A DNA stretch of 64,000 bases from Lachnospiraceae bacterium (GTDB taxonomy: Bacteria; Bacillota; Clostridia; Lachnospirales; Lachnospiraceae): the NCBI GenBank assembly GCA_017539565.1, contig JAFYCS010000107.1, positions 1 through 64,000 of the forward strand. The letters are read 5' to 3'. Numbering within the stretch: the first letter of the stretch is position 1; the number at the start of each line of letters is the position of its first letter. The position numbers and the translations under genes were made by a program. The notes beneath the pieces are model-generated. The model was not told the DNA's origin and made no database searches. It saw nothing but the letters and a program-made list of their open reading frames with translations. Below are positions 1 to 64,000 of the stretch, piece after piece.

Positions 1-12
1 AAGGAGGAGCGC

Positions 13-2061
13 ATGATGAAGAAACTTTTGAAGGGCGACTTTGTCGTAGCATTTTATGTTCTCAGCGCGTTCATCATGCTCATCGTCCCTATTCCCAGCT
101 GGCTTCTGGACATACTGCTGGCAGTCAACATGAGCGTGGCCTTTACCATATTGTTTTCGGCTATGCTCTCAAAGGAACCGCTGGACATGAGCTTTTATCC
201 CACGATGCTGCTCTTCACCACGCTGTTCCGTATAGCATTGAACGTATCATCAACCCGTCTGATACTGATCTCGGGCAGCCCCGGAAATGTCGTATCCACC
301 TTCGGTAATTTCGTGGGCGGCGGTGACCTGGTCATGGGCATCATCGTATTTGCCATACTTCTGATAGTCCAGTTCATGGTCATCAACAAAGGTTCCGAGC
401 GAGTTGCGGAAGTAACCGCAAGATTCACACTGGATGCTATGCCAGGTAAGCAGATGGCTATCGATGCGGACCTGAATACGGGCGCAATAGATGATCAGGA
501 AGCCAAGAGGCGTCGTGATAAGATACAGGAAGAATCGAGCTTTTTCGGTTCCATGGACGGTGCCGTGAAGTACGTAAAGGGAGATGCTACCGCAGGTCTT
601 CTCATATCGGCAGTCAACCTGGTGGGCGGTATACTCATGGGGATGTTCAGAAGGGGCATGGATTTTAACGGGGCCCTTAACCAGTACGCGGTGCTCACCA
701 TAGGTGACGGTCTGGTCAGTGCGATCCCCTCGCTTCTGATATCCCTTGCAACAGGTATCCTGGTAACCAAGGGGTCAAAGGAAGCGGATTTCGGAAATAC
801 GCTCATCAAGCAGATCTTCGGTCTGCCCAGAGCCATGTATATCGTGGGTGTGACCCTGGCATTCCTGGGTGTGTTCACTCCACTTGAAACACTCATATTT
901 GTTCCTCTGGGAGTGATCTTCATACTGGTGGCAAGGAAGATGGAGACCACCATGTCGGCTAAGTCCGTTGAGGAGCAGGTGGAGGCAGAGGAAGTTGCGG
1001 AAGCGGAAGAGATAAGGCGGCCGGAAAATGTTACCTCACTTTTGCAGGTCGATCCCATAGAGCTGGAGTTCGGTTACGGTATCATACCGCTGGCTGATGC
1101 CAACCAGGGCGGCGATCTCCTGGACCGCGTGGTCATGATACGACGCCAGATAGCGCTGGAACTCGGTACCGTGGTGCCTATCATACGTCTGCGTGATAAC
1201 ATACAGCTGAATCCCAACCAGTATATCATCAAGATAAAGGGTATACAGGTATCCGAAGGCGAGATATTATTTGATCATTACATGGCTATGAATCCCGGTT
1301 ATGTTGAGGAAGAGATAACCGGTATCGATACTATAGAGCCGGCCTTTAAACTGCCGGCCAAGTGGATAACGGAAGGCCAGAGAGAAAAGGCGGAGAGCTG
1401 GGGCTATACCGTAGTCGATCCCCCTTCGATCATCGCAACACATCTGACGGAAGTTATCCGTGCCCATATCGCAGAGCTGCTCACCAGACAGGATGTACAG
1501 TCTCTGGTGGACAATTTAAAGGAGTCCAATCCTTCCATCGTGGAGGAGCTGGTACCCAAGCTTCTGGGCCTTGGCGAGATACAGAAGGTATTGCAGAACC
1601 TGCTTTCTGAAGGCATATCCGTACGTGATCTGCTCACAATATTTGAAAGTCTGGCCGATCATGCCACGGCTACCAGGGATACGGATCTGCTCACGGAATA
1701 TGTCAGGGCATCGCTTAAGAGAGCCATCTCCAATAAGTATTTTGCGGGAGAGTCCACGGTCAATGTACTTACCGTTGATCCCAAACTTGAGCAGGACATA
1801 ATGGCATCAGTAAAGCAGAGCGAACAGGGCGCATACATCACCCTGGATCCGGAGCGTGTAAGGAAGCTTATAGACAACCTTCGCTCGGAGCTTTCAAAGC
1901 TGGAGGGAATGGGAGCAAGTCCTATAGTACTCACCAGTCCCATAGTGCGCATGTATTTCAGAAGGCTGGTAGAAGAATACTTCCGCGATCTGGCCGTTGT
2001 GAGTTATAATGAAGTAGAATCCGATGTTGAACTTCAGAGCGTTGGCATGGTCAGCGCCTGA
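13..2061 (+). CDS. flhA: Flagellar type III export gate protein FlhA
   Basis: FlhA is the large inner-membrane subunit of the flagellar export gate; its cytosolic C-terminal domain docks export substrates and chaperones. The 682 residues match the usual family length. Roughly the first 310 residues are dominated by hydrophobic membrane segments and include the family signature FRIALNVSSTRLIL near residue 75. A charged Glu-rich linker around residues 315-340 leads into the soluble domain. AAGGAGG at 1-7 serves the ATG at 13 (a second ATG follows at 16). It ends 15 bases before flhF, in the same operon. Family assignment is secure; the choice between the two adjacent ATGs is not. Confidence 0.97.
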   Translation: MMKKLLKGDFVVAFYVLSAFIMLIVPIPSWLLDILLAVNMSVAFTILFSAMLSKEPLDMSFYPTMLLFTTLFRIALNVSSTRLILISGSPGNVVSTFGNFVGGGDLVMGIIVFAILLIVQFMVINKGSERVAEVTARFTLDAMPGKQMAIDADLNTGAIDDQEAKRRRDKIQEESSFFGSMDGAVKYVKGDATAGLLISAVNLVGGILMGMFRRGMDFNGALNQYAVLTIGDGLVSAIPSLLISLATGILVTKGSKEADFGNTLIKQIFGLPRAMYIVGVTLAFLGVFTPLETLIFVPLGVIFILVARKMETTMSAKSVEEQVEAEEVAEAEEIRRPENVTSLLQVDPIELEFGYGIIPLADANQGGDLLDRVVMIRRQIALELGTVVPIIRLRDNIQLNPNQYIIKIKGIQVSEGEILFDHYMAMNPGYVEEEITGIDTIEPAFKLPAKWITEGQREKAESWGYTVVDPPSIIATHLTEVIRAHIAELLTRQDVQSLVDNLKESNPSIVEELVPKLLGLGEIQKVLQNLLSEGISVRDLLTIFESLADHATATRDTDLLTEYVRASLKRAISNKYFAGESTVNVLTVDPKLEQDIMASVKQSEQGAYITLDPERVRKLIDNLRSELSKLEGMGASPIVLTSPIVRMYFRRLVEEYFRDLAVVSYNEVESDVELQSVGMVSA

Positions 2062-2076
2062 TAAAAAGAGGCAGTC

Positions 2077-3318
2077 ATGGTAATCAAGAAGTATCAGGCT
2101 AAAACAGAAGAAGAAGCGGTAGAAGCGGCTAAGAAAGAGCTAGGCGATGACATCACGGTGATCCATTCCCGCAATGTCAAACCTAAGGGCTTTTTCGCGT
2201 TCCTTAAAAAGATGCAGGTGGAGATAACCGTTGCCAAGGAAGAGGAAATGGACAGACCGCAGAATACTGCGAAGGAGACTCTGGCACAGGTCAACCGCTT
2301 AAGGGAGAAGGCTGAGAAGGAAAATACCGAAGCTCCTCTGCCGGAGCGCAGTGAGAATAACACGGAGCCTAAGGTTGATGCGGCTGTTGAAGCCAAGCTC
2401 GAGAATATCCAGAATCTGCTTGAACAGAAATTATCCCGCCACAGTGAAGAGGAGAAGGAAAAGAAAACTGCGAAAGCTGCGGCGGATACACAGGACGATG
2501 ATAAGCGCAGGGAACTTATGGAATTCCGCAGGCTGCTTTATAATACCCTGGTAGAGAATGAAGTAAGCGAGCGTGTAGCAAATGAGCTGGTGGATGATAT
2601 TGAGCAGAACTGCCCTGATGATATGCAGATGGAGCATGTGCTTTCACATATCTACCAGAAGATAATCCTTAAATTCGGCAGGCCGGGGCTCATTTCTCCC
2701 GGTGAGAAGGGACCGAAGGTCGTATTCTTTATAGGACCTACCGGTGTGGGAAAGACCACGACCCTTGCAAAGATCGCATCAAAGATGCGTCTTGCCCAGA
2801 ACAAGCGCGTGGTGCTCTTTACCACTGATACCTACAGGATATCGGCTACCGATCAGTTAAAGACCTATGCGGGTATACTGGGAACACCGTTCCATATCAT
2901 CTATACCCCTGAGGAACTGGAAGAGACATATGCAAAATACAGGGATGCGGATTACATCCTGATAGATACCGCGGGCCATTCCCATAACAACGTGGAACAG
3001 AAGAAAGACATGTCGGAGTTCATCAGCGTTCTCGACGGAAAGGCCGAATGCGAGTATTACCTGGTGGTGAGTGCCACCACAAAATACAAGGATCTGCTGG
3101 CTATTGCGGATGCCTATAAGGAACTTGCCGATTACAGGCTCATCTTTACTAAGCTCGATGAGACTGAGGAATGCGGCAATCTCCTTAACTTAAAGCTGCA
3201 TACCGGCGCATCCTTGAGCTATGTTACCAACGGACAGAATGTTCCGGATGATATCGAGGAGTTTAATCCCCAGGCTATGGCGAGAGGTCTGCTTACTGAT
3301 CCCTCGTCCCAGGAGTGA
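2077..3318 (+). CDS. flhF: Flagellar SRP-type GTPase FlhF
   Basis: FlhF is an SRP54-like GTPase that helps place and assemble flagella, working with FlhG. The 413 residues show a basic N-terminal segment, a Glu/Lys-rich linker (about 60-150), and a C-terminal NG-type GTPase domain. The P-loop GPTGVGKTT lies near residue 220 and DTAGHSHNN serves as the G3 element, with His where many homologues have Arg. The start matches the typical opening MVIKKYQAKTEEEAVEAAKK. It ends at 3318 and flhG begins three bases later, so the two are probably translationally coupled. Confidence 0.95.
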   Translation: MVIKKYQAKTEEEAVEAAKKELGDDITVIHSRNVKPKGFFAFLKKMQVEITVAKEEEMDRPQNTAKETLAQVNRLREKAEKENTEAPLPERSENNTEPKVDAAVEAKLENIQNLLEQKLSRHSEEEKEKKTAKAAADTQDDDKRRELMEFRRLLYNTLVENEVSERVANELVDDIEQNCPDDMQMEHVLSHIYQKIILKFGRPGLISPGEKGPKVVFFIGPTGVGKTTTLAKIASKMRLAQNKRVVLFTTDTYRISATDQLKTYAGILGTPFHIIYTPEELEETYAKYRDADYILIDTAGHSHNNVEQKKDMSEFISVLDGKAECEYYLVVSATTKYKDLLAIADAYKELADYRLIFTKLDETEECGNLLNLKLHTGASLSYVTNGQNVPDDIEEFNPQAMARGLLTDPSSQE

Positions 3319-3320
3319 AG

Positions 3321-4211
3321 ATGGACCAGGCTCAACAGTTAAGAAATATAATAAAAGCAGGACCCGGTCAGCTTCCCCAGAGACCGCTGGCCAGAGTTAT
3401 CACCGTGACATCCGGCAAGGGTGGCGTGGGTAAGTCGAACACGGCCATTAATCTGGCTATCAACTTTAAGAAGCTGGGCAAGCGTGTCATAATACTGGAT
3501 GCGGACTTCGGTCTTGCAAATATAGAGATAATGTTCGGTACCATGCCCAAGCATAATCTGAGCGACCTGATCTACCAGGGAAAATCCATTACGGAGATCA
3601 TCACCTGGGGACCCGGTGAGGTGGGTTTTATTTCCGGCGGTTCCGGTATAGCGGGCCTTTCCAATCTGGGCAAGGAGTACTTAAACTATATCATCCAGAA
3701 TCTGGCTGCACTGGATGCCATCGCGGATGTTATAATAATAGATACCGGCGCCGGTATATCCGATGCAGTGCTGGAGTTCCTTGTGGCCAGCGGTGAGATA
3801 CTGCTGATAACCACACCCGAACCCACATCCATCACGGATTCCTATTCGCTGCTGAAGGCTTTAAACCGCCATCCGAGGTTTGCGAAGGAGAATTCGCAGA
3901 TAAAGATGATAGCCAACAGGGTAGAGGGAGACAAGGACGGAGAGGTACTGTTTAAAAAGCTCAATATGGTGGTAAGCCGTTTCCTGGGACTGCCCCTTGA
4001 GTATCTGGGTGCCGTACCCCAGGATAAGAATCTGAGCCAGGCGGTGATGCAGCAGACGCCCGTGTCACTCGCAAGCCCGAATTCAAAGTCGGCAAAAGCA
4101 TACGAAGCAATAGCCGCAAGGCTTATGCATATGGAAAATGAAGGAAAAGTAAAGAAAAGGGGGATGGCCGCATTCTTTTCACACATAGTGGCCAATAAGA
4201 AAACACTATGA
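3321..4211 (+). CDS. flhG: FlhF regulator FlhG, MinD/ParA-like ATPase
   Basis: FlhG (YlxH in Bacillus) is a membrane-associating MinD-type ATPase that controls flagellar number and stimulates FlhF GTPase activity. The 296-residue protein opens with DQAQQLRNII, the DQAxxLR activator element known to stimulate FlhF. The deviant Walker A GKGGVGKSN follows near residue 32, and DTGAGISD near residue 140. I chose ATG 3321: AGGAG at 3311-3315 sits five bases upstream, whereas the in-frame GTG at 3315 would lie inside that site. It overlaps the PilZ gene by four bases (ATGA). Confidence 0.94.
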   Translation: MDQAQQLRNIIKAGPGQLPQRPLARVITVTSGKGGVGKSNTAINLAINFKKLGKRVIILDADFGLANIEIMFGTMPKHNLSDLIYQGKSITEIITWGPGEVGFISGGSGIAGLSNLGKEYLNYIIQNLAALDAIADVIIIDTGAGISDAVLEFLVASGEILLITTPEPTSITDSYSLLKALNRHPRFAKENSQIKMIANRVEGDKDGEVLFKKLNMVVSRFLGLPLEYLGAVPQDKNLSQAVMQQTPVSLASPNSKSAKAYEAIAARLMHMENEGKVKKRGMAAFFSHIVANKKTL

Positions 4212-4930
4212 TCGATATTTTTGATATTGTCCGTCCGGGCGACAGGGTGGACATAGAGACAGCAGTCGCAGACGAAACAAGCCAGGACAGAAAGTATCAC
4301 ATCACCAAGGTCTACGATGTAGGCGAGAGCGGTGAGGTTGAGGTCGTAATGCCTATGGAAAAGACCAGGACCGTGATACTGTCCATCGGTGTGGTATACG
4401 ATATGTATTTCTATGCCGGTAAAGGCATATATGCCTGCACCGCGGAAGTCGTAAGCCGCAGGACAGAAAACGGCATTGCCATAGCGGTGCTGGTTCCGTC
4501 TACAGAGCTGCGCCGTCACCAGCGCAGGGAGTACTTCCGTTACGACTGTGTCATAGGTATGAATGCGCGTGTATTAAGTGATGAAGAAAGTGCTTTTTAT
4601 GAGAAGCACGGAAGGCTGATGAACATTGAAGAGCCTTACGATAAAGGAGTTATCGTTGACTTGAGCGGCGGCGGCATGCGTTTTGTCACGACCCAGGAAT
4701 ATAAGCAGGGCAGCCTGCTCCACTGCCGTTTTATCCTGAATACAAAGAATAAGATGACCACCTATGACGAAGTGATCAGGGTCCTCTTCGCAGATCCGGT
4801 TGCAAATAACAAGGCCAGCAGGGAATACCGCGGGCAGTTTATGGGAATGGAGAACGGTGAGCGTGAGGAGATCATCCGTTTTATCTTTGAGGAAGAGCGC
4901 AAGATGCGCGCAAAACAGAGCGGAATGTGA
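4208..4930 (+). CDS. PilZ-domain c-di-GMP receptor (YcgR/MotI-like flagellar brake)
   Basis: This 240-residue protein has an N-terminal YcgR-like domain (about 1-95) followed by a PilZ domain. The c-di-GMP-binding signature is intact: an Arg-rich stretch RRHQRREYFR near residue 101 and DLSGGGMRF near residue 150. PilZ proteins of this type slow or stop the flagellar motor when c-di-GMP is high. Its position between flhG and cheB, with a four-base overlap with flhG, fits a motor-brake role. Three GGDEF/EAL proteins elsewhere in the window could supply or remove the ligand; that link is an inference. Confidence 0.9.
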   Translation: MIDIFDIVRPGDRVDIETAVADETSQDRKYHITKVYDVGESGEVEVVMPMEKTRTVILSIGVVYDMYFYAGKGIYACTAEVVSRRTENGIAIAVLVPSTELRRHQRREYFRYDCVIGMNARVLSDEESAFYEKHGRLMNIEEPYDKGVIVDLSGGGMRFVTTQEYKQGSLLHCRFILNTKNKMTTYDEVIRVLFADPVANNKASREYRGQFMGMENGEREEIIRFIFEEERKMRAKQSGM

Positions 4931-4961
4931 CATATTAGACAAAAATGAGGGAGAGAATTAG

Positions 4962-6044
4962 ATGGAACCGAAGAAAATCTTAATCGTTGATGACTCTGCA
5001 CTCACGCGAAGAGTTCTCTGTGATATAATTAATGCTGATGAGAGATATTCGGTTGAGGGTATGGCCAATAACGGCATTGATGCACTCAAATTGCTGGATT
5101 CAAATACTTATGACGGCATCATAACCGATATCAATATGCCCAGGATGAACGGGCTGGAGTTTCTTAAGGAACTTAAGAAGCGCAAGAGGGAAGAGCGTGT
5201 AATGGTGCTCTCTACCGAGACCAGTGAAGGAGCCAAGGTCACACTGGATGCACTGGAACTGGGAGCCGTGGACTTTATACAGAAGCCCCAGAGCGCTATC
5301 TACTCCAAGGATCAGGATTTTATTAAACGGTTCTTTGAAATACTGGAAGCAGTGGTATTCTCCAACAGAAAAGCTTCCAGCGGCATATACAGGAATACCG
5401 TGGTATTGCGTCCCGCCAGTCTTATGGCAAAGGTTGAGGGCATATCGATACCCAAGGAGGGCAAGGGCAATAAGATCGTTGCCATAGCATCCTCCACCGG
5501 CGGACCCAAGGCACTGCAGAGCGTTATCCCCAGACTGCCAAAGAATCTGGATGCGGCTGTACTGGTAGTCCAGCATATGCCTGTAGGTTTCACCAAATCC
5601 CTTGCGGACCGTCTGAATGCCATGAGCGAGCTTACGGTGAGCGAGGCGGTTGACGGTGAGTATATTGAAAAAGGACATGTATATATCTCTAAGGGCGGCG
5701 CCCATATGAACTATCAGGAATCCAACGGCCGCGGACGTATAGTCTACACCGACGAGCCCAGCCGAGAGGGAGTCAAGCCCTGTGCCAACTATATGTACGA
5801 GTCCCTGGCGAAGAGCCCCTATCATACCGTGGTATGCGTGGTGCTCACAGGTATGGGACATGACGGTACGGAAGGCATACAGAACCTTGTAAAAACCAAG
5901 AAGACCCACATCATAGCCGAGGATGAAAAGAGCTGTGTAGTAAACGGCATGCCCGGCAGTATCGTGGCGACAGGTCTTGTAAATGAAGTTGTGGACATAG
6001 ATCAGGTAGCACAGTCTATCCTCGCAAACGTGGGGGTTAGATAA
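4962..6044 (+). CDS. cheB: Chemotaxis protein-glutamate methylesterase CheB
   Basis: CheB removes methyl groups from chemoreceptors and deamidates Gln residues when phosphorylated by CheA, giving adaptation. The 360 residues comprise an N-terminal receiver (acidic pair DD at 10-11, phospho-acceptor D56 in TDINMP, Lys in FIQKP) and a C-terminal methylesterase domain. The catalytic elements are visible: Ser in ASSTGGP, His in VVQHMPVGF and Asp in GMGHDGTEG. GGGAGAG precedes the ATG. It is followed by cheA after 41 bases. Confidence 0.97.
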   Translation: MEPKKILIVDDSALTRRVLCDIINADERYSVEGMANNGIDALKLLDSNTYDGIITDINMPRMNGLEFLKELKKRKREERVMVLSTETSEGAKVTLDALELGAVDFIQKPQSAIYSKDQDFIKRFFEILEAVVFSNRKASSGIYRNTVVLRPASLMAKVEGISIPKEGKGNKIVAIASSTGGPKALQSVIPRLPKNLDAAVLVVQHMPVGFTKSLADRLNAMSELTVSEAVDGEYIEKGHVYISKGGAHMNYQESNGRGRIVYTDEPSREGVKPCANYMYESLAKSPYHTVVCVVLTGMGHDGTEGIQNLVKTKKTHIIAEDEKSCVVNGMPGSIVATGLVNEVVDIDQVAQSILANVGVR

Positions 6045-6085
6045 ACACATAAAGCAACACAGCAATCAAATAAAGGAGAGTAGAC

Positions 6086-8206
6086 ATGGACGTAAGCCAG
6101 TATTTAGACATCTTCCTTGACGAGAGCAAGGAGCATCTCCAGAATCTGAACACCAGTGTGCTGAATCTCGAGCAGGATCCCGAAAATCCGGATACCATAA
6201 GCGAGATATTCCGTGCTGCGCATACCCTTAAAGGTATGGCCGGAACTATGGGCTATAAGCGCATGCAGAATCTGACACACGATATGGAGAACGTATTCTC
6301 AGAGGTGCGTGACGGGAAATTGAAAGTCAATGCGGGTATGATCGATGTTCTGTTCCGATGCCTGGATGCCATTGAGGAGTATGTTTCCGTTATCAGCGAG
6401 ACTTCAGATGAGGGTGATAACGACAATGAGCCGATCATTAAGGAATTAAATGATATCCTGGCCGGAAAGGCGGCGTCCGGTGAGGAGACAAAGGCAGCAG
6501 CTGAGCCTGCACCTGCGGAAGCAGAAGCAGCAGCGCCGGCAGCGGCAGCGCCCGCAGTCGCATGGGATCTGACAGAAGAAGAGCAGAAGGCTCTTGAAGA
6601 TGCCATGATGGCGAACAAGAAATTATACAGTGTGACGGTCACTGTTCAGGAAAGCTGTCTGCTTAAGGCTGCACGTGCATTCCTCGTGTTCAAGGCGATC
6701 GAGGAAAGAGGCGAGATAGTCGCAGCAAATCCGTCTACTCAGGATATAGAGGATGAGAAGTTCGATCTGGAATTCTCACTCATAATCGCATCTGAGGGTG
6801 AACTGGATCCCATATTAAAAGATATCAAGGCCGTATCGGAAATCGCCGATGCAAGGGGCGGTGTGTTTGAAGGTGAGTCTGCACCCGAAGCCGAAGCTGC
6901 TTCAGCTCCCGCAGAGGAGAAAAAAGAAGCGCCCGAACCTGCGAAGGATCCCGGTACTTCTGTTGCAAAGGTTAAGAACGAGGTTGTCAAGAAGCCTGAG
7001 CCTGAAGCATCGGGAGCAAAAACGGAGAAGAAGGCAGGAAGCAAGCCCGCCGTTAACCGTACGGTACGTGTGGATATAGAAAAGCTGGATTCACTTATGA
7101 ATCTGGTCAGTGAGCTTATAATAGCAAAGAACTCCCTGGTAAGCAGTGCTACCAGCGATACCACGGAGTCCTCATCAAATCTGCATGAGCAGATAGAGTA
7201 TCTGGAGAGCGTTACCACCAACCTGCATGAGTCGGTCATGAAGGTACGAATGGTGCCCATCGAGAGCGTTGTGAGCAAGTTCCCGAGAATGATCCGCGAT
7301 ATCTCCAAGCAGCTGAACAAGCCTATGGAGCTGTATATGAGCGGTGAGGAGACAGAACTTGACCGTACCGTGGTAGATGAGATAGGCGATCCCCTTATGC
7401 ATATGCTCCGTAATTCCGCCGATCACGGTCTGGAAATGCCTGAAGAGCGTATCGCAAGAGGCAAGCCCGAGACAGGATCCATTTTCCTGGATGCTTATCA
7501 GGACGGTAACAACGTTGTCATCGAGGTAAGGGATGACGGTAACGGTATTGATGTTGAGCGCGTAAGGCAGAAGGCTATCGAGCGCGGGGTCATGACAGAA
7601 GAGCAGGCATATGCGGCTGAGGATTCCGATATCATCAACCTCCTGTTCATGCCCAGCTTCTCCACCGCAAAGCAGGTATCCGACCTGTCGGGCCGCGGCG
7701 TAGGTCTGGACGTTGTTAAGAGCAAGATCGAAGCCCTTTCCGGTGAAGTGGATGTCAAGACCAAGCTTGGTGAAGGTACCACATTTACCATCCGCCTGCC
7801 TCTGACCCTGGCTATCATCCAGGCTCTGATGGTAGTAGTAGGCGGAGAAAAGTATGCTATCGCATTGAGCGGCATACAGACTATAGAGAATATCAGTCCT
7901 AAGGATGTCAAGACAGTTGAGAGCAAAGAGGTCATCAACCTGCGTGGTACGGTCATCCCTATCCTGCGCCTGGACGAGATCCTGGGCTGCAAGTCACAGC
8001 GTGATCCCGATTCCGATATGATAGTGGTCATTGCCAAGAAGGGTGACAAGCTGGCAGGCCTTGTTGTTGATCATCTCATCGGACAGCAGGAAATAGTTAT
8101 CAAGTCCATGGGCAAGTATATCAACAAGTGTAAGTTTATCAGCGGCGCCACCATACTGGGTGACGGCGAAGTGGCACTTATAATCGATTCCAACGCGTTG
8201 ATCTGA
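6086..8206 (+). CDS. cheA: Chemotaxis histidine kinase CheA
   Basis: CheA autophosphorylates in response to receptors and passes phosphate to CheY and CheB. The 706 residues show all five domains: HPt P1 with phospho-His H46 in AAHTLKG; a P2 response-regulator-binding domain around 180-260; P3 dimerisation starting at NRTVRVDIEKLDSL; the P4 ATPase with N-box RNSADHGLE, G1 DDGNGID and G2 GRGVGLDVV; and a CheW-like P5. Two Ala/Glu/Pro-rich linkers flank P2. AAAGGAGAG lies just upstream of the ATG. Confidence 0.97.
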   Translation: MDVSQYLDIFLDESKEHLQNLNTSVLNLEQDPENPDTISEIFRAAHTLKGMAGTMGYKRMQNLTHDMENVFSEVRDGKLKVNAGMIDVLFRCLDAIEEYVSVISETSDEGDNDNEPIIKELNDILAGKAASGEETKAAAEPAPAEAEAAAPAAAAPAVAWDLTEEEQKALEDAMMANKKLYSVTVTVQESCLLKAARAFLVFKAIEERGEIVAANPSTQDIEDEKFDLEFSLIIASEGELDPILKDIKAVSEIADARGGVFEGESAPEAEAASAPAEEKKEAPEPAKDPGTSVAKVKNEVVKKPEPEASGAKTEKKAGSKPAVNRTVRVDIEKLDSLMNLVSELIIAKNSLVSSATSDTTESSSNLHEQIEYLESVTTNLHESVMKVRMVPIESVVSKFPRMIRDISKQLNKPMELYMSGEETELDRTVVDEIGDPLMHMLRNSADHGLEMPEERIARGKPETGSIFLDAYQDGNNVVIEVRDDGNGIDVERVRQKAIERGVMTEEQAYAAEDSDIINLLFMPSFSTAKQVSDLSGRGVGLDVVKSKIEALSGEVDVKTKLGEGTTFTIRLPLTLAIIQALMVVVGGEKYAIALSGIQTIENISPKDVKTVESKEVINLRGTVIPILRLDEILGCKSQRDPDSDMIVVIAKKGDKLAGLVVDHLIGQQEIVIKSMGKYINKCKFISGATILGDGEVALIIDSNALI

Positions 8207-8250
8207 TAATAAGCGCGGGTGGTATACTTAAGGCTAAGGAGAGAAGAGCG

Positions 8251-8706
8251 ATGGCAAATGAACTCAGCACCAATATAAATGAGATCACCCAGTATATAGT
8301 GATCCGTATCGGAGAAGAGCAGTACGGTATCGATATCAAATATATAGACAATATCGTGCGCATGCAGCAGATAACCCGTGTGCCCCAGGTGCCTGCTCAT
8401 TTCAAGGGCGTTATAAACCTCCGTGGTGAGGTTATCCCCGTTATGAGCATCAGGGTCAAGATGGGACTCGCGCCCGATGTGGAAAGCAAGGATACCAGGA
8501 TCATAATCATAAAGATGGACCAGCATGAGCCCATCGGTATGATGGTAGATATGGTAAAGGAAGTGGTTAATCTGTCTTCTGCAGAGATCGAGCGTGTAGG
8601 ATTTGACCGCGGCGACAACCAGAACGCATATGCCAGCGGCATAGGAAAGCATGAGACCGGACTGATCACACTGCTGGATCTGGATGCGGTACTGGCAGGA
8701 TTATAA
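8251..8706 (+). CDS. cheW: Chemotaxis coupling protein CheW
   Basis: CheW is the SH3-like adaptor that links CheA to chemoreceptor arrays. The 151-residue protein is one CheW domain, with the typical YIVIRIGEEQYGIDI opening strand, the GVINLRGEVIPVMS core element and a C-terminal LLDLDAVL strand. AAGGAGAG precedes the ATG. It lies between cheA and cheC in the same operon, with 45 bases to cheA and 18 to cheC. Confidence 0.96.
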   Translation: MANELSTNINEITQYIVIRIGEEQYGIDIKYIDNIVRMQQITRVPQVPAHFKGVINLRGEVIPVMSIRVKMGLAPDVESKDTRIIIIKMDQHEPIGMMVDMVKEVVNLSSAEIERVGFDRGDNQNAYASGIGKHETGLITLLDLDAVLAGL

Positions 8707-8723
8707 GGAAGGAGTAACACCTG

Positions 8724-9344
8724 ATGTCTGATAAGCACGATCTGACAATCGAAGAAATGTCTGATAAGTACTTTGATGTACTGAAGGAGATCGGAAATAT
8801 AGGAGCCGGAAATGCAACTACGGCTCTTTCCACCATGCTTGGGACCAGGGTTGATATGATGGTTCCCAAGGTCAGGCTTATGGAGTTTAAAGAAGTAGGG
8901 ACCACGCTTGGCGGCGAAGAGCAGCTGGTTGCGGGTATCTACCTTGTGGTTGACGGAGATATCCACGGCAGTATAATGTTTATCCAGAAGAAGGAATCAG
9001 CCAGGGCAATGGTGCAGAAGCTTATGGGCATGCCCAGTACTGAGGATGATTTCACGGAGATGGAGCTTTCAGCGCTTAAGGAGATAGGAAATGTCATAAC
9101 CGGCGCATATCTCAATTCGCTGGCTACGCTGACAAACCTTACAATCTATCCTTCGGTTCCGGATGTATGTATCGATATGGCAGGTGCCATCCTTTCGGTG
9201 CCTGCGATAGAGTTCGGAGCCATATCCGATAAGATGCTTTTGATACAAACTGATTTTGCGGATGATGTTGAGCTTTCCGGTTATTTCATACTTGTGCCGG
9301 ATGAAGAATCAGATGCAAAAATACTTCATGCGCTGGGCTTTTAA
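8724..9344 (+). CDS. cheC: CheY-P phosphatase CheC
   Basis: CheC dephosphorylates CheY-P and forms a complex with CheD in Gram-positive chemotaxis. The 206 residues hold two copies of the catalytic D/S-x3-E-x2-N element: DVLKEIGN in the N-terminal half and SALKEIGN near residue 117. Both are intact, as expected for an active two-site CheC. Immediate linkage to cheD supports the assignment. Confidence 0.95.
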   Translation: MSDKHDLTIEEMSDKYFDVLKEIGNIGAGNATTALSTMLGTRVDMMVPKVRLMEFKEVGTTLGGEEQLVAGIYLVVDGDIHGSIMFIQKKESARAMVQKLMGMPSTEDDFTEMELSALKEIGNVITGAYLNSLATLTNLTIYPSVPDVCIDMAGAILSVPAIEFGAISDKMLLIQTDFADDVELSGYFILVPDEESDAKILHALGF

Positions 9345-9361
9345 GCCATCGGTAAAGGGAT

Positions 9362-9847
9362 ATGTCTGAAACTATTAAAGTCGGAATAGCGGACCTTAAT
9401 GTGTGCAAGCCCCCCAATCTGATCACTACGATAGGTCTGGGAAGCTGCGTGGGTATCGCGATACGTGATAAACAGAATAAGATAGGCGGCCTTGTGCATG
9501 TTATGCTTCCGAGCAGCAAGGAAGTTAAGAGTAACGGTAACCTTGCCAAGTTTGCCGATACCGGTATACCGGAGCTGGTAAAGCGTCTGGAGCAGATGGG
9601 AGCGTTAAGGAGCCGTATGGTGGCAAAGATCGCCGGCGGTGCCACGATGTTCCAGTTCCACTCAAAAACCGAGCTCAGCGCTATAGGGGATCGTAATGTG
9701 GCCGCCACAAAAGAGGCATTAAAGGCGCTCAACATCCCTATACTGGCGGAAGATACCGGAGCTAATTACGGACGTACTGTCACATTTGACCCGGAAACGG
9801 GAGATTATGAGGTGAAAGCCGTCGGGAAACCGTTGAGGGTGATCTGA
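9362..9847 (+). CDS. cheD: Chemoreceptor glutamine deamidase CheD
   Basis: CheD deamidates chemoreceptor glutamines and is held by CheC and CheY-P. The 161-residue protein keeps the catalytic triad spacing known from the family: Thr23, Cys29 in GLGSCVG and His46 in GLVHVML. Cys to His is 17 residues and Thr to Cys is six. Its stop overlaps the ATG of the next gene (ATGCAG at 9847), so it is co-transcribed with the small membrane protein. Confidence 0.95.
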   Translation: MSETIKVGIADLNVCKPPNLITTIGLGSCVGIAIRDKQNKIGGLVHVMLPSSKEVKSNGNLAKFADTGIPELVKRLEQMGALRSRMVAKIAGGATMFQFHSKTELSAIGDRNVAATKEALKALNIPILAEDTGANYGRTVTFDPETGDYEVKAVGKPLRVI

Positions 9848-10131
9848 TGCAGGATATACAGATGCCTCAGAAAAAAAATACATTAAAGACAAAGCTGCTG
9901 CCATCGCTGTTTATGTTGCTTGGAGGATCAGTTGCACTTATAATAGGTCTGATCATGCATTTTGCGATGACAAAGCTTTTGCTCGTTGTTTTTTTTGCGT
10001 TATTGGGATTTGCGATACTGGGTACCATCATCAAGAGCATAGTCGACAAGTTCAATATGAGCATGAGTTATGTCGATTATTTCGAAGATAACGGTGACCT
10101 GGTGGAGAAAGGTAATTTCAGGGATAACTGA
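9847..10131 (+). CDS. Small two-TM membrane protein of the fla/che operon
   Basis: A 94-residue protein with two clear hydrophobic segments (about 17-38 and 41-60), a short turn between them, and a hydrophilic C-terminus ending near YFEDNGDLVEKG. The charged N-terminus suggests both ends face the cytoplasm. I do not recognise a characterised family. Overlap with cheD and its position before the sigma-factor gene tie its expression to motility. It is real by operon fit and codon pattern; its function is unknown. Confidence 0.75.
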   Translation: MQDIQMPQKKNTLKTKLLPSLFMLLGGSVALIIGLIMHFAMTKLLLVVFFALLGFAILGTIIKSIVDKFNMSMSYVDYFEDNGDLVEKGNFRDN

Positions 10132-10152
10132 TAAAGCAGGTTGGAGGACTTG

Positions 10153-10920
10153 ATGGACGAGGCCGGAAAGAAAAGATTATGGGATGATTATACCAGACTC
10201 CAGAGCGCAGAGCTGAGGGAGAAGCTCATACTTGAGTATGCTCCTTTGGTAAAGCTCGTTGCCGGACGTCTTTCCATGTATCTGGGATATAACGTCGAGT
10301 ATGAAGATCTGGTCAGTTACGGTATCTTCGGACTTATAGATGCTATAGACAAGTTTGATACCAGGAAGGGGATCAAATTTGAGACATACGCGTCGCTGCG
10401 TATCCGCGGGGCAATGCTGGATCAGATAAGGAAGAACGACTGGATACCGCGTACGGTACGCCAGCGCCAGCGTCAGATAGAAGCGGCGATGAAGGATATC
10501 GAAGAGGCTACGGGCAAGCCCGCAACCGACGAGGAGATAGCTGCTGCCCTGGGTATAAGTGATGATGAGCTTCTTGACTGGCAGTCACAGCTTAAGCTTA
10601 CCAACGTGGTGTCGCTTAATGAGTTTATGGACAGCGGCAGTGAGGTGGCAGGGGATGCCAGCATGGGAGCACATTTTATGTCTCCCGAGGAAGTCATGGA
10701 CAATACCGAGCTTAAGGAAAAGCTCATGGAATCCCTTGATACACTTACCGAGAAGGAACGCAGCGTAGTACTCTTTTATTACTATGAAGAACTTACACTT
10801 AAGGAAATAGCAAATATCCTTGAGGTATCTGAATCCAGGATTTCACAGCTGCATACAAGGGCTCTGGAGAAGATGCGCACAAAGCTTGGCGATTATATCG
10901 GCATACTGCATAAGATCTAA
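10153..10920 (+). CDS. fliA: Flagellar RNA polymerase sigma factor (FliA/SigD/WhiG type)
   Basis: Alternative sigma factor of the sigma-28 group that directs late flagellar and chemotaxis transcription. The 255-residue protein shows region 2 (YNVEYEDLVSYGIFGLIDAI, then KFETYASLRIRGAMLDQIRK), region 3 and region 4 with the helix-turn-helix LTLKEIANILEVSESRISQ. I chose ATG 10153 because GGAGGA at 10143-10148 precedes it by four bases; the upstream TTG at 10141 would overlap that site. TTG 10150 remains possible. The SigD position in the B. subtilis operon agrees. Confidence 0.94.
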   Translation: MDEAGKKRLWDDYTRLQSAELREKLILEYAPLVKLVAGRLSMYLGYNVEYEDLVSYGIFGLIDAIDKFDTRKGIKFETYASLRIRGAMLDQIRKNDWIPRTVRQRQRQIEAAMKDIEEATGKPATDEEIAAALGISDDELLDWQSQLKLTNVVSLNEFMDSGSEVAGDASMGAHFMSPEEVMDNTELKEKLMESLDTLTEKERSVVLFYYYEELTLKEIANILEVSESRISQLHTRALEKMRTKLGDYIGILHKI

Positions 10921-10930
10921 GGGGGTAACT

Positions 10931-12511
10931 ATGAATCCGTATTTTCAGATAGAGATAAACGATCACGGGACGTTTCTTAAACTTATCCCGGGAGACTCGG
11001 GACTTCCCTCCATACAGGAGGCCATGAATTATCTTGATGCAAAAAAGGTGCCCTACGATGTCGGTGTACTGGGAGCCTTTTTTAAACAGGGCGATCCGGA
11101 CAAACTGATACCCCTGTCAAAGAACAGGATCTATGCAGTGGCAGAGGGCAGTGTCATCAGGGTCAGTGAGGATAAGATGACGGCCACGGCGCGTTTTTAT
11201 CCGCCGTCTACCGGAGGCAGGCCCATCACAAAAGAAGAGATATACAGCGAATGCCGTCTGGCCAAGGTTGTCTTTGGTATTGATGATAAGGTCATAGATC
11301 AGTTCCTTGCGGAAAAAAAGTATGCTACGGATTATGTGATAGCTAAAGGAACGCCTACGGTCGAAGGCAGGGATGCCAGCATAGAGTATCACTTCAATAC
11401 CAACAATAAGGTACGTCCTACATTAAATGAGGACGGAACTGTTGACTTTTTCAACCTGAATCTGGTAAACCATTGTACGGCCGGTATGGTGCTGGCTACA
11501 CTTACTCCTGCTGTTAAGGGGGAAGCGGGGACTGATGTTTTCGGTACCGTGTTAAAGCCCAGGGATGTCAAACGTATGGCACTTCAGTTCGGGCTTAATA
11601 TAGATCTCTCCGAGGACAGGTGCACCATTACATCACGGGTTAACGGCCATGTTACCCTTGTGGGCGGCAAGGTCTTCGTATCGGATGTAATGCAGGTCAA
11701 CAACGTGGATAATTCCACCGGAAACATAGATTACCAGGGAAATGTTGTGGTTGAAGGTGATGTGCATTCAAACTTCAGCATCCGGACCACGGGAGATGTG
11801 GAAGTACGCGGAGTCGTTGAAGGTGCGACTATAGAAGCCGGCGGAAACATCATTCTCGTACGCGGCATCAACGGTATGGGAAAAGGATGCTTAAAGGCCG
11901 GTGGCAATGTTATCTCAAAGTTCATGGAGAACTGTACGGTTGAGGCAGGCGGTTATGTAGAGACCAATTCCATACTGCATTCAAGAGTACATGCAGGAAC
12001 AGAGATAAACGTGATGAGCAATAAAGGCTTTATCACCGGCGGTGAAGTTACCGCCACGGCAAGGATAAGGGTAAAGACCCTTGGTTCGCAAATGGGAGCG
12101 GACACCAAGGTAATGGTAGGTGTCGATCCGCAGGTACTCTCCAGGATGGGAGAGCTGAATAAAGAGATACAGGATCTGCAGAAGAACCTGAAGGCCATGC
12201 TTCCGGTACTTGATGCTACAAAGAAGAAGCTGGCTGCCGGAGTCAAGATGACGCCTGATCAGGTGAAGCAGATACAGGCCCTTGCGCTTAACGTAAAGAA
12301 TTCACAGGATAAGCTGATAGCAGATAATGAGGAGCTTGAAGGACTCAAGGAGAGGATGGAAGAAGGCTCCACCGCATCCGTTGATGTATCAGGTGAAGTA
12401 TTCCAGGGCGTTGTGATAACAGTTTCGGATGTATCGATGATAATAAAGGATACCGTCAGGTATTGCCGCTTTGTCAAGGAAAAGGGTGATGTCCGCATCG
12501 CGGCTATGTAG
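10931..12511 (+). CDS. FapA-type DUF342 polysaccharide-associated protein
   Basis: A 526-residue member of the DUF342/FapA family: an N-terminal FapA domain, a central right-handed beta-helix with many Gly/Val/Asn turns (about 260-390), and a C-terminal coiled coil (about 400-470). FapA proteins are common next to flagellar sigma genes in clostridia; their molecular role is poorly defined. An open frame extends upstream into the sigma gene, but AAGGGGG at 10919-10925 points to ATG 10931, ten bases after the sigma stop. Identification is by fold pattern and context. Confidence 0.85.
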   Translation: MNPYFQIEINDHGTFLKLIPGDSGLPSIQEAMNYLDAKKVPYDVGVLGAFFKQGDPDKLIPLSKNRIYAVAEGSVIRVSEDKMTATARFYPPSTGGRPITKEEIYSECRLAKVVFGIDDKVIDQFLAEKKYATDYVIAKGTPTVEGRDASIEYHFNTNNKVRPTLNEDGTVDFFNLNLVNHCTAGMVLATLTPAVKGEAGTDVFGTVLKPRDVKRMALQFGLNIDLSEDRCTITSRVNGHVTLVGGKVFVSDVMQVNNVDNSTGNIDYQGNVVVEGDVHSNFSIRTTGDVEVRGVVEGATIEAGGNIILVRGINGMGKGCLKAGGNVISKFMENCTVEAGGYVETNSILHSRVHAGTEINVMSNKGFITGGEVTATARIRVKTLGSQMGADTKVMVGVDPQVLSRMGELNKEIQDLQKNLKAMLPVLDATKKKLAAGVKMTPDQVKQIQALALNVKNSQDKLIADNEELEGLKERMEEGSTASVDVSGEVFQGVVITVSDVSMIIKDTVRYCRFVKEKGDVRIAAM

Positions 12512-12529
12512 AAAACGGAGAAATAAAGT

Positions 12530-12835
12530 ATGGCGATAGGTATCGTGGAATTGCAGGGGACTATAAACAGGACCCAGGATTTCCAGCAGTTTCAACAATA
12601 CGAAAATGAAAAGGGCATGATATACCAGAACAATCAGCAGACCCAGGTTGAACAGAACGTGGAGGATAAGCTGAATCTGGTGCATGAGAAGGAAAATGCC
12701 GCTGAAGACACCGATGCCAATGATGAAGGCAACGGAGGTATGTACGGTGGCGACGGCGGAAGAAACCGTCAGAAAAAGAAACTTAAAGACCGTATCGTAA
12801 AGAAATCTACGATGGCCTTTGATGTAAAGATATAA
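12530..12835 (+). CDS. Small conserved-looking hydrophilic protein of the flagellar operon
   Basis: A 101-residue protein with a Gln/Asn-rich middle, an acidic segment, a Gly-rich turn (GNGGMYGGDGG) and a basic C-terminus with KKKLKDR. No membrane segment or signal peptide is visible. The tight spacing, 18 bases after fapA and 13 before the DUF6115 gene, argues it is translated as part of this operon. I do not recognise the family and assign no function. Confidence 0.7.
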   Translation: MAIGIVELQGTINRTQDFQQFQQYENEKGMIYQNNQQTQVEQNVEDKLNLVHEKENAAEDTDANDEGNGGMYGGDGGRNRQKKKLKDRIVKKSTMAFDVKI

Positions 12836-12848
12836 AGAGGAAGGTAAA

Positions 12849-14288
12849 ATGAGTATAGTTGAGATCGTACTGCTGGCGGCTGGAGCTATCGCAATCGTCA
12901 GCAGCTTTTTCCTGCCCGATAAAGGCGGGGAGAAAGCGGAGATTCCCGAAGAGGAATTAAAGCGGCTGGTAGAGGAGGAGATAGAAAACAACCGCAGCCG
13001 TATCGGCGATATGACCGAGGAGAGTGTTAACTATCAGGTGGAAAAGACGGAACGCAGCTTAGACCGCCTTACCAACGAAAAGATGCTGGCACTTGGAGAG
13101 TATTCGGACAATGTCCTTAACCAGATAGGAAGCAACCATCAGGAAGTGGTCTTTCTGCACGATATGCTGAACAGGGCGAAGAACGAACTTGAAGATCTGT
13201 TAAACCGTGCGGAACGTGAATCAAAAGAAGCAAATGAGAGAGCAGATGCGGCGTATACACTGGCTGAAAATGCCCGGAAGCTGGCCGAAGAAGTGATGGA
13301 AAAGGCTGAGGTGACTGCGCGTGCCGCAGTAGCAGCCGAGGAGAAGATGCTGGATGCCAGACGTCTTACCCAGGAGATGAGTCCCCAAGCGGCTGCGGAA
13401 ATTGAGGAGCAGCCAAAGGAAGACGGATTCCAGGCAAAAGAGCTTAAGGAGCTGGTCGCAGCGCATGCGGCAGCAGCCACGGAAGCAGCGGATACTTATG
13501 ACACACCGGACACACCGGATGTTGATGAATTGCTTAAGCAGCTTAGTGAGCTTCCCTCAGATGAGGATACACATGAAGAGGATACTCATGATGAAGAAGG
13601 ATCTGCCATAGACAGGTTTTTATCCGACAGGAGCGGATCTACCAGTGAAGAAGAGCTGCAAGCCCTGCTGGATGAAGCAGTGAGCGCGGCAGAGCAGACC
13701 CGCGAACCGGATATACCTGTTACGGATATGATGAAAGTGGATCCCGAGGAAGAGAAATTCTTTGAGGATACCCAGGAGCAGGACGAAGAAGATGATGAGG
13801 AAGACGATGATGAGCTGAGTGAAGAGGAGATGATGGAAAAGCTCCTTCGTGAAGCTACAGCCGAGCTGGCGCATGACGTTTCCTGGGTTTCAGCTGCAGG
13901 GGAGAAGAAGAAAGCGGAGAAGCAGCAGGCAGAACCTGAGGTACAGCCTGCAAAAGCTGAAGAGCCTGCGGAAGAGCCCATGCGCATATCCGTAAAACGT
14001 AAGGGAAAACCGAAGGTCAGTAAAGCTTCCCAGGATGATGATGAGATAGAAGGCCAGATGAGCATACCGGAAGAATTCATGCCGGGTAATGATACGAAGG
14101 CCGTTGAGGAAAAGAAAAACACTGTTGATCTCCAGTTCGGACATGAGAGCGGGAACAGCAGCAATCATAACGAGCGCATCCTGGAGATGCACCGTATGGG
14201 CCGGTCCAATATGGCTATAGCCAAAGATCTGGGGCTTGGCATCGGAGAGGTCAAATTGGTGATCGATCTGTTTGATAATATGGCATGA
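12849..14288 (+). CDS. Membrane-anchored coiled-coil protein, DUF6115 type, possibly SwrB-like
   Basis: A 479-residue protein with one N-terminal membrane segment (about 4-22), a long Ala/Glu-rich coiled coil (about 30-180), a very acidic disordered stretch around 295-325, a basic patch near 380, and a C-terminal helix-turn-helix-like tail (RILEMHRMGRSNMAIAKDLG). This architecture and its place at the end of the fla/che operon, where B. subtilis has swrB before rpsB, suggest a SwrB/YlxL counterpart promoting flagellar assembly. SwrB itself is much shorter, so homology is an inference from layout rather than clear sequence identity. Confidence 0.7.
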   Translation: MSIVEIVLLAAGAIAIVSSFFLPDKGGEKAEIPEEELKRLVEEEIENNRSRIGDMTEESVNYQVEKTERSLDRLTNEKMLALGEYSDNVLNQIGSNHQEVVFLHDMLNRAKNELEDLLNRAERESKEANERADAAYTLAENARKLAEEVMEKAEVTARAAVAAEEKMLDARRLTQEMSPQAAAEIEEQPKEDGFQAKELKELVAAHAAAATEAADTYDTPDTPDVDELLKQLSELPSDEDTHEEDTHDEEGSAIDRFLSDRSGSTSEEELQALLDEAVSAAEQTREPDIPVTDMMKVDPEEEKFFEDTQEQDEEDDEEDDDELSEEEMMEKLLREATAELAHDVSWVSAAGEKKKAEKQQAEPEVQPAKAEEPAEEPMRISVKRKGKPKVSKASQDDDEIEGQMSIPEEFMPGNDTKAVEEKKNTVDLQFGHESGNSSNHNERILEMHRMGRSNMAIAKDLGLGIGEVKLVIDLFDNMA

Positions 14289-14330
14289 TATGACATGCAT
14301 CCGATATTGTAAGCATAGAAAGGCAGTACA

Positions 14331-15176
14331 ATGAAATTAGCATCATACCTGCGCGGCCTGGGTATAGGCATGGCCGCAACCGCTCTTATACTGCATTTTT
14401 CGGGCGGTAATGTAAATAACACGGGAAATGAAACGGGAACGACCGCGGTTGCACAGAATACCGATAATAACACAGGCACACGTCTCAGCGAATCGGGATC
14501 CGGTTCCGAAAGACCTTCATCCGCCGATACGGGTGCGTTTGCGGGAATGATCCCCCCTGACGATGGAGAAGGAGACAGGAGTGTATCCGCTGATCTGCCG
14601 GGGCTTCTGCCCGGAGTGAGCTCAGATGAAGTACAGGAGGACCGGCCTGAGGAAGCCGGCATGCTGACACCCACAGAGGCAAATGCACCTACCGCGACCA
14701 GAGTTCCAACTGCCACACAGGTACCCACCGCCACACATGCGGTAGAACCCACAGCTACACACGCCATAGAGCCTACAGCAACCCATGCGGCAGAGCCTAC
14801 GGCTACCAAAGTGCCGACTCCTACGACGGCACCTACAAATACACCCACACCTGCTCCTACGAGCACACCTACGCCCGCGCCAACCAAGGCACCTACGCCT
14901 ACTCCGGTGCCGGTTACAACACCTACTCCCGCATCATCGACCGGAGGACAGGTGAGCCTTAATACCGAGGAGAAGGAAGTGGTGGTAGTATCCGGTGATG
15001 ATTCTTATTCCGTATCAAGGAAGATGGCGGATGCCGGGATAATACCTTCGGCAGCAGAATTTGATAAATACATGTGTGCCAACAAATATGACAGACATAT
15101 CGCAACGGGCATACATAAGATACCGGCAGGCTGCAGTTATCAGCGTATATGTGAGATACTGACAAAGGGCCGGTGA
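14331..15176 (+). CDS. Membrane-anchored Pro/Thr-rich protein with MltG LysM-like domain
   Basis: The 281-residue protein has an N-terminal membrane segment (about 8-24), then a long Thr/Pro/Ala-rich spacer (about 105-205) built from PTATH-like and TPTPAPT-like repeats. The C-terminal 60 residues resemble the LysM-like subdomain of the endolytic transglycosylase MltG (AGIIPSAAEFDKYM, then IPAGCSYQRICEILTKG). The MltG catalytic domain is absent, so this is probably a wall-binding or scaffolding protein rather than an enzyme. AAAGG precedes the ATG. It may be co-transcribed with the transglutaminase gene 26 bases downstream. Confidence 0.75.
   Translation: MKLASYLRGLGIGMAATALILHFSGGNVNNTGNETGTTAVAQNTDNNTGTRLSESGSGSERPSSADTGAFAGMIPPDDGEGDRSVSADLPGLLPGVSSDEVQEDRPEEAGMLTPTEANAPTATRVPTATQVPTATHAVEPTATHAIEPTATHAAEPTATKVPTPTTAPTNTPTPAPTSTPTPAPTKAPTPTPVPVTTPTPASSTGGQVSLNTEEKEVVVVSGDDSYSVSRKMADAGIIPSAAEFDKYMCANKYDRHIATGIHKIPAGCSYQRICEILTKGR
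14690..14940 (+). repeat. Degenerate Thr/Pro codon repeat tract
   Basis: This part of the MltG-like gene consists of short repeats of ACC/ACA/ACG and CCT/CCC/CCG codons coding for PTATH and TPTPAPT units. Such spacers extend a domain through the cell wall. The synonymous codons vary between units, so the protein repeat is kept while the DNA repeat is partly scrambled. Confidence 0.7.
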
Positions 15177-15201
15177 TAAGAGCTTAAAAGGAGGGATGAT
15201 C

Positions 15202-18192
15202 ATGCAAAAGCAGCTTAGGTGTTTTTGTTCGTTTTTGCTGAGTGTTGTGCTGATCTTTGCTGAAGTCGTCCCGGGCTATGCACAGGATGAACCTGTAACT
15301 GCGACAGATGATAGTTCTGTATCCGCAAATGATAATGTTCCGGACAGCGCGGTACCACGGGTGGTGCCTACACCTGTACAGGCTGCCCCCACGCCGGCAG
15401 ATCAGGGGACTTCTTCCGGAGATGTTTCTTATGCGTATGCCGATGTTTCGGCTGCGCTTATACATCTTGGCGGCAGCGCCGGAAATATTGAAGAGCCTTC
15501 GATCGACTATGCCGGAGATACCGCTAAGGCTTCAGAAGAGATACTTAAAGGCCTTCAGGCCTGGAGTGACAGTATCGATATCACTTCCTGCAAGATCCCC
15601 GCTGACGATATAGCAGCGGTCTTTTCCAAAACCGTCAACTCACATCCCGAACTGTTTTATGTTACGGGAGCCTTTGAATACTCATACACCTATGGGGATG
15701 AAACCGTAACGGTCATTAATCCGGAGTATTCATCATCCTATTCCCCCCAGTCTGTCGAGACCTTTAATGAAAAGGTCAGCGGGATCATGGAGAGTGTAAA
15801 TACGGCATCCTCTGATCTTGAGAAACTCATCATCATACATGATCATATAGTGATGAACTGCGAGTATGACCAGACCCAGTCAAAGCCCGGTGCGACCGAT
15901 GCATACGGCTGTCTGGTGAACGGTCTGGCGGTCTGCCACGGATACTCCGAAGCTTTTATGTATCTGGCAGGCAAAGTAGGAGTCAAAGGACAGGTCGTAA
16001 GCAGTGTGGCAAACGATCACGCTTGGAATATAGTCTCACTGGGAGGCAAGTGGTACTACGTTGATGTGACCTGGGATGACCCTATAGGGACAGATGATTT
16101 TTACTGCCGCTATACCAACTTCCTGCGCAGCCGTGAAGGCATGAAAGATACGGGGCATGTTTCGAATGACTGGACTGGAGCGGTGGACGGCAAAAATGTA
16201 TATAATACTTATGCCGGTTCCAATACCTACGATTCTTTCTTCTGGTCGGATATGATAAGACCCATACCCCTGGCAGGCGGAATGGCCCTGTATTACAGTG
16301 CAGGCAAACTCAATATCTATGACCTTAACAGGAACAGCGTAAAAACTTTCACGCCTCAGGGCGGCGGATGTACCGCCATCACTGCAGTCAGCGGTGTTTT
16401 TTATTACTCTACGGTCAGCAGCATATATTCACTTACCACAGCGGGAAACATGACCGCATGTTACAACTTAAGCAATACCGAGAGCAGCTACGGCGGGATA
16501 TATGAGCTTACGGCATTAAGCTACGGCGTGCGTTATCATATCATGAAGGCAGCCTATACAAAGGTGCTGTATACAGGCGTGTATGTTATAGACGGCCTGC
16601 CTGTTCCTTCGGGAGTAACGACACCCGAACCCACAAAGAAAACGACGGTAACGCCCACTAAGGCTCCGACCGCAACACCCACGCCTACGGCAGCACCCAC
16701 GGCTGCGGATGACACCCTGTATGTAACGCTTCCGGAAGGAGATACATATACTTATACGGGATCCGCCATAAAGCCTTCGATAGTGGTATTCTACAAAGGT
16801 GTTCAGCTGCTGGAAGAAGTAGATTACAAGGTGAGCTACAACCATAATGTTAATTCCGGGGACAAAGCCACACTTTCTGTCAGCGGTATAGTGTATCCCT
16901 TTACGGCTCAGCGCAGCTTCAATATATCCCGTAAGAGTATTGCGGATGAAGATGTGACTGTGCTTGATATAGAGGTGACGGCCGGAGGGAAACTGCCGCA
17001 GCCCCAGGTCTTTTATGGCGGAAAGAAGCTGGCAAAGTCCGATATCATTTATGACGGTAGTTTAAGGTTTTCCGCAGACGGACTCCTGAGTATAAGCGGC
17101 AGCGGTAATTACTGCGGCACCAGAGACATAAAGGTCAGCGTAGGGAATACAAAGAAGCCCGGCATAAAGTTAAGCCTTAATACGCAGGAACATATCTATA
17201 ACGGTATGCCACAGAAGCTTGGTTCAAATGAGCTTAAGGTGTATGAGGCTGGTACGGATAAGGAACTTGGAGAAGGCATAGATTATGTTGTGATCTATCC
17301 TGCAGATGTGACAAATGCCGGAGTAAAGAAGATAAAGGTTATCGGTATAGGAGAATACGGCGGCAGTATAGAAAAGAGTTATAAGATCCTGCCTTGTAAG
17401 AACGGAAAGCTGAGTATCGGTAATCCCAATACTGTTTACTATACGCCAATGGGTTCGCGCCCTGTCATAAATGTTACCGTTGACGGGACCAGGCTGGAGC
17501 CCGGTAAGGATTATAAACTCAGGTATTCTTCCAACAGGAAGATCGGCGTGGGAAAATATACGGTAAACTTTATCGGCAATTACAAGGGGAGGAGTAAGTA
17601 TACAGGTTCCTTTAATATAAAGGCGGCTTCCCTTGAGACCGGTGCATATATACGTATTCCCGATATGGCGTACCTGAAGGAGGGTAAATACTATGCAACT
17701 CCTTACGTTATAAAGGATGACAGGCAGGTAGCCGCTTCCCAGCTGGATGTCCGCTATTTTATAAACGGAAAAGAGAGGGATAAAGGGACGAAGATAAGCG
17801 AAGCTGACTTTGGCGGGAAGGAAGAACTTAAGATAGATGTAGAGGTCAGCGGTAAGAAGAATTATGAAGGAAAGATCTGCGGCAGCTATATGATCAAAAA
17901 GACCGATAAGGATCATGATATATCCAAAGCGGCTGTCACTATCATCAATAAGACTACCGGTAAGAAAGTCACCGTCTACACTTATACAGGCAGCCCGATC
18001 ACAGTAGGCGGGGATGATGAGATAAGGGTAACCATAGGAAAAGAAAAAACAGTCCTTACCGCCGGGAAAGATTATGAGATCGAGTATGCCAATAACGTAA
18101 ATAAAGGCAAAGCGGTCATCCTGATAAAAGGCACAGGCGGATATGCAGGTACCGCAAAGGGCGGCTTTAAGATAGTAAAAGGGACATTGTAA
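15202..18192 (+). CDS. Secreted transglutaminase-like protein with C-terminal repeats
   Basis: A 996-residue exported protein. A signal peptide (residues 1-29, ending near GYAQD) precedes a transglutaminase-fold domain with a clear triad: Cys245 in AVCHGYSEAF, His273 in NDHAWN and Asp288 in VDVTWDDP. A Thr/Pro linker (about 474-500) leads to at least five tandem beta-rich modules, each carrying a YxGxxxxP / GxDYxVxY pattern like bacterial surface repeats. The family includes wall-linked peptidases and cross-linking enzymes; the substrate is unknown. AGGAGGG at 15189-15195 supports ATG 15202 over the adjacent ATG 15196. Confidence 0.85.
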   Translation: MQKQLRCFCSFLLSVVLIFAEVVPGYAQDEPVTATDDSSVSANDNVPDSAVPRVVPTPVQAAPTPADQGTSSGDVSYAYADVSAALIHLGGSAGNIEEPSIDYAGDTAKASEEILKGLQAWSDSIDITSCKIPADDIAAVFSKTVNSHPELFYVTGAFEYSYTYGDETVTVINPEYSSSYSPQSVETFNEKVSGIMESVNTASSDLEKLIIIHDHIVMNCEYDQTQSKPGATDAYGCLVNGLAVCHGYSEAFMYLAGKVGVKGQVVSSVANDHAWNIVSLGGKWYYVDVTWDDPIGTDDFYCRYTNFLRSREGMKDTGHVSNDWTGAVDGKNVYNTYAGSNTYDSFFWSDMIRPIPLAGGMALYYSAGKLNIYDLNRNSVKTFTPQGGGCTAITAVSGVFYYSTVSSIYSLTTAGNMTACYNLSNTESSYGGIYELTALSYGVRYHIMKAAYTKVLYTGVYVIDGLPVPSGVTTPEPTKKTTVTPTKAPTATPTPTAAPTAADDTLYVTLPEGDTYTYTGSAIKPSIVVFYKGVQLLEEVDYKVSYNHNVNSGDKATLSVSGIVYPFTAQRSFNISRKSIADEDVTVLDIEVTAGGKLPQPQVFYGGKKLAKSDIIYDGSLRFSADGLLSISGSGNYCGTRDIKVSVGNTKKPGIKLSLNTQEHIYNGMPQKLGSNELKVYEAGTDKELGEGIDYVVIYPADVTNAGVKKIKVIGIGEYGGSIEKSYKILPCKNGKLSIGNPNTVYYTPMGSRPVINVTVDGTRLEPGKDYKLRYSSNRKIGVGKYTVNFIGNYKGRSKYTGSFNIKAASLETGAYIRIPDMAYLKEGKYYATPYVIKDDRQVAASQLDVRYFINGKERDKGTKISEADFGGKEELKIDVEVSGKKNYEGKICGSYMIKKTDKDHDISKAAVTIINKTTGKKVTVYTYTGSPITVGGDDEIRVTIGKEKTVLTAGKDYEIEYANNVNKGKAVILIKGTGGYAGTAKGGFKIVKGTL

Positions 18193-18201
18193 GTCATTAC
18201 G

Positions 18202-18237
18202 ACCGGCTCGTGGATATCACGGGCCGGTTGACTTTTT
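18202..18237 (+). terminator. Rho-independent terminator after the transglutaminase gene
   Basis: ACCGGCTCGTG (18202-18212) pairs with CACGGGCCGGT (18218-18228) around a five-base loop, 11 bp with one G-U pair. A TTTTT run follows at 18233-18237 after four other bases. The end of the hairpin overlaps the -35 element of the next gene. Confidence 0.75.
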
Positions 18238-18256
18238 CGAACATTTGTTTGATAAT
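18228..18256 (+). promoter_or_regulatory. Sigma-A promoter of the Y-family polymerase gene
   Basis: TTGACT (18228-18233), 17-base spacer, GATAAT (18251-18256). The expected transcription start, seven bases after the -10, falls on the A of the ATG at 18263, so the mRNA would be leaderless. The LexA-type box at 18238-18251 fills most of the spacer. Confidence 0.8.
18238..18251 (+). promoter_or_regulatory. LexA (SOS) operator, Gram-positive type
   Basis: CGAACATTTGTTTG matches the Firmicute SOS box form CGAAC-N4-GTTYG. It lies between the -35 and -10 of the polymerase promoter, where bound LexA would block RNA polymerase. The downstream gene is a DNA-damage polymerase, a classic SOS target. Confidence 0.8.
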
Positions 18257-18262
18257 GGATCT

Positions 18263-19690
18263 ATGGAACGGCAGTATATAGCTATCGATCTTAAATCATT
18301 TTATGCATCCGTGGAATGCAGGGAACGCGGGCTGGATCCCCTGAAGGCGAGACTTGTGGTAGCCGATCCGTCCCGCACGGAAAAGACCATATGCCTGGCG
18401 GTAAGCCCCGCGCTCAAAGCATATGGGATCCCCGGCAGGCCGCGGCTCTTTGAAGTTGTGGAAGCTGCGAAGCGGCTTAACATCGATTACATCACGGCGC
18501 CTCCGCGTATGGCGCTTTACATGGATTACAGCACCCGTATATATGATATATATCTTAAGTATGTTTCGGGAGAGGACATGCATGTCTACTCCTGTGATGA
18601 AGTATTTATTGATGCCACTCATTATCTGGCCACATACGGCCTTACCGCACACGAACTGGCCCTTAAGATGATAAGGGATGTCCTTAAGGAAACGGGGATC
18701 ACCGCTACGGCAGGCATAGGTACCAATCTGTACCTGTGCAAGATAGCGATGGATATCGAAGCCAAGCATATGCAGGCGGACAAAGACGGTGTGCGTATTG
18801 CCAGTCTGGATGAGGTGAGCTACAGGCAGAAACTATGGGGGCATATGCCCATAACGGATTTCTGGCGTACCGGTGCCGGCACGGCCAGGCGTCTTGCCCG
18901 TCTCGGGCTGTACACGATGGGGGATATCGCCAGGTATTCAGAGCATTATGAGGATGAGCTGTATAAGGTTTTCGGGGTCAATGCAGAGCTTCTGATCGAT
19001 CATGCCTGGGGCTGGGAACCCTGTACGATAGAAGAGATAAAGAATTACAGGCCGGATAATAACAGCCTGAGCAACGGACAGGTATTGCAGCGCCCGTATA
19101 AACATGATGAAGCGGGGATCATTGTAAGGGAGATGACGGACCTGTTATCCCTTGATCTGGTTGAGAAACATCTGGTGACGGACCAGATCACACTTACGAT
19201 AGGCTATGATGTGGAGAGCCTTACCGATCCCGAGATACGTAAGAAATATGCAAATGATATACACATAGACCATTACGGCAGGGAAGTGCCGGGACATGCG
19301 CACAGCAGCGCCAACCTGGAACGCCGCACCGCATCGACGCGTATATTGTGCGATACCATGTGTGAACTGTATGAGCGTATCACCGACCCGGAACTTCTGA
19401 TACGCAGGGTATCGGTGTGCGCCAGTCATGTACTGCCCGAATCGGAAGAGGGGCTCATTAACGCCTGCGAACGTGAGAACGAGCAGCTGGACCTCTTTAC
19501 GGATTATGATGAGAGGGACAGACAGGAAGCCCTGGAAAACGACCGTCTTGAAAAAGAAAAAGCCCTTCAGAAAGCTACCGTGGAGATAAGACGCAAATTC
19601 GGCAAAAATGCGATCTTAAAAGGGACCAATTTTAAAGAAGGTGCCATGACAAGGGAGCGTAACCTGCAGATAGGCGGCCACAAAGCGTAA
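18263..19690 (+). CDS. Y-family (UmuC/DinB-type) translesion DNA polymerase
   Basis: The 475-residue protein belongs to the Y-family polymerases, which copy past damaged bases at low fidelity. Visible active-site elements are AIDLKSFYASVEC (Asp9), the SxCDEVFID motif near residue 112 (Asp, Glu) and an HhH-type segment after residue 200. The C-terminal 70 residues are basic and Glu/Lys-rich, longer than in DinB and closer to UmuC-like proteins of Firmicutes. ATG 18263 coincides with the predicted transcription start; no Shine-Dalgarno is present, so initiation is probably leaderless. TTG 18245 lies upstream of the predicted transcript. Confidence 0.9.
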   Translation: MERQYIAIDLKSFYASVECRERGLDPLKARLVVADPSRTEKTICLAVSPALKAYGIPGRPRLFEVVEAAKRLNIDYITAPPRMALYMDYSTRIYDIYLKYVSGEDMHVYSCDEVFIDATHYLATYGLTAHELALKMIRDVLKETGITATAGIGTNLYLCKIAMDIEAKHMQADKDGVRIASLDEVSYRQKLWGHMPITDFWRTGAGTARRLARLGLYTMGDIARYSEHYEDELYKVFGVNAELLIDHAWGWEPCTIEEIKNYRPDNNSLSNGQVLQRPYKHDEAGIIVREMTDLLSLDLVEKHLVTDQITLTIGYDVESLTDPEIRKKYANDIHIDHYGREVPGHAHSSANLERRTASTRILCDTMCELYERITDPELLIRRVSVCASHVLPESEEGLINACERENEQLDLFTDYDERDRQEALENDRLEKEKALQKATVEIRRKFGKNAILKGTNFKEGAMTRERNLQIGGHKA

Positions 19691-19730
19691 AGCTCCTGTA
19701 CAGCTGCATCTGAAAGCCGTAAAGCGGGGG

Positions 19731-19759
19731 TGGCAGGTGCAGCAATAATCTGATATAAT
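19731..19759 (+). promoter_or_regulatory. Extended -10 promoter of the GGDEF/EAL gene
   Basis: TGATATAAT gives a perfect TATAAT at 19754-19759 with an extended TG. The -35 position (TGGCAG, 19731-19736) is weak, with a 17-base spacer. A hairpin (19703-19712 with 19734-19743) overlaps it. Confidence 0.6.
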
Positions 19760-19797
19760 ATCCTGTATGACAGAATATCTATATGGGGGTACAAGGA

Positions 19798-22700
19798 ATG
19801 GATTTTCAGTCTATAGTTGACGGCATACAGACAATGGCCTGTGTGGTGTCCGTAGAAAAAAAGGCAGACGATGCATACGGTGATGTGCGTATTGTTACAG
19901 GTAATAAAGCGTATATATCGTCAATAGAAAACCCGGCTCCGGGAACGGAGATGCTCCGGGATAAATTTACTCCCAATTCTCTGTATACCGATTATCTTAC
20001 GAGAGATCTGAATTTCGAGGATTATTCATATCGTTCCGCAGTCCTGAAGAAATGTCTTCATTCCTATGCGCATCCGGACAGGATGGATGTCTGGTTTAAT
20101 ATGATGTTTATCCCGCTGTGGCCGGATAACGGGGATATCTGCTATTGCATGTATCTGATGGAGATAAGCTTTGAGCCGGATACCTCTGCCATGTCTGCCA
20201 TGTCTTCGAATGTAGCTACGGCTGCTCTTGATACCTGTATAAAATTAAGCGGTACAAAAGATTTCAAAGCCACCATGAAGGATGTCATAAAAGATATCCG
20301 TGATCTTTGCGATGCGGAGCATTGCTGTATCTTGACGATAGATGAAATGGAAAGATCATGCGCCGTGCTGGCAGAAGCTTTTGCGGAAGGTTCAAACCTC
20401 CTGCCGATGGAGAAATACCTTGATAATGATTTCTATGACATTGCAGATTCCTGGGAAGGAACCATCGCAGGCAGCAACTGCATCATAGCGAAAAATGAGC
20501 ATGACATGGAGATCATAAAAGAGAGGAATCCCGTATGGTACAGTTCCCTGACCAGTGCGGGAGCGCATAATATCGTCCTCTTCCCGCTTAAGTCACGCGG
20601 TGAGCGCATGGGATATATATGGGCACTGAATTTCGATAAAGAGCGTGCCACCAGGATAAAGGAAACCCTGGAGGTGACTACTTTCATACTGGGTGCGGAG
20701 CTGGGCAATTATCTGCTTATGGATAAGCTCAGAAATCTTGGATCCAGGGATATGCTTACGGGTGTAATGAACCGTAACGAGATGAACAATTATGTTGATG
20801 CATTGAGCAGCGGCAAGTATCCCATGACTTCCGTTGGTGTTATATTTGCGGATATTAACGGCCTTAAGGAAGTCAATGATGTGGAAGGCCACAATGCGGG
20901 GGATACGCTTATCAAAAACTGTGCGGATATACTGCGCGAAGAATTTGATGAAAGACAGATATTCCGTGCCGGTGGTGATGAGTTCGCCATCATAGTAACA
21001 GCTGTCACGGAAGAGGAGCTTAAACGGAAAACAGAAGAGATACTGGCCAGCTGTGAAAAGAGAGGGGATGTATCGGTCGCTATCGGAGGCAGCGTTGAAA
21101 GCGACAGCCGGAATGTGCGTATGGCTCTCCGCCTTGCCGATGAGAGGATGTATGAGAACAAGAAGGAGTATTACTCCCAGTTTGCCGATAGCGGAAGGAG
21201 CCGAGGAAAAGACCGCTCGCCTAAAGAAAGCGAGCTGGTCCGCAGGATGAATTATGACCAGCTTACAGGTCTTCCCAGCATGACATTTTTCTTCAAGCTC
21301 GCAGAGAACGCAAGAAAAAAGATGCATGAAGAGGGTGTGGGATCCGCAGTACTTTTCATGAACCTTCGCGGGATGGGAGATTACAACAAGAAGTACGGTT
21401 ATGCTGAAGGAGATAAACTCTTAAGGGAAGTGGCTGTAGTACTGACAGAAGCCTTCGGAGAGGAAAACAGCAGCCGCTTTGAACAGGATCATTTTGCGGC
21501 GATAGCACAGACCGACGGACTTGATGAAAAGCTTAACGGGATCTTTAAAAAGCTGAGAGACCTGAATGATAAAAAGAGCCTTCCCATGCGGGTAGGTATC
21601 TATCCCGATTCCATCGGAATGGTGGAAACATCCCGTGCCTGTGACAGGGCAAAATATGCTGCAAAGAGTGTAAAGAATGAGGATCACTCAGCGTATATAT
21701 ACTATGACGAAAAGATGTTAAAGCGCGAGCTTAACAGCAAATATGTTATCGAAAATCTTGACAGGGCACTTAATGAAAACTGGATAACCGCATACTATCA
21801 GCCGATCATCCGTTCAACCAGCAGAAAGGTCTGCGATGAGGAAGCTCTTGCCAGATGGATAGATCCGGAGAAAGGCATGCTCTCTCCGGCAGATTTTATA
21901 CCGGTACTTGAGGATACAAAGCTTATCTACAAAGTCGATCTTCATATGGTCGATGTCATCATAGAACACTATAAAAAGAAAAAGCGGGATAAGATGAGTA
22001 TCATACCTGTTTCCGTTAATCTGTCCAGGGCAGACTTTGATATGTGCGATATCGTGGAGGAGATCTGCAACCGTGTGGATACTGCAAATATGCCCAGGGA
22101 GCTGCTTACGATCGAGATCACCGAAAGCCTTATAGGTGAAAATTTTGCTTATATAAAGGAACAGGTCAAAAGATTCCAGGACCTGGGCTTCAAGGTATGG
22201 ATGGATGATTTCGGGAGCGGCTATTCATCTCTTAATCTGCTTCAGGACATGCAGTTTGATGTTATCAAATTTGATATGCAGTTTATGAGACAGTTCGATT
22301 CCAATCCCAAATCACGTCTCATGCTGGCCGAGCTGATGAGAATGGCTGTGCGTCTTGGCATCGAAACCGTTACCGAAGGTGTAGAGACACAGGAACAGGT
22401 GGATTTTCTGTGTGAAGTAGGATGTACGAGAATGCAGGGATACTACTTCTGCAAACCTGTTCCGATGGAGGAAGTGATACGCAGGCATAAAGAAAACGCT
22501 CTGAGCATCGGTTACGAGAAGGCCGATGAGATCACATACCATTCCGTATTGAGTTCTATCAACCTTTATGATCTTGCCTCCAAGTCAGATGAAGAGAACA
22601 GGTCGAGCAGGCTTTCCATTGATGCCCAGCCCGTGCTCATACTGGAATCTGACGGTGATAAGCTTAACGTGGTACGGTCAAATAAAGCATATAAAAAAGT

Positions 22701-23748
22701 TGCGGGTATGTATTCGCTATTCGGTGCAGACAGGAATTCAATACAGGCTGCAGAGCTTTCCGGTGAGCTTAATAACGCTTTATACAGGGCGCTGCTCCAG
22801 TGTGAGAAGATAGGACAGAAAGTATTTATCAATGAACTGGCCGATAACGGTGATATCATTCATGCCTTTGCAGTTAAGATCGCAGACAAGGAAGAACATA
22901 AAATATCGGCGTACGCTTTTGCCATCGTCGGTATCACACCAAGGAGCGATAAGGGCTTAACATTCACGGGTATAGCCAAGGCACTGTCTGTCGATTATAT
23001 AGATATTTATCAGGTGGATCTGGATACAGAACATTTTATCGAGTACAGGCCTGACAGTGATAATGTTGATATCGTTGTTGAGAAAGAAGGCGATGATTTC
23101 TTTGCTACAAGCCGGAATGATGCTTTGTCTTTCATTCATGAGGATGACAGGGACGGGTTCATCAGAGTCTTTACAAAGGAAAATGTTGTTTCATCCATAG
23201 ACGAGCATGGCGTATTCACTTATACCTACAGGGCTGATTTTTACGGTGATTCCATCTACGTGAACATGAAGGCTTTAAGGCTTAACGGTGAAGCTAACCA
23301 GATCATCATCGGTGTCAATAACGTAGATGCGCAGATGAGAGAGAGGGAAACGCTGGAAAGGCTTAAAGAGGAGAAGGCAACCTATTCCAGGATATCTGTC
23401 CTGATGGGCGATTTCATTGCTATCTATACCGTAGATCCGGAAACAGGCGCCTATATGGAATATTCATCGTCGCAGGAATATTCGGAGCAGGGGCTTGATA
23501 AGATAGGAACAGACTTCTTTGCAGAAGCGATCGAGAACGGTAAGGGACGCATTCATCCCGATGATTATGACCAGCTTATGAAGAGCCTTACCATGGAGAA
23601 TGTCCTTGCAATGACACAGGACGGAAAGGTGTTCATCCACAGATACCGTTTGAAGTTCGGAGAGGAATATACCTGGGTCTGCTTAAGAGGAGGACTTGTA
23701 AAAGAAAAGGATGGTGCACAGCTTATCATGGGAATAAGTGTTGCATAG
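19798..23748 (+). CDS. Large GGDEF/EAL c-di-GMP signalling protein with PAS/GAF sensors
   Basis: A 1316-residue cytoplasmic protein. From the N-terminus: a PAS-like region, a GAF-like domain (about 145-310), a GGDEF domain with intact AGGDEF near 395, a second GGDEF domain that is degenerate (RFEQDHF in place of the motif), an EAL domain, then two PAS-like domains (about 930-1310). The EAL domain keeps EALAR, NLSRAD, EITES, MDDFGSGYSS, IKFD, TEGVE and QGYYF, so phosphodiesterase activity is likely; the first GGDEF may also cyclise GTP. GGGGG at 19785-19789 supports ATG 19798 rather than 19783. The alpha/beta hydrolase gene follows nine bases later. Confidence 0.9.
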   Translation: MDFQSIVDGIQTMACVVSVEKKADDAYGDVRIVTGNKAYISSIENPAPGTEMLRDKFTPNSLYTDYLTRDLNFEDYSYRSAVLKKCLHSYAHPDRMDVWFNMMFIPLWPDNGDICYCMYLMEISFEPDTSAMSAMSSNVATAALDTCIKLSGTKDFKATMKDVIKDIRDLCDAEHCCILTIDEMERSCAVLAEAFAEGSNLLPMEKYLDNDFYDIADSWEGTIAGSNCIIAKNEHDMEIIKERNPVWYSSLTSAGAHNIVLFPLKSRGERMGYIWALNFDKERATRIKETLEVTTFILGAELGNYLLMDKLRNLGSRDMLTGVMNRNEMNNYVDALSSGKYPMTSVGVIFADINGLKEVNDVEGHNAGDTLIKNCADILREEFDERQIFRAGGDEFAIIVTAVTEEELKRKTEEILASCEKRGDVSVAIGGSVESDSRNVRMALRLADERMYENKKEYYSQFADSGRSRGKDRSPKESELVRRMNYDQLTGLPSMTFFFKLAENARKKMHEEGVGSAVLFMNLRGMGDYNKKYGYAEGDKLLREVAVVLTEAFGEENSSRFEQDHFAAIAQTDGLDEKLNGIFKKLRDLNDKKSLPMRVGIYPDSIGMVETSRACDRAKYAAKSVKNEDHSAYIYYDEKMLKRELNSKYVIENLDRALNENWITAYYQPIIRSTSRKVCDEEALARWIDPEKGMLSPADFIPVLEDTKLIYKVDLHMVDVIIEHYKKKKRDKMSIIPVSVNLSRADFDMCDIVEEICNRVDTANMPRELLTIEITESLIGENFAYIKEQVKRFQDLGFKVWMDDFGSGYSSLNLLQDMQFDVIKFDMQFMRQFDSNPKSRLMLAELMRMAVRLGIETVTEGVETQEQVDFLCEVGCTRMQGYYFCKPVPMEEVIRRHKENALSIGYEKADEITYHSVLSSINLYDLASKSDEENRSSRLSIDAQPVLILESDGDKLNVVRSNKAYKKVAGMYSLFGADRNSIQAAELSGELNNALYRALLQCEKIGQKVFINELADNGDIIHAFAVKIADKEEHKISAYAFAIVGITPRSDKGLTFTGIAKALSVDYIDIYQVDLDTEHFIEYRPDSDNVDIVVEKEGDDFFATSRNDALSFIHEDDRDGFIRVFTKENVVSSIDEHGVFTYTYRADFYGDSIYVNMKALRLNGEANQIIIGVNNVDAQMRERETLERLKEEKATYSRISVLMGDFIAIYTVDPETGAYMEYSSSQEYSEQGLDKIGTDFFAEAIENGKGRIHPDDYDQLMKSLTMENVLAMTQDGKVFIHRYRLKFGEEYTWVCLRGGLVKEKDGAQLIMGISVA

Positions 23749-23756
23749 GAGGAAGG

Positions 23757-24314
23757 ATGTCAAAGAAAGCCGTTATTTTTCCGGGGATCGGTTATCATGC
23801 TGACAGACCGCTTTTATATTTCGCGGCGAAGCTTGCTGTGGCCGCGGGTTATGAAATAATAAAGATAGATTATCCGCACTGTGCTGTCGATCTGCTTAAA
23901 GCAGATAAAGAGGTACTGAAGGAGTTTTCGGTATCCTGCTTAAAGACCGCGGTATCGGTATTAAAAGAAAAGGAGATAAACGCAGATGATGAGCTGCTGT
24001 TCATCTCGAAGAGTATAGGTACCGCAGTCGCGGCCGCATGTGCCCGGTCTTTTGATACAAAGATAGGGCATATATATTTTACCCCGCTGGAAGATACTTT
24101 TGACTTTGTATCTCCAGGCAGCGGCATGGCATTTAACGGTACGAATGACAGCTGGGCAGATCACAAAAAAGTCGCAGGCCTTTGTAAGGCCAAAGATATT
24201 CCGCTCACGACGATCGAAGGAGCAAACCATTCTCTGGAAACCGGTGAAGTGATCACCGATATCGGCAATCTGCAGAAGATCATGGAGCAGGTTGCAGCTT
24301 ACATTAAAAAATGA
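23757..24314 (+). CDS. Small alpha/beta hydrolase
   Basis: The 185-residue protein fits an alpha/beta hydrolase core: an opening strand with KAVIFPGIGYHADRP, a nucleophile-elbow-like ISKSIGTAVA with Ser near 83, an Asp in GTNDSWADH and a His in EGANHSLE. Its substrate cannot be read from sequence. It sits nine bases after the GGDEF/EAL gene with AGGAAGG as ribosome site, so the two are probably translated from one message. Confidence 0.8.
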   Translation: MSKKAVIFPGIGYHADRPLLYFAAKLAVAAGYEIIKIDYPHCAVDLLKADKEVLKEFSVSCLKTAVSVLKEKEINADDELLFISKSIGTAVAAACARSFDTKIGHIYFTPLEDTFDFVSPGSGMAFNGTNDSWADHKKVAGLCKAKDIPLTTIEGANHSLETGEVITDIGNLQKIMEQVAAYIKK

Positions 24315-24330
24315 CACGAAGGAGCATATC

Positions 24331-25245
24331 ATGAAAAAGAACAGACTGTTACCGGTCCTGCTGCTTACCGCTTTGACGGCATGCAGTTCCGATACGGCAG
24401 GAAATATCAGAGGACAGTATGAAGAACCGGAGGAAACACCTACCCCGACCACTGCGGAAGCTGTTGCTGAAGTAACACCCGAGGCTGCACCTACCGAAGC
24501 GCCTGAGGAAACACCCACTCCCACGGAAGCTGAAGAGGATGAAGAAAAGCTGATAGTTGCGATATGGGAGTATACCGGTTACATTGATGAAGCAAGCGAA
24601 TACCTGCTTCAGGATGAATTCATAAACAGGGATTATGACGGTGACGGTACTACAGACCGTGTATACCGCGAGTGGTATGAAGAAGACCAGACAGCTGTAT
24701 ATACCATTGACTTCGGTAACGGCAGGGAGCTTATCACCCCCACGGGATGGGAGACGGGCTTTCCCCATGTCCAGGCAGCAGATATCACCGGGGACGGAGA
24801 AGCGGAGATACTTTTTACTTTGAGCTATGACACATCTACGGATCCCATGAGCTTCGGTGAGATGTGGGTGTTTGAATATGATAAGGCCGATAACAGATAT
24901 AAAGAAATGAGCCTGCCTTTAAGCAGCTACGGTGACGGTGGCGGCGGCAAATGTCTTGATCTGGAGTATGCTCCTCCCGCAGGGGATAAGGTGGATATCA
25001 AAGTTAAGCAGAACGGCTTTACTGCAAGTGTGAAGCTTGATGAGAATTATCTGAACAATTACTGGCTGAGCGATCTTACGTTAAAGGATTACAGCGAGCT
25101 GCGCATGGTCTGGTCTGCAGAAATAAAAGATAATGCAATACACTGCAGTGTGCAGCCTTTTTACAGATATGGTGATACCATTGAATTTGATCTGGTATAC
25201 AACGGTAAGGCATTAGAGATACAGGATATGATATATGTCCCGTAA
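24331..25245 (+). CDS. Secreted lipoprotein with Pro/Thr linker and FG-GAP-like domain
   Basis: A 304-residue lipoprotein: hydrophobic signal followed by lipobox LTAC (Cys18), an acidic Pro/Thr/Glu linker (about 30-75) and a C-terminal domain with DYDGDGTTDRVYREW and DITGDGEAEILF, calcium-type loops seen in FG-GAP/VCBS repeats. Binding or sensing of an extracellular ligand is plausible but unproven. The frame is open further upstream; GAAGGAG and the signal peptide fix ATG 24331. Confidence 0.8.
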   Translation: MKKNRLLPVLLLTALTACSSDTAGNIRGQYEEPEETPTPTTAEAVAEVTPEAAPTEAPEETPTPTEAEEDEEKLIVAIWEYTGYIDEASEYLLQDEFINRDYDGDGTTDRVYREWYEEDQTAVYTIDFGNGRELITPTGWETGFPHVQAADITGDGEAEILFTLSYDTSTDPMSFGEMWVFEYDKADNRYKEMSLPLSSYGDGGGGKCLDLEYAPPAGDKVDIKVKQNGFTASVKLDENYLNNYWLSDLTLKDYSELRMVWSAEIKDNAIHCSVQPFYRYGDTIEFDLVYNGKALEIQDMIYVP

Positions 25246-25269
25246 TAACCGGGCAGGGTTTTACAGATC

Positions 25270-25959
25270 ATGAAAACAGAGCAGATAACGATCGAAGGAA
25301 GAGAGTGCCGCACAGACAGCTGTGAAAATGCGGAAGTGCTGCTTATACAGGCGGCTGATACCGGCAGTCTTGAACATATGGATAAGCTTACGGCAGAGCT
25401 TGATAAAAGGACAGGCAGGCCGTATATGCTGGTATCCTTTGCGGTAAATAAATGGAACGATGAGCTTTCACCATGGGAAGCTCCTGCGGTATTCGGAAAA
25501 GACGGTTTCGGCGGCAGGGCAGAGGAAACCCTGGCATTTATCAGACAGAGACTGCTTCCGTATATCCGTGAGAATTATCCGGGCTGTCAGGATATGCCGG
25601 TGATCATCGGCGGATATTCACTTGCTGCATTATTCTCTCTGTGGGCGGTATATAAATGTGATCTGTTCAGCGCCTGTGCTGCAGCTTCACCTTCGGTCTG
25701 GTTTCCGCACTGGCCGGAATTTATAAAAGATAAAAAGCCTTTTTCGGTATGTATATATTTAAGTCTTGGTGATAAAGAGGAGAAGGTTAAGAATCCGGTC
25801 ATGTCTGCTGTCGGAAATAATATCCGCTGTCTTTACGATACGCTTGATAATGACGGCATCCGCTGCACGCTTGAGTGGAATGAAGGCAATCATTTTAAGG
25901 ATGTGAGCATCCGCTGTGCACAGGCATTCGCCTGGTGCATCAATACCCTTATTTTATGA
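25270..25959 (+). CDS. Putative esterase, alpha/beta hydrolase fold
   Basis: The 229 residues resemble the esterase-D/IroE group: the nucleophile elbow GGYSLAALF near 118, an acidic segment after LSLGDKEEKV and a C-terminal His in EGNHFKD. No signal peptide is present, so it acts in the cytoplasm. No strong ribosome site is obvious before ATG 25270. It lies 24 bases after the lipoprotein gene, possibly in the same operon. Substrate unknown. Confidence 0.8.
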   Translation: MKTEQITIEGRECRTDSCENAEVLLIQAADTGSLEHMDKLTAELDKRTGRPYMLVSFAVNKWNDELSPWEAPAVFGKDGFGGRAEETLAFIRQRLLPYIRENYPGCQDMPVIIGGYSLAALFSLWAVYKCDLFSACAAASPSVWFPHWPEFIKDKKPFSVCIYLSLGDKEEKVKNPVMSAVGNNIRCLYDTLDNDGIRCTLEWNEGNHFKDVSIRCAQAFAWCINTLIL

Positions 25960-25973
25960 TAAAGATATGAAGT

Positions 25974-26002
25974 TTGCATCTTTTAAAACTATGTGTTAAA
26001 AT
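25974..26002 (+). promoter_or_regulatory. Sigma-A promoter of the beta-propeller/TPR gene pair
   Basis: TTGCAT (25974-25979), 17-base spacer, TAAAAT (25997-26002), with predicted start near 26009. This places the true start codon of the next gene downstream, at ATG 26049. Confidence 0.65.
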
Positions 26003-26048
26003 GTCGCCCGTGCCAAAAAGACATCACGAAAACGGGACACACAGGTTT

Positions 26049-27236
26049 ATGGATGAGAAGAAGATCTTAGCGGCTCCGGAAGAAGCGGAAGACGCGGAGA
26101 GAGAACGGAAAGATGCGATAAAGAGAAAAGCTGCCAGGCTCTTATTCCTGTTGGCTGTTCTGATCATGCTCATTTCCGTTTTTGTATTTAACGATGCCCA
26201 TTCCGATGATGATAAGCACAGGGATAAGACCTGGTATACGGAGTATACCCCGGACATGGTGGAACTGTCACTGCCGGAAGAAGAGAATGCTCCGGCTGTT
26301 TATGAAACAATGCAGGTCGCGTACGGTAATTCGCGTGAGTACGCAGCCTGCGGCAGTATAGCGGCAGAAGATGAAAAGTATTTTTATCTGGCCGACCCCT
26401 CTAAGGAAGGTTTCATCTATTCGGTATCCAAAGCCGACCGTTCAAGAATTAAACTCACTGAGATCCCCGCATCGGAGATAATACTCATAAAAGGAAGATT
26501 ATATTTTATCAATCCCGCAGCATACGGGGAATACAAAGCAGGACTTTACAGCTGCCTTACAAACGGTGCTTCACTCAGATATATCATCGAAGGCAGCCTC
26601 AGATCCCTCAGTTCGGAGGGGAACACTCTTTATTATATAAGGAATAATGACAGCCGTCTGTACAGCTATGACACCTCACGTGAGGAAGATAAATGTATCT
26701 GTGATGACAGGTGCATAAACTATCAGGTGTCGGAAAATGCTGTCTTCTATATTTCTTCGGATGAAGGCAGGGCAGCAGGTGCGGACAGGGTTATATGCCG
26801 TATGGGATTAAACGGGGAAGACAAGCTTAATCTTACCGAGCATGGCAACTTCGGCGACATCGGTTTTATCGGAGGCAAACTGGCATTTGTAGTATATGAT
26901 GAAGGATACGGTCTTATCGATCCGGAGAGCGATGTGACGGTTTCATTATCTGATCTCGAAAAGAAACTGGTAAAGATGAAGGGACTGTATTCCCTTCCTG
27001 TTGAGTCAGAGGACTCGCTCTGGTATATAGACCGCAGCCGTGAACGGCAGCTGGTCCGCAGGGATATGCAGACCAGAAAAGAAGAGGAAATGGATGCATA
27101 TAACGTTACATCTTTTTATATAGTGAAGGACAGTGTGATATATGCATATATGGAAGGTGGTACGGAGTATTGTGTTGCTTCGCGCCTTTCTGACGGATGG
27201 GAGCCGGCAGCGTTATTTGAGGGGGAATTGCGATGA
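26049..27236 (+). CDS. Membrane-anchored beta-propeller-like protein (DUF5050 type)
   Basis: A 395-residue protein with a charged N-terminus, one membrane segment (about 32-50), and an extracellular domain of repeated YYIRNNDSRLYSYD / FLADPSKEGFIYSVSK-like strands typical of DUF5050 propellers. The role is unknown; such proteins are thought to act in envelope interactions. The open frame starts further upstream, but the promoter at 25974-26002 excludes those starts. It overlaps the TPR gene by four bases. Confidence 0.7.
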   Translation: MDEKKILAAPEEAEDAERERKDAIKRKAARLLFLLAVLIMLISVFVFNDAHSDDDKHRDKTWYTEYTPDMVELSLPEEENAPAVYETMQVAYGNSREYAACGSIAAEDEKYFYLADPSKEGFIYSVSKADRSRIKLTEIPASEIILIKGRLYFINPAAYGEYKAGLYSCLTNGASLRYIIEGSLRSLSSEGNTLYYIRNNDSRLYSYDTSREEDKCICDDRCINYQVSENAVFYISSDEGRAAGADRVICRMGLNGEDKLNLTEHGNFGDIGFIGGKLAFVVYDEGYGLIDPESDVTVSLSDLEKKLVKMKGLYSLPVESEDSLWYIDRSRERQLVRRDMQTRKEEEMDAYNVTSFYIVKDSVIYAYMEGGTEYCVASRLSDGWEPAALFEGELR

Positions 27237-28675
27237 AGAAGAAAAAAAGAGCGCACATAGCCTTCCCGCTGCTGTTATTCATCATATCCATAGGAATGCT
27301 GGTAATGGCAAATGTATATAAATACGGAAGGCCGCAGCAGCTTAAGAAGATAGTTGAAGAAGCGGATGATAAGCTCGCAGCCGGAGATATCGAGGCAGCA
27401 CGTTCCGTATACGAAGCCGTACTTGATGAGGATCCAAATAATTCCGCAGCCTGTGAGGGTATGATGCAGCTGGCATTCGATACAGGTGACCGTGAACTGC
27501 TGGTGGAGAGTTATGACAGATGGCTGGATATACAGATCGCAACGGGCAATACATCTGACAAGCGTATAGATATATTCAGCGGTATCATCAATGATATGGA
27601 AAGACGTACTGATCTAAACGGGATAGCCGAGCTGATCGCATCAGGTGATTATGAAGCCGCACAGGGCGCATTGCAGGATCTGGCAGCATCCGGAAACAGC
27701 GAGGATGCGGATAAAGCCCAGGCAGCCGTACTGCTTTATCTGGCACGCAAAGACATGGCTTTAAGAAACTATGACAGGGCTGTTGAATATCTTGACAAAG
27801 CCGTAAGCCTTGCTGCAGATGATAAGAATGCCCTGCAGCTTTTACAGAAAGCTCAGGAGGAACGTCTTAAGTCTGCCCTTGAGGCACATAATACGGCAGC
27901 GGCGGGAGAGATAGCAGCGGCAGCAGCTATAGAGGGATATGCAGACGCCATAAAGGAAGAAGAGAAGAGAGTGGAAAGTTTCCGGGCTGCAGCGGAAAAG
28001 ATCACGGAAGCATTCGGCAGCGAAGATACCGAAGCGCTCTATCAGATACTAAACGATGAGGAACTGAAGGCAGGTGCCAGGGAGCTCAGGGTGCCCTTCA
28101 TCATACAGGGACAGGTATCGGGGGCAGGCAGTATGGCATTTTATTCTGTCGGCAGCAGGCTTTATGTATATTACGGAACCATCAAAGACGGAAAAAGAGA
28201 GGGCGACGGCCGCTGGGCCTGCATAGCATCCGATGGCAAACTCGTGATCTACAGCTTAAACTGGAAGGCGGATCTGCCTGAGGGTGAAGGCAGCTGTGAC
28301 AGATACAGTGCGCCTTCCGATCCCGAACAGGAAGAAGCGGATTCCATACATGAACATGATGAGTTCACTACTCACGGCGGTGTTATGGACGGAAAATACA
28401 GTATGAAGACTACCGTCACCAACGAGTATCCGTATGATTATTCCGTGGAATATGATATAAAAGACGGATTCTGCAAGCGTATAGAGCCCGGGGAGTATCC
28501 TGATCTCATAGACCTGTATACGGCTTATCCGGCACCGCTGGCGGGCTGGACGGAAGCGGAAGTTTATGATGATATATGGAAGAAGGAGTATACCACTACC
28601 ATATGGTTCAACTGGACGCCGTCACGCTGGGTTGTGGACGGCATAGAAGCGGGAGTGATACCCGCTAACGGCTAG
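27233..28675 (+). CDS. Membrane-anchored TPR protein
   Basis: A 480-residue protein with an N-terminal membrane anchor (about 8-26) and several TPR-like helical pairs between 35 and 230 (for example AAGDIEAARSVYEAVLDEDP). A C-terminal domain from about 260 is rich in beta strands and carries a YYGTIKDGKREGDGRW element like a MORN repeat. The four-base overlap with the propeller gene suggests a joint envelope function. No enzymatic motif is visible. Confidence 0.75.
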   Translation: MKKKKRAHIAFPLLLFIISIGMLVMANVYKYGRPQQLKKIVEEADDKLAAGDIEAARSVYEAVLDEDPNNSAACEGMMQLAFDTGDRELLVESYDRWLDIQIATGNTSDKRIDIFSGIINDMERRTDLNGIAELIASGDYEAAQGALQDLAASGNSEDADKAQAAVLLYLARKDMALRNYDRAVEYLDKAVSLAADDKNALQLLQKAQEERLKSALEAHNTAAAGEIAAAAAIEGYADAIKEEEKRVESFRAAAEKITEAFGSEDTEALYQILNDEELKAGARELRVPFIIQGQVSGAGSMAFYSVGSRLYVYYGTIKDGKREGDGRWACIASDGKLVIYSLNWKADLPEGEGSCDRYSAPSDPEQEEADSIHEHDEFTTHGGVMDGKYSMKTTVTNEYPYDYSVEYDIKDGFCKRIEPGEYPDLIDLYTAYPAPLAGWTEAEVYDDIWKKEYTTTIWFNWTPSRWVVDGIEAGVIPANG

Positions 28676-28697
28676 ATTAAAAATATTTAAACAATAC

Positions 28698-28726
28698 TTG
28701 CAATCAGCTCATACTTGTGTTAATAT
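28698..28726 (+). promoter_or_regulatory. Sigma-A promoter of rpsB
   Basis: TTGCAA (28698-28703), 17-base spacer, TAATAT (28721-28726). Transcription would start near 28733 and leave a leader of about 95 bases before rpsB. Confidence 0.75.
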
Positions 28727-28748
28727 GTACGGGCTGTAAAAATAATCA

Positions 28749-28798
28749 CCTGCAGATAGTTTCGGTGCGGTCGTAGTGCTTAAACCGTTTGCTGCAGG
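28749..28798 (+). ncRNA. Structured rpsB leader, possible S2 autoregulatory site
   Basis: CCTGCAG (28749-28755) pairs with CTGCAGG (28792-28798), closing a 36-base interior that can fold further (CGGT with ACCG). It lies wholly within the predicted rpsB leader. Ribosomal protein S2 represses its own mRNA in several phyla through such leaders; here that role is inferred from position and pairing only. Confidence 0.45.
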
Positions 28799-28827
28799 GA
28801 AGAATAACCCAAACGGAGGAAAATAAA

Positions 28828-29589
28828 ATGGGCGTAATTTCAATGAAGCAACTGTTGGAGGCCGGTGTACATTTCGGTCATCAGACCCGCAGATGGAATC
28901 CCAAGATGAAGCCGTATATCTTTACGGAGCGTAACGGGATCTACATCATCGACCTGCAGAAGAGCGTAGGCATGGTTGACAGCGCATACAACGCTATCAG
29001 CGATATCGCAGCTCAGGGCGGTACCGTACTTTTCGTTGGTACCAAGAAGCAGGCTCAGGAAGCTGTTAAGAGCGAAGCAGAGCGCTGCGGTATGTACTAT
29101 GTAAATGAGAGATGGCTTGGTGGTATGCTTACCAACTTCAAGACCATCCAGTCACGTATCAAGAGACTTAAAGACATCGAGCGTATGTCTCAGGACGGAA
29201 CCTTTGATGTGCTTCCCAAGAAGGAAGTTATCAACATCCGCAAGGAGTGGGATCGTCTGGAGAAGAACCTTGGCGGTATCAAGGAGATGACCCGTATTCC
29301 CGATGCTATCTTCGTAGTTGATCCCAAGAAGGAGCACATCTGCATCCAGGAAGCTAAGGCACTGGGCATCACACTGTTCGGTATCTGCGATACCAACTGC
29401 GATCCTGAAGAGCTGGATTATGTTATCCCCGGTAATGACGATGCTATCCGCGCCGTAAAGCTCATCGTTTCCAAGATGGCAGACGCTATCATCGAAGGAA
29501 ACCAGGGTGAGGAAAGCGTTACAGCATCCGATATAGCAGCAGAGAGTGCAGCAGCTGAGGAAGAGCAGGCAGCAGAGGGTACTGTATAA
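28828..29589 (+). CDS. rpsB: Small ribosomal subunit protein S2
   Basis: S2 of the 30S subunit, 253 residues, with the family openings [20 protein letters not shown] and [18 protein letters not shown] lies eight bases upstream of ATG 28828; the frame is open back to 28789 but that extension lacks a ribosome site. The C-terminal 25 residues are an Ala/Glu tail. It is followed by a hairpin and then tsf, the usual pairing. Confidence 0.98.
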
Positions 29590-29614
29590 GCATTAATCAG
29601 GAATGTCGTTTCAG

Positions 29615-29644
29615 ATGCCCCGCTTTATAACGGGGCATTTGTTT
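29615..29644 (+). terminator. Hairpin between rpsB and tsf, terminator or attenuator
   Basis: ATGCCCCG (29615-29622) pairs with CGGGGCAT (29631-29638), followed by a T-rich tail. No promoter is obvious before tsf, so partial read-through that sets the S2 to EF-Ts ratio is more likely than full termination. Confidence 0.65.
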
Positions 29645-29670
29645 AGAAAAATAAACAGGAGGAAAATAAA

Positions 29671-30780
29671 ATGGCAGCAATTACAGCAGCAATGGTAAAA
29701 GAACTGCGTGAGGCATCAGGTGCCGGTATGATGGAGTGCAAGAAGGCACTTACCGAGACCGACGGAGATATGGATGCCGCTATAGAAGTACTTAAGAAGA
29801 GCGGTGCGATGAAGGCAGCCAAGAAAGCAAGCCGTATCGCAGCTGAAGGTCTTTGCGATGTTGCAAAGTGCGAGTGTGGCAAGAAGGCAGCAGTTGTTGA
29901 GGTTAACTCCGAGACAGACTTCGTTGCAAAGAATGAGAAGTTCAAGGAATTCGTTAAGCGTGTGGCTGCACAGGCACTTAAGACCGAAGCAGCTGACATG
30001 GACGGCTTCATGGCTGAGAAGTGGATCGACGATGAGTCCAAGACCGTTAAGGATGCTCTTAACGATATGGTACTTACCATCGGTGAGAAGCTTGACATCC
30101 GCAGATTCAAGAAGGTTGAGAGCGAGAACGGCCTGGTAGAGAGCTACATCCACGGCGGCGGAAAGATCGCTGTTATCGTAGAGGCAGCCGGCGAGGACAA
30201 GCCTGAGGTTCGTGAGGCTATGAAGAACATCGCTATGCAGGTTGCAGCTATGAACCCTTCATACGTTAAGAAGACCGATATCTCCGAGGCAGAGCTTGCA
30301 AAGCTCACCGAGATCACTGTTGACAGTTCACTCAATGATCCCGCTACCCTGCCTAAGCCCATGCTTCAGAAGCTGATCGATAAGGCTATCGCAGATAAGA
30401 AGTGGAGCGATGAGGATATCGCGATCTATGAAGATAAGAAGAGCAACATGAATTACCTGTTCAACTTCCTTTCTGATGCAGCAGCTCCTGCACTTGCAGA
30501 GATGGCTCTTGCTCAGAAGGCTGATTACATGAATGAGAAGATCTTCACCGGTCTGGTAGACGGCCGTGTTAAGAAGCAGCTCAAGGAGATCACCCTTTTC
30601 GAGCAGGTTTATGTAAAGGCTGAGGACGGAAAGCAGACCGTAGGCCAGTATGTTGAGTCTGTTGCAAAGGCTACCGGCTGCAGCTTCGATGTACTTTCCG
30701 TAATACGTTTCGAGACCGGCGAAGGTATCGAGAAGAAGGAAGAAAACTTTGCAGAAGAAGTTGCAAAGCAGATGCAGTAA
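29671..30780 (+). CDS. tsf: Translation elongation factor Ts
   Basis: EF-Ts recycles EF-Tu by exchanging GDP for GTP. The sequence opens with the UBA-like domain and signature VKELREASGAGMMECKKAL, followed by EVNSETDFVAKNEKF. At 369 residues it is longer than E. coli EF-Ts (283) because of an extended second core subdomain, as in other Lachnospiraceae. CAGGAGGA precedes the ATG. Confidence 0.97.
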   Translation: MAAITAAMVKELREASGAGMMECKKALTETDGDMDAAIEVLKKSGAMKAAKKASRIAAEGLCDVAKCECGKKAAVVEVNSETDFVAKNEKFKEFVKRVAAQALKTEAADMDGFMAEKWIDDESKTVKDALNDMVLTIGEKLDIRRFKKVESENGLVESYIHGGGKIAVIVEAAGEDKPEVREAMKNIAMQVAAMNPSYVKKTDISEAELAKLTEITVDSSLNDPATLPKPMLQKLIDKAIADKKWSDEDIAIYEDKKSNMNYLFNFLSDAAAPALAEMALAQKADYMNEKIFTGLVDGRVKKQLKEITLFEQVYVKAEDGKQTVGQYVESVAKATGCSFDVLSVIRFETGEGIEKKEENFAEEVAKQMQ

Positions 30781-30800
30781 TATCTGATGTATGATATCAG

Positions 30801-30829
30801 GCCCCCGTGGTTCGCCCCGGGGGCTTTTT
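30801..30829 (+). terminator. Rho-independent terminator after tsf
   Basis: GCCCCCG (30801-30807) pairs with CGGGGGC (30818-30824), followed by TTTTT (30825-30829). It ends the rpsB-tsf transcript before the repeat and the vWA gene. Confidence 0.85.
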
Positions 30830-30845
30830 CATAATATGAATAACC

Positions 30846-30926
30846 TGTCATCCTGAGCGCAGCGAAAAAGTGAGGTAGGAAATCTGTGATTTCCGTGACC
30901 GAACTTTCCTACTCGGGGATCTTATA
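30846..30926 (+). repeat. 81-bp hairpin repeat, copy A
   Basis: Begins TGTCATCCTGAGCG and ends GGGGATCTTATA. It differs from copy B (32268-32348) at only four positions. It contains a local palindrome GGAAATC-TGT-GATTTCC (30878-30894) and a competing longer pairing GTAGGAAA (30875-30882) with TTTCCTAC (30905-30912). It ends right at the ribosome site of the vWA gene. The TCATCCTGAGCGAAGCG core resembles intergenic repeats scattered through many bacterial genomes (from memory). Confidence 0.9.
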
Positions 30927-30937
30927 AGGAAGTATAA

Positions 30938-32218
30938 TTGACTGATAAAGAGGATATAAAAAAAATCGAAACCCTGGCCCGAAAGGCTCTTGATCTTTCG
31001 AGGGATGAAGTGCTGATGAACCTGCGTTTTTTTGCGCCGGCCTTTGGCAGGCTGGAGTTTGCATCGCGTCCGGGGACCGGGCTTTTTGCAACGGATGGGG
31101 TGCATCTTTTTTATGATCCCCTGGTGGTGCTGGAAGCATACAAAAGTGATGAGCCCAGACTTTCCCGTATGCTTTTGCATACCCTGTTACACCTTATGTT
31201 CGCGCATACCTTTGATATGGATGCGCAGGATACCGAACTCTGGGATATAGCCTGCGACGGGGCAGTGGAAGCGGTGATAGTGAACCTGAACATAAAGGCC
31301 CTGGCTCTTCCCGAGGATGATGAACTTAAACAGCGCTTCAGGGGGCTTAAGCAGGAAGCGGGAATGCTGAGTGCGGGAAGACTTTACCGGTATTTTGTTA
31401 ATGTGGATCTTCCGGTAAGGAGCAGGGCTGCTTATATCAAAAGCTTCACCCGGGATGATCACCGGTACTGGCATAAGCAGGAAAAGCTTGAGATCACTCA
31501 GGAACAGTGGGAACAGTTATCCCGCCGTATACGTACGGAGATAAAAGCCTTCTCGGCAGATAAAGCTCTTGCGGAGGCACTGGAAGAAGGCCTGAACAGT
31601 GCCACAAAACGTAAATACGATTATGCAAAGATCCTGCGGCGTTTTATGGTGAGCGGTGAGCACCGGGGGATAAGCCCCGATGAATTTGATTATGTATATT
31701 ACAGCTACGGACTTAAGCTGTACGGTAACATGCCGCTTATTGAGCCGCTGGAATACAGGGAAGAGAAGCGGGTGCAGGATATGGTCATTGCCATAGACAC
31801 ATCGGCATCGGTATCGGGTAATACGGTCAAGTCCTTCATACGAAGGACCTTCGAGATGTTAAAGACCGAAGAGCATTTTTCGGAAAGGGTTAATATCCAT
31901 ATACTTCAGTGTGATACCGAGATACAGAGCGATACTGTGATAGAGGATATAAACAGGCTTGATGCCTATCTTGAGAATTTCAGCTTAAGAGGCTTCGGCG
32001 GTACTGACTTCAGGCCTGTATTTAAATATGTGGAGCAGCTTGTTGACAGCGGGCAGCTCAAAGACATGAAGGGGCTTATATACTTCACTGACGGGTACGG
32101 TGTATATCCGGCAAAGAAGCCGCCCTATGAAGTACTGTTTGCTTTTCTTAACGATGATGAATACCGCCCTCCCGTTCCTTTATGGGCCATGAAAGCGGTA
32201 TTACCCATGTCATCCTGA
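30938..32218 (+). CDS. DUF2201-type protein: putative metallopeptidase plus vWA-like domain
   Basis: The 426 residues have an N-terminal putative metallopeptidase domain with LLHTLLHLMFAHTFD (HxxxH type) near 90, and a C-terminal vWA-like domain with MIDAS elements DTSASVSG near 287, GGTDF and FTDGYG. Such proteins pair with MoxR ATPases, as here, and are thought to act in assembly or maturation of a protein complex. The start is TTG 30938 with AAGGAAG five bases before it. The last residues (MSS-stop) come from the adjoining TGTCATCCTGA repeat, so the C-terminus appears altered by it. Confidence 0.85.
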   Translation: MTDKEDIKKIETLARKALDLSRDEVLMNLRFFAPAFGRLEFASRPGTGLFATDGVHLFYDPLVVLEAYKSDEPRLSRMLLHTLLHLMFAHTFDMDAQDTELWDIACDGAVEAVIVNLNIKALALPEDDELKQRFRGLKQEAGMLSAGRLYRYFVNVDLPVRSRAAYIKSFTRDDHRYWHKQEKLEITQEQWEQLSRRIRTEIKAFSADKALAEALEEGLNSATKRKYDYAKILRRFMVSGEHRGISPDEFDYVYYSYGLKLYGNMPLIEPLEYREEKRVQDMVIAIDTSASVSGNTVKSFIRRTFEMLKTEEHFSERVNIHILQCDTEIQSDTVIEDINRLDAYLENFSLRGFGGTDFRPVFKYVEQLVDSGQLKDMKGLIYFTDGYGVYPAKKPPYEVLFAFLNDDEYRPPVPLWAMKAVLPMSS

Positions 32219-32266
32219 AGGCCACAGAGTTCCGGCATGTCATCCTGAGGAGCGTAATGCTCCGGC
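32207..32266 (+). repeat. Two tandem 30-bp TGTCATCCTGA units
   Basis: Units 32207-32236 and 32237-32266 both start ATGTCATCCTGA and end TTCCGGC or CTCCGGC; the second holds the palindrome GGAGC-GTAAT-GCTCC. They run directly into copy B of the 81-bp repeat. The first unit supplies the stop codon of the vWA gene. Confidence 0.85.
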
Positions 32267-32267
32267 A

Positions 32268-32348
32268 TGTCATCCTGAGCGAAGCGAAAAAGTGAGGCAG
32301 GAAATCTGTGATTTCCGTAGCCGAACTTTCCTACTCGGGGATCTTATA
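32268..32348 (+). repeat. 81-bp hairpin repeat, copy B
   Basis: Second copy of the 30846-30926 element, with 77 of 81 positions the same by eye. It keeps the GGAAATC-TGT-GATTTCC palindrome; the longer pairing is weakened by one mismatch. It ends 9 bases before GGAGG of the MoxR gene, so each copy sits in the 5' region of one gene of the pair. Confidence 0.9.
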
Positions 32349-32368
32349 CAAAACGGAGGTTTATCGAA

Positions 32369-33853
32369 ATGAACATCTCACAGGCAAAACAGAGCATTAA
32401 AGATACCATTAAGCTTTATCTGAAAAAAGACGAGCTTGGTGACTATATCCTTCCCATGGTGCGTCAGCGCCCTGTCTTTCTTCTGGGAGCACCGGGTATA
32501 GGAAAGACCGCCATAATAGAGCAGATAGCTGCGGAGATGGGACTGGCGCTGGTTTCTTATTCCATGACGCATCACACCAGGCAGTCTGCACTGGGCCTGC
32601 CCTTTATCGAAAAGAAGGAGTACGGAGGCAGGGAAGTATCCGTATCCGAATACACCATGAGTGAGATAATCGCTTCGGTATACGATACCATGGAAGAGAG
32701 CGGCCTTAAAGAAGGCATACTTTTCCTTGATGAGATCAATTGTGTTTCGGAGACGCTTTATCCTTCCATGCTACAGTTCCTGCAGTATAAGGTGTTTGGC
32801 AGACATAAAGTACCGGAGGGATGGATCGTGGTGACCGCGGGTAATCCTCCCGAATACAACCGCATGGTGCGTGAGTTTGACGTTGTGACCATGGACAGAT
32901 TAAAACTCATGGAGGTTGAAGCGGATAAGAAAGCGTGGCTGGATTATGCGATCAAGCAGCAGGTGCACCCTGCGATCCTGGGATACCTTGAGCTTAAGGA
33001 TGAGCATTTTTATATAATGGAGCTTACTGAATCCGGCAGGGAATACGTCACCGCCAGAGGATGGGAGGACTTATCGCGCATACTTAAAGCCTGCGAAGAA
33101 GAAGGTATAGAAGCGGATGAGATGCTGCTGGCCCAGTACCTGCACCACGATGCGGTGGTAAGGGAGTTCGCGGCATATTACGAGCTGTACCGCAAGTACG
33201 AAAAAGATTATTCGCCCGCGCAGATCCTCAAGGGAGAAGCAACGGAGCTTATGAAAGAAAGAGTTGGCAGTGCACCTTTTGACGAGCGCATACTACTTGC
33301 GGGAATGCTCTGCGAGCGTGTGGAGTCTGATATGCAGCATGTACTCATGAACGCCGATGCCCTTGGACTTTTGCGTCCCGTGATCGCATCCTGTACAGGT
33401 TCGGATGTTGAGGAACATATCAGGAAGGGAACGGAAGGCATACAGAAGCGTCACGCGCAGCTTGAGGCTGCGGGCGCTCTTAAGGATGATGAAAAACGTG
33501 CGGGAAGACGTGCGCTTATAACTGCCGAAGAGATGATAAAGGCAGTACGTGCCGATGCCTCAAATGCGTGCGAAGCAGCTAAGGCTGTCTATAATAAAGA
33601 GCTGGAGAGCCTCAGGGAAGAGGCGGCTTCTGTCAAGGCCGAGCTTTCTTCCATGTTTGCCTTCTCCGAAGCAGCATTTGGTGAAGATGCCCAGGAACTG
33701 CTGCTTCTGGTCACCAGGCTTACGGTGAACGATTCTGCGGCACGTTTTATCGCAGGCTTCGGAAGTGAGGATTATGCCAGGCTTTCGTCGGCGCTCATGG
33801 TGCGTGAACGCGGACAGCAGCTTAAGGATGAGATAAAGAAGCTCGGCCTGTGA
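32369..33853 (+). CDS. MoxR-type AAA+ ATPase
   Basis: The 494-residue protein has an AAA+ module with Walker A GAPGIGKTA near 38, Walker B GILFLDEIN near 118 and a sensor-1 VVTAGNPPEY. A long helical C-terminal half (about 240-494) includes a coiled coil near 400. MoxR ATPases act as chaperones with vWA partners, here the preceding DUF2201 protein. ACGGAGG gives a good ribosome site. No operon gene reveals the target complex. Confidence 0.85.
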   Translation: MNISQAKQSIKDTIKLYLKKDELGDYILPMVRQRPVFLLGAPGIGKTAIIEQIAAEMGLALVSYSMTHHTRQSALGLPFIEKKEYGGREVSVSEYTMSEIIASVYDTMEESGLKEGILFLDEINCVSETLYPSMLQFLQYKVFGRHKVPEGWIVVTAGNPPEYNRMVREFDVVTMDRLKLMEVEADKKAWLDYAIKQQVHPAILGYLELKDEHFYIMELTESGREYVTARGWEDLSRILKACEEEGIEADEMLLAQYLHHDAVVREFAAYYELYRKYEKDYSPAQILKGEATELMKERVGSAPFDERILLAGMLCERVESDMQHVLMNADALGLLRPVIASCTGSDVEEHIRKGTEGIQKRHAQLEAAGALKDDEKRAGRRALITAEEMIKAVRADASNACEAAKAVYNKELESLREEAASVKAELSSMFAFSEAAFGEDAQELLLLVTRLTVNDSAARFIAGFGSEDYARLSSALMVRERGQQLKDEIKKLGL

Positions 33854-33856
33854 GTC

Positions 33857-33885
33857 TTGAAAAAAGCCCTCCTCCGCGTTACAAT
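33857..33885 (+). promoter_or_regulatory. Sigma-A promoter of the diguanylate cyclase gene
   Basis: TTGAAA (33857-33862), 17-base spacer, TACAAT (33880-33885); predicted start near 33892, about 22 bases before the ATG. Confidence 0.75.
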
Positions 33886-33908
33886 GTTTTTAACATGCTA
33901 AGGAGGGC
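33866..33908 (+). promoter_or_regulatory. Inverted repeat that could mask the ribosome site in read-through RNA
   Basis: GCCCTCCT (33866-33873) is complementary to AGGAGGGC (33901-33908), which includes the Shine-Dalgarno of the next gene. The left arm is upstream of the predicted transcription start, so only read-through transcripts from the MoxR gene would form the hairpin. Confidence 0.5.
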
Positions 33909-33913
33909 GGCGG

Positions 33914-35371
33914 ATGAGATTCTCACTCAGGTTAAAATCAATACTCCTTGTCGGGGTGGTTACCCTGATGATCGGCGGCGTGTCGCTTACCATTAGCAGC
34001 AGGATAATCTCCAATCTGATAAAAGAAAACTTTATTAATGAAGCAGACGAGATCGCAGCTACCACGGCCCTGGCGGTGGACGGGGATAAGCTGGCGGTTG
34101 TCGCGGATGAAGTATCGTCTGTCTACCTGTCTTCAGATGACCGCGTCAGCAGCGAAGAGTGGGGCAGTGACGCATTCTATGATTATGTCGGTCATTTCGA
34201 TCCGGTCAAAGATATTCCCGAATATACAGATGTATTAAAGCAGTTAAAAGCTATACAGTCGGTAAATGATGTGGACTGTATATATACGATATGGCTGGAT
34301 ACCGAAGGCCGTAACGCGGTCTATCTGATAGATGCCGCTTCAGAGGGGGCATGCCCTCCCGGTAATTTCGATCCGCTGTATGAAATAAACTATGAGACGC
34401 TTTCTGATCCTGACAGGGGCTTCCCTGCATACGTGACCGAAAGCGGCTACGGATGGCTTGTCAGTGCCGGCGCTCCGGTATATGACAGCAAGGGCAGTCT
34501 GGTAGCTTACGCATTTGTTGATATGAGTATGGATGAGATGCGCAGATCCCAGGAGCATTACATTTTCCTGACCGGAGGTATACTTCTGTTCATGACACTG
34601 CTCTGTGTAGCGGGATCGTTTGTGATCGTTGACCGTTTCGTGATCGATCCGATAAGAAAGATATCCGATGCGGCAATGCGCTACCGTGAAGAAGAGGGAC
34701 GGAGCATAAGGCACAGCTTTACATCCCTTGACATCCGTACAGGGGATGAACTGGAAGTACTCAGCGAATCCATGAAACAGATGGAGCGTGATATGAACGA
34801 TTACAATACCACGCTGTCTTCGGCCAGACAGGAGCTGGTGTCCACACGTGAGGAAGCGGACAGGATAAGCTCGATAGCTTTTATGGATGCACTGACAGGT
34901 GTGAGGAACAAGCGGGCTTATGACAATGAGGTAAAAAGACTGGAGGCTTCCATAGGCAAGCGCACGGAACCTTTCGGTATTGCAGTGGCTGACCTTAACT
35001 ACCTTAAGCAGATAAATGACAGGTACGGTCATGAGATGGGGGACATAGCCATACAGAAGCTGTGTGCCATTGTCTGCGAGACCTTCGGCCATTCACCTGT
35101 ATTCCGTTACGGCGGGGATGAGTTTGTACTCATTTTGGAGAACAGGGATCTGGAAAGGATTGAGTCCCTTATGCGTGAGTTTGATGCGACGGTTGAAAAC
35201 TGTGCTGCCAATGATAAGATCAAACCCTGGGAACGCGTTTCGGCAGCAATGGGATTTGCTATCTATGATGAAAAGACCGACAAGACTGTGGAGGATGTTT
35301 TTGTGCGGGCAGATAAGGCTATGTATGCCCGTAAGAAAGAAATGAAGCAGCGCAGAGGTTTTTCGGTATGA
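33914..35371 (+). CDS. Membrane-bound diguanylate cyclase
   Basis: A 485-residue sensor enzyme that makes c-di-GMP from GTP. Membrane segments at about 10-32 and 217-240 enclose an extracellular Cache-like sensor domain. A HAMP-like segment (about 240-300) and a short coiled coil lead to a GGDEF domain with intact RYGGDEFVLI near 400 and DLNYLKQINDRYGH upstream. An RxxD inhibitory site is not obvious. AGGAGGG lies six bases before ATG 33914. It overlaps the LRR gene by four bases. Confidence 0.88.
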   Translation: MRFSLRLKSILLVGVVTLMIGGVSLTISSRIISNLIKENFINEADEIAATTALAVDGDKLAVVADEVSSVYLSSDDRVSSEEWGSDAFYDYVGHFDPVKDIPEYTDVLKQLKAIQSVNDVDCIYTIWLDTEGRNAVYLIDAASEGACPPGNFDPLYEINYETLSDPDRGFPAYVTESGYGWLVSAGAPVYDSKGSLVAYAFVDMSMDEMRRSQEHYIFLTGGILLFMTLLCVAGSFVIVDRFVIDPIRKISDAAMRYREEEGRSIRHSFTSLDIRTGDELEVLSESMKQMERDMNDYNTTLSSARQELVSTREEADRISSIAFMDALTGVRNKRAYDNEVKRLEASIGKRTEPFGIAVADLNYLKQINDRYGHEMGDIAIQKLCAIVCETFGHSPVFRYGGDEFVLILENRDLERIESLMREFDATVENCAANDKIKPWERVSAAMGFAIYDEKTDKTVEDVFVRADKAMYARKKEMKQRRGFSV

Positions 35372-36159
35372 CGTTTGCGGAGCTTAAAGAGATCGTGCTG
35401 CCGGATGGCGGCAGGGTACTTGGGATAGAGAAGAAAGCTATGCTCGGGCAGGGACGGCTTAAAGAGGTTACCGTGCCCGATGAGGCTGAGTTTATTGATG
35501 ACTGGGCTTTTGCGGGATGCACCGCACTTGAAGAGGTGAGGATGCCGCGCTGCAGACTGGGACGCGGTGTGTTTAAAGACTGCAGGGCATTAAAGCATAT
35601 TTATGTTGAAGGCGCGGGAAGTGATGTGCCGGCACTTCTGGCAGAGGCTGCCAGACAGGATGTGACTTATCTTCTCGATATCGATAAGGCAGGCAGCGCA
35701 GAGTGGTATGAACTCTGGGATGCCTGGCTTCTTCGTTTTGTGAACGCCGACGATGCCGAAGGCTATTCGGGTCAGGTACCCTGCGGGGAAGAAGACTACG
35801 GAAGCAGTGATGTGGCTGCTTTTGAGAGCGGGCGCAGGAGAGAAAAAGCCCGCAGATGCCTGCTGCGCCTCATGAATCCGGAGGGGCTTTCGGATGAAAT
35901 GCGCAGCCTGTGCGAGAATTATATTTCCAGACATACGGCGGGATGCGGTGCAGGAGAAGAGGCATGGCAGCTGCTTCTTGAGCGATACGGCGAAGATGAA
36001 CAGTGGTATACCGCCTTTGCCGATGCGGGCGGGATAAATTCCGAAAACAGCATGATGATCATCGACAGCATACCTGAGAGTCTGGCCAGGATGAAGTCGT
36101 TTTTCATACGCCGTGCCGGTGCCGGCACGGATGATATTCTTTCGGGGCTCGGCCTCTGA
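35368..36159 (+). CDS. Leucine-rich-repeat protein of unknown function
   Basis: The 263-residue protein begins with BspA-type LRR_5 repeats (about 1-85: LKEVTVPDEAEFIDDWAFAG, then CTALEEVRMP) and continues with a helical, Cys-containing region I do not recognise. No signal peptide, so cytoplasmic. Its ATGA overlap with the cyclase gene implies translational coupling. It ends the vWA-MoxR-cyclase-LRR cluster. Confidence 0.7.
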   Translation: MTFAELKEIVLPDGGRVLGIEKKAMLGQGRLKEVTVPDEAEFIDDWAFAGCTALEEVRMPRCRLGRGVFKDCRALKHIYVEGAGSDVPALLAEAARQDVTYLLDIDKAGSAEWYELWDAWLLRFVNADDAEGYSGQVPCGEEDYGSSDVAAFESGRRREKARRCLLRLMNPEGLSDEMRSLCENYISRHTAGCGAGEEAWQLLLERYGEDEQWYTAFADAGGINSENSMMIIDSIPESLARMKSFFIRRAGAGTDDILSGLGL

Positions 36160-36167
36160 AACGCGCT

Positions 36168-36250
36168 AAATGATTGACTTTTTCTAACGTTATGTAAACG
36201 AAACCCCTTAAACGATTGACTTTAATATGATTATGTCAACGAAAAGCCTT
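36168..36250 (+). repeat. Two imperfect tandem units of about 41 bp
   Basis: Units 36168-36209 and 36210-36250 share AAA(T/C)GATTGACTTT at their start and ATGT(A/C)AACGAAA near their end. Each has a TTGAC...GT(C/A)AA dyad about 14 bases apart. They lie between the LRR gene and the GH127 promoter and could be protein-binding sites. Confidence 0.6.
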
Positions 36251-36266
36251 TATTTTAGGGCTTTTT
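36240..36266 (+). terminator. Terminator after the LRR gene
   Basis: AAAAGCC (36242-36248) pairs with GGCTTTT (36259-36265) across a T-rich loop, followed by T runs. It separates the cluster from the GH127 gene. Confidence 0.65.
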
Positions 36267-36280
36267 CGGCATTTTTTATC

Positions 36281-36309
36281 TTGTTGCATCATGAAGCGGG
36301 TGATATAAT
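36281..36309 (+). promoter_or_regulatory. Extended -10 promoter of the GH127-like gene
   Basis: TTGTTG (36281-36286), 17-base spacer, TGATATAAT with TATAAT at 36304-36309. Confidence 0.7.
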
Positions 36310-36351
36310 CTTAAAGCAATTGTTTGATCGGTAAAAAAAAGGAGAGATCTG

Positions 36352-38157
36352 ATGCCGGAGAATATCTCACCCGAAAGAGTACGGCTCTTGCCCGGGCTTT
36401 TCAGGAAAAGGATGGAGATAAACAGGGAATACCTTCTTTCCCTTGACACGCGTGCGCTCCTGCAGAACTATGCGCTGGAAGCGGGCGAACAGCTGGAGGG
36501 CTATCAGGCACTTTTTGATCCTGACGGCAGCTGGCTGCATTGGGGCTGGGAATCCCCTACCTGCCAGTTAAGAGGACATTTCCTGGGACACTGGCTGAGT
36601 GCTGCGGCTTACATCGTACGCAGCGAGAATGACAGGGTATTAAGAGCCCGGCTCTATGATGTGATAGATAAGCTGAGGGAATACCAGCTCAGGAACGGCG
36701 GACGCTGGGTAGGCCCGATTCCGGAGAAGTATTTTGAGATACTGCTGGCGGGCAAGGATATATGGTCTCCGCAGTATACGATGCATAAGCTGTTTATGGG
36801 ACTGCTGGATGCATATGAATGTACGTCCTATGCGCCGGCGCTTACCATAGTCTCTCATCTGAGTGACTGGTATGTTGAATGGTTTGAGAGGGCAGATGCG
36901 ATCGATCCCAATGTGGCTTACCGCGGGGAATCCGGCGGCATGCTTGAGATATGGGTAAGGCTTTACCGCTTAAGCGGCGAAGAAAAGTACAGGGGGCTGC
37001 TCAAGAGATATGAGTATCCCGAGATGTTCAAAATTCTAAAAGAAGGCGGGGATCCGCTGACGGGAGCCCATACCAATGCATCCATACCCTGGGTGATAGG
37101 TGCGGCCAGGATATATGAAGTTAAGCGTAAATCCGACTGGCTGGAGATAATGAAAGCCTTCTGGGATTGTGCGGTAGAACGCAGGGGATATTTCTGCACA
37201 GGCGCATCCAATGCCGGGGAGTTCTGGATCCCGCCCAACATGATGGGTGAGTATTCGGGAGACCGGGACCAGGAATTCTGTACCGTATACAATATGGTCC
37301 GCCTGGCTGACTGCCTGTTCCGCTTTACCGGTGACAGTGCTTATGCGGATTATATCGAGAGGAATCTGTACAACGGTTTCCTTGCGCAGCAGGATATAAG
37401 GAGCGGAATGCCCACATACTTCCTGCCTATGTCTTCCGGAGGAAAGAAGATCTGGGGGAGCAGGACAAGGGATTTCTGGTGCTGTCACGGTACCATGGTA
37501 CAGGCTCACAGTATGGTAAACAGCCTCATCTATTACAAGGATGAGGACAGCCTTACGATAGCACAGTATATACCCAGCAGGGCTGAGCTTAAGATAAGCG
37601 GAACTCCTGTTGTGATAGAACTTAAGAATGATATGAGATATGCCGGAAGCGGCAGTCTGTTTGCGGAATATGAAGGTGCGGAGCATTCCCGCTGGGCATT
37701 TTCCGTCACACTGCGTACCGGCAGGCCACAGCGTTTTATGCTGAAGCTGCGCATACCCCGCTGGGTAAAGGGGATGCCTGTTGTCAGCGTTGGCGGGGAG
37801 CGCCGTTTTATCACAGAAGATGTGGTGAAGGACGGTTATCTTAAGATAGACAGGGAATGGGACGAGCAGGAGATAAAGATATATTTCCCGGTAGAACTCA
37901 GCACAGAGGCGCTGCCTGACAGACCGGAGAAAAAGGCTGTTATGGAAGGACCAATAGCTCTGGCGGCTCTTTCCGATAATGTGGCACTGCCCGACGATCC
38001 TAAGAGAGTGCTCCTTAAGCATAGCGAGCACAGCTACGGCGAATGGCCCTGGCTGCAGAGTCATTATGTGCTCTCATATGGCGGCAGGGAGATAGAATTC
38101 ATACCCCTTTATGAGGTCGGGGATCAGGCTTATACGCTGTATTGCAACGCGCGTTAA
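36352..38157 (+). CDS. GH127/DUF1680-like glycoside hydrolase
   Basis: A 601-residue cytoplasmic protein of the DUF1680 group, which includes GH127 beta-L-arabinofuranosidases. It has an all-helical barrel (about 1-420) with SPQYTMHKLFMGLLDAY, TGASNAGEFW and the conserved Cys pair FWCCHG (C377, C378), then a beta-sandwich domain. In characterised members a Cys bound to zinc is the nucleophile. Substrate is uncertain because neighbours give no sugar transporter; an alpha- or beta-linked L-arabinose or related plant side chain is likely. GGAGAGA precedes ATG 36352. Confidence 0.82.
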   Translation: MPENISPERVRLLPGLFRKRMEINREYLLSLDTRALLQNYALEAGEQLEGYQALFDPDGSWLHWGWESPTCQLRGHFLGHWLSAAAYIVRSENDRVLRARLYDVIDKLREYQLRNGGRWVGPIPEKYFEILLAGKDIWSPQYTMHKLFMGLLDAYECTSYAPALTIVSHLSDWYVEWFERADAIDPNVAYRGESGGMLEIWVRLYRLSGEEKYRGLLKRYEYPEMFKILKEGGDPLTGAHTNASIPWVIGAARIYEVKRKSDWLEIMKAFWDCAVERRGYFCTGASNAGEFWIPPNMMGEYSGDRDQEFCTVYNMVRLADCLFRFTGDSAYADYIERNLYNGFLAQQDIRSGMPTYFLPMSSGGKKIWGSRTRDFWCCHGTMVQAHSMVNSLIYYKDEDSLTIAQYIPSRAELKISGTPVVIELKNDMRYAGSGSLFAEYEGAEHSRWAFSVTLRTGRPQRFMLKLRIPRWVKGMPVVSVGGERRFITEDVVKDGYLKIDREWDEQEIKIYFPVELSTEALPDRPEKKAVMEGPIALAALSDNVALPDDPKRVLLKHSEHSYGEWPWLQSHYVLSYGGREIEFIPLYEVGDQAYTLYCNAR

Positions 38158-38159
38158 GC

Positions 38160-38188
38160 TTGTGTGAAGATGGTTTTTGTGATATAAT
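38160..38188 (+). promoter_or_regulatory. Extended -10 promoter of the deacetylase gene
   Basis: TTGTGT (38160-38165), 17-base spacer, TGATATAAT with TATAAT at 38183-38188. The -35 is weak. Confidence 0.6.
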
Positions 38189-38203
38189 TCTGGAGGTTAT
38201 TTG

Positions 38204-39148
38204 ATGGATCCGGCTAAAGACAACCGGACAACTGAACATAAGCAGCGTATACGCCGGCTTCGGAAGATGATAATAGCGGCAGCGGCATTTCTGCTGATAT
38301 TGCCGACTGTTTTATCTGTAGTGGCGCTGGTGCGTATCGGCAGCATGAATGCCCGCCTGGACGAGATCACGTCGCTTTTGAATACCATGAACGCCAATAT
38401 GAACATAAGCGTTCATGAGTCTGATGAACCCAAGAGCCGTGCGGCGGGAGGACCTACGCCCCTTCAGGAGAAGAGCTTAAATGCAGCCGACGGTGAAGCA
38501 GAGGCCGTTCAGGATTACAGCGGTATGAAAAAGGTCTACCTGACCTTTGATGACGGACCTTCAAAGTATACGGACGATATACTGGATATACTCGCTGAAT
38601 ATGATGTTAAAGCCACTTTCTTTGTGAACGGACGGGAGGGCTTTGATGCGGAGTATATGCGCATAACGCTGGAGGGACACAGCATAGGCATGCATTCCTA
38701 CAGCCATGCATATGATAAGGTCTATGCGGATCTGGACAGCTTTGCAGAGGATCTGTATGATATACAGCAGCTTATCAAGGATATAACGGGACAGTACTGC
38801 AGGCTCTACCGTTTCCCGGGAGGCAGCAGCAACGCCGTGCACCATATGCCTATGGCAGAGTGTATCGAATACCTGGATGTCAAAGGCATACGTTATTTTG
38901 ACTGGAACGTATCGGGCGGAGATGCCATGGCAGAGCCTCACAGCGCTACTCAGATAGTTAACGATGTGTGCGCCCAGGTAAGGGCTGTCGGATCCGATAC
39001 GGTAGTGGTACTTTTGCATGATGCAGCGGGTAAGCGTTCAACGGTTGAAGCGCTACCCGTATTAATAGAAAAGCTTAAGGCAATGGATGACGTGGTATTG
39101 CTTCCTATCACCGATGAAACGGAATTGATACAGCACGTCAGACCTTGA
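38204..39148 (+). CDS. Membrane-anchored polysaccharide (peptidoglycan) deacetylase
   Basis: A NodB-type deacetylase of 314 residues. One membrane segment (about 22-45) and a short coiled coil precede the catalytic domain starting at KKVYLTFDDGPSKYTDDIL. Metal and catalytic elements are visible: TFDDGPS (Asp pair), HSIGMHSYSH (His ligands), RFPGGSSN and a late LHDAAGK His. Wall N-acetylglucosamine is the likely substrate. GGAGG at 38192-38196 favours ATG 38204 over TTG 38201. The bactofilin gene follows after 15 bases. Confidence 0.88.
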   Translation: MDPAKDNRTTEHKQRIRRLRKMIIAAAAFLLILPTVLSVVALVRIGSMNARLDEITSLLNTMNANMNISVHESDEPKSRAAGGPTPLQEKSLNAADGEAEAVQDYSGMKKVYLTFDDGPSKYTDDILDILAEYDVKATFFVNGREGFDAEYMRITLEGHSIGMHSYSHAYDKVYADLDSFAEDLYDIQQLIKDITGQYCRLYRFPGGSSNAVHHMPMAECIEYLDVKGIRYFDWNVSGGDAMAEPHSATQIVNDVCAQVRAVGSDTVVVLLHDAAGKRSTVEALPVLIEKLKAMDDVVLLPITDETELIQHVRP

Positions 39149-39163
39149 TTGTCAGGAGGATAC

Positions 39164-40729
39164 ATGGGATTTTTTCAAAGCCTGAAAGATGACTTATCAG
39201 AGGCTGTGGACGGGATCTTCGACGAAGAAGATACCGATGAGGTTTCCGGAAGCGGAGCATCCGGAGCAGAGGATACTTTTACGGAAACGTCAGGAGAAAC
39301 AGAGGCTGATGATCTTGATCTGGATGATCTGGCGGCCCTGCTCGATGCAGTAAAGAGTGAGCTTCCTGATGAGGAAAATGCAGGAGATACAGATGAGGAT
39401 TACACTCCCGCTACCCCCGAAGAGATAGCGGCATTTGAGTCATCTTCCGATGATGATGAAAACGCAGAGGGCGATCTGTTCGATCCTGCGGAGCTGGATA
39501 AGCTGATGGCTGACATAGCTTCCATGGAGGAAGCAGGCAGTACGGAGACAGCTGAAGAAGAAAACGCAAAGCCTGCGGCGGAGACCGACAGCGCAGACAT
39601 TCCGGATCAGGAGAATGCAGAGGCAGCAGCGGAAGCTGACAATGCCGAAGAAAAAGCACCCGGCGAAGAAGATAAAACAGCGGAAGAAACATTTTCAGAA
39701 GAAACGCCTTCAGAAGAAACACCTTCAGAAGAAGCACCTGCGGAAGACAAGTCTGCAGAAGAAGCACCTTCAGAAGAAGCATCCGGGGAAGATAAGCCCG
39801 CAGAGGAAAAAACTGCAGAGGAAAAGCCCGCAAAAGAAAAGGCTTCAGAAGAAGAGCCCGCAGAAGAAAAGGCTTCAGAAGAAGAGCCTGCGGAAGAAAA
39901 AACTTCAGAAGACAAAGCTCCGGAAGAAAAAGCCGCAGAAGAAAAGCCTGCGGATGAGGATAAGGAGACTGCAGATACAGAGAATGTTCCCGATGCGGGG
40001 GAACAGATGACTATCTCCCAGATGATGGGGATAGAAGAGGAAAATACGGAAGTTATCAAGCAGGCCGAAGCCATGGCTGAGGCAGCTGCTATTGCAGATA
40101 TCAAAGAGGCTGAGGAGACTGCCAAAGCAGAGGCGGAAGCAGCGGCGACAGCAGAGCGTGTCGCAGAGTTCGAAGTCGATGCCAAACCCAGAAAGAAAGC
40201 CCGCAGGAAAGTCTCAAAGGCGGATAAGGCAGATAAAGCCGATAACAGGGCAAGGATCGAAGCGGGCCCCAGAACAGTATCGGATGAGACTGCTGTATTT
40301 GCGGAAGGCATGTCTGTTAAGGGGGATGTTGAATCCGATGGCAGCCTTGAACTCAGCGGTGTTATTGAAGGGAATATAGATATAGCCGGTAAACTCAAGG
40401 TTTCCGGTATCATAAAAGGTAATACGACAGCCGGCGAGCTTTATGCGGACGGGGCGGAGATCAACGGAAATATAACATGCAGCGGCAGCGTAAAGGTGGG
40501 ACAGAGTACCATCATAATCGGTGATATCACCGGAAGCAGTGCCGTGATAGCGGGAGCAGTCAAAGGAAATATCGATGTGCATGGTCCCGTTATACTTGAT
40601 TCCGTTGCCATAGTAATGGGTGATATCCGTTCACAGTCATTGCAGATAAGCAATGGTGCGGCTGTTGAAGGTATGTGTTCACAGATATATTCACCTGTAA
40701 CTCCTGCAGATTTCTTCGGCGATAAATAA
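39164..40729 (+). CDS. Bactofilin with a very long acidic repetitive N-terminal region
   Basis: The 521-residue protein ends in a bactofilin domain (about 375-510: a beta-helix with GVIEGNIDIAGKLKVSGIIKG and TGSSAVIAGAVKGN turns). Bactofilins polymerise into membrane-associated filaments that place wall enzymes. The first 370 residues are extremely acidic and built largely from EEKxxEE / SEETPSEE repeats, much longer than usual bactofilin tails. Adjacency to a wall deacetylase supports a cell-shape or wall role. AGGAGGA precedes ATG 39164. Confidence 0.85.
   Translation: MGFFQSLKDDLSEAVDGIFDEEDTDEVSGSGASGAEDTFTETSGETEADDLDLDDLAALLDAVKSELPDEENAGDTDEDYTPATPEEIAAFESSSDDDENAEGDLFDPAELDKLMADIASMEEAGSTETAEEENAKPAAETDSADIPDQENAEAAAEADNAEEKAPGEEDKTAEETFSEETPSEETPSEEAPAEDKSAEEAPSEEASGEDKPAEEKTAEEKPAKEKASEEEPAEEKASEEEPAEEKTSEDKAPEEKAAEEKPADEDKETADTENVPDAGEQMTISQMMGIEEENTEVIKQAEAMAEAAAIADIKEAEETAKAEAEAAATAERVAEFEVDAKPRKKARRKVSKADKADKADNRARIEAGPRTVSDETAVFAEGMSVKGDVESDGSLELSGVIEGNIDIAGKLKVSGIIKGNTTAGELYADGAEINGNITCSGSVKVGQSTIIIGDITGSSAVIAGAVKGNIDVHGPVILDSVAIVMGDIRSQSLQISNGAAVEGMCSQIYSPVTPADFFGDK
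39697..39960 (+). repeat. In-frame short-period repeats in the bactofilin gene
   Basis: The tract repeats 12-15-base units such as GAAGAAACGCCTTCA and longer GAAAAGGCTTCAGAAGAAGAG units, coding for acidic Ser/Ala/Pro/Lys/Glu repeats. Several units are nearly identical, so length change by slippage or recombination is likely between strains. Confidence 0.75.
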
Positions 40730-40762
40730 AATGAGGCCGGAATAACAGAAAGGAATTAAAAC

Positions 40763-41452
40763 ATGCGTATCTTACTCAAACTCAGCGGAGAAGCATTATC
40801 GGATAAGGAAAGACACTATGATGACGCTGTGATAGGCGGCATAGCGGAGCAGGTTAAAAAGCTTGTATCAGAAGGCAATGAAATAGGCATAGTGATAGGC
40901 GGCGGTAATTACTGGCGCGGTCGCAGCAGCATAGGCATCGACCGTACCAAGTCCGACCAGATCGGTATGCTCGCCACTGTCATGAACTGCATCTATGTTT
41001 CGGAAGCATTCAGGACCAAAGGACTCAGCACCAGGATATTTACTCCTTTTGCATGTTCCACTTTCACCGAACTGTTTTCCAAGGATGCAGCTGTAGCCGC
41101 GATGAAGAGCGGTACCGTTGTATTCTTTGCAGGCGGCACCGGCCATCCTTATTTCTCGACGGATACGGGTGTGCTGCTGCGTGCCATAGAGGTTGATGCG
41201 GACGGCATTTATCTTGCCAAGTCCATCGACGGGGTTTATGATTCGGATCCCGCAACAAATCCCGCAGCGGTTAAATACGACGAGATAAACATTAATGATG
41301 TGATAGCAAAGAACCTGCAGGTAGTGGATATGACAGCATCCATACTGGCAAGGGATAATAAGATGCCTATGTGGGTATTTGACCTTACGGAAGAGAACAG
41401 CATTATCAAAGCTGTAAGCGGCAATTTCAGCGGCACCCGCGTAACGGTATAA
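40763..41452 (+). CDS. pyrH: UMP kinase
   Basis: Bacterial UMP kinase, an amino-acid-kinase-fold hexamer that makes UDP. The 229 residues show LLKLSGEALS at the start, GIVIGGGNYWRGR, the TGHPYFSTDTG loop and DGVYDSDP. It opens the housekeeping run; GAAAGGAA precedes the ATG. Bactofilin ends 33 bases upstream. Confidence 0.97.
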   Translation: MRILLKLSGEALSDKERHYDDAVIGGIAEQVKKLVSEGNEIGIVIGGGNYWRGRSSIGIDRTKSDQIGMLATVMNCIYVSEAFRTKGLSTRIFTPFACSTFTELFSKDAAVAAMKSGTVVFFAGGTGHPYFSTDTGVLLRAIEVDADGIYLAKSIDGVYDSDPATNPAAVKYDEININDVIAKNLQVVDMTASILARDNKMPMWVFDLTEENSIIKAVSGNFSGTRVTV

Positions 41453-41497
41453 ATAAACTGTTAATCAAATCAAAAAATATATCAGGAGGTTACACAA

Positions 41498-42049
41498 ATG
41501 GACGAGAGGGTAAAAGCATACGAAGAGAAAATGAAGAAGGCTTTTGACTTTCTGACTACCGATCTGTCTACCATCAGGGCAGGACGCGCCAATCCGCATG
41601 TTCTGGATAAGATCCGTGTGGATTACTACGGCACGCCTACACCTATCCAGCAGGTAGGTAATGTAACAGTACCCGAGGCACGCATGCTGCAGATAGCACC
41701 TTGGGAGAAGAACCTTATTAAGGATATAGAGAAGGCTATACTTGCATCTGATGTAGGTATCACTCCTTCAAACGACGGCAGTGTTATCCGTCTGGTATTC
41801 CCCGAGCTTACCGAGGACCGCAGAAAGGAACTGGCAAAGGAAGTTAAGAAGAAGGGTGAGGATGGCAAGGTAGCAGTACGTAACATCCGCCGTGACGGTA
41901 ACGAAGCATTCAAGAAGCTGGCTAAGACCGAGATCTCCGAAGACGAGATCAAGGACCTTGAGGATCAGCTTCAGAAACTGACCGATAAGTATATCAAGGA
42001 TATTGATAAGGCTATCGATGAAAAGTCACAGGAAATCATGAAGGTATGA
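41498..42049 (+). CDS. frr: Ribosome recycling factor
   Basis: RRF splits post-termination ribosomes together with EF-G. The 183 residues match family length, with the signature DLSTIRAGRANPHVLDKI and VRNIRRDGNE. AGGAGGT lies eight bases upstream of the ATG. It overlaps uppS by four bases. Confidence 0.97.
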   Translation: MDERVKAYEEKMKKAFDFLTTDLSTIRAGRANPHVLDKIRVDYYGTPTPIQQVGNVTVPEARMLQIAPWEKNLIKDIEKAILASDVGITPSNDGSVIRLVFPELTEDRRKELAKEVKKKGEDGKVAVRNIRRDGNEAFKKLAKTEISEDEIKDLEDQLQKLTDKYIKDIDKAIDEKSQEIMKV

Positions 42050-42753
42050 GTGAAAAGTCTGTACCTAAGCATCTGGCGGTGATACTGGACGGTAACGGCA
42101 GGTGGGCTAAAAAACGCGGCCTTCCCCGCAGCGCCGGTCATATCCAGGGAGCCAGAAATGTTGAAGATATGTGTGAATGGGCGTGGAACCACGGTATAGA
42201 GTATTTTACCGTTTATGCGTTCTCTACAGAGAACTGGGCACGTCCGGCCGATGAAGTCAAGACCCTTATGAAGCTCCTGCGGGATTATATGGTGGGAGCT
42301 GTTAAGCGTGCGAACGCTAATAACATGAAGGTCCGTATCATCGGTGACAAGAAGGGACTGGATAAGGACATACAGGAGAGCATAGCTGCACTTGAGGATG
42401 CCACAAAGGATAACGACGGCCTCAAGTTTACTATAGCGATCAATTACGGCAGCAGGGATGAGATACGCCGTGCCGTGACCAAGCTGTGTGAAAAGGCTGC
42501 AGCCGGCGAGATAAAAGCTGACGAGATCACCGAAGAGATGATAGCATCGCAGCTGGATACCGCACCCTATCCGGATCCGGATCTTCTGGTCAGGACCAGC
42601 GGTGAGCAGCGCATATCCAATTATCTCTTATGGCAGTGTGCCTATTCGGAGTTTTATTTTACCGATGTGGCATGGCCGGATTTTAAAGAAGCTGAACTGG
42701 AGAAAGCCATCGAGGCCTATGCGGCCAGAGACAGGCGTTATGGTAAGGTATGA
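42046..42753 (+). CDS. uppS: Undecaprenyl diphosphate synthase
   Basis: A cis-prenyltransferase that makes the C55 carrier for wall polymers from FPP and IPP. The 235 residues include HLAVILDGNGRWAKKRG with the catalytic Asp15, FSTENWARP, and C-terminal DLLVRTSGEQRISNYLLWQ. It overlaps both frr and cdsA by four bases (ATGA). Confidence 0.97.
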   Translation: MSEKSVPKHLAVILDGNGRWAKKRGLPRSAGHIQGARNVEDMCEWAWNHGIEYFTVYAFSTENWARPADEVKTLMKLLRDYMVGAVKRANANNMKVRIIGDKKGLDKDIQESIAALEDATKDNDGLKFTIAINYGSRDEIRRAVTKLCEKAAAGEIKADEITEEMIASQLDTAPYPDPDLLVRTSGEQRISNYLLWQCAYSEFYFTDVAWPDFKEAELEKAIEAYAARDRRYGKV

Positions 42754-43625
42754 GTGATCGCAAAGGCTCTAATATGTTGACACGTGTGATCAGCGGTGTC
42801 GCGGTTGCCCTCATCATGCTGGGGATAGTATGGTTCGGAGGGGCCGTTACCACAGTTGGTCTTGCACTCATTAGCTGTATAGCATATTCGGAAATGATCA
42901 GCGCCACCGGCGTTCGTATGGATAAGGCCACGGGCCCCTGTATCTTTGAATTTGTCGGAACCGTGGTGATAATCATTTACTATGCAATGATATTTCTGGA
43001 AGTACCCACCATGTATCTTATGCTGATGGTGGTGCTTTATGTAGTTGTTCTGATGCTCATATTCGTATTTACTTTCCCCTCTTACAGGGCTTCACAGGTT
43101 ATGCGCAGCTATTTTTCTTTTGTTTATGCCCCGGTGATGCTCTCCTTTGTTCTGATGACCAGACAGCTTTCCGTCAGTCAGGCGGAGGGGATCTACAATG
43201 TGGGATTTTTCTCCGTATGGATGACATTCATATCCGCATGGGGATCCGATACCTGTGCATATTTTACCGGAGTTATCTTCGGCAAGCATAAGATCACACC
43301 GCGCTTAAGCCCCAAGAAATCTGTGGAAGGCTGCATAGGCGGTGTTATCGGCGCAGGACTGCTGGGACTTATTTACGGGTTGATCCTTAAGCATCTGGGA
43401 AGGATACCTGCAGAGAGCCTGTGGGCATATCCTCTTCTGGGAACCTGCGGTAGTGTGGTGGGGCAGATCGGTGACCTGGCAGCCTCTGCAATAAAGAGAG
43501 ATTTCGGTATCAAGGATTACGGAAAGGTCATACCGGGACACGGCGGGGTAATGGACAGGTTTGACAGCGTTATTTTTACAGCTCCACTGATCTATATGCT
43601 CACACTTGTTGTATTGGGAAGATAA
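42750..43625 (+). CDS. cdsA: Phosphatidate cytidylyltransferase
   Basis: CdsA makes CDP-diacylglycerol, the precursor of all major phospholipids. The 291-residue membrane protein has about seven to eight hydrophobic segments and the C-terminal signature GDLAASAIKRDFGIKDYG, PGHGGVMDRFDS. The ATG at 42750 overlaps uppS; ATG 42774 (MLTRVISG, a common CdsA start) is an alternative. Confidence 0.95.
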   Translation: MSDRKGSNMLTRVISGVAVALIMLGIVWFGGAVTTVGLALISCIAYSEMISATGVRMDKATGPCIFEFVGTVVIIIYYAMIFLEVPTMYLMLMVVLYVVVLMLIFVFTFPSYRASQVMRSYFSFVYAPVMLSFVLMTRQLSVSQAEGIYNVGFFSVWMTFISAWGSDTCAYFTGVIFGKHKITPRLSPKKSVEGCIGGVIGAGLLGLIYGLILKHLGRIPAESLWAYPLLGTCGSVVGQIGDLAASAIKRDFGIKDYGKVIPGHGGVMDRFDSVIFTAPLIYMLTLVVLGR

Positions 43626-43629
43626 GATT

Positions 43630-44784
43630 ATGAAAAGACTGGTAATACTGGGCTCTACCGGTTCTATCGGTACTCAGAGCCTTGACATAGCAAGGGAATA
43701 CAGTGGCGAATTCGAGATCGTCGCTCTGGCTGCGGGAAGGAATCATAAACTCATGGAGGAACAGATCCGTGAGTTCAGACCGCGATACGCCGTTATGTGG
43801 GATGAGGAGGCGGCAGCTGCGCTTAAGACTGCCGTTGCCGATACGGATGTAAAGATCCTCTCCGGCATGGATGGTCTTATAGAGATAGCATCCCTAAAGG
43901 ATTACGATATACTGCTCACTGCGGTCGTTGGTATGATAGGCATACGTCCTACCATAGCAGGGATCAGGGCAGGGAAGACCATAGCCCTTGCGAACAAGGA
44001 GACTCTGGTCTGTGCAGGACACATAATAATTCCCCTTGCAAAAGAAATGGGCGTTTCCATACTGCCTGTTGATTCGGAGCACAGCGCTATCTTCCAGTCA
44101 CTGAACGGTGAACCCAAAGATAAGATAGAGCATATCTGGCTTACCTGCTCTGGCGGACCCTTCAGGGGAAAGAAAAGAAACGAGCTTCTTAATGTGACGG
44201 CGGCCGATGCACTTAAGCATCCCAACTGGTCTATGGGGAAGAAGATAACCATCGATTCCGCTACCATGGTAAACAAAGGCCTGGAAGTGATGGAAGCAAG
44301 ATGGCTCTTTAACGTAGATTACGATCAGATCAAAGTCCTGATCCATCCGCAGTCCATCGTGCATTCCATGGTGGAGTATGTTGACGGTGCGGTCATCGCA
44401 CAATTGGGTGTGCCTGATATGCGTTTGCCTATACAGTATGCGCTCTTTTATCCCGACAGGAAGCATGCGGATGCAGCAAGGCCCAGGGCTGATTTCTACA
44501 AGCTTAAGACCCTGGATTTTGATGAGCCAGATACGGATACCTTTACGGCGCTTCCGCTGGCAGTAGAGGTAGGAAAGGCGGGAGGTATACTTCCCACGGT
44601 TTATAATGCGGCAAATGAGGAGGCAGTGGCAGCTTTCCTTGCGGGAAAGACAGGCTTCCTGGATATAAGTGAGATGATCAGCGAGGCTGTAGAGTCTTGC
44701 AAAAATATAGAAGATCCTGATGTGGAACAGATACTTGAGGCTGAAAGATCGGCACGTGAACTGGTCCGCAGCAAGGTAACCTGA
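43630..44784 (+). CDS. dxr: 1-deoxy-D-xylulose 5-phosphate reductoisomerase
   Basis: Dxr catalyses the NADPH-dependent second step of the MEP isoprenoid pathway, feeding UppS substrates. The 384 residues start KRLVILGSTGSIGTQSLDI (NADPH site) and include ANKETLVCAG, PVDSEHSAIFQ with metal ligands, and IHPQSIVHSMVEY. ATG 43630 is preceded by GGAAG and starts four bases after cdsA ends; the frame is open to TTG 43606. Confidence 0.97.
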   Translation: MKRLVILGSTGSIGTQSLDIAREYSGEFEIVALAAGRNHKLMEEQIREFRPRYAVMWDEEAAAALKTAVADTDVKILSGMDGLIEIASLKDYDILLTAVVGMIGIRPTIAGIRAGKTIALANKETLVCAGHIIIPLAKEMGVSILPVDSEHSAIFQSLNGEPKDKIEHIWLTCSGGPFRGKKRNELLNVTAADALKHPNWSMGKKITIDSATMVNKGLEVMEARWLFNVDYDQIKVLIHPQSIVHSMVEYVDGAVIAQLGVPDMRLPIQYALFYPDRKHADAARPRADFYKLKTLDFDEPDTDTFTALPLAVEVGKAGGILPTVYNAANEEAVAAFLAGKTGFLDISEMISEAVESCKNIEDPDVEQILEAERSARELVRSKVT

Positions 44785-44793
44785 GGTAGATAT

Positions 44794-45900
44794 ATGCATT
44801 CACCGGTTTTGACAATAGTTTCTTTTATACTGATATTCACGGTCGTCGTGGTCAGTCACGAGTTCGGCCATTATCTCATAGCACGTTTAAACGGCATAAA
44901 AGTCAATGAGTTCTCCATAGGCATGGGCCCTGCACTGTTCAAGAAGAAAGGGAAGATGACTACCTTTGTGATACGTCTGCTTCCCATAGGCGGAGCCTGC
45001 ATCTTTGAAGGGGAGGATGGTGTGGTCGCCATTCCTTCGGAAGAAGAAGGGGAGGATCCGGAAACTGCGGAGATGAAAAAATCCCTGGAAGCAAAGAACT
45101 TTAATGATGCACCTGTCTGGAGCCGTATAGCATCGGTCTTTGCGGGACCTATATTTAATATCATACTTGCGTATCTTCTGGCATTGTTCATCGTGTGGTT
45201 CTGCGGCGCGGATCTTACCACCGTAGCCAGTGTAATGGAAGGCTATCCTGCCGAGGCGGCTGGTATTCAGGCGGGGGATGTGATCACAAAGATCGACGGA
45301 CATGCCACGCACCTTTACCGCGAAGTCATGGTGTATTCATACATGAATAGCGGTAAGGAGATGAAGATAGAGTATTCCCGCGACGGACAGAAGTACACCA
45401 CCTCCCTGACCCCCATGTATTCGGAAGAGGATGGACGGTATTATATAGGATTGAAAGGCGGCGGGGATTATATCAAATGCAATAACTTAAGAGTGTTCAA
45501 ATACAGCTGGTACGAGGTCAGATACTGGCTGGTGGCCACGGTAGAGAGTCTTAAATACATGGTAACGGGGCACGCAAAGCTCGATGACCTTGCAGGACCT
45601 GTAGGTGTAGCCAACATAATCGATGATACCATCGAAGAGACGGCACCCATGGGAGGCTTCACGGTACTGCTGAATATGATGAACATCGCGGTATTGCTTT
45701 CGGTGAACCTGGGTGTGCTTAACCTGCTGCCCGTACCTGCGCTGGACGGAGGACGTCTTCTGTTCCTCATCTTCGAAGCCGTGAGCGGACGCAAGCTTCC
45801 GCCGGAGAAGGAAGGAATAGTACACCTGATAGGTTTTGTATTGTTAATGATCCTGATGCTGGTAGTATTGTTCAATGATATAGGCAGATTCTTCCGATAA
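44794..45900 (+). CDS. rseP: Site-2 intramembrane metalloprotease RseP/RasP
   Basis: A zinc protease that cuts membrane-embedded anti-sigma factors and signal-peptide remnants. The 368 residues show HEFGH (H22, E23, H26) in the first membrane segment, a PDZ domain (about 150-225: EAAGIQAGDVITKIDG), and the second active-site motif NLLPVPALDGGR with the Asp ligand near 315. It ends the housekeeping operon. Confidence 0.95.
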   Translation: MHSPVLTIVSFILIFTVVVVSHEFGHYLIARLNGIKVNEFSIGMGPALFKKKGKMTTFVIRLLPIGGACIFEGEDGVVAIPSEEEGEDPETAEMKKSLEAKNFNDAPVWSRIASVFAGPIFNIILAYLLALFIVWFCGADLTTVASVMEGYPAEAAGIQAGDVITKIDGHATHLYREVMVYSYMNSGKEMKIEYSRDGQKYTTSLTPMYSEEDGRYYIGLKGGGDYIKCNNLRVFKYSWYEVRYWLVATVESLKYMVTGHAKLDDLAGPVGVANIIDDTIEETAPMGGFTVLLNMMNIAVLLSVNLGVLNLLPVPALDGGRLLFLIFEAVSGRKLPPEKEGIVHLIGFVLLMILMLVVLFNDIGRFFR

Positions 45901-45901
45901 C

Positions 45902-45940
45902 CGGTATCCTGAGGAAGGCAGCGACGAAGGGCCTTGAAAG
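45902..45940 (+). repeat. Degenerate relative of the TCATCCTGAG repeat
   Basis: GTATCCTGAGGAAGGCAGCG followed by ACGAAGGGCC resembles the 5' part of the repeats near 30846 and 32268. No hairpin extension is present. It lies in the 89-base gap between rseP and the next gene. Confidence 0.45.
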
Positions 45941-45989
45941 AGCATATTTAGCCGATACACTTCAGTTATAATAATATGGGGGTATACGT

Positions 45990-48377
45990 ATGGACATCAA
46001 CAGTATCGTAAGCGAATATGACGGAATGTTCGGTGTAAAAGAACCACGTGAGATCCTCTCATTTCTCATGCAGAAGATCGATATGGCACGTGAAGAGAAG
46101 GATGTGGCTTCCGAGATAATACTTCTTAACGAGACCATCGGCTTCTGCCGCGATGCCTTCTTTAAAGAGGAGGGCGTGCGTTATGCCAGAGAACTGGAAC
46201 GTCTGATGAACGAGCTGGATTTTGACGGCAGGATAGAATATGCCACTACCATGTTAAATCTTGCCAATGCATACAGAGGCTTCGGCATGTATGATGAATC
46301 CTCAAAACGCTATGATGTTTGTGAGGAGATGTATTCAAAGATGCTTCCGGAGGGAGACTTCCTTTTTGCCGGGCTTTATAACAACAGGGGACTCCTGCAT
46401 CAGGAGATGAAGGCCTGGGATGCAGCTATAGACGATTTCAGAAAAGCGCTGGCTATAGCGGATAAATATCCGGATAAAGAGATAGAGCAGGCTACTACCA
46501 GGGCTAATCTGGCAACAGCTATGATCGAATCTTCTCCCGAGGCCAGAGCGGAAGCGGAGAACTGGCTGCAGGAAGCCATAGATATTTTTGAACGTGACGG
46601 CGGTACCGATTTCCATTACAGTGCGGCTCTTTCTGCCCTCGGTACGCTGTATTTCCACAAGGGTGATTATATTGCAGCTGCGGCCTGCTTTAAGAAGGCT
46701 ATGGACCAGCTGTATTCGGGAACCGGTGCCAGCGATTCCTATATGCGTGTAAAGGAGAACTATGAGCTGTCCATGCGTTATGCGGGTGAGCAGGCAGAGG
46801 CTGCTCCCGATGAACGCAGTTCTTTTGAACGCAGCCGTTTCTTTTATGAGGAATACCTTCTGCCGGCTATAGAGCGGGCTCTGCCGGATGCGGTCAAAAG
46901 CATAGCTGTGGGCTATGCGGGTGAGGGAAGTGAGCACTTCGGATTTGACGATGAGTATTCAAAGGATCACGATTATGCCCAGGGCTGCTGTGTGTGGCTG
47001 CCTTCCGTACAGGCCGACAAATACATGGAAAAGCTAAGGCAGATATATAAAGAGGCATTCATAGCAGCTTTTGGCGGTGAACCCGATCTTAAGATGGGAC
47101 GCCAGGGAGTGATGGAGATAGATTCATATTTCGAGCGTCTGACAGGCATACCGCGCATTACCATGCTCTATTATGCAAAGGGACTTGAAGGACGTCTTAA
47201 GAACATGGATGACGAGGAACTCGCCGGTGTGGCTGCGGCCGTTAACGGTGAGATGTTCATGGATGCCGACGGTACCATGAGCAGGCTGCGCAGGTACTTT
47301 ACTGAAGAGATGCCGGAGGAATTCAGGCGTAAGAAACTTGCGAATCTGACTCATCTGTATTCCCAGGCAGGACAGTATAACTACCTGCGTTCGATAAAGC
47401 GCGGGGATTATGTGACGGCAGGCTTATACGAAGCGAGAGCGGTACAGACCATGCTGCAGATAGCATTTTATCTTAACCGGAAATTCCCGCCTTATCTTAA
47501 GCTGCTGTGCAGAGGTACTTCGCATCTTGAGATACTTCCTGAACTTTCAGATATTGCACGTGCCCTGGCAGATATGCCGTCGGGCAGGGATTCCAGGATA
47601 GAGAACGGCACCGATAACAAGGCGCTTACTTTTGATATAGTCGCATCCCTAATACTTGAGGAGATGAAGGCACAGGGGCTTATAGCGGGCTACGACAAGA
47701 ATGAACCTTTTGCTGACCGCTACATTGCGGAGATAGCGGGACTGGTAAAGCCAAGGCAGATAAGCATTAAACGCGATGATATGATAGAGAGCATCATCAG
47801 GCTTGAGTGGGATCAGTTTGACAAGACCGTAAACGAAGGCGGCAGGGCAGACTGTCAGGATAACTGGCAGACCTTCCATATCATGCGTAAGAGCCAGTAT
47901 ATGGCGTGGCCGGATGAGCTGCTCTTATCCTTCTTAAGTGATCTTAAGGAGGCACAGATCAACGGGCGCAATCTAATCACCGAGAAGTACGGGCGTATGA
48001 TGCAGTCAACGGCACCGGAGCGTTACGAGGAATTAAAGAAACACTTCCCGGTACTGGATGAGGACCGCATAAAGATACAGGAACAGATCATTGCCATCCA
48101 GATAGGCTGGATGGAGAGCTTTGCGCAGAAGTATCCCAAGATGGCAGGCAATGCCAGGATAATACATACTTCTGAGGATACCCCTTATGATACATCCTAT
48201 GAGACATATCTGCGCGGGGAGATAAGCACGTATTCTGCCGGAACGCTGGTAGCTTACGGCCGTTTCATTGCAGGACTTGCAAATGAAGGACGTAACCTGG
48301 CAGAGGAGATAATGGGAAATACCGCAGCATTAATGGGATATAAAGATCTGGATGATGCGGAATCACGTATGCAGTAA
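45990..48377 (+). CDS. DUF4125/DUF4037 protein with TPR and nucleotidyltransferase-like core
   Basis: A 795-residue cytoplasmic protein: TPR-like helices in the first 260 residues, then a DUF4037 nucleotidyltransferase-like domain with GEGSEHFGFDDEYSKDHDYA (acidic metal-binding pattern) near 310, and a C-terminal DUF4125 helical domain from about 590. DUF4037 proteins resemble polymerase-beta-like nucleotidyltransferases; substrate unknown. The GGGGGT ribosome site precedes ATG 45990, and a TATAAT at 45967-45972 may be its -10. Confidence 0.78.
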   Translation: MDINSIVSEYDGMFGVKEPREILSFLMQKIDMAREEKDVASEIILLNETIGFCRDAFFKEEGVRYARELERLMNELDFDGRIEYATTMLNLANAYRGFGMYDESSKRYDVCEEMYSKMLPEGDFLFAGLYNNRGLLHQEMKAWDAAIDDFRKALAIADKYPDKEIEQATTRANLATAMIESSPEARAEAENWLQEAIDIFERDGGTDFHYSAALSALGTLYFHKGDYIAAAACFKKAMDQLYSGTGASDSYMRVKENYELSMRYAGEQAEAAPDERSSFERSRFFYEEYLLPAIERALPDAVKSIAVGYAGEGSEHFGFDDEYSKDHDYAQGCCVWLPSVQADKYMEKLRQIYKEAFIAAFGGEPDLKMGRQGVMEIDSYFERLTGIPRITMLYYAKGLEGRLKNMDDEELAGVAAAVNGEMFMDADGTMSRLRRYFTEEMPEEFRRKKLANLTHLYSQAGQYNYLRSIKRGDYVTAGLYEARAVQTMLQIAFYLNRKFPPYLKLLCRGTSHLEILPELSDIARALADMPSGRDSRIENGTDNKALTFDIVASLILEEMKAQGLIAGYDKNEPFADRYIAEIAGLVKPRQISIKRDDMIESIIRLEWDQFDKTVNEGGRADCQDNWQTFHIMRKSQYMAWPDELLLSFLSDLKEAQINGRNLITEKYGRMMQSTAPERYEELKKHFPVLDEDRIKIQEQIIAIQIGWMESFAQKYPKMAGNARIIHTSEDTPYDTSYETYLRGEISTYSAGTLVAYGRFIAGLANEGRNLAEEIMGNTAALMGYKDLDDAESRMQ

Positions 48378-48395
48378 TTTAAGGAGGGCAGGCAG

Positions 48396-49520
48396 ATGGA
48401 AAGATCAAAAGTCTACTTTACCGATTTCAGGACCGTATTGGGAGTGAGTCTTCCGGCTAAACTCCAGAAGCTGATCCGCAAGGCAGGTATCGGAACGATC
48501 GATATGGACGGAAAATTCGTTGCGATAAAAATGCACTTCGGTGAGCTTGGTAATCTTGCTTATTTAAGACCCAATTATGCTAAAGCTGTTGCCGATGTGA
48601 TAAAAGAGCAGGGAGGCCTGCCGTTCCTTACTGACTGTAATACCCTCTATCCCGGCAGCCGTAAGCACGCGCTGGAGCATCTGGACTGCGCTAATATCAA
48701 TGGGTTTAATACGATCACAACGGGATGCCAGATAATAATAGCGGACGGCCTCAGAGGTACTGATGATATTTTAGTGCCGGTTCCCAATGGTGAATACTGC
48801 AAGGAAGCGTATATAGGCCGTGCGGTAATGGATGCAGATATAGTCATATCCCTTAATCATTTCAAGGGACACGAGCAGGCAGGTTTTGGCGGCGCGATAA
48901 AAAATATAGGTATGGGCTGCGGAAGCCGTGCCGGTAAGATGCAGCAGCACAACAGCGGACAGCCTCATGTTGATGCAGATATGTGCAGTGGATGCCGCAG
49001 GTGCGCTAAAGAGTGCGGATCAGATGCTATCTCCTATAACGGCAACAAGGCATGGATAGATCCTGAAAAATGCAAAGGCTGCGGAAGATGTATAGGAGCC
49101 TGTGCATTCGATGCAATACATAATAATAACTGGGATGCCCCCCAGCTGCTGGGAAGGAAGATGGCTGAATACACGGCAGCTGTTATAAGCGGCAGGCCGA
49201 GTTTTCATATCAGCCTGATAACCGATGTGTCTCCTAACTGTGACTGCCATGGTGAGAATGACGCACCCATCCTTCCCGATATAGGAATGCTGGCATCCTT
49301 TGATCCTGTAGCTCTTGACCAGGCATGTGTGGATCTTTGCCAGAAAGCAGAACCCATAAGGAACAGCCAGCTTGGTGATAATATGGCAAAAGAACACTTC
49401 CATGATCATGGGGATGTATGGCATAACAGTAATCCCAATGTATCATGGGAGGAAACTCTTGAGCATGCAGAAAAGATCGGTATAGGCTGCCGTGAGTACG
49501 AGCTTGTCAGTATGAAATAG
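48396..49520 (+). CDS. DUF362 protein with two [4Fe-4S] ferredoxin motifs
   Basis: The 374 residues carry a DUF362 domain on both sides of a ferredoxin insert with two CxxCxxCxxxC clusters: MCSGCRRCAKECGS near 193 and KCKGCGRCIGACAF near 222. DUF362 proteins are widespread in anaerobes and presumed to move electrons, but no reaction is established. GGAGGGCAG precedes the ATG. Confidence 0.85.
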   Translation: MERSKVYFTDFRTVLGVSLPAKLQKLIRKAGIGTIDMDGKFVAIKMHFGELGNLAYLRPNYAKAVADVIKEQGGLPFLTDCNTLYPGSRKHALEHLDCANINGFNTITTGCQIIIADGLRGTDDILVPVPNGEYCKEAYIGRAVMDADIVISLNHFKGHEQAGFGGAIKNIGMGCGSRAGKMQQHNSGQPHVDADMCSGCRRCAKECGSDAISYNGNKAWIDPEKCKGCGRCIGACAFDAIHNNNWDAPQLLGRKMAEYTAAVISGRPSFHISLITDVSPNCDCHGENDAPILPDIGMLASFDPVALDQACVDLCQKAEPIRNSQLGDNMAKEHFHDHGDVWHNSNPNVSWEETLEHAEKIGIGCREYELVSMK

Positions 49521-49544
49521 AACGGCGGAAAGGCCTGAGAGAAT

Positions 49545-49720
49545 ATGGATCAGCGACTTGAGCGTATCAGGGAGAATGAAGAAAGATCCCATACAAGGAT
49601 CTATTCACCGGATGGGAAGTAATAAAACAGGGCGTTTCCGCACAGACGTATGATATCCCGAGGGATGATATAACGAGCAGATTATCGACAAAGGTCGTAA
49701 GCTTCGTGGCAAAAAGATAA
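49545..49720 (+). pseudogene. Remnant of a class I SAM-dependent methyltransferase gene
   Basis: The 5' piece (49545-49622) codes for MDQRLERIRENEERSHTRIY, the usual start of a methyltransferase family of about 200 residues. A different frame (49595-49720) codes for the matching C-terminus: LFTGWEVIKQGVSAQ, YDIPRDDITSRL and VVSFVAKR-stop. The whole SAM-binding core, some 500-600 bases, is missing and the two ends are joined out of frame. This is an internal deletion rather than random decay. Family recognition is from memory of homologues. Confidence 0.7.
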
Positions 49721-49738
49721 GAGAGAAGGGTATGGCGG

Positions 49739-50581
49739 ATGCGGATTTCCGAAAGCTGTGCAAAATGTTTATATGACAGACAGGTAAACAAGACGGATAA
49801 CCAGGCATATCTGGCAGAGGTTAAGGAACTGCTGGATAAACGCCGGGAGGATGATACCAGCCCGTACATGGTATATCTGTTTAATAAGCTTCATGTAAAA
49901 TACTTCGGTAAAGGAGCGGATTACAGAGAGGTTAAGAAGCAGTATAACGATCTGATCCTGGGTATGGAAGATGAGCTGCTTAAGGAGATAGAAAATGCGG
50001 AAGATCCGCTGGCGAAATCGCTTATCATGGCGCGGATAGGAAATTATATAGATTTCGGCGCCATGAATCATGTGGATCAGAAGGAATTCCTTGAATTATT
50101 TAAGGATACAGAAATGCGTGATGCAGACAGTGCAGTTTATGAAGAGTTTTTAAAGGACTGCGCCAAGGCAGGAAACTTTCTTCTGGTATGTGATAACTGC
50201 GGTGAGATAGTTCTTGATAAACTGTTTATCATGCAGTTAAAGAAAAGGTTTCCGCAGCTTGATGTTAAGGTACTAGTGCGGGGGGCGGAAGTGCTTAATG
50301 ATGCTACGGCGGAGGACGCCGCTTATTCGGGAATGGATAAGGTGGCGCAGATCGTATCAAACGGAGAAGCTATAGCAGGTACGGTTTATGCTATGCTGCC
50401 CCGGGATGCGAAAGCAGCACTTGATAATGCGGATGTTATTCTGGCAAAGGGACAGGGAAACTATGAATCAATGGCAGGTTTCGGACGCCATGCCTTTTAT
50501 ATGTTCCTTTGCAAGTGCGAACTCTTTACCGGAAGGTTTAAAGTTCCAAGGCTTACGGGAATCTTTATTGAAGAAAAATAA
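49739..50581 (+). CDS. DUF89/ARMT1-like damage-control phosphatase
   Basis: A 280-residue member of the DUF89 family, metal-dependent phosphatases that remove harmful phosphometabolites. It has an N-terminal SESCAKCLYDRQ, LLVCDNCGEIVLDKLF (Asp/Asn metal site) near 149, NADVILAKGQGNYESM near 239 and a Cys-containing C-terminus. The substrate in bacteria is not settled. GAAGGG precedes the ATG, which starts 18 bases after the methyltransferase remnant. Confidence 0.85.
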   Translation: MRISESCAKCLYDRQVNKTDNQAYLAEVKELLDKRREDDTSPYMVYLFNKLHVKYFGKGADYREVKKQYNDLILGMEDELLKEIENAEDPLAKSLIMARIGNYIDFGAMNHVDQKEFLELFKDTEMRDADSAVYEEFLKDCAKAGNFLLVCDNCGEIVLDKLFIMQLKKRFPQLDVKVLVRGAEVLNDATAEDAAYSGMDKVAQIVSNGEAIAGTVYAMLPRDAKAALDNADVILAKGQGNYESMAGFGRHAFYMFLCKCELFTGRFKVPRLTGIFIEEK

Positions 50582-50608
50582 AATACTTGATATACAGGAG
50601 CAGGGACA

Positions 50609-51610
50609 TTGAAGAAAAATAGAATGATCCTTCCGGTGCTGATATGTATGCTGACATTTGCCGGATGTACACCGGAAAGTAACAGAGACAGGATAACTGA
50701 TGACAGGATAGAAGAGCTAAACAACGGTTCAAAGGATGGTGATATCGTGACAGGTCAGCAAACAGAGTATACAGATCCCGGTACACTGGTAGGGATAAAA
50801 TATGAGTCAAGCGGCGGAAGTATGGAATTTCACAGTGATTTCAGCATAGAAGCCAATGAAAAGGAAATAGTCAGAGCCGAATACTGGAAGGATTATTATT
50901 TTTCGGATGAAGAATATGAGATGGATGAGGCGGAGCTTGAAAAGATCGACAGCATCGGCCGTGTTGCCGCAAATATCGGCGGTTATGATGAGGATAAGCG
51001 GGTAGTAAAGGAAAATGTCCCGATGGATGCAGAACTCTGGACTGCGCTGACGGAGGAAATGGAGTATCTTAAGCCGCAGCTTAAAGAAGTTGTTCCGGCA
51101 GCACATAACAACGATGATGATGAATATATACTGGACGGAGGCGATTACACCAATCTTTATCTTACCTGGGAAAAGGATGGTGAGACATCGACAGCACAAT
51201 ACTATATAATGTCCGGAAAAAGATGGTCGTCTGTCCATCAGATATTTTTGGAAATGGCAAGGCCTGTGGGACGGGACCTGAGGCGTATAGGTGAAACACA
51301 GCTTGTGACGGTTTTTCTCAGTACGCCCTCTTATTCATATCAGGCATCACCCGTTGACGGATCGGATGAATACTATTATTTCGTCCATGGGGATAAGGCC
51401 GGCAGTGACCGGATAAGCAACGATCAGTGGCAGGTGATACGCAGCTTTTTCGAAGCTTATGATGTGTCAAAATATGAAGAAGGCAGTGAAGATAAAAAAC
51501 ACCAGTATATTCTTGAGTTCCGGTATAACGATGATATATATAAGTATTACAGGCTTGATAAAAAAGATGCAGAAGAGTTAAGAGCATTTTTTAAAGGACT
51601 TGGATATTAG
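50609..51610 (+). CDS. Secreted lipoprotein of unknown function
   Basis: A 333-residue lipoprotein: charged MKKNR, a hydrophobic stretch and lipobox TFAGC (Cys20). The mature part is acidic and hydrophilic with repeated WExDGE / YYxxSGKRW-like strands; no known domain stands out. The start is TTG 50609 with AGGAG eight bases before it. It begins 27 bases after the DUF89 gene and ends at a terminator whose stem begins in its stop codon. Confidence 0.75.
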   Translation: MKKNRMILPVLICMLTFAGCTPESNRDRITDDRIEELNNGSKDGDIVTGQQTEYTDPGTLVGIKYESSGGSMEFHSDFSIEANEKEIVRAEYWKDYYFSDEEYEMDEAELEKIDSIGRVAANIGGYDEDKRVVKENVPMDAELWTALTEEMEYLKPQLKEVVPAAHNNDDDEYILDGGDYTNLYLTWEKDGETSTAQYYIMSGKRWSSVHQIFLEMARPVGRDLRRIGETQLVTVFLSTPSYSYQASPVDGSDEYYYFVHGDKAGSDRISNDQWQVIRSFFEAYDVSKYEEGSEDKKHQYILEFRYNDDIYKYYRLDKKDAEELRAFFKGLGY

Positions 51611-51635
51611 GACTGCCGGATGGCAGTCCTTTTTT
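51610..51635 (+). terminator. Rho-independent terminator after the lipoprotein gene
   Basis: GGACTGCC (51610-51617) pairs with GGCAGTCC (51622-51629) around GGAT, followed by TTTTTT (51630-51635). The first base of the stem is the last base of the TAG stop. Confidence 0.9.
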
Positions 51636-51730
51636 ATCTGAAAGGAGAGTCCGGGGATAACGAGGCAATAAAATGAAGCCTGCCGGAATTAAACATAATA
51701 TAACGAAAAGAAAGTGAGGAGGAAATAAAT

Positions 51731-52414
51731 ATGGCATCATGGATGGTGCATCTGCGCATAGCGGATAAGATGCTTGATAAACTTAAATGTATAGATGAGA
51801 CGGCTTTTGTGATGGGAAACATAGCTCCGGACAGCGGGGTTCCCAATGAGGACTGGTCGCAGTTTACCCCGCCCAAAGTAATATCACATTTTAAAACAAG
51901 ACCGGATGATGAGCTTTTCTTTGATATAGAGAAATTCCGCAGGGAATATTTTAACGAAGAGCTGATAAAAACATACGGCAAAAAGCAGTATTCTTTTTTC
52001 CTTGGTTATTACATACATCTGTTCTCTGATATCGAGTGGACAAGGGATATCTATTATGAGCTGTTAAAGGCATATCCCGAAGAAGCAAAGGCCGATAAGA
52101 ATAAACTGGTATGGACAGCCAAAGGTGACTGGTATGACCTTGATTTTTTGTATCTTGAAGAACATCCGGATTTCAGGGCTTTTGCAATATATGAAAAGGC
52201 AGTGGATTATGAAAATACCTTTATGGATATGTTCGGTAAGGATGCGTTTGAAAACCGCAGGCAGTATATCTGCGGATTTTATCACAGCAGTCAGCATGGT
52301 GACCTGCATAGAAAATATACTTATCTGACACCTGAGCGGGTTGAAGCATTTGTTGAGGATACCATAGCCGCAGTCTTAAAGGAGGGAAATATAAATGATC
52401 AGATATACAGATGA
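51731..52414 (+). CDS. Zinc-dependent phospholipase C-like protein
   Basis: The 227 residues match the clostridial zinc-dependent phospholipase C-like family: MASWMVHLRIADKML at the start, MGNIAPDSGVPN, and GYYIHLFSDIEW with His/Asp metal ligands. It lacks a signal peptide, so it is probably cytoplasmic, unlike toxin-type PLCs. GAGGAGGAAAT precedes the ATG. It overlaps the GNAT gene by 20 bases. Activity is not proven for this subgroup. Confidence 0.75.
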   Translation: MASWMVHLRIADKMLDKLKCIDETAFVMGNIAPDSGVPNEDWSQFTPPKVISHFKTRPDDELFFDIEKFRREYFNEELIKTYGKKQYSFFLGYYIHLFSDIEWTRDIYYELLKAYPEEAKADKNKLVWTAKGDWYDLDFLYLEEHPDFRAFAIYEKAVDYENTFMDMFGKDAFENRRQYICGFYHSSQHGDLHRKYTYLTPERVEAFVEDTIAAVLKEGNINDQIYR

Positions 52415-52817
52415 TATTACCGCAGAAGAATATATGGAATTACGTGACAGAGTGGGATGGATGCAGTTTCCCCTTGAAGAAGCTGAGATCTGTGTCAGGA
52501 AAGCGTATATGGTTTTGTGTGTGAGAGATGATGATAAAGCCATTGGTGTGGTTAGGCTTTTATGGGACGGAGGATACATAGCATTCCTGTCGGATGTTAT
52601 AGTCATTCCAGAGTATCAGGGGCAGGGGATAGGCAGAGCACTTGTGGAGGCCTGTATCCGGAAACTGAATGATGATATGCCTCACGGTTTTAAGGTGAAG
52701 CTGACACTGAACTCGGCTAAAGGTAAGGAAGCGTTCTATAAGAAATTCGGATTCAGGGAAAGACCTAATGAAGATGCCGGTCCGGCCATGGACCAGTGGT
52801 TTTTTTCGGAAAGCTGA
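52395..52817 (+). CDS. GNAT-family N-acetyltransferase
   Basis: A 140-residue acetyltransferase with the acetyl-CoA motif VIPEYQGQGIGRALVEA near 72 and a YKKFGF strand near 112. Substrate unknown. GGAGGG at 52381-52386 lies inside the end of the previous gene, whose coding region overlaps it by 20 bases. Confidence 0.88.
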   Translation: MIRYTDDITAEEYMELRDRVGWMQFPLEEAEICVRKAYMVLCVRDDDKAIGVVRLLWDGGYIAFLSDVIVIPEYQGQGIGRALVEACIRKLNDDMPHGFKVKLTLNSAKGKEAFYKKFGFRERPNEDAGPAMDQWFFSES

Positions 52818-52935
52818 TCTGCTTTTGTAATAAAATCTTAAGGATTCATCTACTATTTTCTTAATATGCTCTTTACTATAATACGTTATATCTCTGGGGC
52901 AGAGACTTGTTTATATACGCGGCGGAGGAATAACG

Positions 52936-53697
52936 ATGGTCAGACAGAAAACATTAAGCTACAGAAGAAGACCTGTCAGGAAGAACAATATCATGGTCGG
53001 AGGAGCTATCTCCGGTTTTTTAATACTAATATGTGCATTCCTGGCATTATGCATAAAGATCGGATTCTACGGGGGATATGCCGATAACGGTACAGCGATC
53101 AGCAGGGAGATCAGCAGGGAGACCGCGGTTATCATAACGGATACATTGCCCTGGAATCTGATACTGGTAAATAAATGGAATCCGCTGCCGGAAGAGTTTG
53201 AAGTGGAGTTTACACTGCTTTCCAACGGACAGCGTGTAGATAAAAGGATATATCCGGATCTGCAGGCTATGTTTGATGATGCCAGGGCTGAAGGGGTTTT
53301 CCCGGTTGTAAGAGAGGGATTCAGGACGCATGACGAGCAGACAAAGATCTTTGATGATAAAGTAAAGGCTTTCATGAAAGAGGGACATCGCAGAAAGAAG
53401 GCTGAAGAGCTGGCAGAAAAGTGGGTGGCGGTTCCCGGGAGCAGTGAGCATGAGCTGGGGCTTGCTGTGGATATCAATGCGGATAAAGAGCGCTCAACTA
53501 ATGAGGAAGTATACAGCTGGCTGGCGGAGAATGCGTGGAGATACGGTTTTATCTTAAGATACCCTTATGGGAGTGAAAGCATAACGGGAATAGACTACGA
53601 ACCCTGGCATTACAGGTTTGTGGGAAAAGATGCGGCTGCGATAATATATGAAACCGGAGTTACTCTGGAAGAATACGATAAAAGCTTGCAATTATAA
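52936..53697 (+). CDS. VanY-type D-alanyl-D-alanine carboxypeptidase
   Basis: A 253-residue, M15-family metallopeptidase that trims the terminal D-Ala of wall peptides. A membrane anchor (about 18-38) is followed by the catalytic domain with REGFRTHDEQ, GSSEHELGLAVDIN (His, Asp ligands) and EPWHYRFVG (Glu, His). GGCGGAGGA precedes ATG 52936. Its location is outside any vancomycin-resistance cluster, so ordinary wall trimming is likely. Confidence 0.9.
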   Translation: MVRQKTLSYRRRPVRKNNIMVGGAISGFLILICAFLALCIKIGFYGGYADNGTAISREISRETAVIITDTLPWNLILVNKWNPLPEEFEVEFTLLSNGQRVDKRIYPDLQAMFDDARAEGVFPVVREGFRTHDEQTKIFDDKVKAFMKEGHRRKKAEELAEKWVAVPGSSEHELGLAVDINADKERSTNEEVYSWLAENAWRYGFILRYPYGSESITGIDYEPWHYRFVGKDAAAIIYETGVTLEEYDKSLQL

Positions 53698-53714
53698 GAC
53701 GGTACATGTAAAAT
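53686..53714 (+). promoter_or_regulatory. Sigma-A promoter of the MetRS-like gene
   Basis: TTGCAA (53686-53691), 17-base spacer, TAAAAT (53709-53714). The -35 overlaps the last codons of the VanY gene. Confidence 0.65.
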
Positions 53715-53749
53715 GCTGACAAAATGATTTTACGGAAGGAATAAGCAGC

Positions 53750-55723
53750 ATGTATGACAAAAGGTTGAGACCGGATGAGAGACCGGTATTTCCCAAGCGA
53801 TGTATCGTAACGGGCGGAATGCCCTATGGCAATAAGGAGCTTCACTTCGGACATGTGGGAGGCATGTTTGTACACGCAGATATCTTTGCAAGATTTATGC
53901 GTGACAGGATCGGAAAGGAGAACGTGATCTTCGTTTCGGGTACGGACTGCTACGGTTCTCCCGCATTGGAGAGTTACCGCAAGTTAAAGGAGAACGGATA
54001 TACCGAATCCATCGCCGACTATGTAAAATCCAATCATGAAAAGCAGAAAGAGACCCTGGGCAAATACAGGATAAGCCTGGATTTCTTCGGAGCCTCCGCA
54101 CTTGGGGAGGGCGGAAAGATACATACCAGGACTTCTGCAGAGATCTTTAACCGGCTGTATGAGAGGGGGGCGCTTGAGAAACTGTCCACACCGCAGTTTT
54201 ATGATGAGGAACTGGGTGTGTTCTTAAACGGACGCCAGGTTGTGGGCCGATGCCCGATAGAGGGATGCACCAGTGATAAAGCGTATGCGGATGAGTGTTC
54301 CTTGGGACACCAGTATATGCCGGGAGAACTGATAGATCCCATAAGCGTTCTTTCGGGTAAAAAGCCTGTATTCGTAAACGTTACCAACTGGTATTACAAA
54401 CTGGAAGATGATATAGATTATCTTAAGGAGCTTATCAGGGATCTGCGTGCAAACTCAAACAGGCGCAAATATGAGATGCTGGTCATTGATGAGTTTCTGA
54501 ACAAGCCTGCTGTACATATTCCCAAGAAATTCCTGGAAGGTATCGATCAGGATGAGCTTCTTGCAAAGTTCCCGGAACATGAGCTGATCGATGAGGAAAA
54601 ACGCAAATCCCTTCTTTGTGTTTTCAGGACACTGGACGACCGTGATGCTGCCCGTAAAGTAATGGAGGAGGCGGGAGTGCATTACACCGCCGGAAAGACA
54701 CTGGTGCCTTTCCGGCTTTCCGGAAATGTTGAGTGGGGTGTTCCCGTTCCCGAAAAGGAAGGGGAGAAGGACCTGACCTTCTGGGTATGGCCGGAATCAC
54801 TCTGGGCACCGATATCCTTTACCAAGGCTTATCTGGCTTCTAAGGGAGCTTCGGAAGATGAATGGCAGAAATGGTGGAACGATGAGGAAGCCATGGTCTA
54901 TCAGTTCATCGGTGAAGACAATATATACTTCTATTCCATTGCGGAGATGGGGATCTTCAATGCCCTGGGGAACGTGAGACCGCCGCATATCATTCCCAAC
55001 AGGCATATCCTGTTTATGGATACCAAGGCCAGCAGCAGTTCCGATATCAAGCCGCCCATGGCCGATGAACTGCTGGATCATTATTCGGTAGACCAGCTGA
55101 GAATGCATTTTATGAGTCTGGGACTTTCCAATAAGAGTACAGGTTTCAAACCCCAGGTATATATGCCGGAAGATCAGCGTGAAGGTGCGGATATGGTGGT
55201 AAAGGAGGGAAATCTCCTGACCAACGTATACAACCGTCTGATACGTTCATGCTTCTATTCGACCCAGGCTGCTTTCGACGGTATCCTTCCGGACGGAGAA
55301 GTATCGGAGAATATACGCGCTCTGGCAGAAAAGAATGTTCTTGAGTATGAGAGACATATGTATAACCATGATTTCCACAGGATCTCTTATACTCTGGATG
55401 AGTATATACGTGAGGTGAACAAACGCTGGGCGGCAGTCAGCCGGGAAGCAGACAAGACAGGGGATCTGGAGATGAAAAAGCAGCTGCTGATCGATACCTG
55501 GTATTCCTGTAAGGTAATGGCTGTCCTGTTTCATCCTATTGCACCGGACGGCTGCGAGATGTTCCGTGAGTATCTGAATCTGGATGAAAAGCTCTGGAGC
55601 TGGGATCTGATCCTGGAGCCGCTGACGGCATACATTCCGGATCTTAAGGCTCATAAGATGAAGTTTTTGGAACCCAGGGTAGACTTCTTTAAAAAGCCCG
55701 AGTGGCAGTTTGAAGAAGCATAA
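53750..55723 (+). CDS. Methionyl-tRNA-synthetase-like class I tRNA ligase with degenerate KMSKS
   Basis: A 657-residue protein aligned with MetRS by layout: MPYGNKELHFGHVGG (HIGH site as HFGH, His32/His35), GTDCYGSPALE, a zinc knuckle starting CPIEGC at 168, GNVEWGVPVP and FIGEDNIYFYSIAEM. The KMSKS loop is replaced by KASSSS at about 426-431, and the usual YVWFDAP region reads FWVWPESLW. Aminoacylation may therefore be lost or changed. It is a stand-alone gene with its own promoter; whether the genome holds a standard metG cannot be seen. Confidence 0.85.
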   Translation: MYDKRLRPDERPVFPKRCIVTGGMPYGNKELHFGHVGGMFVHADIFARFMRDRIGKENVIFVSGTDCYGSPALESYRKLKENGYTESIADYVKSNHEKQKETLGKYRISLDFFGASALGEGGKIHTRTSAEIFNRLYERGALEKLSTPQFYDEELGVFLNGRQVVGRCPIEGCTSDKAYADECSLGHQYMPGELIDPISVLSGKKPVFVNVTNWYYKLEDDIDYLKELIRDLRANSNRRKYEMLVIDEFLNKPAVHIPKKFLEGIDQDELLAKFPEHELIDEEKRKSLLCVFRTLDDRDAARKVMEEAGVHYTAGKTLVPFRLSGNVEWGVPVPEKEGEKDLTFWVWPESLWAPISFTKAYLASKGASEDEWQKWWNDEEAMVYQFIGEDNIYFYSIAEMGIFNALGNVRPPHIIPNRHILFMDTKASSSSDIKPPMADELLDHYSVDQLRMHFMSLGLSNKSTGFKPQVYMPEDQREGADMVVKEGNLLTNVYNRLIRSCFYSTQAAFDGILPDGEVSENIRALAEKNVLEYERHMYNHDFHRISYTLDEYIREVNKRWAAVSREADKTGDLEMKKQLLIDTWYSCKVMAVLFHPIAPDGCEMFREYLNLDEKLWSWDLILEPLTAYIPDLKAHKMKFLEPRVDFFKKPEWQFEEA

Positions 55724-55740
55724 GAAATAATATGATCATG

Positions 55741-55779
55741 ATCACGGGAGCCGGCATCAGACCGGCCCCGTGATTTTTA
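55741..55779 (+). terminator. Rho-independent terminator after the MetRS-like gene
   Basis: ATCACGG (55741-55747) pairs with CCGTGAT (55768-55774), with an inner CCGG/CCGG pairing, followed by a T-rich tail. Confidence 0.85.
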
Positions 55780-55809
55780 TTTGACCGGCCGGCGGGATAA
55801 AGAAACGCA

Positions 55810-55838
55810 TTGCGGAACGCCGGATGGAATGATATAAT
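55810..55838 (+). promoter_or_regulatory. Extended -10 promoter of the REC-EAL gene
   Basis: TTGCGG (55810-55815), 17-base spacer, TGATATAAT with TATAAT at 55833-55838. Confidence 0.7.
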
Positions 55839-55919
55839 TTTATGGAATGTATCTGTGTTTTTACTGCAGGGTAAGGAACGGACAGAACGCAGGTGAGGAC
55901 TCTCATACGGAGGTGGAGA

Positions 55920-57614
55920 ATGAGTGAATTTGCATATTCAAAAGGACTGAAACGACGCATTCTCATTGTGGATGATGAGGAGATCAACAGAGAGATACTG
56001 GGGAATATGCTGAATGACAGCTATGAAGTATCTTATGCGGAAAACGGTGCAGAAGCACTTAAGATGCTCCGGGAAAGTGCTGTGGGTTTTTCACTCATCC
56101 TGCTGGATCTGCTTATGCCGGTCATGAGCGGCGAAGCACTGCTGGATACCATAAAGAATGATGAAGCGCTTTCGGGTATGCCCGTGATCGTCATGACGAG
56201 TGAAAAACCGGCAGAAGTCAGCAGCATAAGGCATGGAGCTGATGATTTTATCACAAAGCCTTATGACAGTCCGGAGGTTATCATAGCCAGATGCGAAAGG
56301 ATCATGCAGCTGTATGAAGATAACAGCATCATACGCAGGGCGGAAAAGGATGAACTGACAGATCTCTATACACGTGAGTTCTTTCATGAATATATCAGGC
56401 AGACGGACGGCTATGATGAAGCATCATCTGAAGATGCCGTCGTTCTTAATATCGATCATTTCCACATGGTCAATGAGATGTTCGGCCGCGATATGGGGGA
56501 TGAGATCCTGAGGAAGCTGGCCGATACGCTGGGGCAGATATTCGGAGACGGCCGCTGCATCGGATGCAGGCCGGATGCGGATTATTTCTATCTGTATGTT
56601 GACCACCGGGACAGCTATGACGGCGTCTTTACAGAACTGTCGGAGGAGCTGGCAAAGTATTCCCAATTACCTAAGATCCGTATCCGTGCGGGTGTTTACC
56701 AGAATGTTGACAAGCACATCCCCGTCGATGAGAGATTTGATCATGCAAAGCTTGCCTGTGACAGGATCCGCGGCGATTATACGAAGCAGGTAAATTATTA
56801 CAGTAAAGAACTGAATGATGCTGATCTTTTCCATGAAAGACTTATAAATGATATAGACGATGCCATAACAAACGGCGATCTTGTTGTGTTTTACCAGCCT
56901 AAGTATGGTATACAGTCAGATCCGCCGGTCCTTCGGAGTGCAGAGGCTCTTATCCGCTGGAAACATCCGGAACTTGGCATGATCAGTCCCGGAGAGTTTA
57001 TTCCTCTTTTTGAAAGCAACGGCCTTATACAGAAGCTGGATCATTATGTGTGGCGTCAGGCAGCAGCGCAGATCAGAAAATGGAAGGATGAGTATGGCGT
57101 GACGGTACCGGTTTCGGTGAATGTATCCAGAGTGGATATCTATGATCCCGAGCTGGAAAACAGCCTGCTTGAGATACTTAAGGAAAACCGGCTTTCGCCG
57201 GAGGAACTGATGCTGGAGATCACGGAGTCGGCCTATGCAGATGATGCAAAGGGACTGACGGATGTGGTGGACAGGCTCCGCGGCAGCGGATTTAAGATAG
57301 AGATGGATGATTTCGGAACAGGTTATTCGTCTCTTAATATGATCACTACTATTCCCATTGATGTGCTCAAGATCGATATGAGCTTCATCCGGAATATGAA
57401 CAAGGATGAGAAGAGCCGTAAGCTGGTGGAACTTGTGATGGAGATTGCAGATTTCATTAAAGTTCCGACTGTGGCAGAGGGTGTCGAAGATCTTTCGCAG
57501 CTTGAAGCGCTTAAAGGAATGGGCTGCCAGATCGTACAGGGATATTACTTCTCAAAACCTGTTCCGCCGGAGGATTTTACACGTTTTCTGGCAGATGCGA
57601 AAGCTGCGGAATAA
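55920..57614 (+). CDS. Response regulator with degenerate GGDEF and EAL phosphodiesterase
   Basis: A 564-residue protein: receiver (DDEE at 18-21, phospho-acceptor Asp63 in LLDLLMP, Lys in ITKPY), a GGDEF domain with the motif replaced by RPDAD, and an EAL domain with SAEALIRWK, VNVSRVD, EITESAY, EMDDFGTGYSS, KIDMSF and AEGVED. It most likely degrades c-di-GMP under control of phosphorylation. GGAGGTGG at 55909-55916 selects ATG 55920 over GTG 55893. HPt and PAS genes follow. Confidence 0.88.
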   Translation: MSEFAYSKGLKRRILIVDDEEINREILGNMLNDSYEVSYAENGAEALKMLRESAVGFSLILLDLLMPVMSGEALLDTIKNDEALSGMPVIVMTSEKPAEVSSIRHGADDFITKPYDSPEVIIARCERIMQLYEDNSIIRRAEKDELTDLYTREFFHEYIRQTDGYDEASSEDAVVLNIDHFHMVNEMFGRDMGDEILRKLADTLGQIFGDGRCIGCRPDADYFYLYVDHRDSYDGVFTELSEELAKYSQLPKIRIRAGVYQNVDKHIPVDERFDHAKLACDRIRGDYTKQVNYYSKELNDADLFHERLINDIDDAITNGDLVVFYQPKYGIQSDPPVLRSAEALIRWKHPELGMISPGEFIPLFESNGLIQKLDHYVWRQAAAQIRKWKDEYGVTVPVSVNVSRVDIYDPELENSLLEILKENRLSPEELMLEITESAYADDAKGLTDVVDRLRGSGFKIEMDDFGTGYSSLNMITTIPIDVLKIDMSFIRNMNKDEKSRKLVELVMEIADFIKVPTVAEGVEDLSQLEALKGMGCQIVQGYYFSKPVPPEDFTRFLADAKAAE

Positions 57615-57639
57615 GTGATCTGTTGAGGAGGGAAAGAGG

Positions 57640-57978
57640 ATGACGATTGAAGATCTGCGTACATACGGAGCGGATGTGGAGGAAGGCCTGACCCGCTGTA
57701 TAAACAATGAGGCATTCTATCTTAAGCTTGTAGGCAAAGCGGTAGCGGATCCGGCTTTTGAACAGCTTGAAAAAGCTGTCGCAGACAGGGACCTTGACGG
57801 GGCCTTTGAGGCGGCTCATAAATTAAAGGGAGCTCTGGGCAATCTGGCACTGACGCCGGTATATGAACCGGTATGCGAGATGGTAGAACTGCTCAGGAAG
57901 CGTGAAGATGCAGATTACGGAGCTTACATGGAAAAGGTCTCCCGGAAAAGACAGGAGCTGGAAGAGCTCACAAAATGA
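57640..57978 (+). CDS. Stand-alone HPt phosphotransfer protein
   Basis: The 112 residues form a four-helix HPt domain with phospho-acceptor His60 in FEAAHKLKGALGNL. It would relay phosphate between a hybrid kinase and a receiver, plausibly the adjacent REC-EAL protein. No kinase gene is nearby. GAGGAGGGAAA precedes the ATG, 25 bases after the REC-EAL gene. Confidence 0.88.
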   Translation: MTIEDLRTYGADVEEGLTRCINNEAFYLKLVGKAVADPAFEQLEKAVADRDLDGAFEAAHKLKGALGNLALTPVYEPVCEMVELLRKREDADYGAYMEKVSRKRQELEELTK

Positions 57979-58009
57979 GAATAAGGAAATTTACAGAAGG
58001 AGCTGATAA

Positions 58010-58390
58010 ATGATGACGGATCTTAATGAGGTTTATAAAAGCATACTCGAAGCGGACAGAGCTGCCGTAGTTGTCTGTGATCCTGAACATAAGATAATAT
58101 ATATGAATCCTGCGGCCATAAGCAGGTACGAAAAATGGGGCGGGAAGAAGCTGATGGGACAGAGTCTTCTTAACTGCCACAACGATAAATCCCGGGAAAT
58201 GATCATAAAGGTGCTGGATTGGTTCAGGGCCTCTGAGGATAACAATATCGTATACACATCATACAACGAGAAGGAAAACAAAGACGTGTATATGATCGCC
58301 CTCAGAAACGAAGCCGGTGAACTGATCGCATACTATGAAAAACATGAGTATCGGAACCGTGAAACGATGAAGATGTACGATATGGCTTGA
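58010..58390 (+). CDS. Small PAS-domain protein
   Basis: A 126-residue single PAS domain: opening helix, AAVVVCDPEHKIIYMNPAA strands, and a closing sheet with DVYMIALRNEAGELIAYYE. It has no output domain or membrane segment. Ligand and partner are unknown; it probably works with the REC-EAL and HPt proteins. AAGGAG lies six bases before ATG 58010. From its stop to the terminator at 58547 I see no further gene. Confidence 0.8.
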   Translation: MMTDLNEVYKSILEADRAAVVVCDPEHKIIYMNPAAISRYEKWGGKKLMGQSLLNCHNDKSREMIIKVLDWFRASEDNNIVYTSYNEKENKDVYMIALRNEAGELIAYYEKHEYRNRETMKMYDMA

Positions 58391-58546
58391 CTGTGAGTTT
58401 TATGCACGGACTGTATGAACGTAAGGCCAGTCAAAATAACGTTGCAAATTTGCCCCGGTTAGTACCTTGTTTTAGGGAATACATTATGTGTCTGCATCGA
58501 TATAGTAACTCGATACTGTCCCAATGCAACGGAATGAAAAAAATAT

Positions 58547-58580
58547 AACCTGCTGGTGATCATTCACCAGCAGGTTTTTT
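58547..58580. terminator. Bidirectional terminator between the PAS and lacI-type genes
   Basis: AACCTGCTGGTGA pairs with TCACCAGCAGGTT, 13 bp around TCAT, with T runs on both strands. It can end both the + strand PAS operon and the - strand regulator gene. Confidence 0.92.
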
Positions 58581-58588
58581 CGTTCGGA

Positions 58589-59599
58589 CTATTCCCGGGT
58601 TCTGCACTTTACGGAGTCCCTTATGATCAGCTTTCCGTTGACCACTCTCCGTCCGAAGTGTATGGCGGGATCGCTGATCTTGGCAGAGATCATTTTGTAA
58701 GCCTGATGTACCATTTCTTTCATATCGACACGGATCGTTGTAAGCTGCGGCGTGCAGAGACCTGAGTAGAGGTGATCATCATAGCCTACGACCGCGATAT
58801 CATCCGGAAGTTCGTAACCCAGTTCCTTGAGCTGATTGATCAGAATGCAGGCTATGTTGTCGCAGTTGCAGACAAAGGCATCCGGAGTGTCTTTCGGAAT
58901 GATCAGGGGTATATACCTTCCGCTTTCTTCCCTGTCTTCGATCAGATATTTCGGGTTGACCGGTATATCGTTTTCAATGAGTGCCCGCAGATAGCCGAGA
59001 TACCTGTCACATATACTGCTTGTCGCTTTGATGCTGCCAACAAAGGCGATCTTTCTGCAGCCGTTTTTGATCAGATATGAGGTTAAGAGATAACTGCCGT
59101 ACACATTGTCGGAGACAACGCTGTCTATATCATGGTTTGCGCTGTAGAAGTCCATGAAGATATAGGGAACGGGGCAGGATCTCAGCATTTCTATATAGGC
59201 ACTGCTTAATTGCCCCAGTATGATCATGCCGTCAACGGAACTGTCGCTGACCATATTGGGCGATATTAGCATGCGCTCGTTTTCTTCACTCAGGATCTCC
59301 ATGATACAGGTGTCATTGTGCAGATTTGTTTCCTGCAGTATACAGGTGTTCATCTGTGAATAGAAGGCATTTTCGGAGATGTATCTGGAGGCGATAAGGA
59401 CACCGATATTGTGTTTTGGCTCCGCTGTCTTTTTTGTCTGATTGCGTTTATAAACGTAGCCCAGCTCATCGGCTTTCTGCCTTATGGTTTCACGCATCCG
59501 CTCGCTGACGCCTTCTTTATCGGACAGAGCCTTGAATACGGATACCGCGCTGATACCCAGAGCATCGCCTATGGTTTTTAAAGTTACTTTTTTTGCCAT
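58589..59599 (-). CDS. LacI-family transcriptional regulator of the mannoside locus
   Basis: A 336-residue repressor. The N-terminal helix-turn-helix reads VTLKTIGDALGISAVSVFKA with hinge VYKRNQ, followed by a periplasmic-binding-protein-like sugar domain (GVLIASRYISEN, DGMIILGQ, AVVGYDDHLYSG). It is divergent from the GH2 gene, and its candidate operators occupy the shared 257-base gap; mannose, a mannoside or a phosphate of it is the likely inducer. AAAGGAAC lies before the ATG on the - strand. Confidence 0.9.
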   Translation of the reverse strand: MAKKVTLKTIGDALGISAVSVFKALSDKEGVSERMRETIRQKADELGYVYKRNQTKKTAEPKHNIGVLIASRYISENAFYSQMNTCILQETNLHNDTCIMEILSEENERMLISPNMVSDSSVDGMIILGQLSSAYIEMLRSCPVPYIFMDFYSANHDIDSVVSDNVYGSYLLTSYLIKNGCRKIAFVGSIKATSSICDRYLGYLRALIENDIPVNPKYLIEDREESGRYIPLIIPKDTPDAFVCNCDNIACILINQLKELGYELPDDIAVVGYDDHLYSGLCTPQLTTIRVDMKEMVHQAYKMISAKISDPAIHFGRRVVNGKLIIRDSVKCRTRE

Positions 59600-59618
59600 G
59601 ATCGTTCCTTTTAAATTT

Positions 59619-59630
59619 TTTTACTTAATT
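59619..59630 (-). promoter_or_regulatory. Candidate operator in the regulator leader
   Basis: On the - strand this reads AATTAAGTAAAA, just downstream of the regulator -10. The same 12-mer occurs at 59797-59808 just downstream of the GH2 -10, suggesting autoregulation. Confidence 0.45.
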
Positions 59631-59631
59631 T

Positions 59632-59660
59632 ATTGTAGCGGATAGGCATATGTAAGTCAA
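59632..59660 (-). promoter_or_regulatory. Sigma-A promoter of the LacI-type gene
   Basis: On the - strand: TTGACT (59660-59655), 17-base spacer, TACAAT (59637-59632). Transcription would start near 59625. Confidence 0.8.
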
Positions 59661-59710
59661 GTGGAAAATCACGGCTAAATGTGCATTATGCCGAGAAGAT
59701 GACGTGTGCT

Positions 59711-59813
59711 TTTTGTAAAACGATACAAAAATCCGCTAAAACGATAAAGTAATATTGACATGAATATTAGCTAATGATATATTAAGAAAACAAAATAATT
59801 AAGTAAAACGATA
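59711..59813 (+). promoter_or_regulatory. Three TAAAACGATA operator candidates around the GH2 promoter
   Basis: The 10-mer TAAAACGATA occurs at 59716-59725, 59737-59746 and 59804-59813, all in the same orientation. The first lies in a near-palindrome TTTTGTA-N6-TACAAAA (59711-59730). Two copies are upstream of the -35 and one is downstream of the -10, a layout suited to repressor binding or looping. Confidence 0.7.
59755..59783 (+). promoter_or_regulatory. Strong sigma-A promoter of the mannosidase operon
   Basis: TTGACA (59755-59760), exactly 17 bases, TATATT (59778-59783). The predicted start is near 59790, placing the third operator copy inside the early leader. Confidence 0.88.
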
Positions 59814-59856
59814 TCTTTTTTTTAGCTGTTAACAAGGGAAAGATGGGGGCAGTGAA

Positions 59857-62310
59857 ATGAAAAGAATAATACCGGACAAAAACTGGAAGATGAGAAGAGT
59901 GGGCGAAGACCGGTTCTGCGAGGCGTCGGTACCGGGATCGGTCTATCAGGACCTGCTTAACGCGGGACGGATGGAGGATCCGTTCTGGAAAGACAATGAA
60001 ACAGAAGCCCTTAAACTGATGGATCACGATTATGAATACAGCACGACATTCATATGTGATGACGAAGCGGCGGATATGTCCGAACTGCTGCTTGTTTTTG
60101 AAGGACTGGACACTCTGGCTGATATATATATCAACGGCGGACATATAGCTTATGCCAACAATATGCACAGGACGTGGAAGTATCCGATAAAGCCGGTCGT
60201 AAAGAAGGGGGAAAATGAACTGAAGGTAGTTTTCCACTCACCTACTGCGTTTATAGAAAAAGCATTTAAGGAGGCGCCGACGCTTGGCACCGATGACGCG
60301 ATGAACGGCTTTGTTCATATAAGAAAAGCTCATTACATGTTTGGCTGGGACTGGGGTGCACATCTTCCCGATGCAGGTATCTGGCGTCCGGTGTATATAG
60401 AAGCGATCGACAGAGCACGGATCGAAAGCGTGGAGATCCGGCAGTATCATGAGAACGGAAGCGTGAGGCTTGAACTGATACCGGAGATCGCAGTCTTTGA
60501 TACGGCATACTCCGAAGAAGACGGAGTACTCTCTTTTGAAATAAAAGACCCTGACGGGCAGGTGATCAAAGAGGGCATTGTCTGTGAAGAGACAGTGATA
60601 GATGAGCCGAAACTCTGGTGGCCTAACGGTCTGGGTGAGCAGTATCTTTATACGGTGTCCGTTACGCTTCGTGACGGCGGCGGAAAAACACTTGATGAAT
60701 ACAGCAGGAGGATAGGCCTTCGTACGCTTACCATGGACAGGACCGTGGACCGCTGGGGTGAGAGATTCGCAAGCTGCGTCAACGGCGTAAACTTCTTCGC
60801 GATGGGTGCAGACTATATTCCCGAGGATCATCTTCTTGGCAGGGTAACAGAGGAAACAACGAGAGAGCTTTTGGAAAAGGCTGTGTTCGCAAACTTCAAT
60901 TCTATAAGAGTATGGGGCGGCGGGCATTATCCGGACGACTGGTTTTATGATCTGTGCGATGAGATGGGACTGGTGGTGTGGCAGGACTTTATGTTCGCCT
61001 GCGCTGTATATGATCTGACTCCCGAATTTGAAGAAAACATCACGGCAGAGATCATAGATAATCTTAAGAGGATCAGGCATCATGCATCTCTGGGGCTTAT
61101 GTGCGGAAACAACGAGATGGAGCAGTTTGTCAAAGAACGGACCTGGGTCAGCAAGGACAGTGAAGTCCGTGATTATATAATCATGTATGAAAGGATCATG
61201 CCCGCATTGATGAAGAAGTATGCTCCTCAGGTGTATTACTGGCCTGCCAGCCCTTCGTCGGGCGGATCCTTTGACGATCCCAGAGACGAGAACCGCGGTG
61301 ATGTCCATTACTGGGATGTATGGCACGGCAATGTTCCTTTTTCGGAATACAGAAAGCATTATTTCCGTTATCTGTCAGAATTCGGATTTCAGTCTTTCCC
61401 CGCGAAAAAGACCGTTGAGACATTTACGGATGATGAGAATGACATGAATATCTTTTCGTATATCATGGAAAGGCATCAGAGAAACGGCACCGCAAACGGA
61501 AAGATCATGAATTATATGCAGCAGACTTATAAGTATCCGACGAGTTTTGATACTGTGATATATGCTTCACAGCTGCTGCAGGCAGACGCTATCCGTTACG
61601 GCGTTGAGCATCTGAGAAGAAACAGGAATGATGACCGGTGCATGGGAGCTGTTTACTGGCAGTTCAATGACTGCTGGCCTGTTGCTTCATGGTCAAGCGT
61701 GGATTACTGTCAGCGGCTTAAAGCCCTCCATTATTTTGCAAGAAGATTTTTTGCACCGCTTATGATCTCCTGTGAGGAAGAGGGGATGCTGGGAAGCGGA
61801 CAGGAACTTGTAAGGCTTCCTTTTGAATTCAGAAAATCCATAAGACTCAATGTTACAAATGAAAGCCGCGATGAAAAACAGGTGAGAGTGGAATGGGAGA
61901 TAAGAGATGCTTCGGCGCGGGTGCTTCGGAGTGAAGCTGCGGATATTTCCGTACCGTCCTTATCAAGTGTATGGCTGGACAGGGTTGAACTGCCTGATAT
62001 AGCGATATATGATGAGTATGTAAGTTACAGGGCTGTTATCGAAGGAAAGACAGTATCGGAAGGAACCGTTATCTTCTCATATCCCAAGTATTTCAGATAT
62101 GAAGATCCGGAATTGAGATATGAGATCGACGGCGATATGATCACGGTATATGCTTCGAAATATGCCAGGGGCGTAGAGATCCGGAATGATAATGAAGATC
62201 TGATCCTTGATGATAATTATTTCGATCTGAACGGCGATTCGAAAACAGTCAGGATCCTCAGCGGAAATGCGGATAAGCTGAGACTCAGAAGTGTGTTTGA
62301 TATCAGATAA
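59857..62310 (+). CDS. GH2 beta-mannosidase
   Basis: An 817-residue glycosidase releasing mannose from the non-reducing end of beta-mannosides. Visible features: the N-terminal jelly-roll with LVFEGLDTLADIYINGGHIA, a beta-sandwich, and a TIM barrel with acid/base Glu420 in CGNNEME and nucleophile Glu508 in SEFGFQSFP; a C-terminal sandwich completes it. No signal peptide, so it acts on imported oligosaccharides. The short reading opening KNWKMRRVGEDRFCEASVPG is typical. The fusion gene follows after 16 bases. Confidence 0.92.
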   Translation: MKRIIPDKNWKMRRVGEDRFCEASVPGSVYQDLLNAGRMEDPFWKDNETEALKLMDHDYEYSTTFICDDEAADMSELLLVFEGLDTLADIYINGGHIAYANNMHRTWKYPIKPVVKKGENELKVVFHSPTAFIEKAFKEAPTLGTDDAMNGFVHIRKAHYMFGWDWGAHLPDAGIWRPVYIEAIDRARIESVEIRQYHENGSVRLELIPEIAVFDTAYSEEDGVLSFEIKDPDGQVIKEGIVCEETVIDEPKLWWPNGLGEQYLYTVSVTLRDGGGKTLDEYSRRIGLRTLTMDRTVDRWGERFASCVNGVNFFAMGADYIPEDHLLGRVTEETTRELLEKAVFANFNSIRVWGGGHYPDDWFYDLCDEMGLVVWQDFMFACAVYDLTPEFEENITAEIIDNLKRIRHHASLGLMCGNNEMEQFVKERTWVSKDSEVRDYIIMYERIMPALMKKYAPQVYYWPASPSSGGSFDDPRDENRGDVHYWDVWHGNVPFSEYRKHYFRYLSEFGFQSFPAKKTVETFTDDENDMNIFSYIMERHQRNGTANGKIMNYMQQTYKYPTSFDTVIYASQLLQADAIRYGVEHLRRNRNDDRCMGAVYWQFNDCWPVASWSSVDYCQRLKALHYFARRFFAPLMISCEEEGMLGSGQELVRLPFEFRKSIRLNVTNESRDEKQVRVEWEIRDASARVLRSEAADISVPSLSSVWLDRVELPDIAIYDEYVSYRAVIEGKTVSEGTVIFSYPKYFRYEDPELRYEIDGDMITVYASKYARGVEIRNDNEDLILDDNYFDLNGDSKTVRILSGNADKLRLRSVFDIR

Positions 62311-62326
62311 CGATGGGGGTAAAAAA

Positions 62327-64000
62327 ATGGACAGACGATTTGTGATCGACACCGGAGAGAATAAGGAATACATGAAAGCTTTGGGAATGGAACTGCTTGA
62401 GTTTGGAAAGCTGTTTCCCTCGCAGAGCGGAGCGTCATATTACCTTGGCGACGACGGGAAGCCCTGGACTGACAGGCCCAGGGAGACCTGGATCACCTGC
62501 AGGATGGCTCATGTGTACAGTATGGCTGCTATGGCCGGATTTCCGGAAGGAAGAGAGCTGGCGGCTGCTGCGATAAGAGGATTATCCGGTGAGCTTAAGG
62601 ATAAGAATGCAGGCGGATGGTATGCGGGGATTACAGCTGACGGACAGGCGCTGCCGGATAAGCAGTGTTATGCTCACGCATTTGTGATCCTGGCTTCAAG
62701 CTCCGCTGTCCTTGCCGGTATTGAAGGCGCTGAAGAACTGCTGGAAGAGGCGCTTAAAGTATATGATGAAAAGTTCTGGGATGAGAACGAGGGACTGGCT
62801 GTCGATACCTGGGATACCGGATTTACCGTGCTTGATGACTACCGCGGATTAAATGCCAATATGCATACGGTAGAAGCTTTCCTTGCTGCAGCAGACTGCC
62901 TTTCCGATGAGAAGTACAGACAAAGAGCAGGAAGGATCATAGACAGAGTGATATCCTGGGCGGCTGATAATAGGTGGAGGATCCCGGAGCATTTCACCAA
63001 AAACTGGGAAGCGGATCTGGACTATAATAAGGATAAGCCCGATGATCCGTTTAAGCCCTACGGTGCAACACCGGGACACGGAATAGAATGGTCCAGACTG
63101 ATATCACAGTGGGCGATGTCGACGGCTTTGACAAAAGAGCGCCGGGCACATTATACAGATGCGGCGGTGAAGCTTTATGAGCGGGCTGTTGAAGACGCCT
63201 GGAATGCAGACGGCGCCTGCGGACTGGTTTATACTACGGACTGGGACGGAAAAGCCGTGGTGCACGACAGAATGCACTGGACGCTTGCGGAAGCGATCAA
63301 CACTTCGGCGGTGCTGTACAGGATTACAAATGAAAAAAAATATGCAGAGCATTATTCCATGTTTTCAGAGTATCTCGAGGATGTGGTACATGATCATGTT
63401 CATGGATCATGGTTCCATCAGCTGGACAGAAATAATAAACTGCTGGGTACGGTATGGCCCGGGAAAAGCGATATCTATCATGCTTTTCAGGCTACACAGA
63501 TCCCTTATCTGGATGTGGACAGATCCATTGCATATTCTATGAGCAGGAAAGATGTGCTGGCGCTTGGAGAATTATTGATCGATTTTACCTGTAACGGAGA
63601 GTCGGAACAGGGAAATATGCTTTTTGAGGCAAACCCCGGCGGAGCGCCGTGCAATGTTCTTGCCATGCTGACCAGGCTTGGAAAAAGAACCGGATTTATA
63701 GGTAAAGTCGGCGATGATCAGTTTGGAAGGCTGCTGCGCTCTACCCTGGATGAAGTGGGAATTGACAGCAGATATCTGATGACTGACGAAGACGTGCCGA
63801 CTACGCTTGCTTTTGTGCATAAGCTGGCGGATGGTGACAGGGAGTTTTCCTTCTACAGAAAACCGGGCGCGGATATGATGCTGGGTGTGGACGATATTAA
63901 GGAAAGTATGTTTAATACAAAGATATTCCACTTTGGCACATTGTCGATGACACATGAAAATGTTCGCAGTGCGACTATGAAGGCAGTGGAGATCGCAAAG
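62327..64000 (+). CDS. Fusion of mannose-isomerase-type AGE domain and PfkB sugar kinase (partial)
   Basis: One open frame of 558 codons runs from ATG 62327 (GGGGGT ribosome site) to the window end without a stop. Residues 1-404 form an AGE-family barrel of the mannose isomerase/YihS type: KQCYAHAFVILASSS, His180, PYGATPGHGIEW (His251, Glu254) and His385 in DIYHAF, close to YihS His176, His248, Glu251 and His383. From Met405 a PfkB kinase begins: VLALGELLIDF, then NPGGAPCNVLAMLTRLG and IGKVGDDQFG. The C-terminal half with the catalytic DTxGAGD site lies beyond the window. Predicted reactions: mannose to fructose, then phosphorylation. Confidence 0.85.
   Translation, partial: MDRRFVIDTGENKEYMKALGMELLEFGKLFPSQSGASYYLGDDGKPWTDRPRETWITCRMAHVYSMAAMAGFPEGRELAAAAIRGLSGELKDKNAGGWYAGITADGQALPDKQCYAHAFVILASSSAVLAGIEGAEELLEEALKVYDEKFWDENEGLAVDTWDTGFTVLDDYRGLNANMHTVEAFLAAADCLSDEKYRQRAGRIIDRVISWAADNRWRIPEHFTKNWEADLDYNKDKPDDPFKPYGATPGHGIEWSRLISQWAMSTALTKERRAHYTDAAVKLYERAVEDAWNADGACGLVYTTDWDGKAVVHDRMHWTLAEAINTSAVLYRITNEKKYAEHYSMFSEYLEDVVHDHVHGSWFHQLDRNNKLLGTVWPGKSDIYHAFQATQIPYLDVDRSIAYSMSRKDVLALGELLIDFTCNGESEQGNMLFEANPGGAPCNVLAMLTRLGKRTGFIGKVGDDQFGRLLRSTLDEVGIDSRYLMTDEDVPTTLAFVHKLADGDREFSFYRKPGADMMLGVDDIKESMFNTKIFHFGTLSMTHENVRSATMKAVEIAK

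Follow-up and report, generated by a model that had tools for sequence, protein, structure and literature searches.

An isomerase-kinase fusion gene conserved in Lachnospiraceae and its probable role in mannose utilization

Two enzymes of the sulfo-EMP pathway, YihS and YihV, act one after the other and come from the same two protein families as the fusion described here, according to an excerpt of the published work (PMC9594981). As described there, they are encoded by separate genes, unlike the fusion, and the kinase belongs to another PfkB branch and makes a 1-phosphate. The second described relative is the fructokinase of Vibrio cholerae (VcFRK, 5ey7), for which an excerpt of PMC6240065 indicates that R176 and A46 bear on phosphorylation at O6 rather than O1 and that the E110Q and E205Q mutations strongly cut activity. 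Roseburia species are reported, in an excerpt of PMC7478625, to be without the mannose isomerase that KEGG shows in its pathway. Adjacent AGE and kinase genes on the same strand are found in Lachnospiraceae, where they often follow a GH2 beta-mannosidase gene, as well as in Pseudoalteromonas and Embleya; they belong to the same two families as the fusion but give two polypeptides, with stop codons between the genes. In the locus reported here, both domains are encoded by one gene.

The window, a stretch of 64,000 nucleotides of Lachnospiraceae DNA, covers all but the last 517 bases of a contig of 64517 bases (C86), in a draft genome of 3.37 Mb in 120 contigs with a completeness of 99.75%. The features of the locus are collected in Table 1. 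The frame of the fused gene is open to the last base of the window and ends on the same contig, giving a protein of 722 amino acids. Its ATG is preceded by a good ribosome site (predicted anti-SD pairing of -9.7 kcal/mol), and a longer start at a GTG would be possible and is needless. The preliminary description had read a continuous frame, with an AGE domain (residues 1-404) followed by a PfkB kinase, and had suggested looking beyond position 64000 for the DTxGAGD motif and the stop codon. Both were found there, the former as DATGAGDT, and both domains were complete by Pfam: PF07221 matched with 369.6 bits (cut-off 23.4) over profile positions 3-347 of 347, so that the AGE domain is essentially full length, and PF00294 matched residues 408-712 with 189.7 bits (cut-off 25.8) over positions 2-301 of 302, likewise essentially full length.

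Table 1. Features of the fused gene and its surroundings (positions in the window).
Feature	Position	Strand	Remarks
LacI-family regulator, divergent	58589..59599	-	74% relative in the corresponding place at fused locus L041
Three copies of TAAAACGATA between the LacI and GH2 genes	59716-59725, 59737-59746, 59804-59813	+	Candidate operator
GH2 beta-mannosidase	59857..62310	+	Stop 16 nt upstream of ATG 62327; closest solved structures are beta-mannosidases
Fused AGE-PfkB gene, part in the window (residues 1-558 of 722)	62327..64000	+	Same contig completes it to the stop at 64493-64495
AGE domain (YihS/mannose-isomerase type), residues 37-389	62435..63493	+	Pfam PF07221; NCBIfam NF051846, 395.7 bits
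Junction with near-absent linker, from the AGE 'SIA' motif to the kinase 'GELL'	63524..63577	+	33 nt between the motifs; Met405 is ATG 63539, without a ribosome site before it
Fructokinase-like PfkB half from Met405 (domain to residue 712)	63539..64000 (in the window)	+	Pfam PF00294; closest solved structures are fructokinases

The GH2 gene directly upstream had been taken for a mannosidase, and the comparison with solved structures supports this. The beta-mannosidase 2vjx scored 469.7 bits, entries named just 'glycoside hydrolase family 2' scored 215 bits, and the first structure named for another activity scored 63.9 bits. We infer from the sequence and its surroundings that the fused gene probably encodes a bifunctional mannose isomerase/fructokinase that originated by one deletion and lies downstream of a beta-mannosidase. 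The GH2 enzyme would release mannose, the N-terminal AGE domain would convert mannose into fructose, and the C-terminal PfkB domain would use ATP to phosphorylate the fructose at O6, so that fructose-6-phosphate would enter glycolysis. Having both activities on one chain would be likely to bring two benefits: expression of the two at a constant 1:1 ratio, and a pull by the ATP-consuming step on the reversible isomerisation.

The best matches of the AGE half among solved structures are YihS proteins (295 bits), one of them named as a sulfoquinovose isomerase, and it shares 148 of 374 aligned residues (39.6%) with E. coli YihS. The preliminary description had stated that the catalytic His and Glu positions match those of YihS-type mannose isomerases almost to the residue. 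W51, R55, N172, H176, H248, E251, E320 and H383 of YihS, which are taken to be catalytic or substrate-binding, are all identical in the fusion with a shift of 2 to 4 residues, these eight having been chosen with the YihS alignment in view. Of 19 YihS positions compared altogether, 12 are identical and seven differ (G110, F114, R238, G244, R315, Q362 and Q379), none of these belonging to the eight. The earlier statement holds for the presumed active site. The fusion shares with YihS and the D-mannose isomerases a full-length domain of the AGE superfamily and the same eight presumed active-site residues, but differs from them in that the C-terminal end of the AGE domain is shortened and joined directly to the kinase. 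Among the isomerase and epimerase profiles listed, NF051846 (D-mannose isomerase) gave the best score, which is below the equivalog cut-off of 600 bits.

Since the AGE family also includes epimerases, and YihS itself also 2-epimerises its own substrate (PMC9594981, in excerpt), the AGE half could instead be a 2-epimerase, for example for mannose and glucose, or an enzyme for another aldose such as lyxose, with the kinase acting on a different product. We consider this improbable. The epimerase profiles scored 35.4 and 37.1 bits against the AGE half, compared with 395.7 bits for the D-mannose isomerase profile. The contexts of unfused relatives bear on the question from both sides. We surveyed 33 unfused AGE loci, which were the best-scoring ones of a larger number of matches and not a random sample, for up to 5 kb on either side as far as the contig permitted. 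The contexts varied: neither PfkB nor GH2 was found within 5 kb at 19 of the 33 loci. At the other 14, a PfkB gene was found on the same strand within that distance, together with GH2 in six cases; the 40% coverage filter drops a GH2 fragment at one further locus (G056). Three gene orders were seen: GH2-AGE-PfkB; PfkB-AGE, in some cases interrupted by a HAD phosphatase gene; and PfkB-GH2-AGE, in which the kinase is a divergent one. Among the neighbouring kinases tested, the fructokinase profile was the best in all four, each below its cut-off and two from the divergent group, and a fructokinase needs a ketose, which counts against an epimerase as its partner. A mannose isomerase remains our preferred assignment for the AGE half.

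The kinase half was also assigned to the fructokinase type, as the preliminary description had proposed. The best kinase profile listed was NF006957 (fructokinase) with 215 bits, below its equivalog cut-off of 450 bits. Like VcFRK, the fusion has a full-length PfkB domain by profile, and A46, G109, N174, R176 and D266 of VcFRK are kept; A440 corresponds to A46, R571 to R176, and D663 to D266, the catalytic Asp of the GAGD motif. The fusion differs from VcFRK in its overall sequence (32.4% identity), in the isomerase at its N-terminus, and at some acidic and other positions (H108 to D, E110 to D, E205 to N and T261 to A). Because the best structural matches of the AGE half are YihS proteins and because YihS and YihV come from the same two families as the fusion, the pair could be thought to serve sulfoglycolysis, with the AGE half as sulfoquinovose isomerase, the PfkB half as sulfofructose kinase, and sulfofructose-1-phosphate as the product. 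We rejected this reading, which is very improbable: the kinase half is far closer to the V. cholerae fructokinase (166.2 bits) than to the sulfofructose kinase YihV (44.1 bits), the fructokinase residues R176 and A46 are kept, and the neighbouring gene is that of a beta-mannosidase. In addition, PF01791, the family to which the aldolase of sulfoglycolysis belongs, was found in none of the 20 proteins scanned, which comprised cassette genes and neighbours from several loci.

The same order of domains was then sought in other genomes, as had been suggested. A scan of genome contigs confirmed eight loci, three of which carry the full fusion: the Lachnospiraceae MAG Tb.RUG.345 (L039, protein 99.7% identical to that of the window), Tb.RUG.225 (L040, 87%) and Butyrivibrio sp. 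RUI181 (L041, 82%). The L040 sequence is identical to a contig of genome G011 and represents one and the same contig. Including the genome of the window, the fusion is thus present in four assemblies and three sequence-distinct lineages, and the isolate names suggest that these bacteria are probably from the rumen. Pfam finds the two domains of the window's protein in the fusions of L040 and L041 as well, and in each fused record no stop codon interrupts the frame at the junction. The fused sequences form one clade in the AGE tree (46 sequences, support 100/100) and in the kinase tree (22 sequences, 100/99), so within the sequences compared the fusion is conserved and arose once. Purifying selection acts on both halves: across all three lineage pairs, dN/dS is 0.049-0.090 in the AGE half and 0.054-0.120 in the kinase half. 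Since the synonymous divergence between the fused lineages ranges from about 0.75 to saturation (dS was saturated in the two pairs with L041) and dN/dS is low, the joined form is not recent and both halves have been kept. Although all three fused records that carry a name come from metagenomes and the fusion was not encountered in any isolate, we dismiss an assembly error or a recent functionless read-through as having next to no probability, because four assemblies of three lineages carry the fusion with the same 33-nt junction at this level of divergence, selection acts on both halves, and both domain trees group the fused sequences.

The fusion was further sought in 35 genomes of the genus with an E cut-off of 1e-60, where two were fused (G000 and G011), and in larger, overlapping samples of 397 genomes of the family (1e-60), 392 of the order (1e-150), 398 of the phylum (1e-120) and 341 of the class (1e-75). 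In these four larger searches, at most two to three candidates were scored per genome, and among the matches listed G000 alone covers both domains in a frame free of stops; with such stringent cut-offs and so few candidates per genome, distant fusions could escape detection. Two candidates were rejected. G659, which was listed with an open frame of 794 amino acids, has four stop codons between AGE and kinase, and a single tblastn piece across both domains in Embleya turned out to be two separate genes. A PfkB match in a 546-amino-acid open frame at G1388:C151:8099-9055 may represent a further kinase fusion, or else an artefact of the listing as in G659.

Unfused relatives from the same family (Lachnospiraceae by the named records) often have AGE and PfkB as separate neighbours. 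We compared seven unfused AGE-then-PfkB pairs (L047, L048, L049, L050, L051, L061 and L062) with the fused genes. All seven contain a stop codon between AGE and kinase, the distance from SIA to GELL is 62-189 nt in them compared with 33 nt in the three fused lineages, and GH2 is directly upstream in six, in one of which (G056) the contig ends within the gene and leaves a fragment. Ribosome sites were compared as well, and the unfused kinases are mostly preceded by a clear one. The anti-SD pairing before Met405 is +0.4, +0.4 and +0.9 kcal/mol in the three fused lineages (+0.4 in the window), meaning that there is no SD, while the best start of the unfused kinases gave -3.7 to -11.7 in 13 of 13. 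The same best-start search in the fused genes gave -4.6, -3.1 and +0.9, with GTG codons in two lineages and none in L041; since these values overlap those of the two weakest unfused kinases (-3.7 and -3.9), the SD contrast is clear at Met405 and not absolute. A small amount of free kinase may be made from the fused gene. Its start at Met405 is unlikely, as no SD is found there in any of the three lineages, and the other starts are weak and not common to all three.

The fusion is most simply explained by a single deletion, of some 30 nt or more, in a row of GH2, AGE and PfkB genes that already existed; it would have taken the AGE stop codon, the last part of the AGE gene and the kinase's ribosome site. 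In the AGE tree, support is weaker for the nearest unfused sequences, which are those of G056 (83/44) and G223 (84/90), and the nearest unfused relative of the fused clade was not resolved in the kinase tree. Neither tree unites the unfused GH2-AGE-PfkB sequences in a single clade (5 and 4 changes), suggesting that this arrangement may have originated or been transferred repeatedly.

Upstream of the GH2 gene, three exact copies of TAAAACGATA were found, compared with 0.12 expected in the window and none elsewhere in it. Since the pattern was picked after being seen in this stretch, we regard it as a candidate operator and no more. The intergenic regions beside LacI in the window and in L041 share no palindrome, those of L041 being different. 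The row of genes at L041 consists of the divergent LacI gene, an ABC solute-binding protein, two permeases, a SASA-type esterase, GH2 and the fusion. The other two fused loci lack an intact GH2 neighbour. In L040/G011 there is none beside the fused gene, the sole match at E<=1e-40 being a 46% paralogue elsewhere; in L039 (9498-9981), the 3' end of GH2 alone is left upstream of the fusion, with a premature stop and following a terminator-like hairpin, and the similarity to the window begins within GH2. The broken gene could reflect strain decay or a contig join. With GH2 absent in one case and broken in the other, the fused gene has been kept without an intact GH2 neighbour. Further upstream in L039 are genes for a solute-binding protein, UxuA and a member of the mannitol dehydrogenase family.

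The fusion need not be the sole route of mannose in these bacteria. A catalytic model of phosphomannose isomerase had matches in five of eight genomes, that of the window included, and a C-terminal model of 48 positions had matches in none of the eight; the genome of the window also has a GH130 match. Other mannose routes are possible given the phosphomannose-isomerase-type and GH130 matches.

The two-step route itself is already known; what looks new is its single-chain form. In Pseudoalteromonas xiamenensis (L095:861-7054), the genes for an AGE isomerase and a carbohydrate kinase overlap by 4 nt and lie near a gene annotated as GH92, with a sugar MFS transporter gene between. As the separate pair is present in Pseudoalteromonas and Embleya, the fusion is a novel combination of domains that serves a route already known. 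The preliminary description knew of no biochemical account of such a fusion, and in line with this, none was found among the matches listed in the openly licensed PMC literature, which is weak evidence of absence; the excerpts of PMC7478625, PMC13278490, PMC9594981 and PMC12608037 likewise describe no AGE-PfkB fusion.

Whether the joint does more than hold the two activities together is a separate point. With low probability, the near-linker-free joint may pass fructose on to the kinase, as the preliminary description had proposed, or may hold the reversible isomerase far from equilibrium. If this were true, the use of mannose would be effectively one-way and no free fructose would build up in the cell. 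Separate genes with a long gap, separate genes with a short gap and the single chain form a natural series in which the benefit of a metabolic fusion can be tested, since such a series could separate the effects of expression ratio, equilibrium pull and channelling. If the predicted activity is true, this mannose route of the family would be missed by annotation that seeks just mannose kinases and phosphomannose isomerase, and a single chain with both activities could be a handy catalyst for converting mannose into fructose-6-phosphate.

Several other arrangements were observed around other AGE genes. At L053:9459-11441 (G208), a GDPD domain (glycerophosphodiester phosphodiesterase) is in frame with a 68%-identical AGE domain in a protein of 661 amino acids. 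This gene directly follows a PfkB gene, so the isomerase occurs here in a second fusion of another kind beside a kinase gene. At L058:8529-9380 and in L065, a gene for a Cof-type HAD phosphatase lies between PfkB and AGE, and these cassettes also encode a ROK regulator together with a protein of the periplasmic-binding type. At L069:3100-4179, a gene for D-mannonate dehydratase (UxuA) comes directly after an unfused AGE gene.
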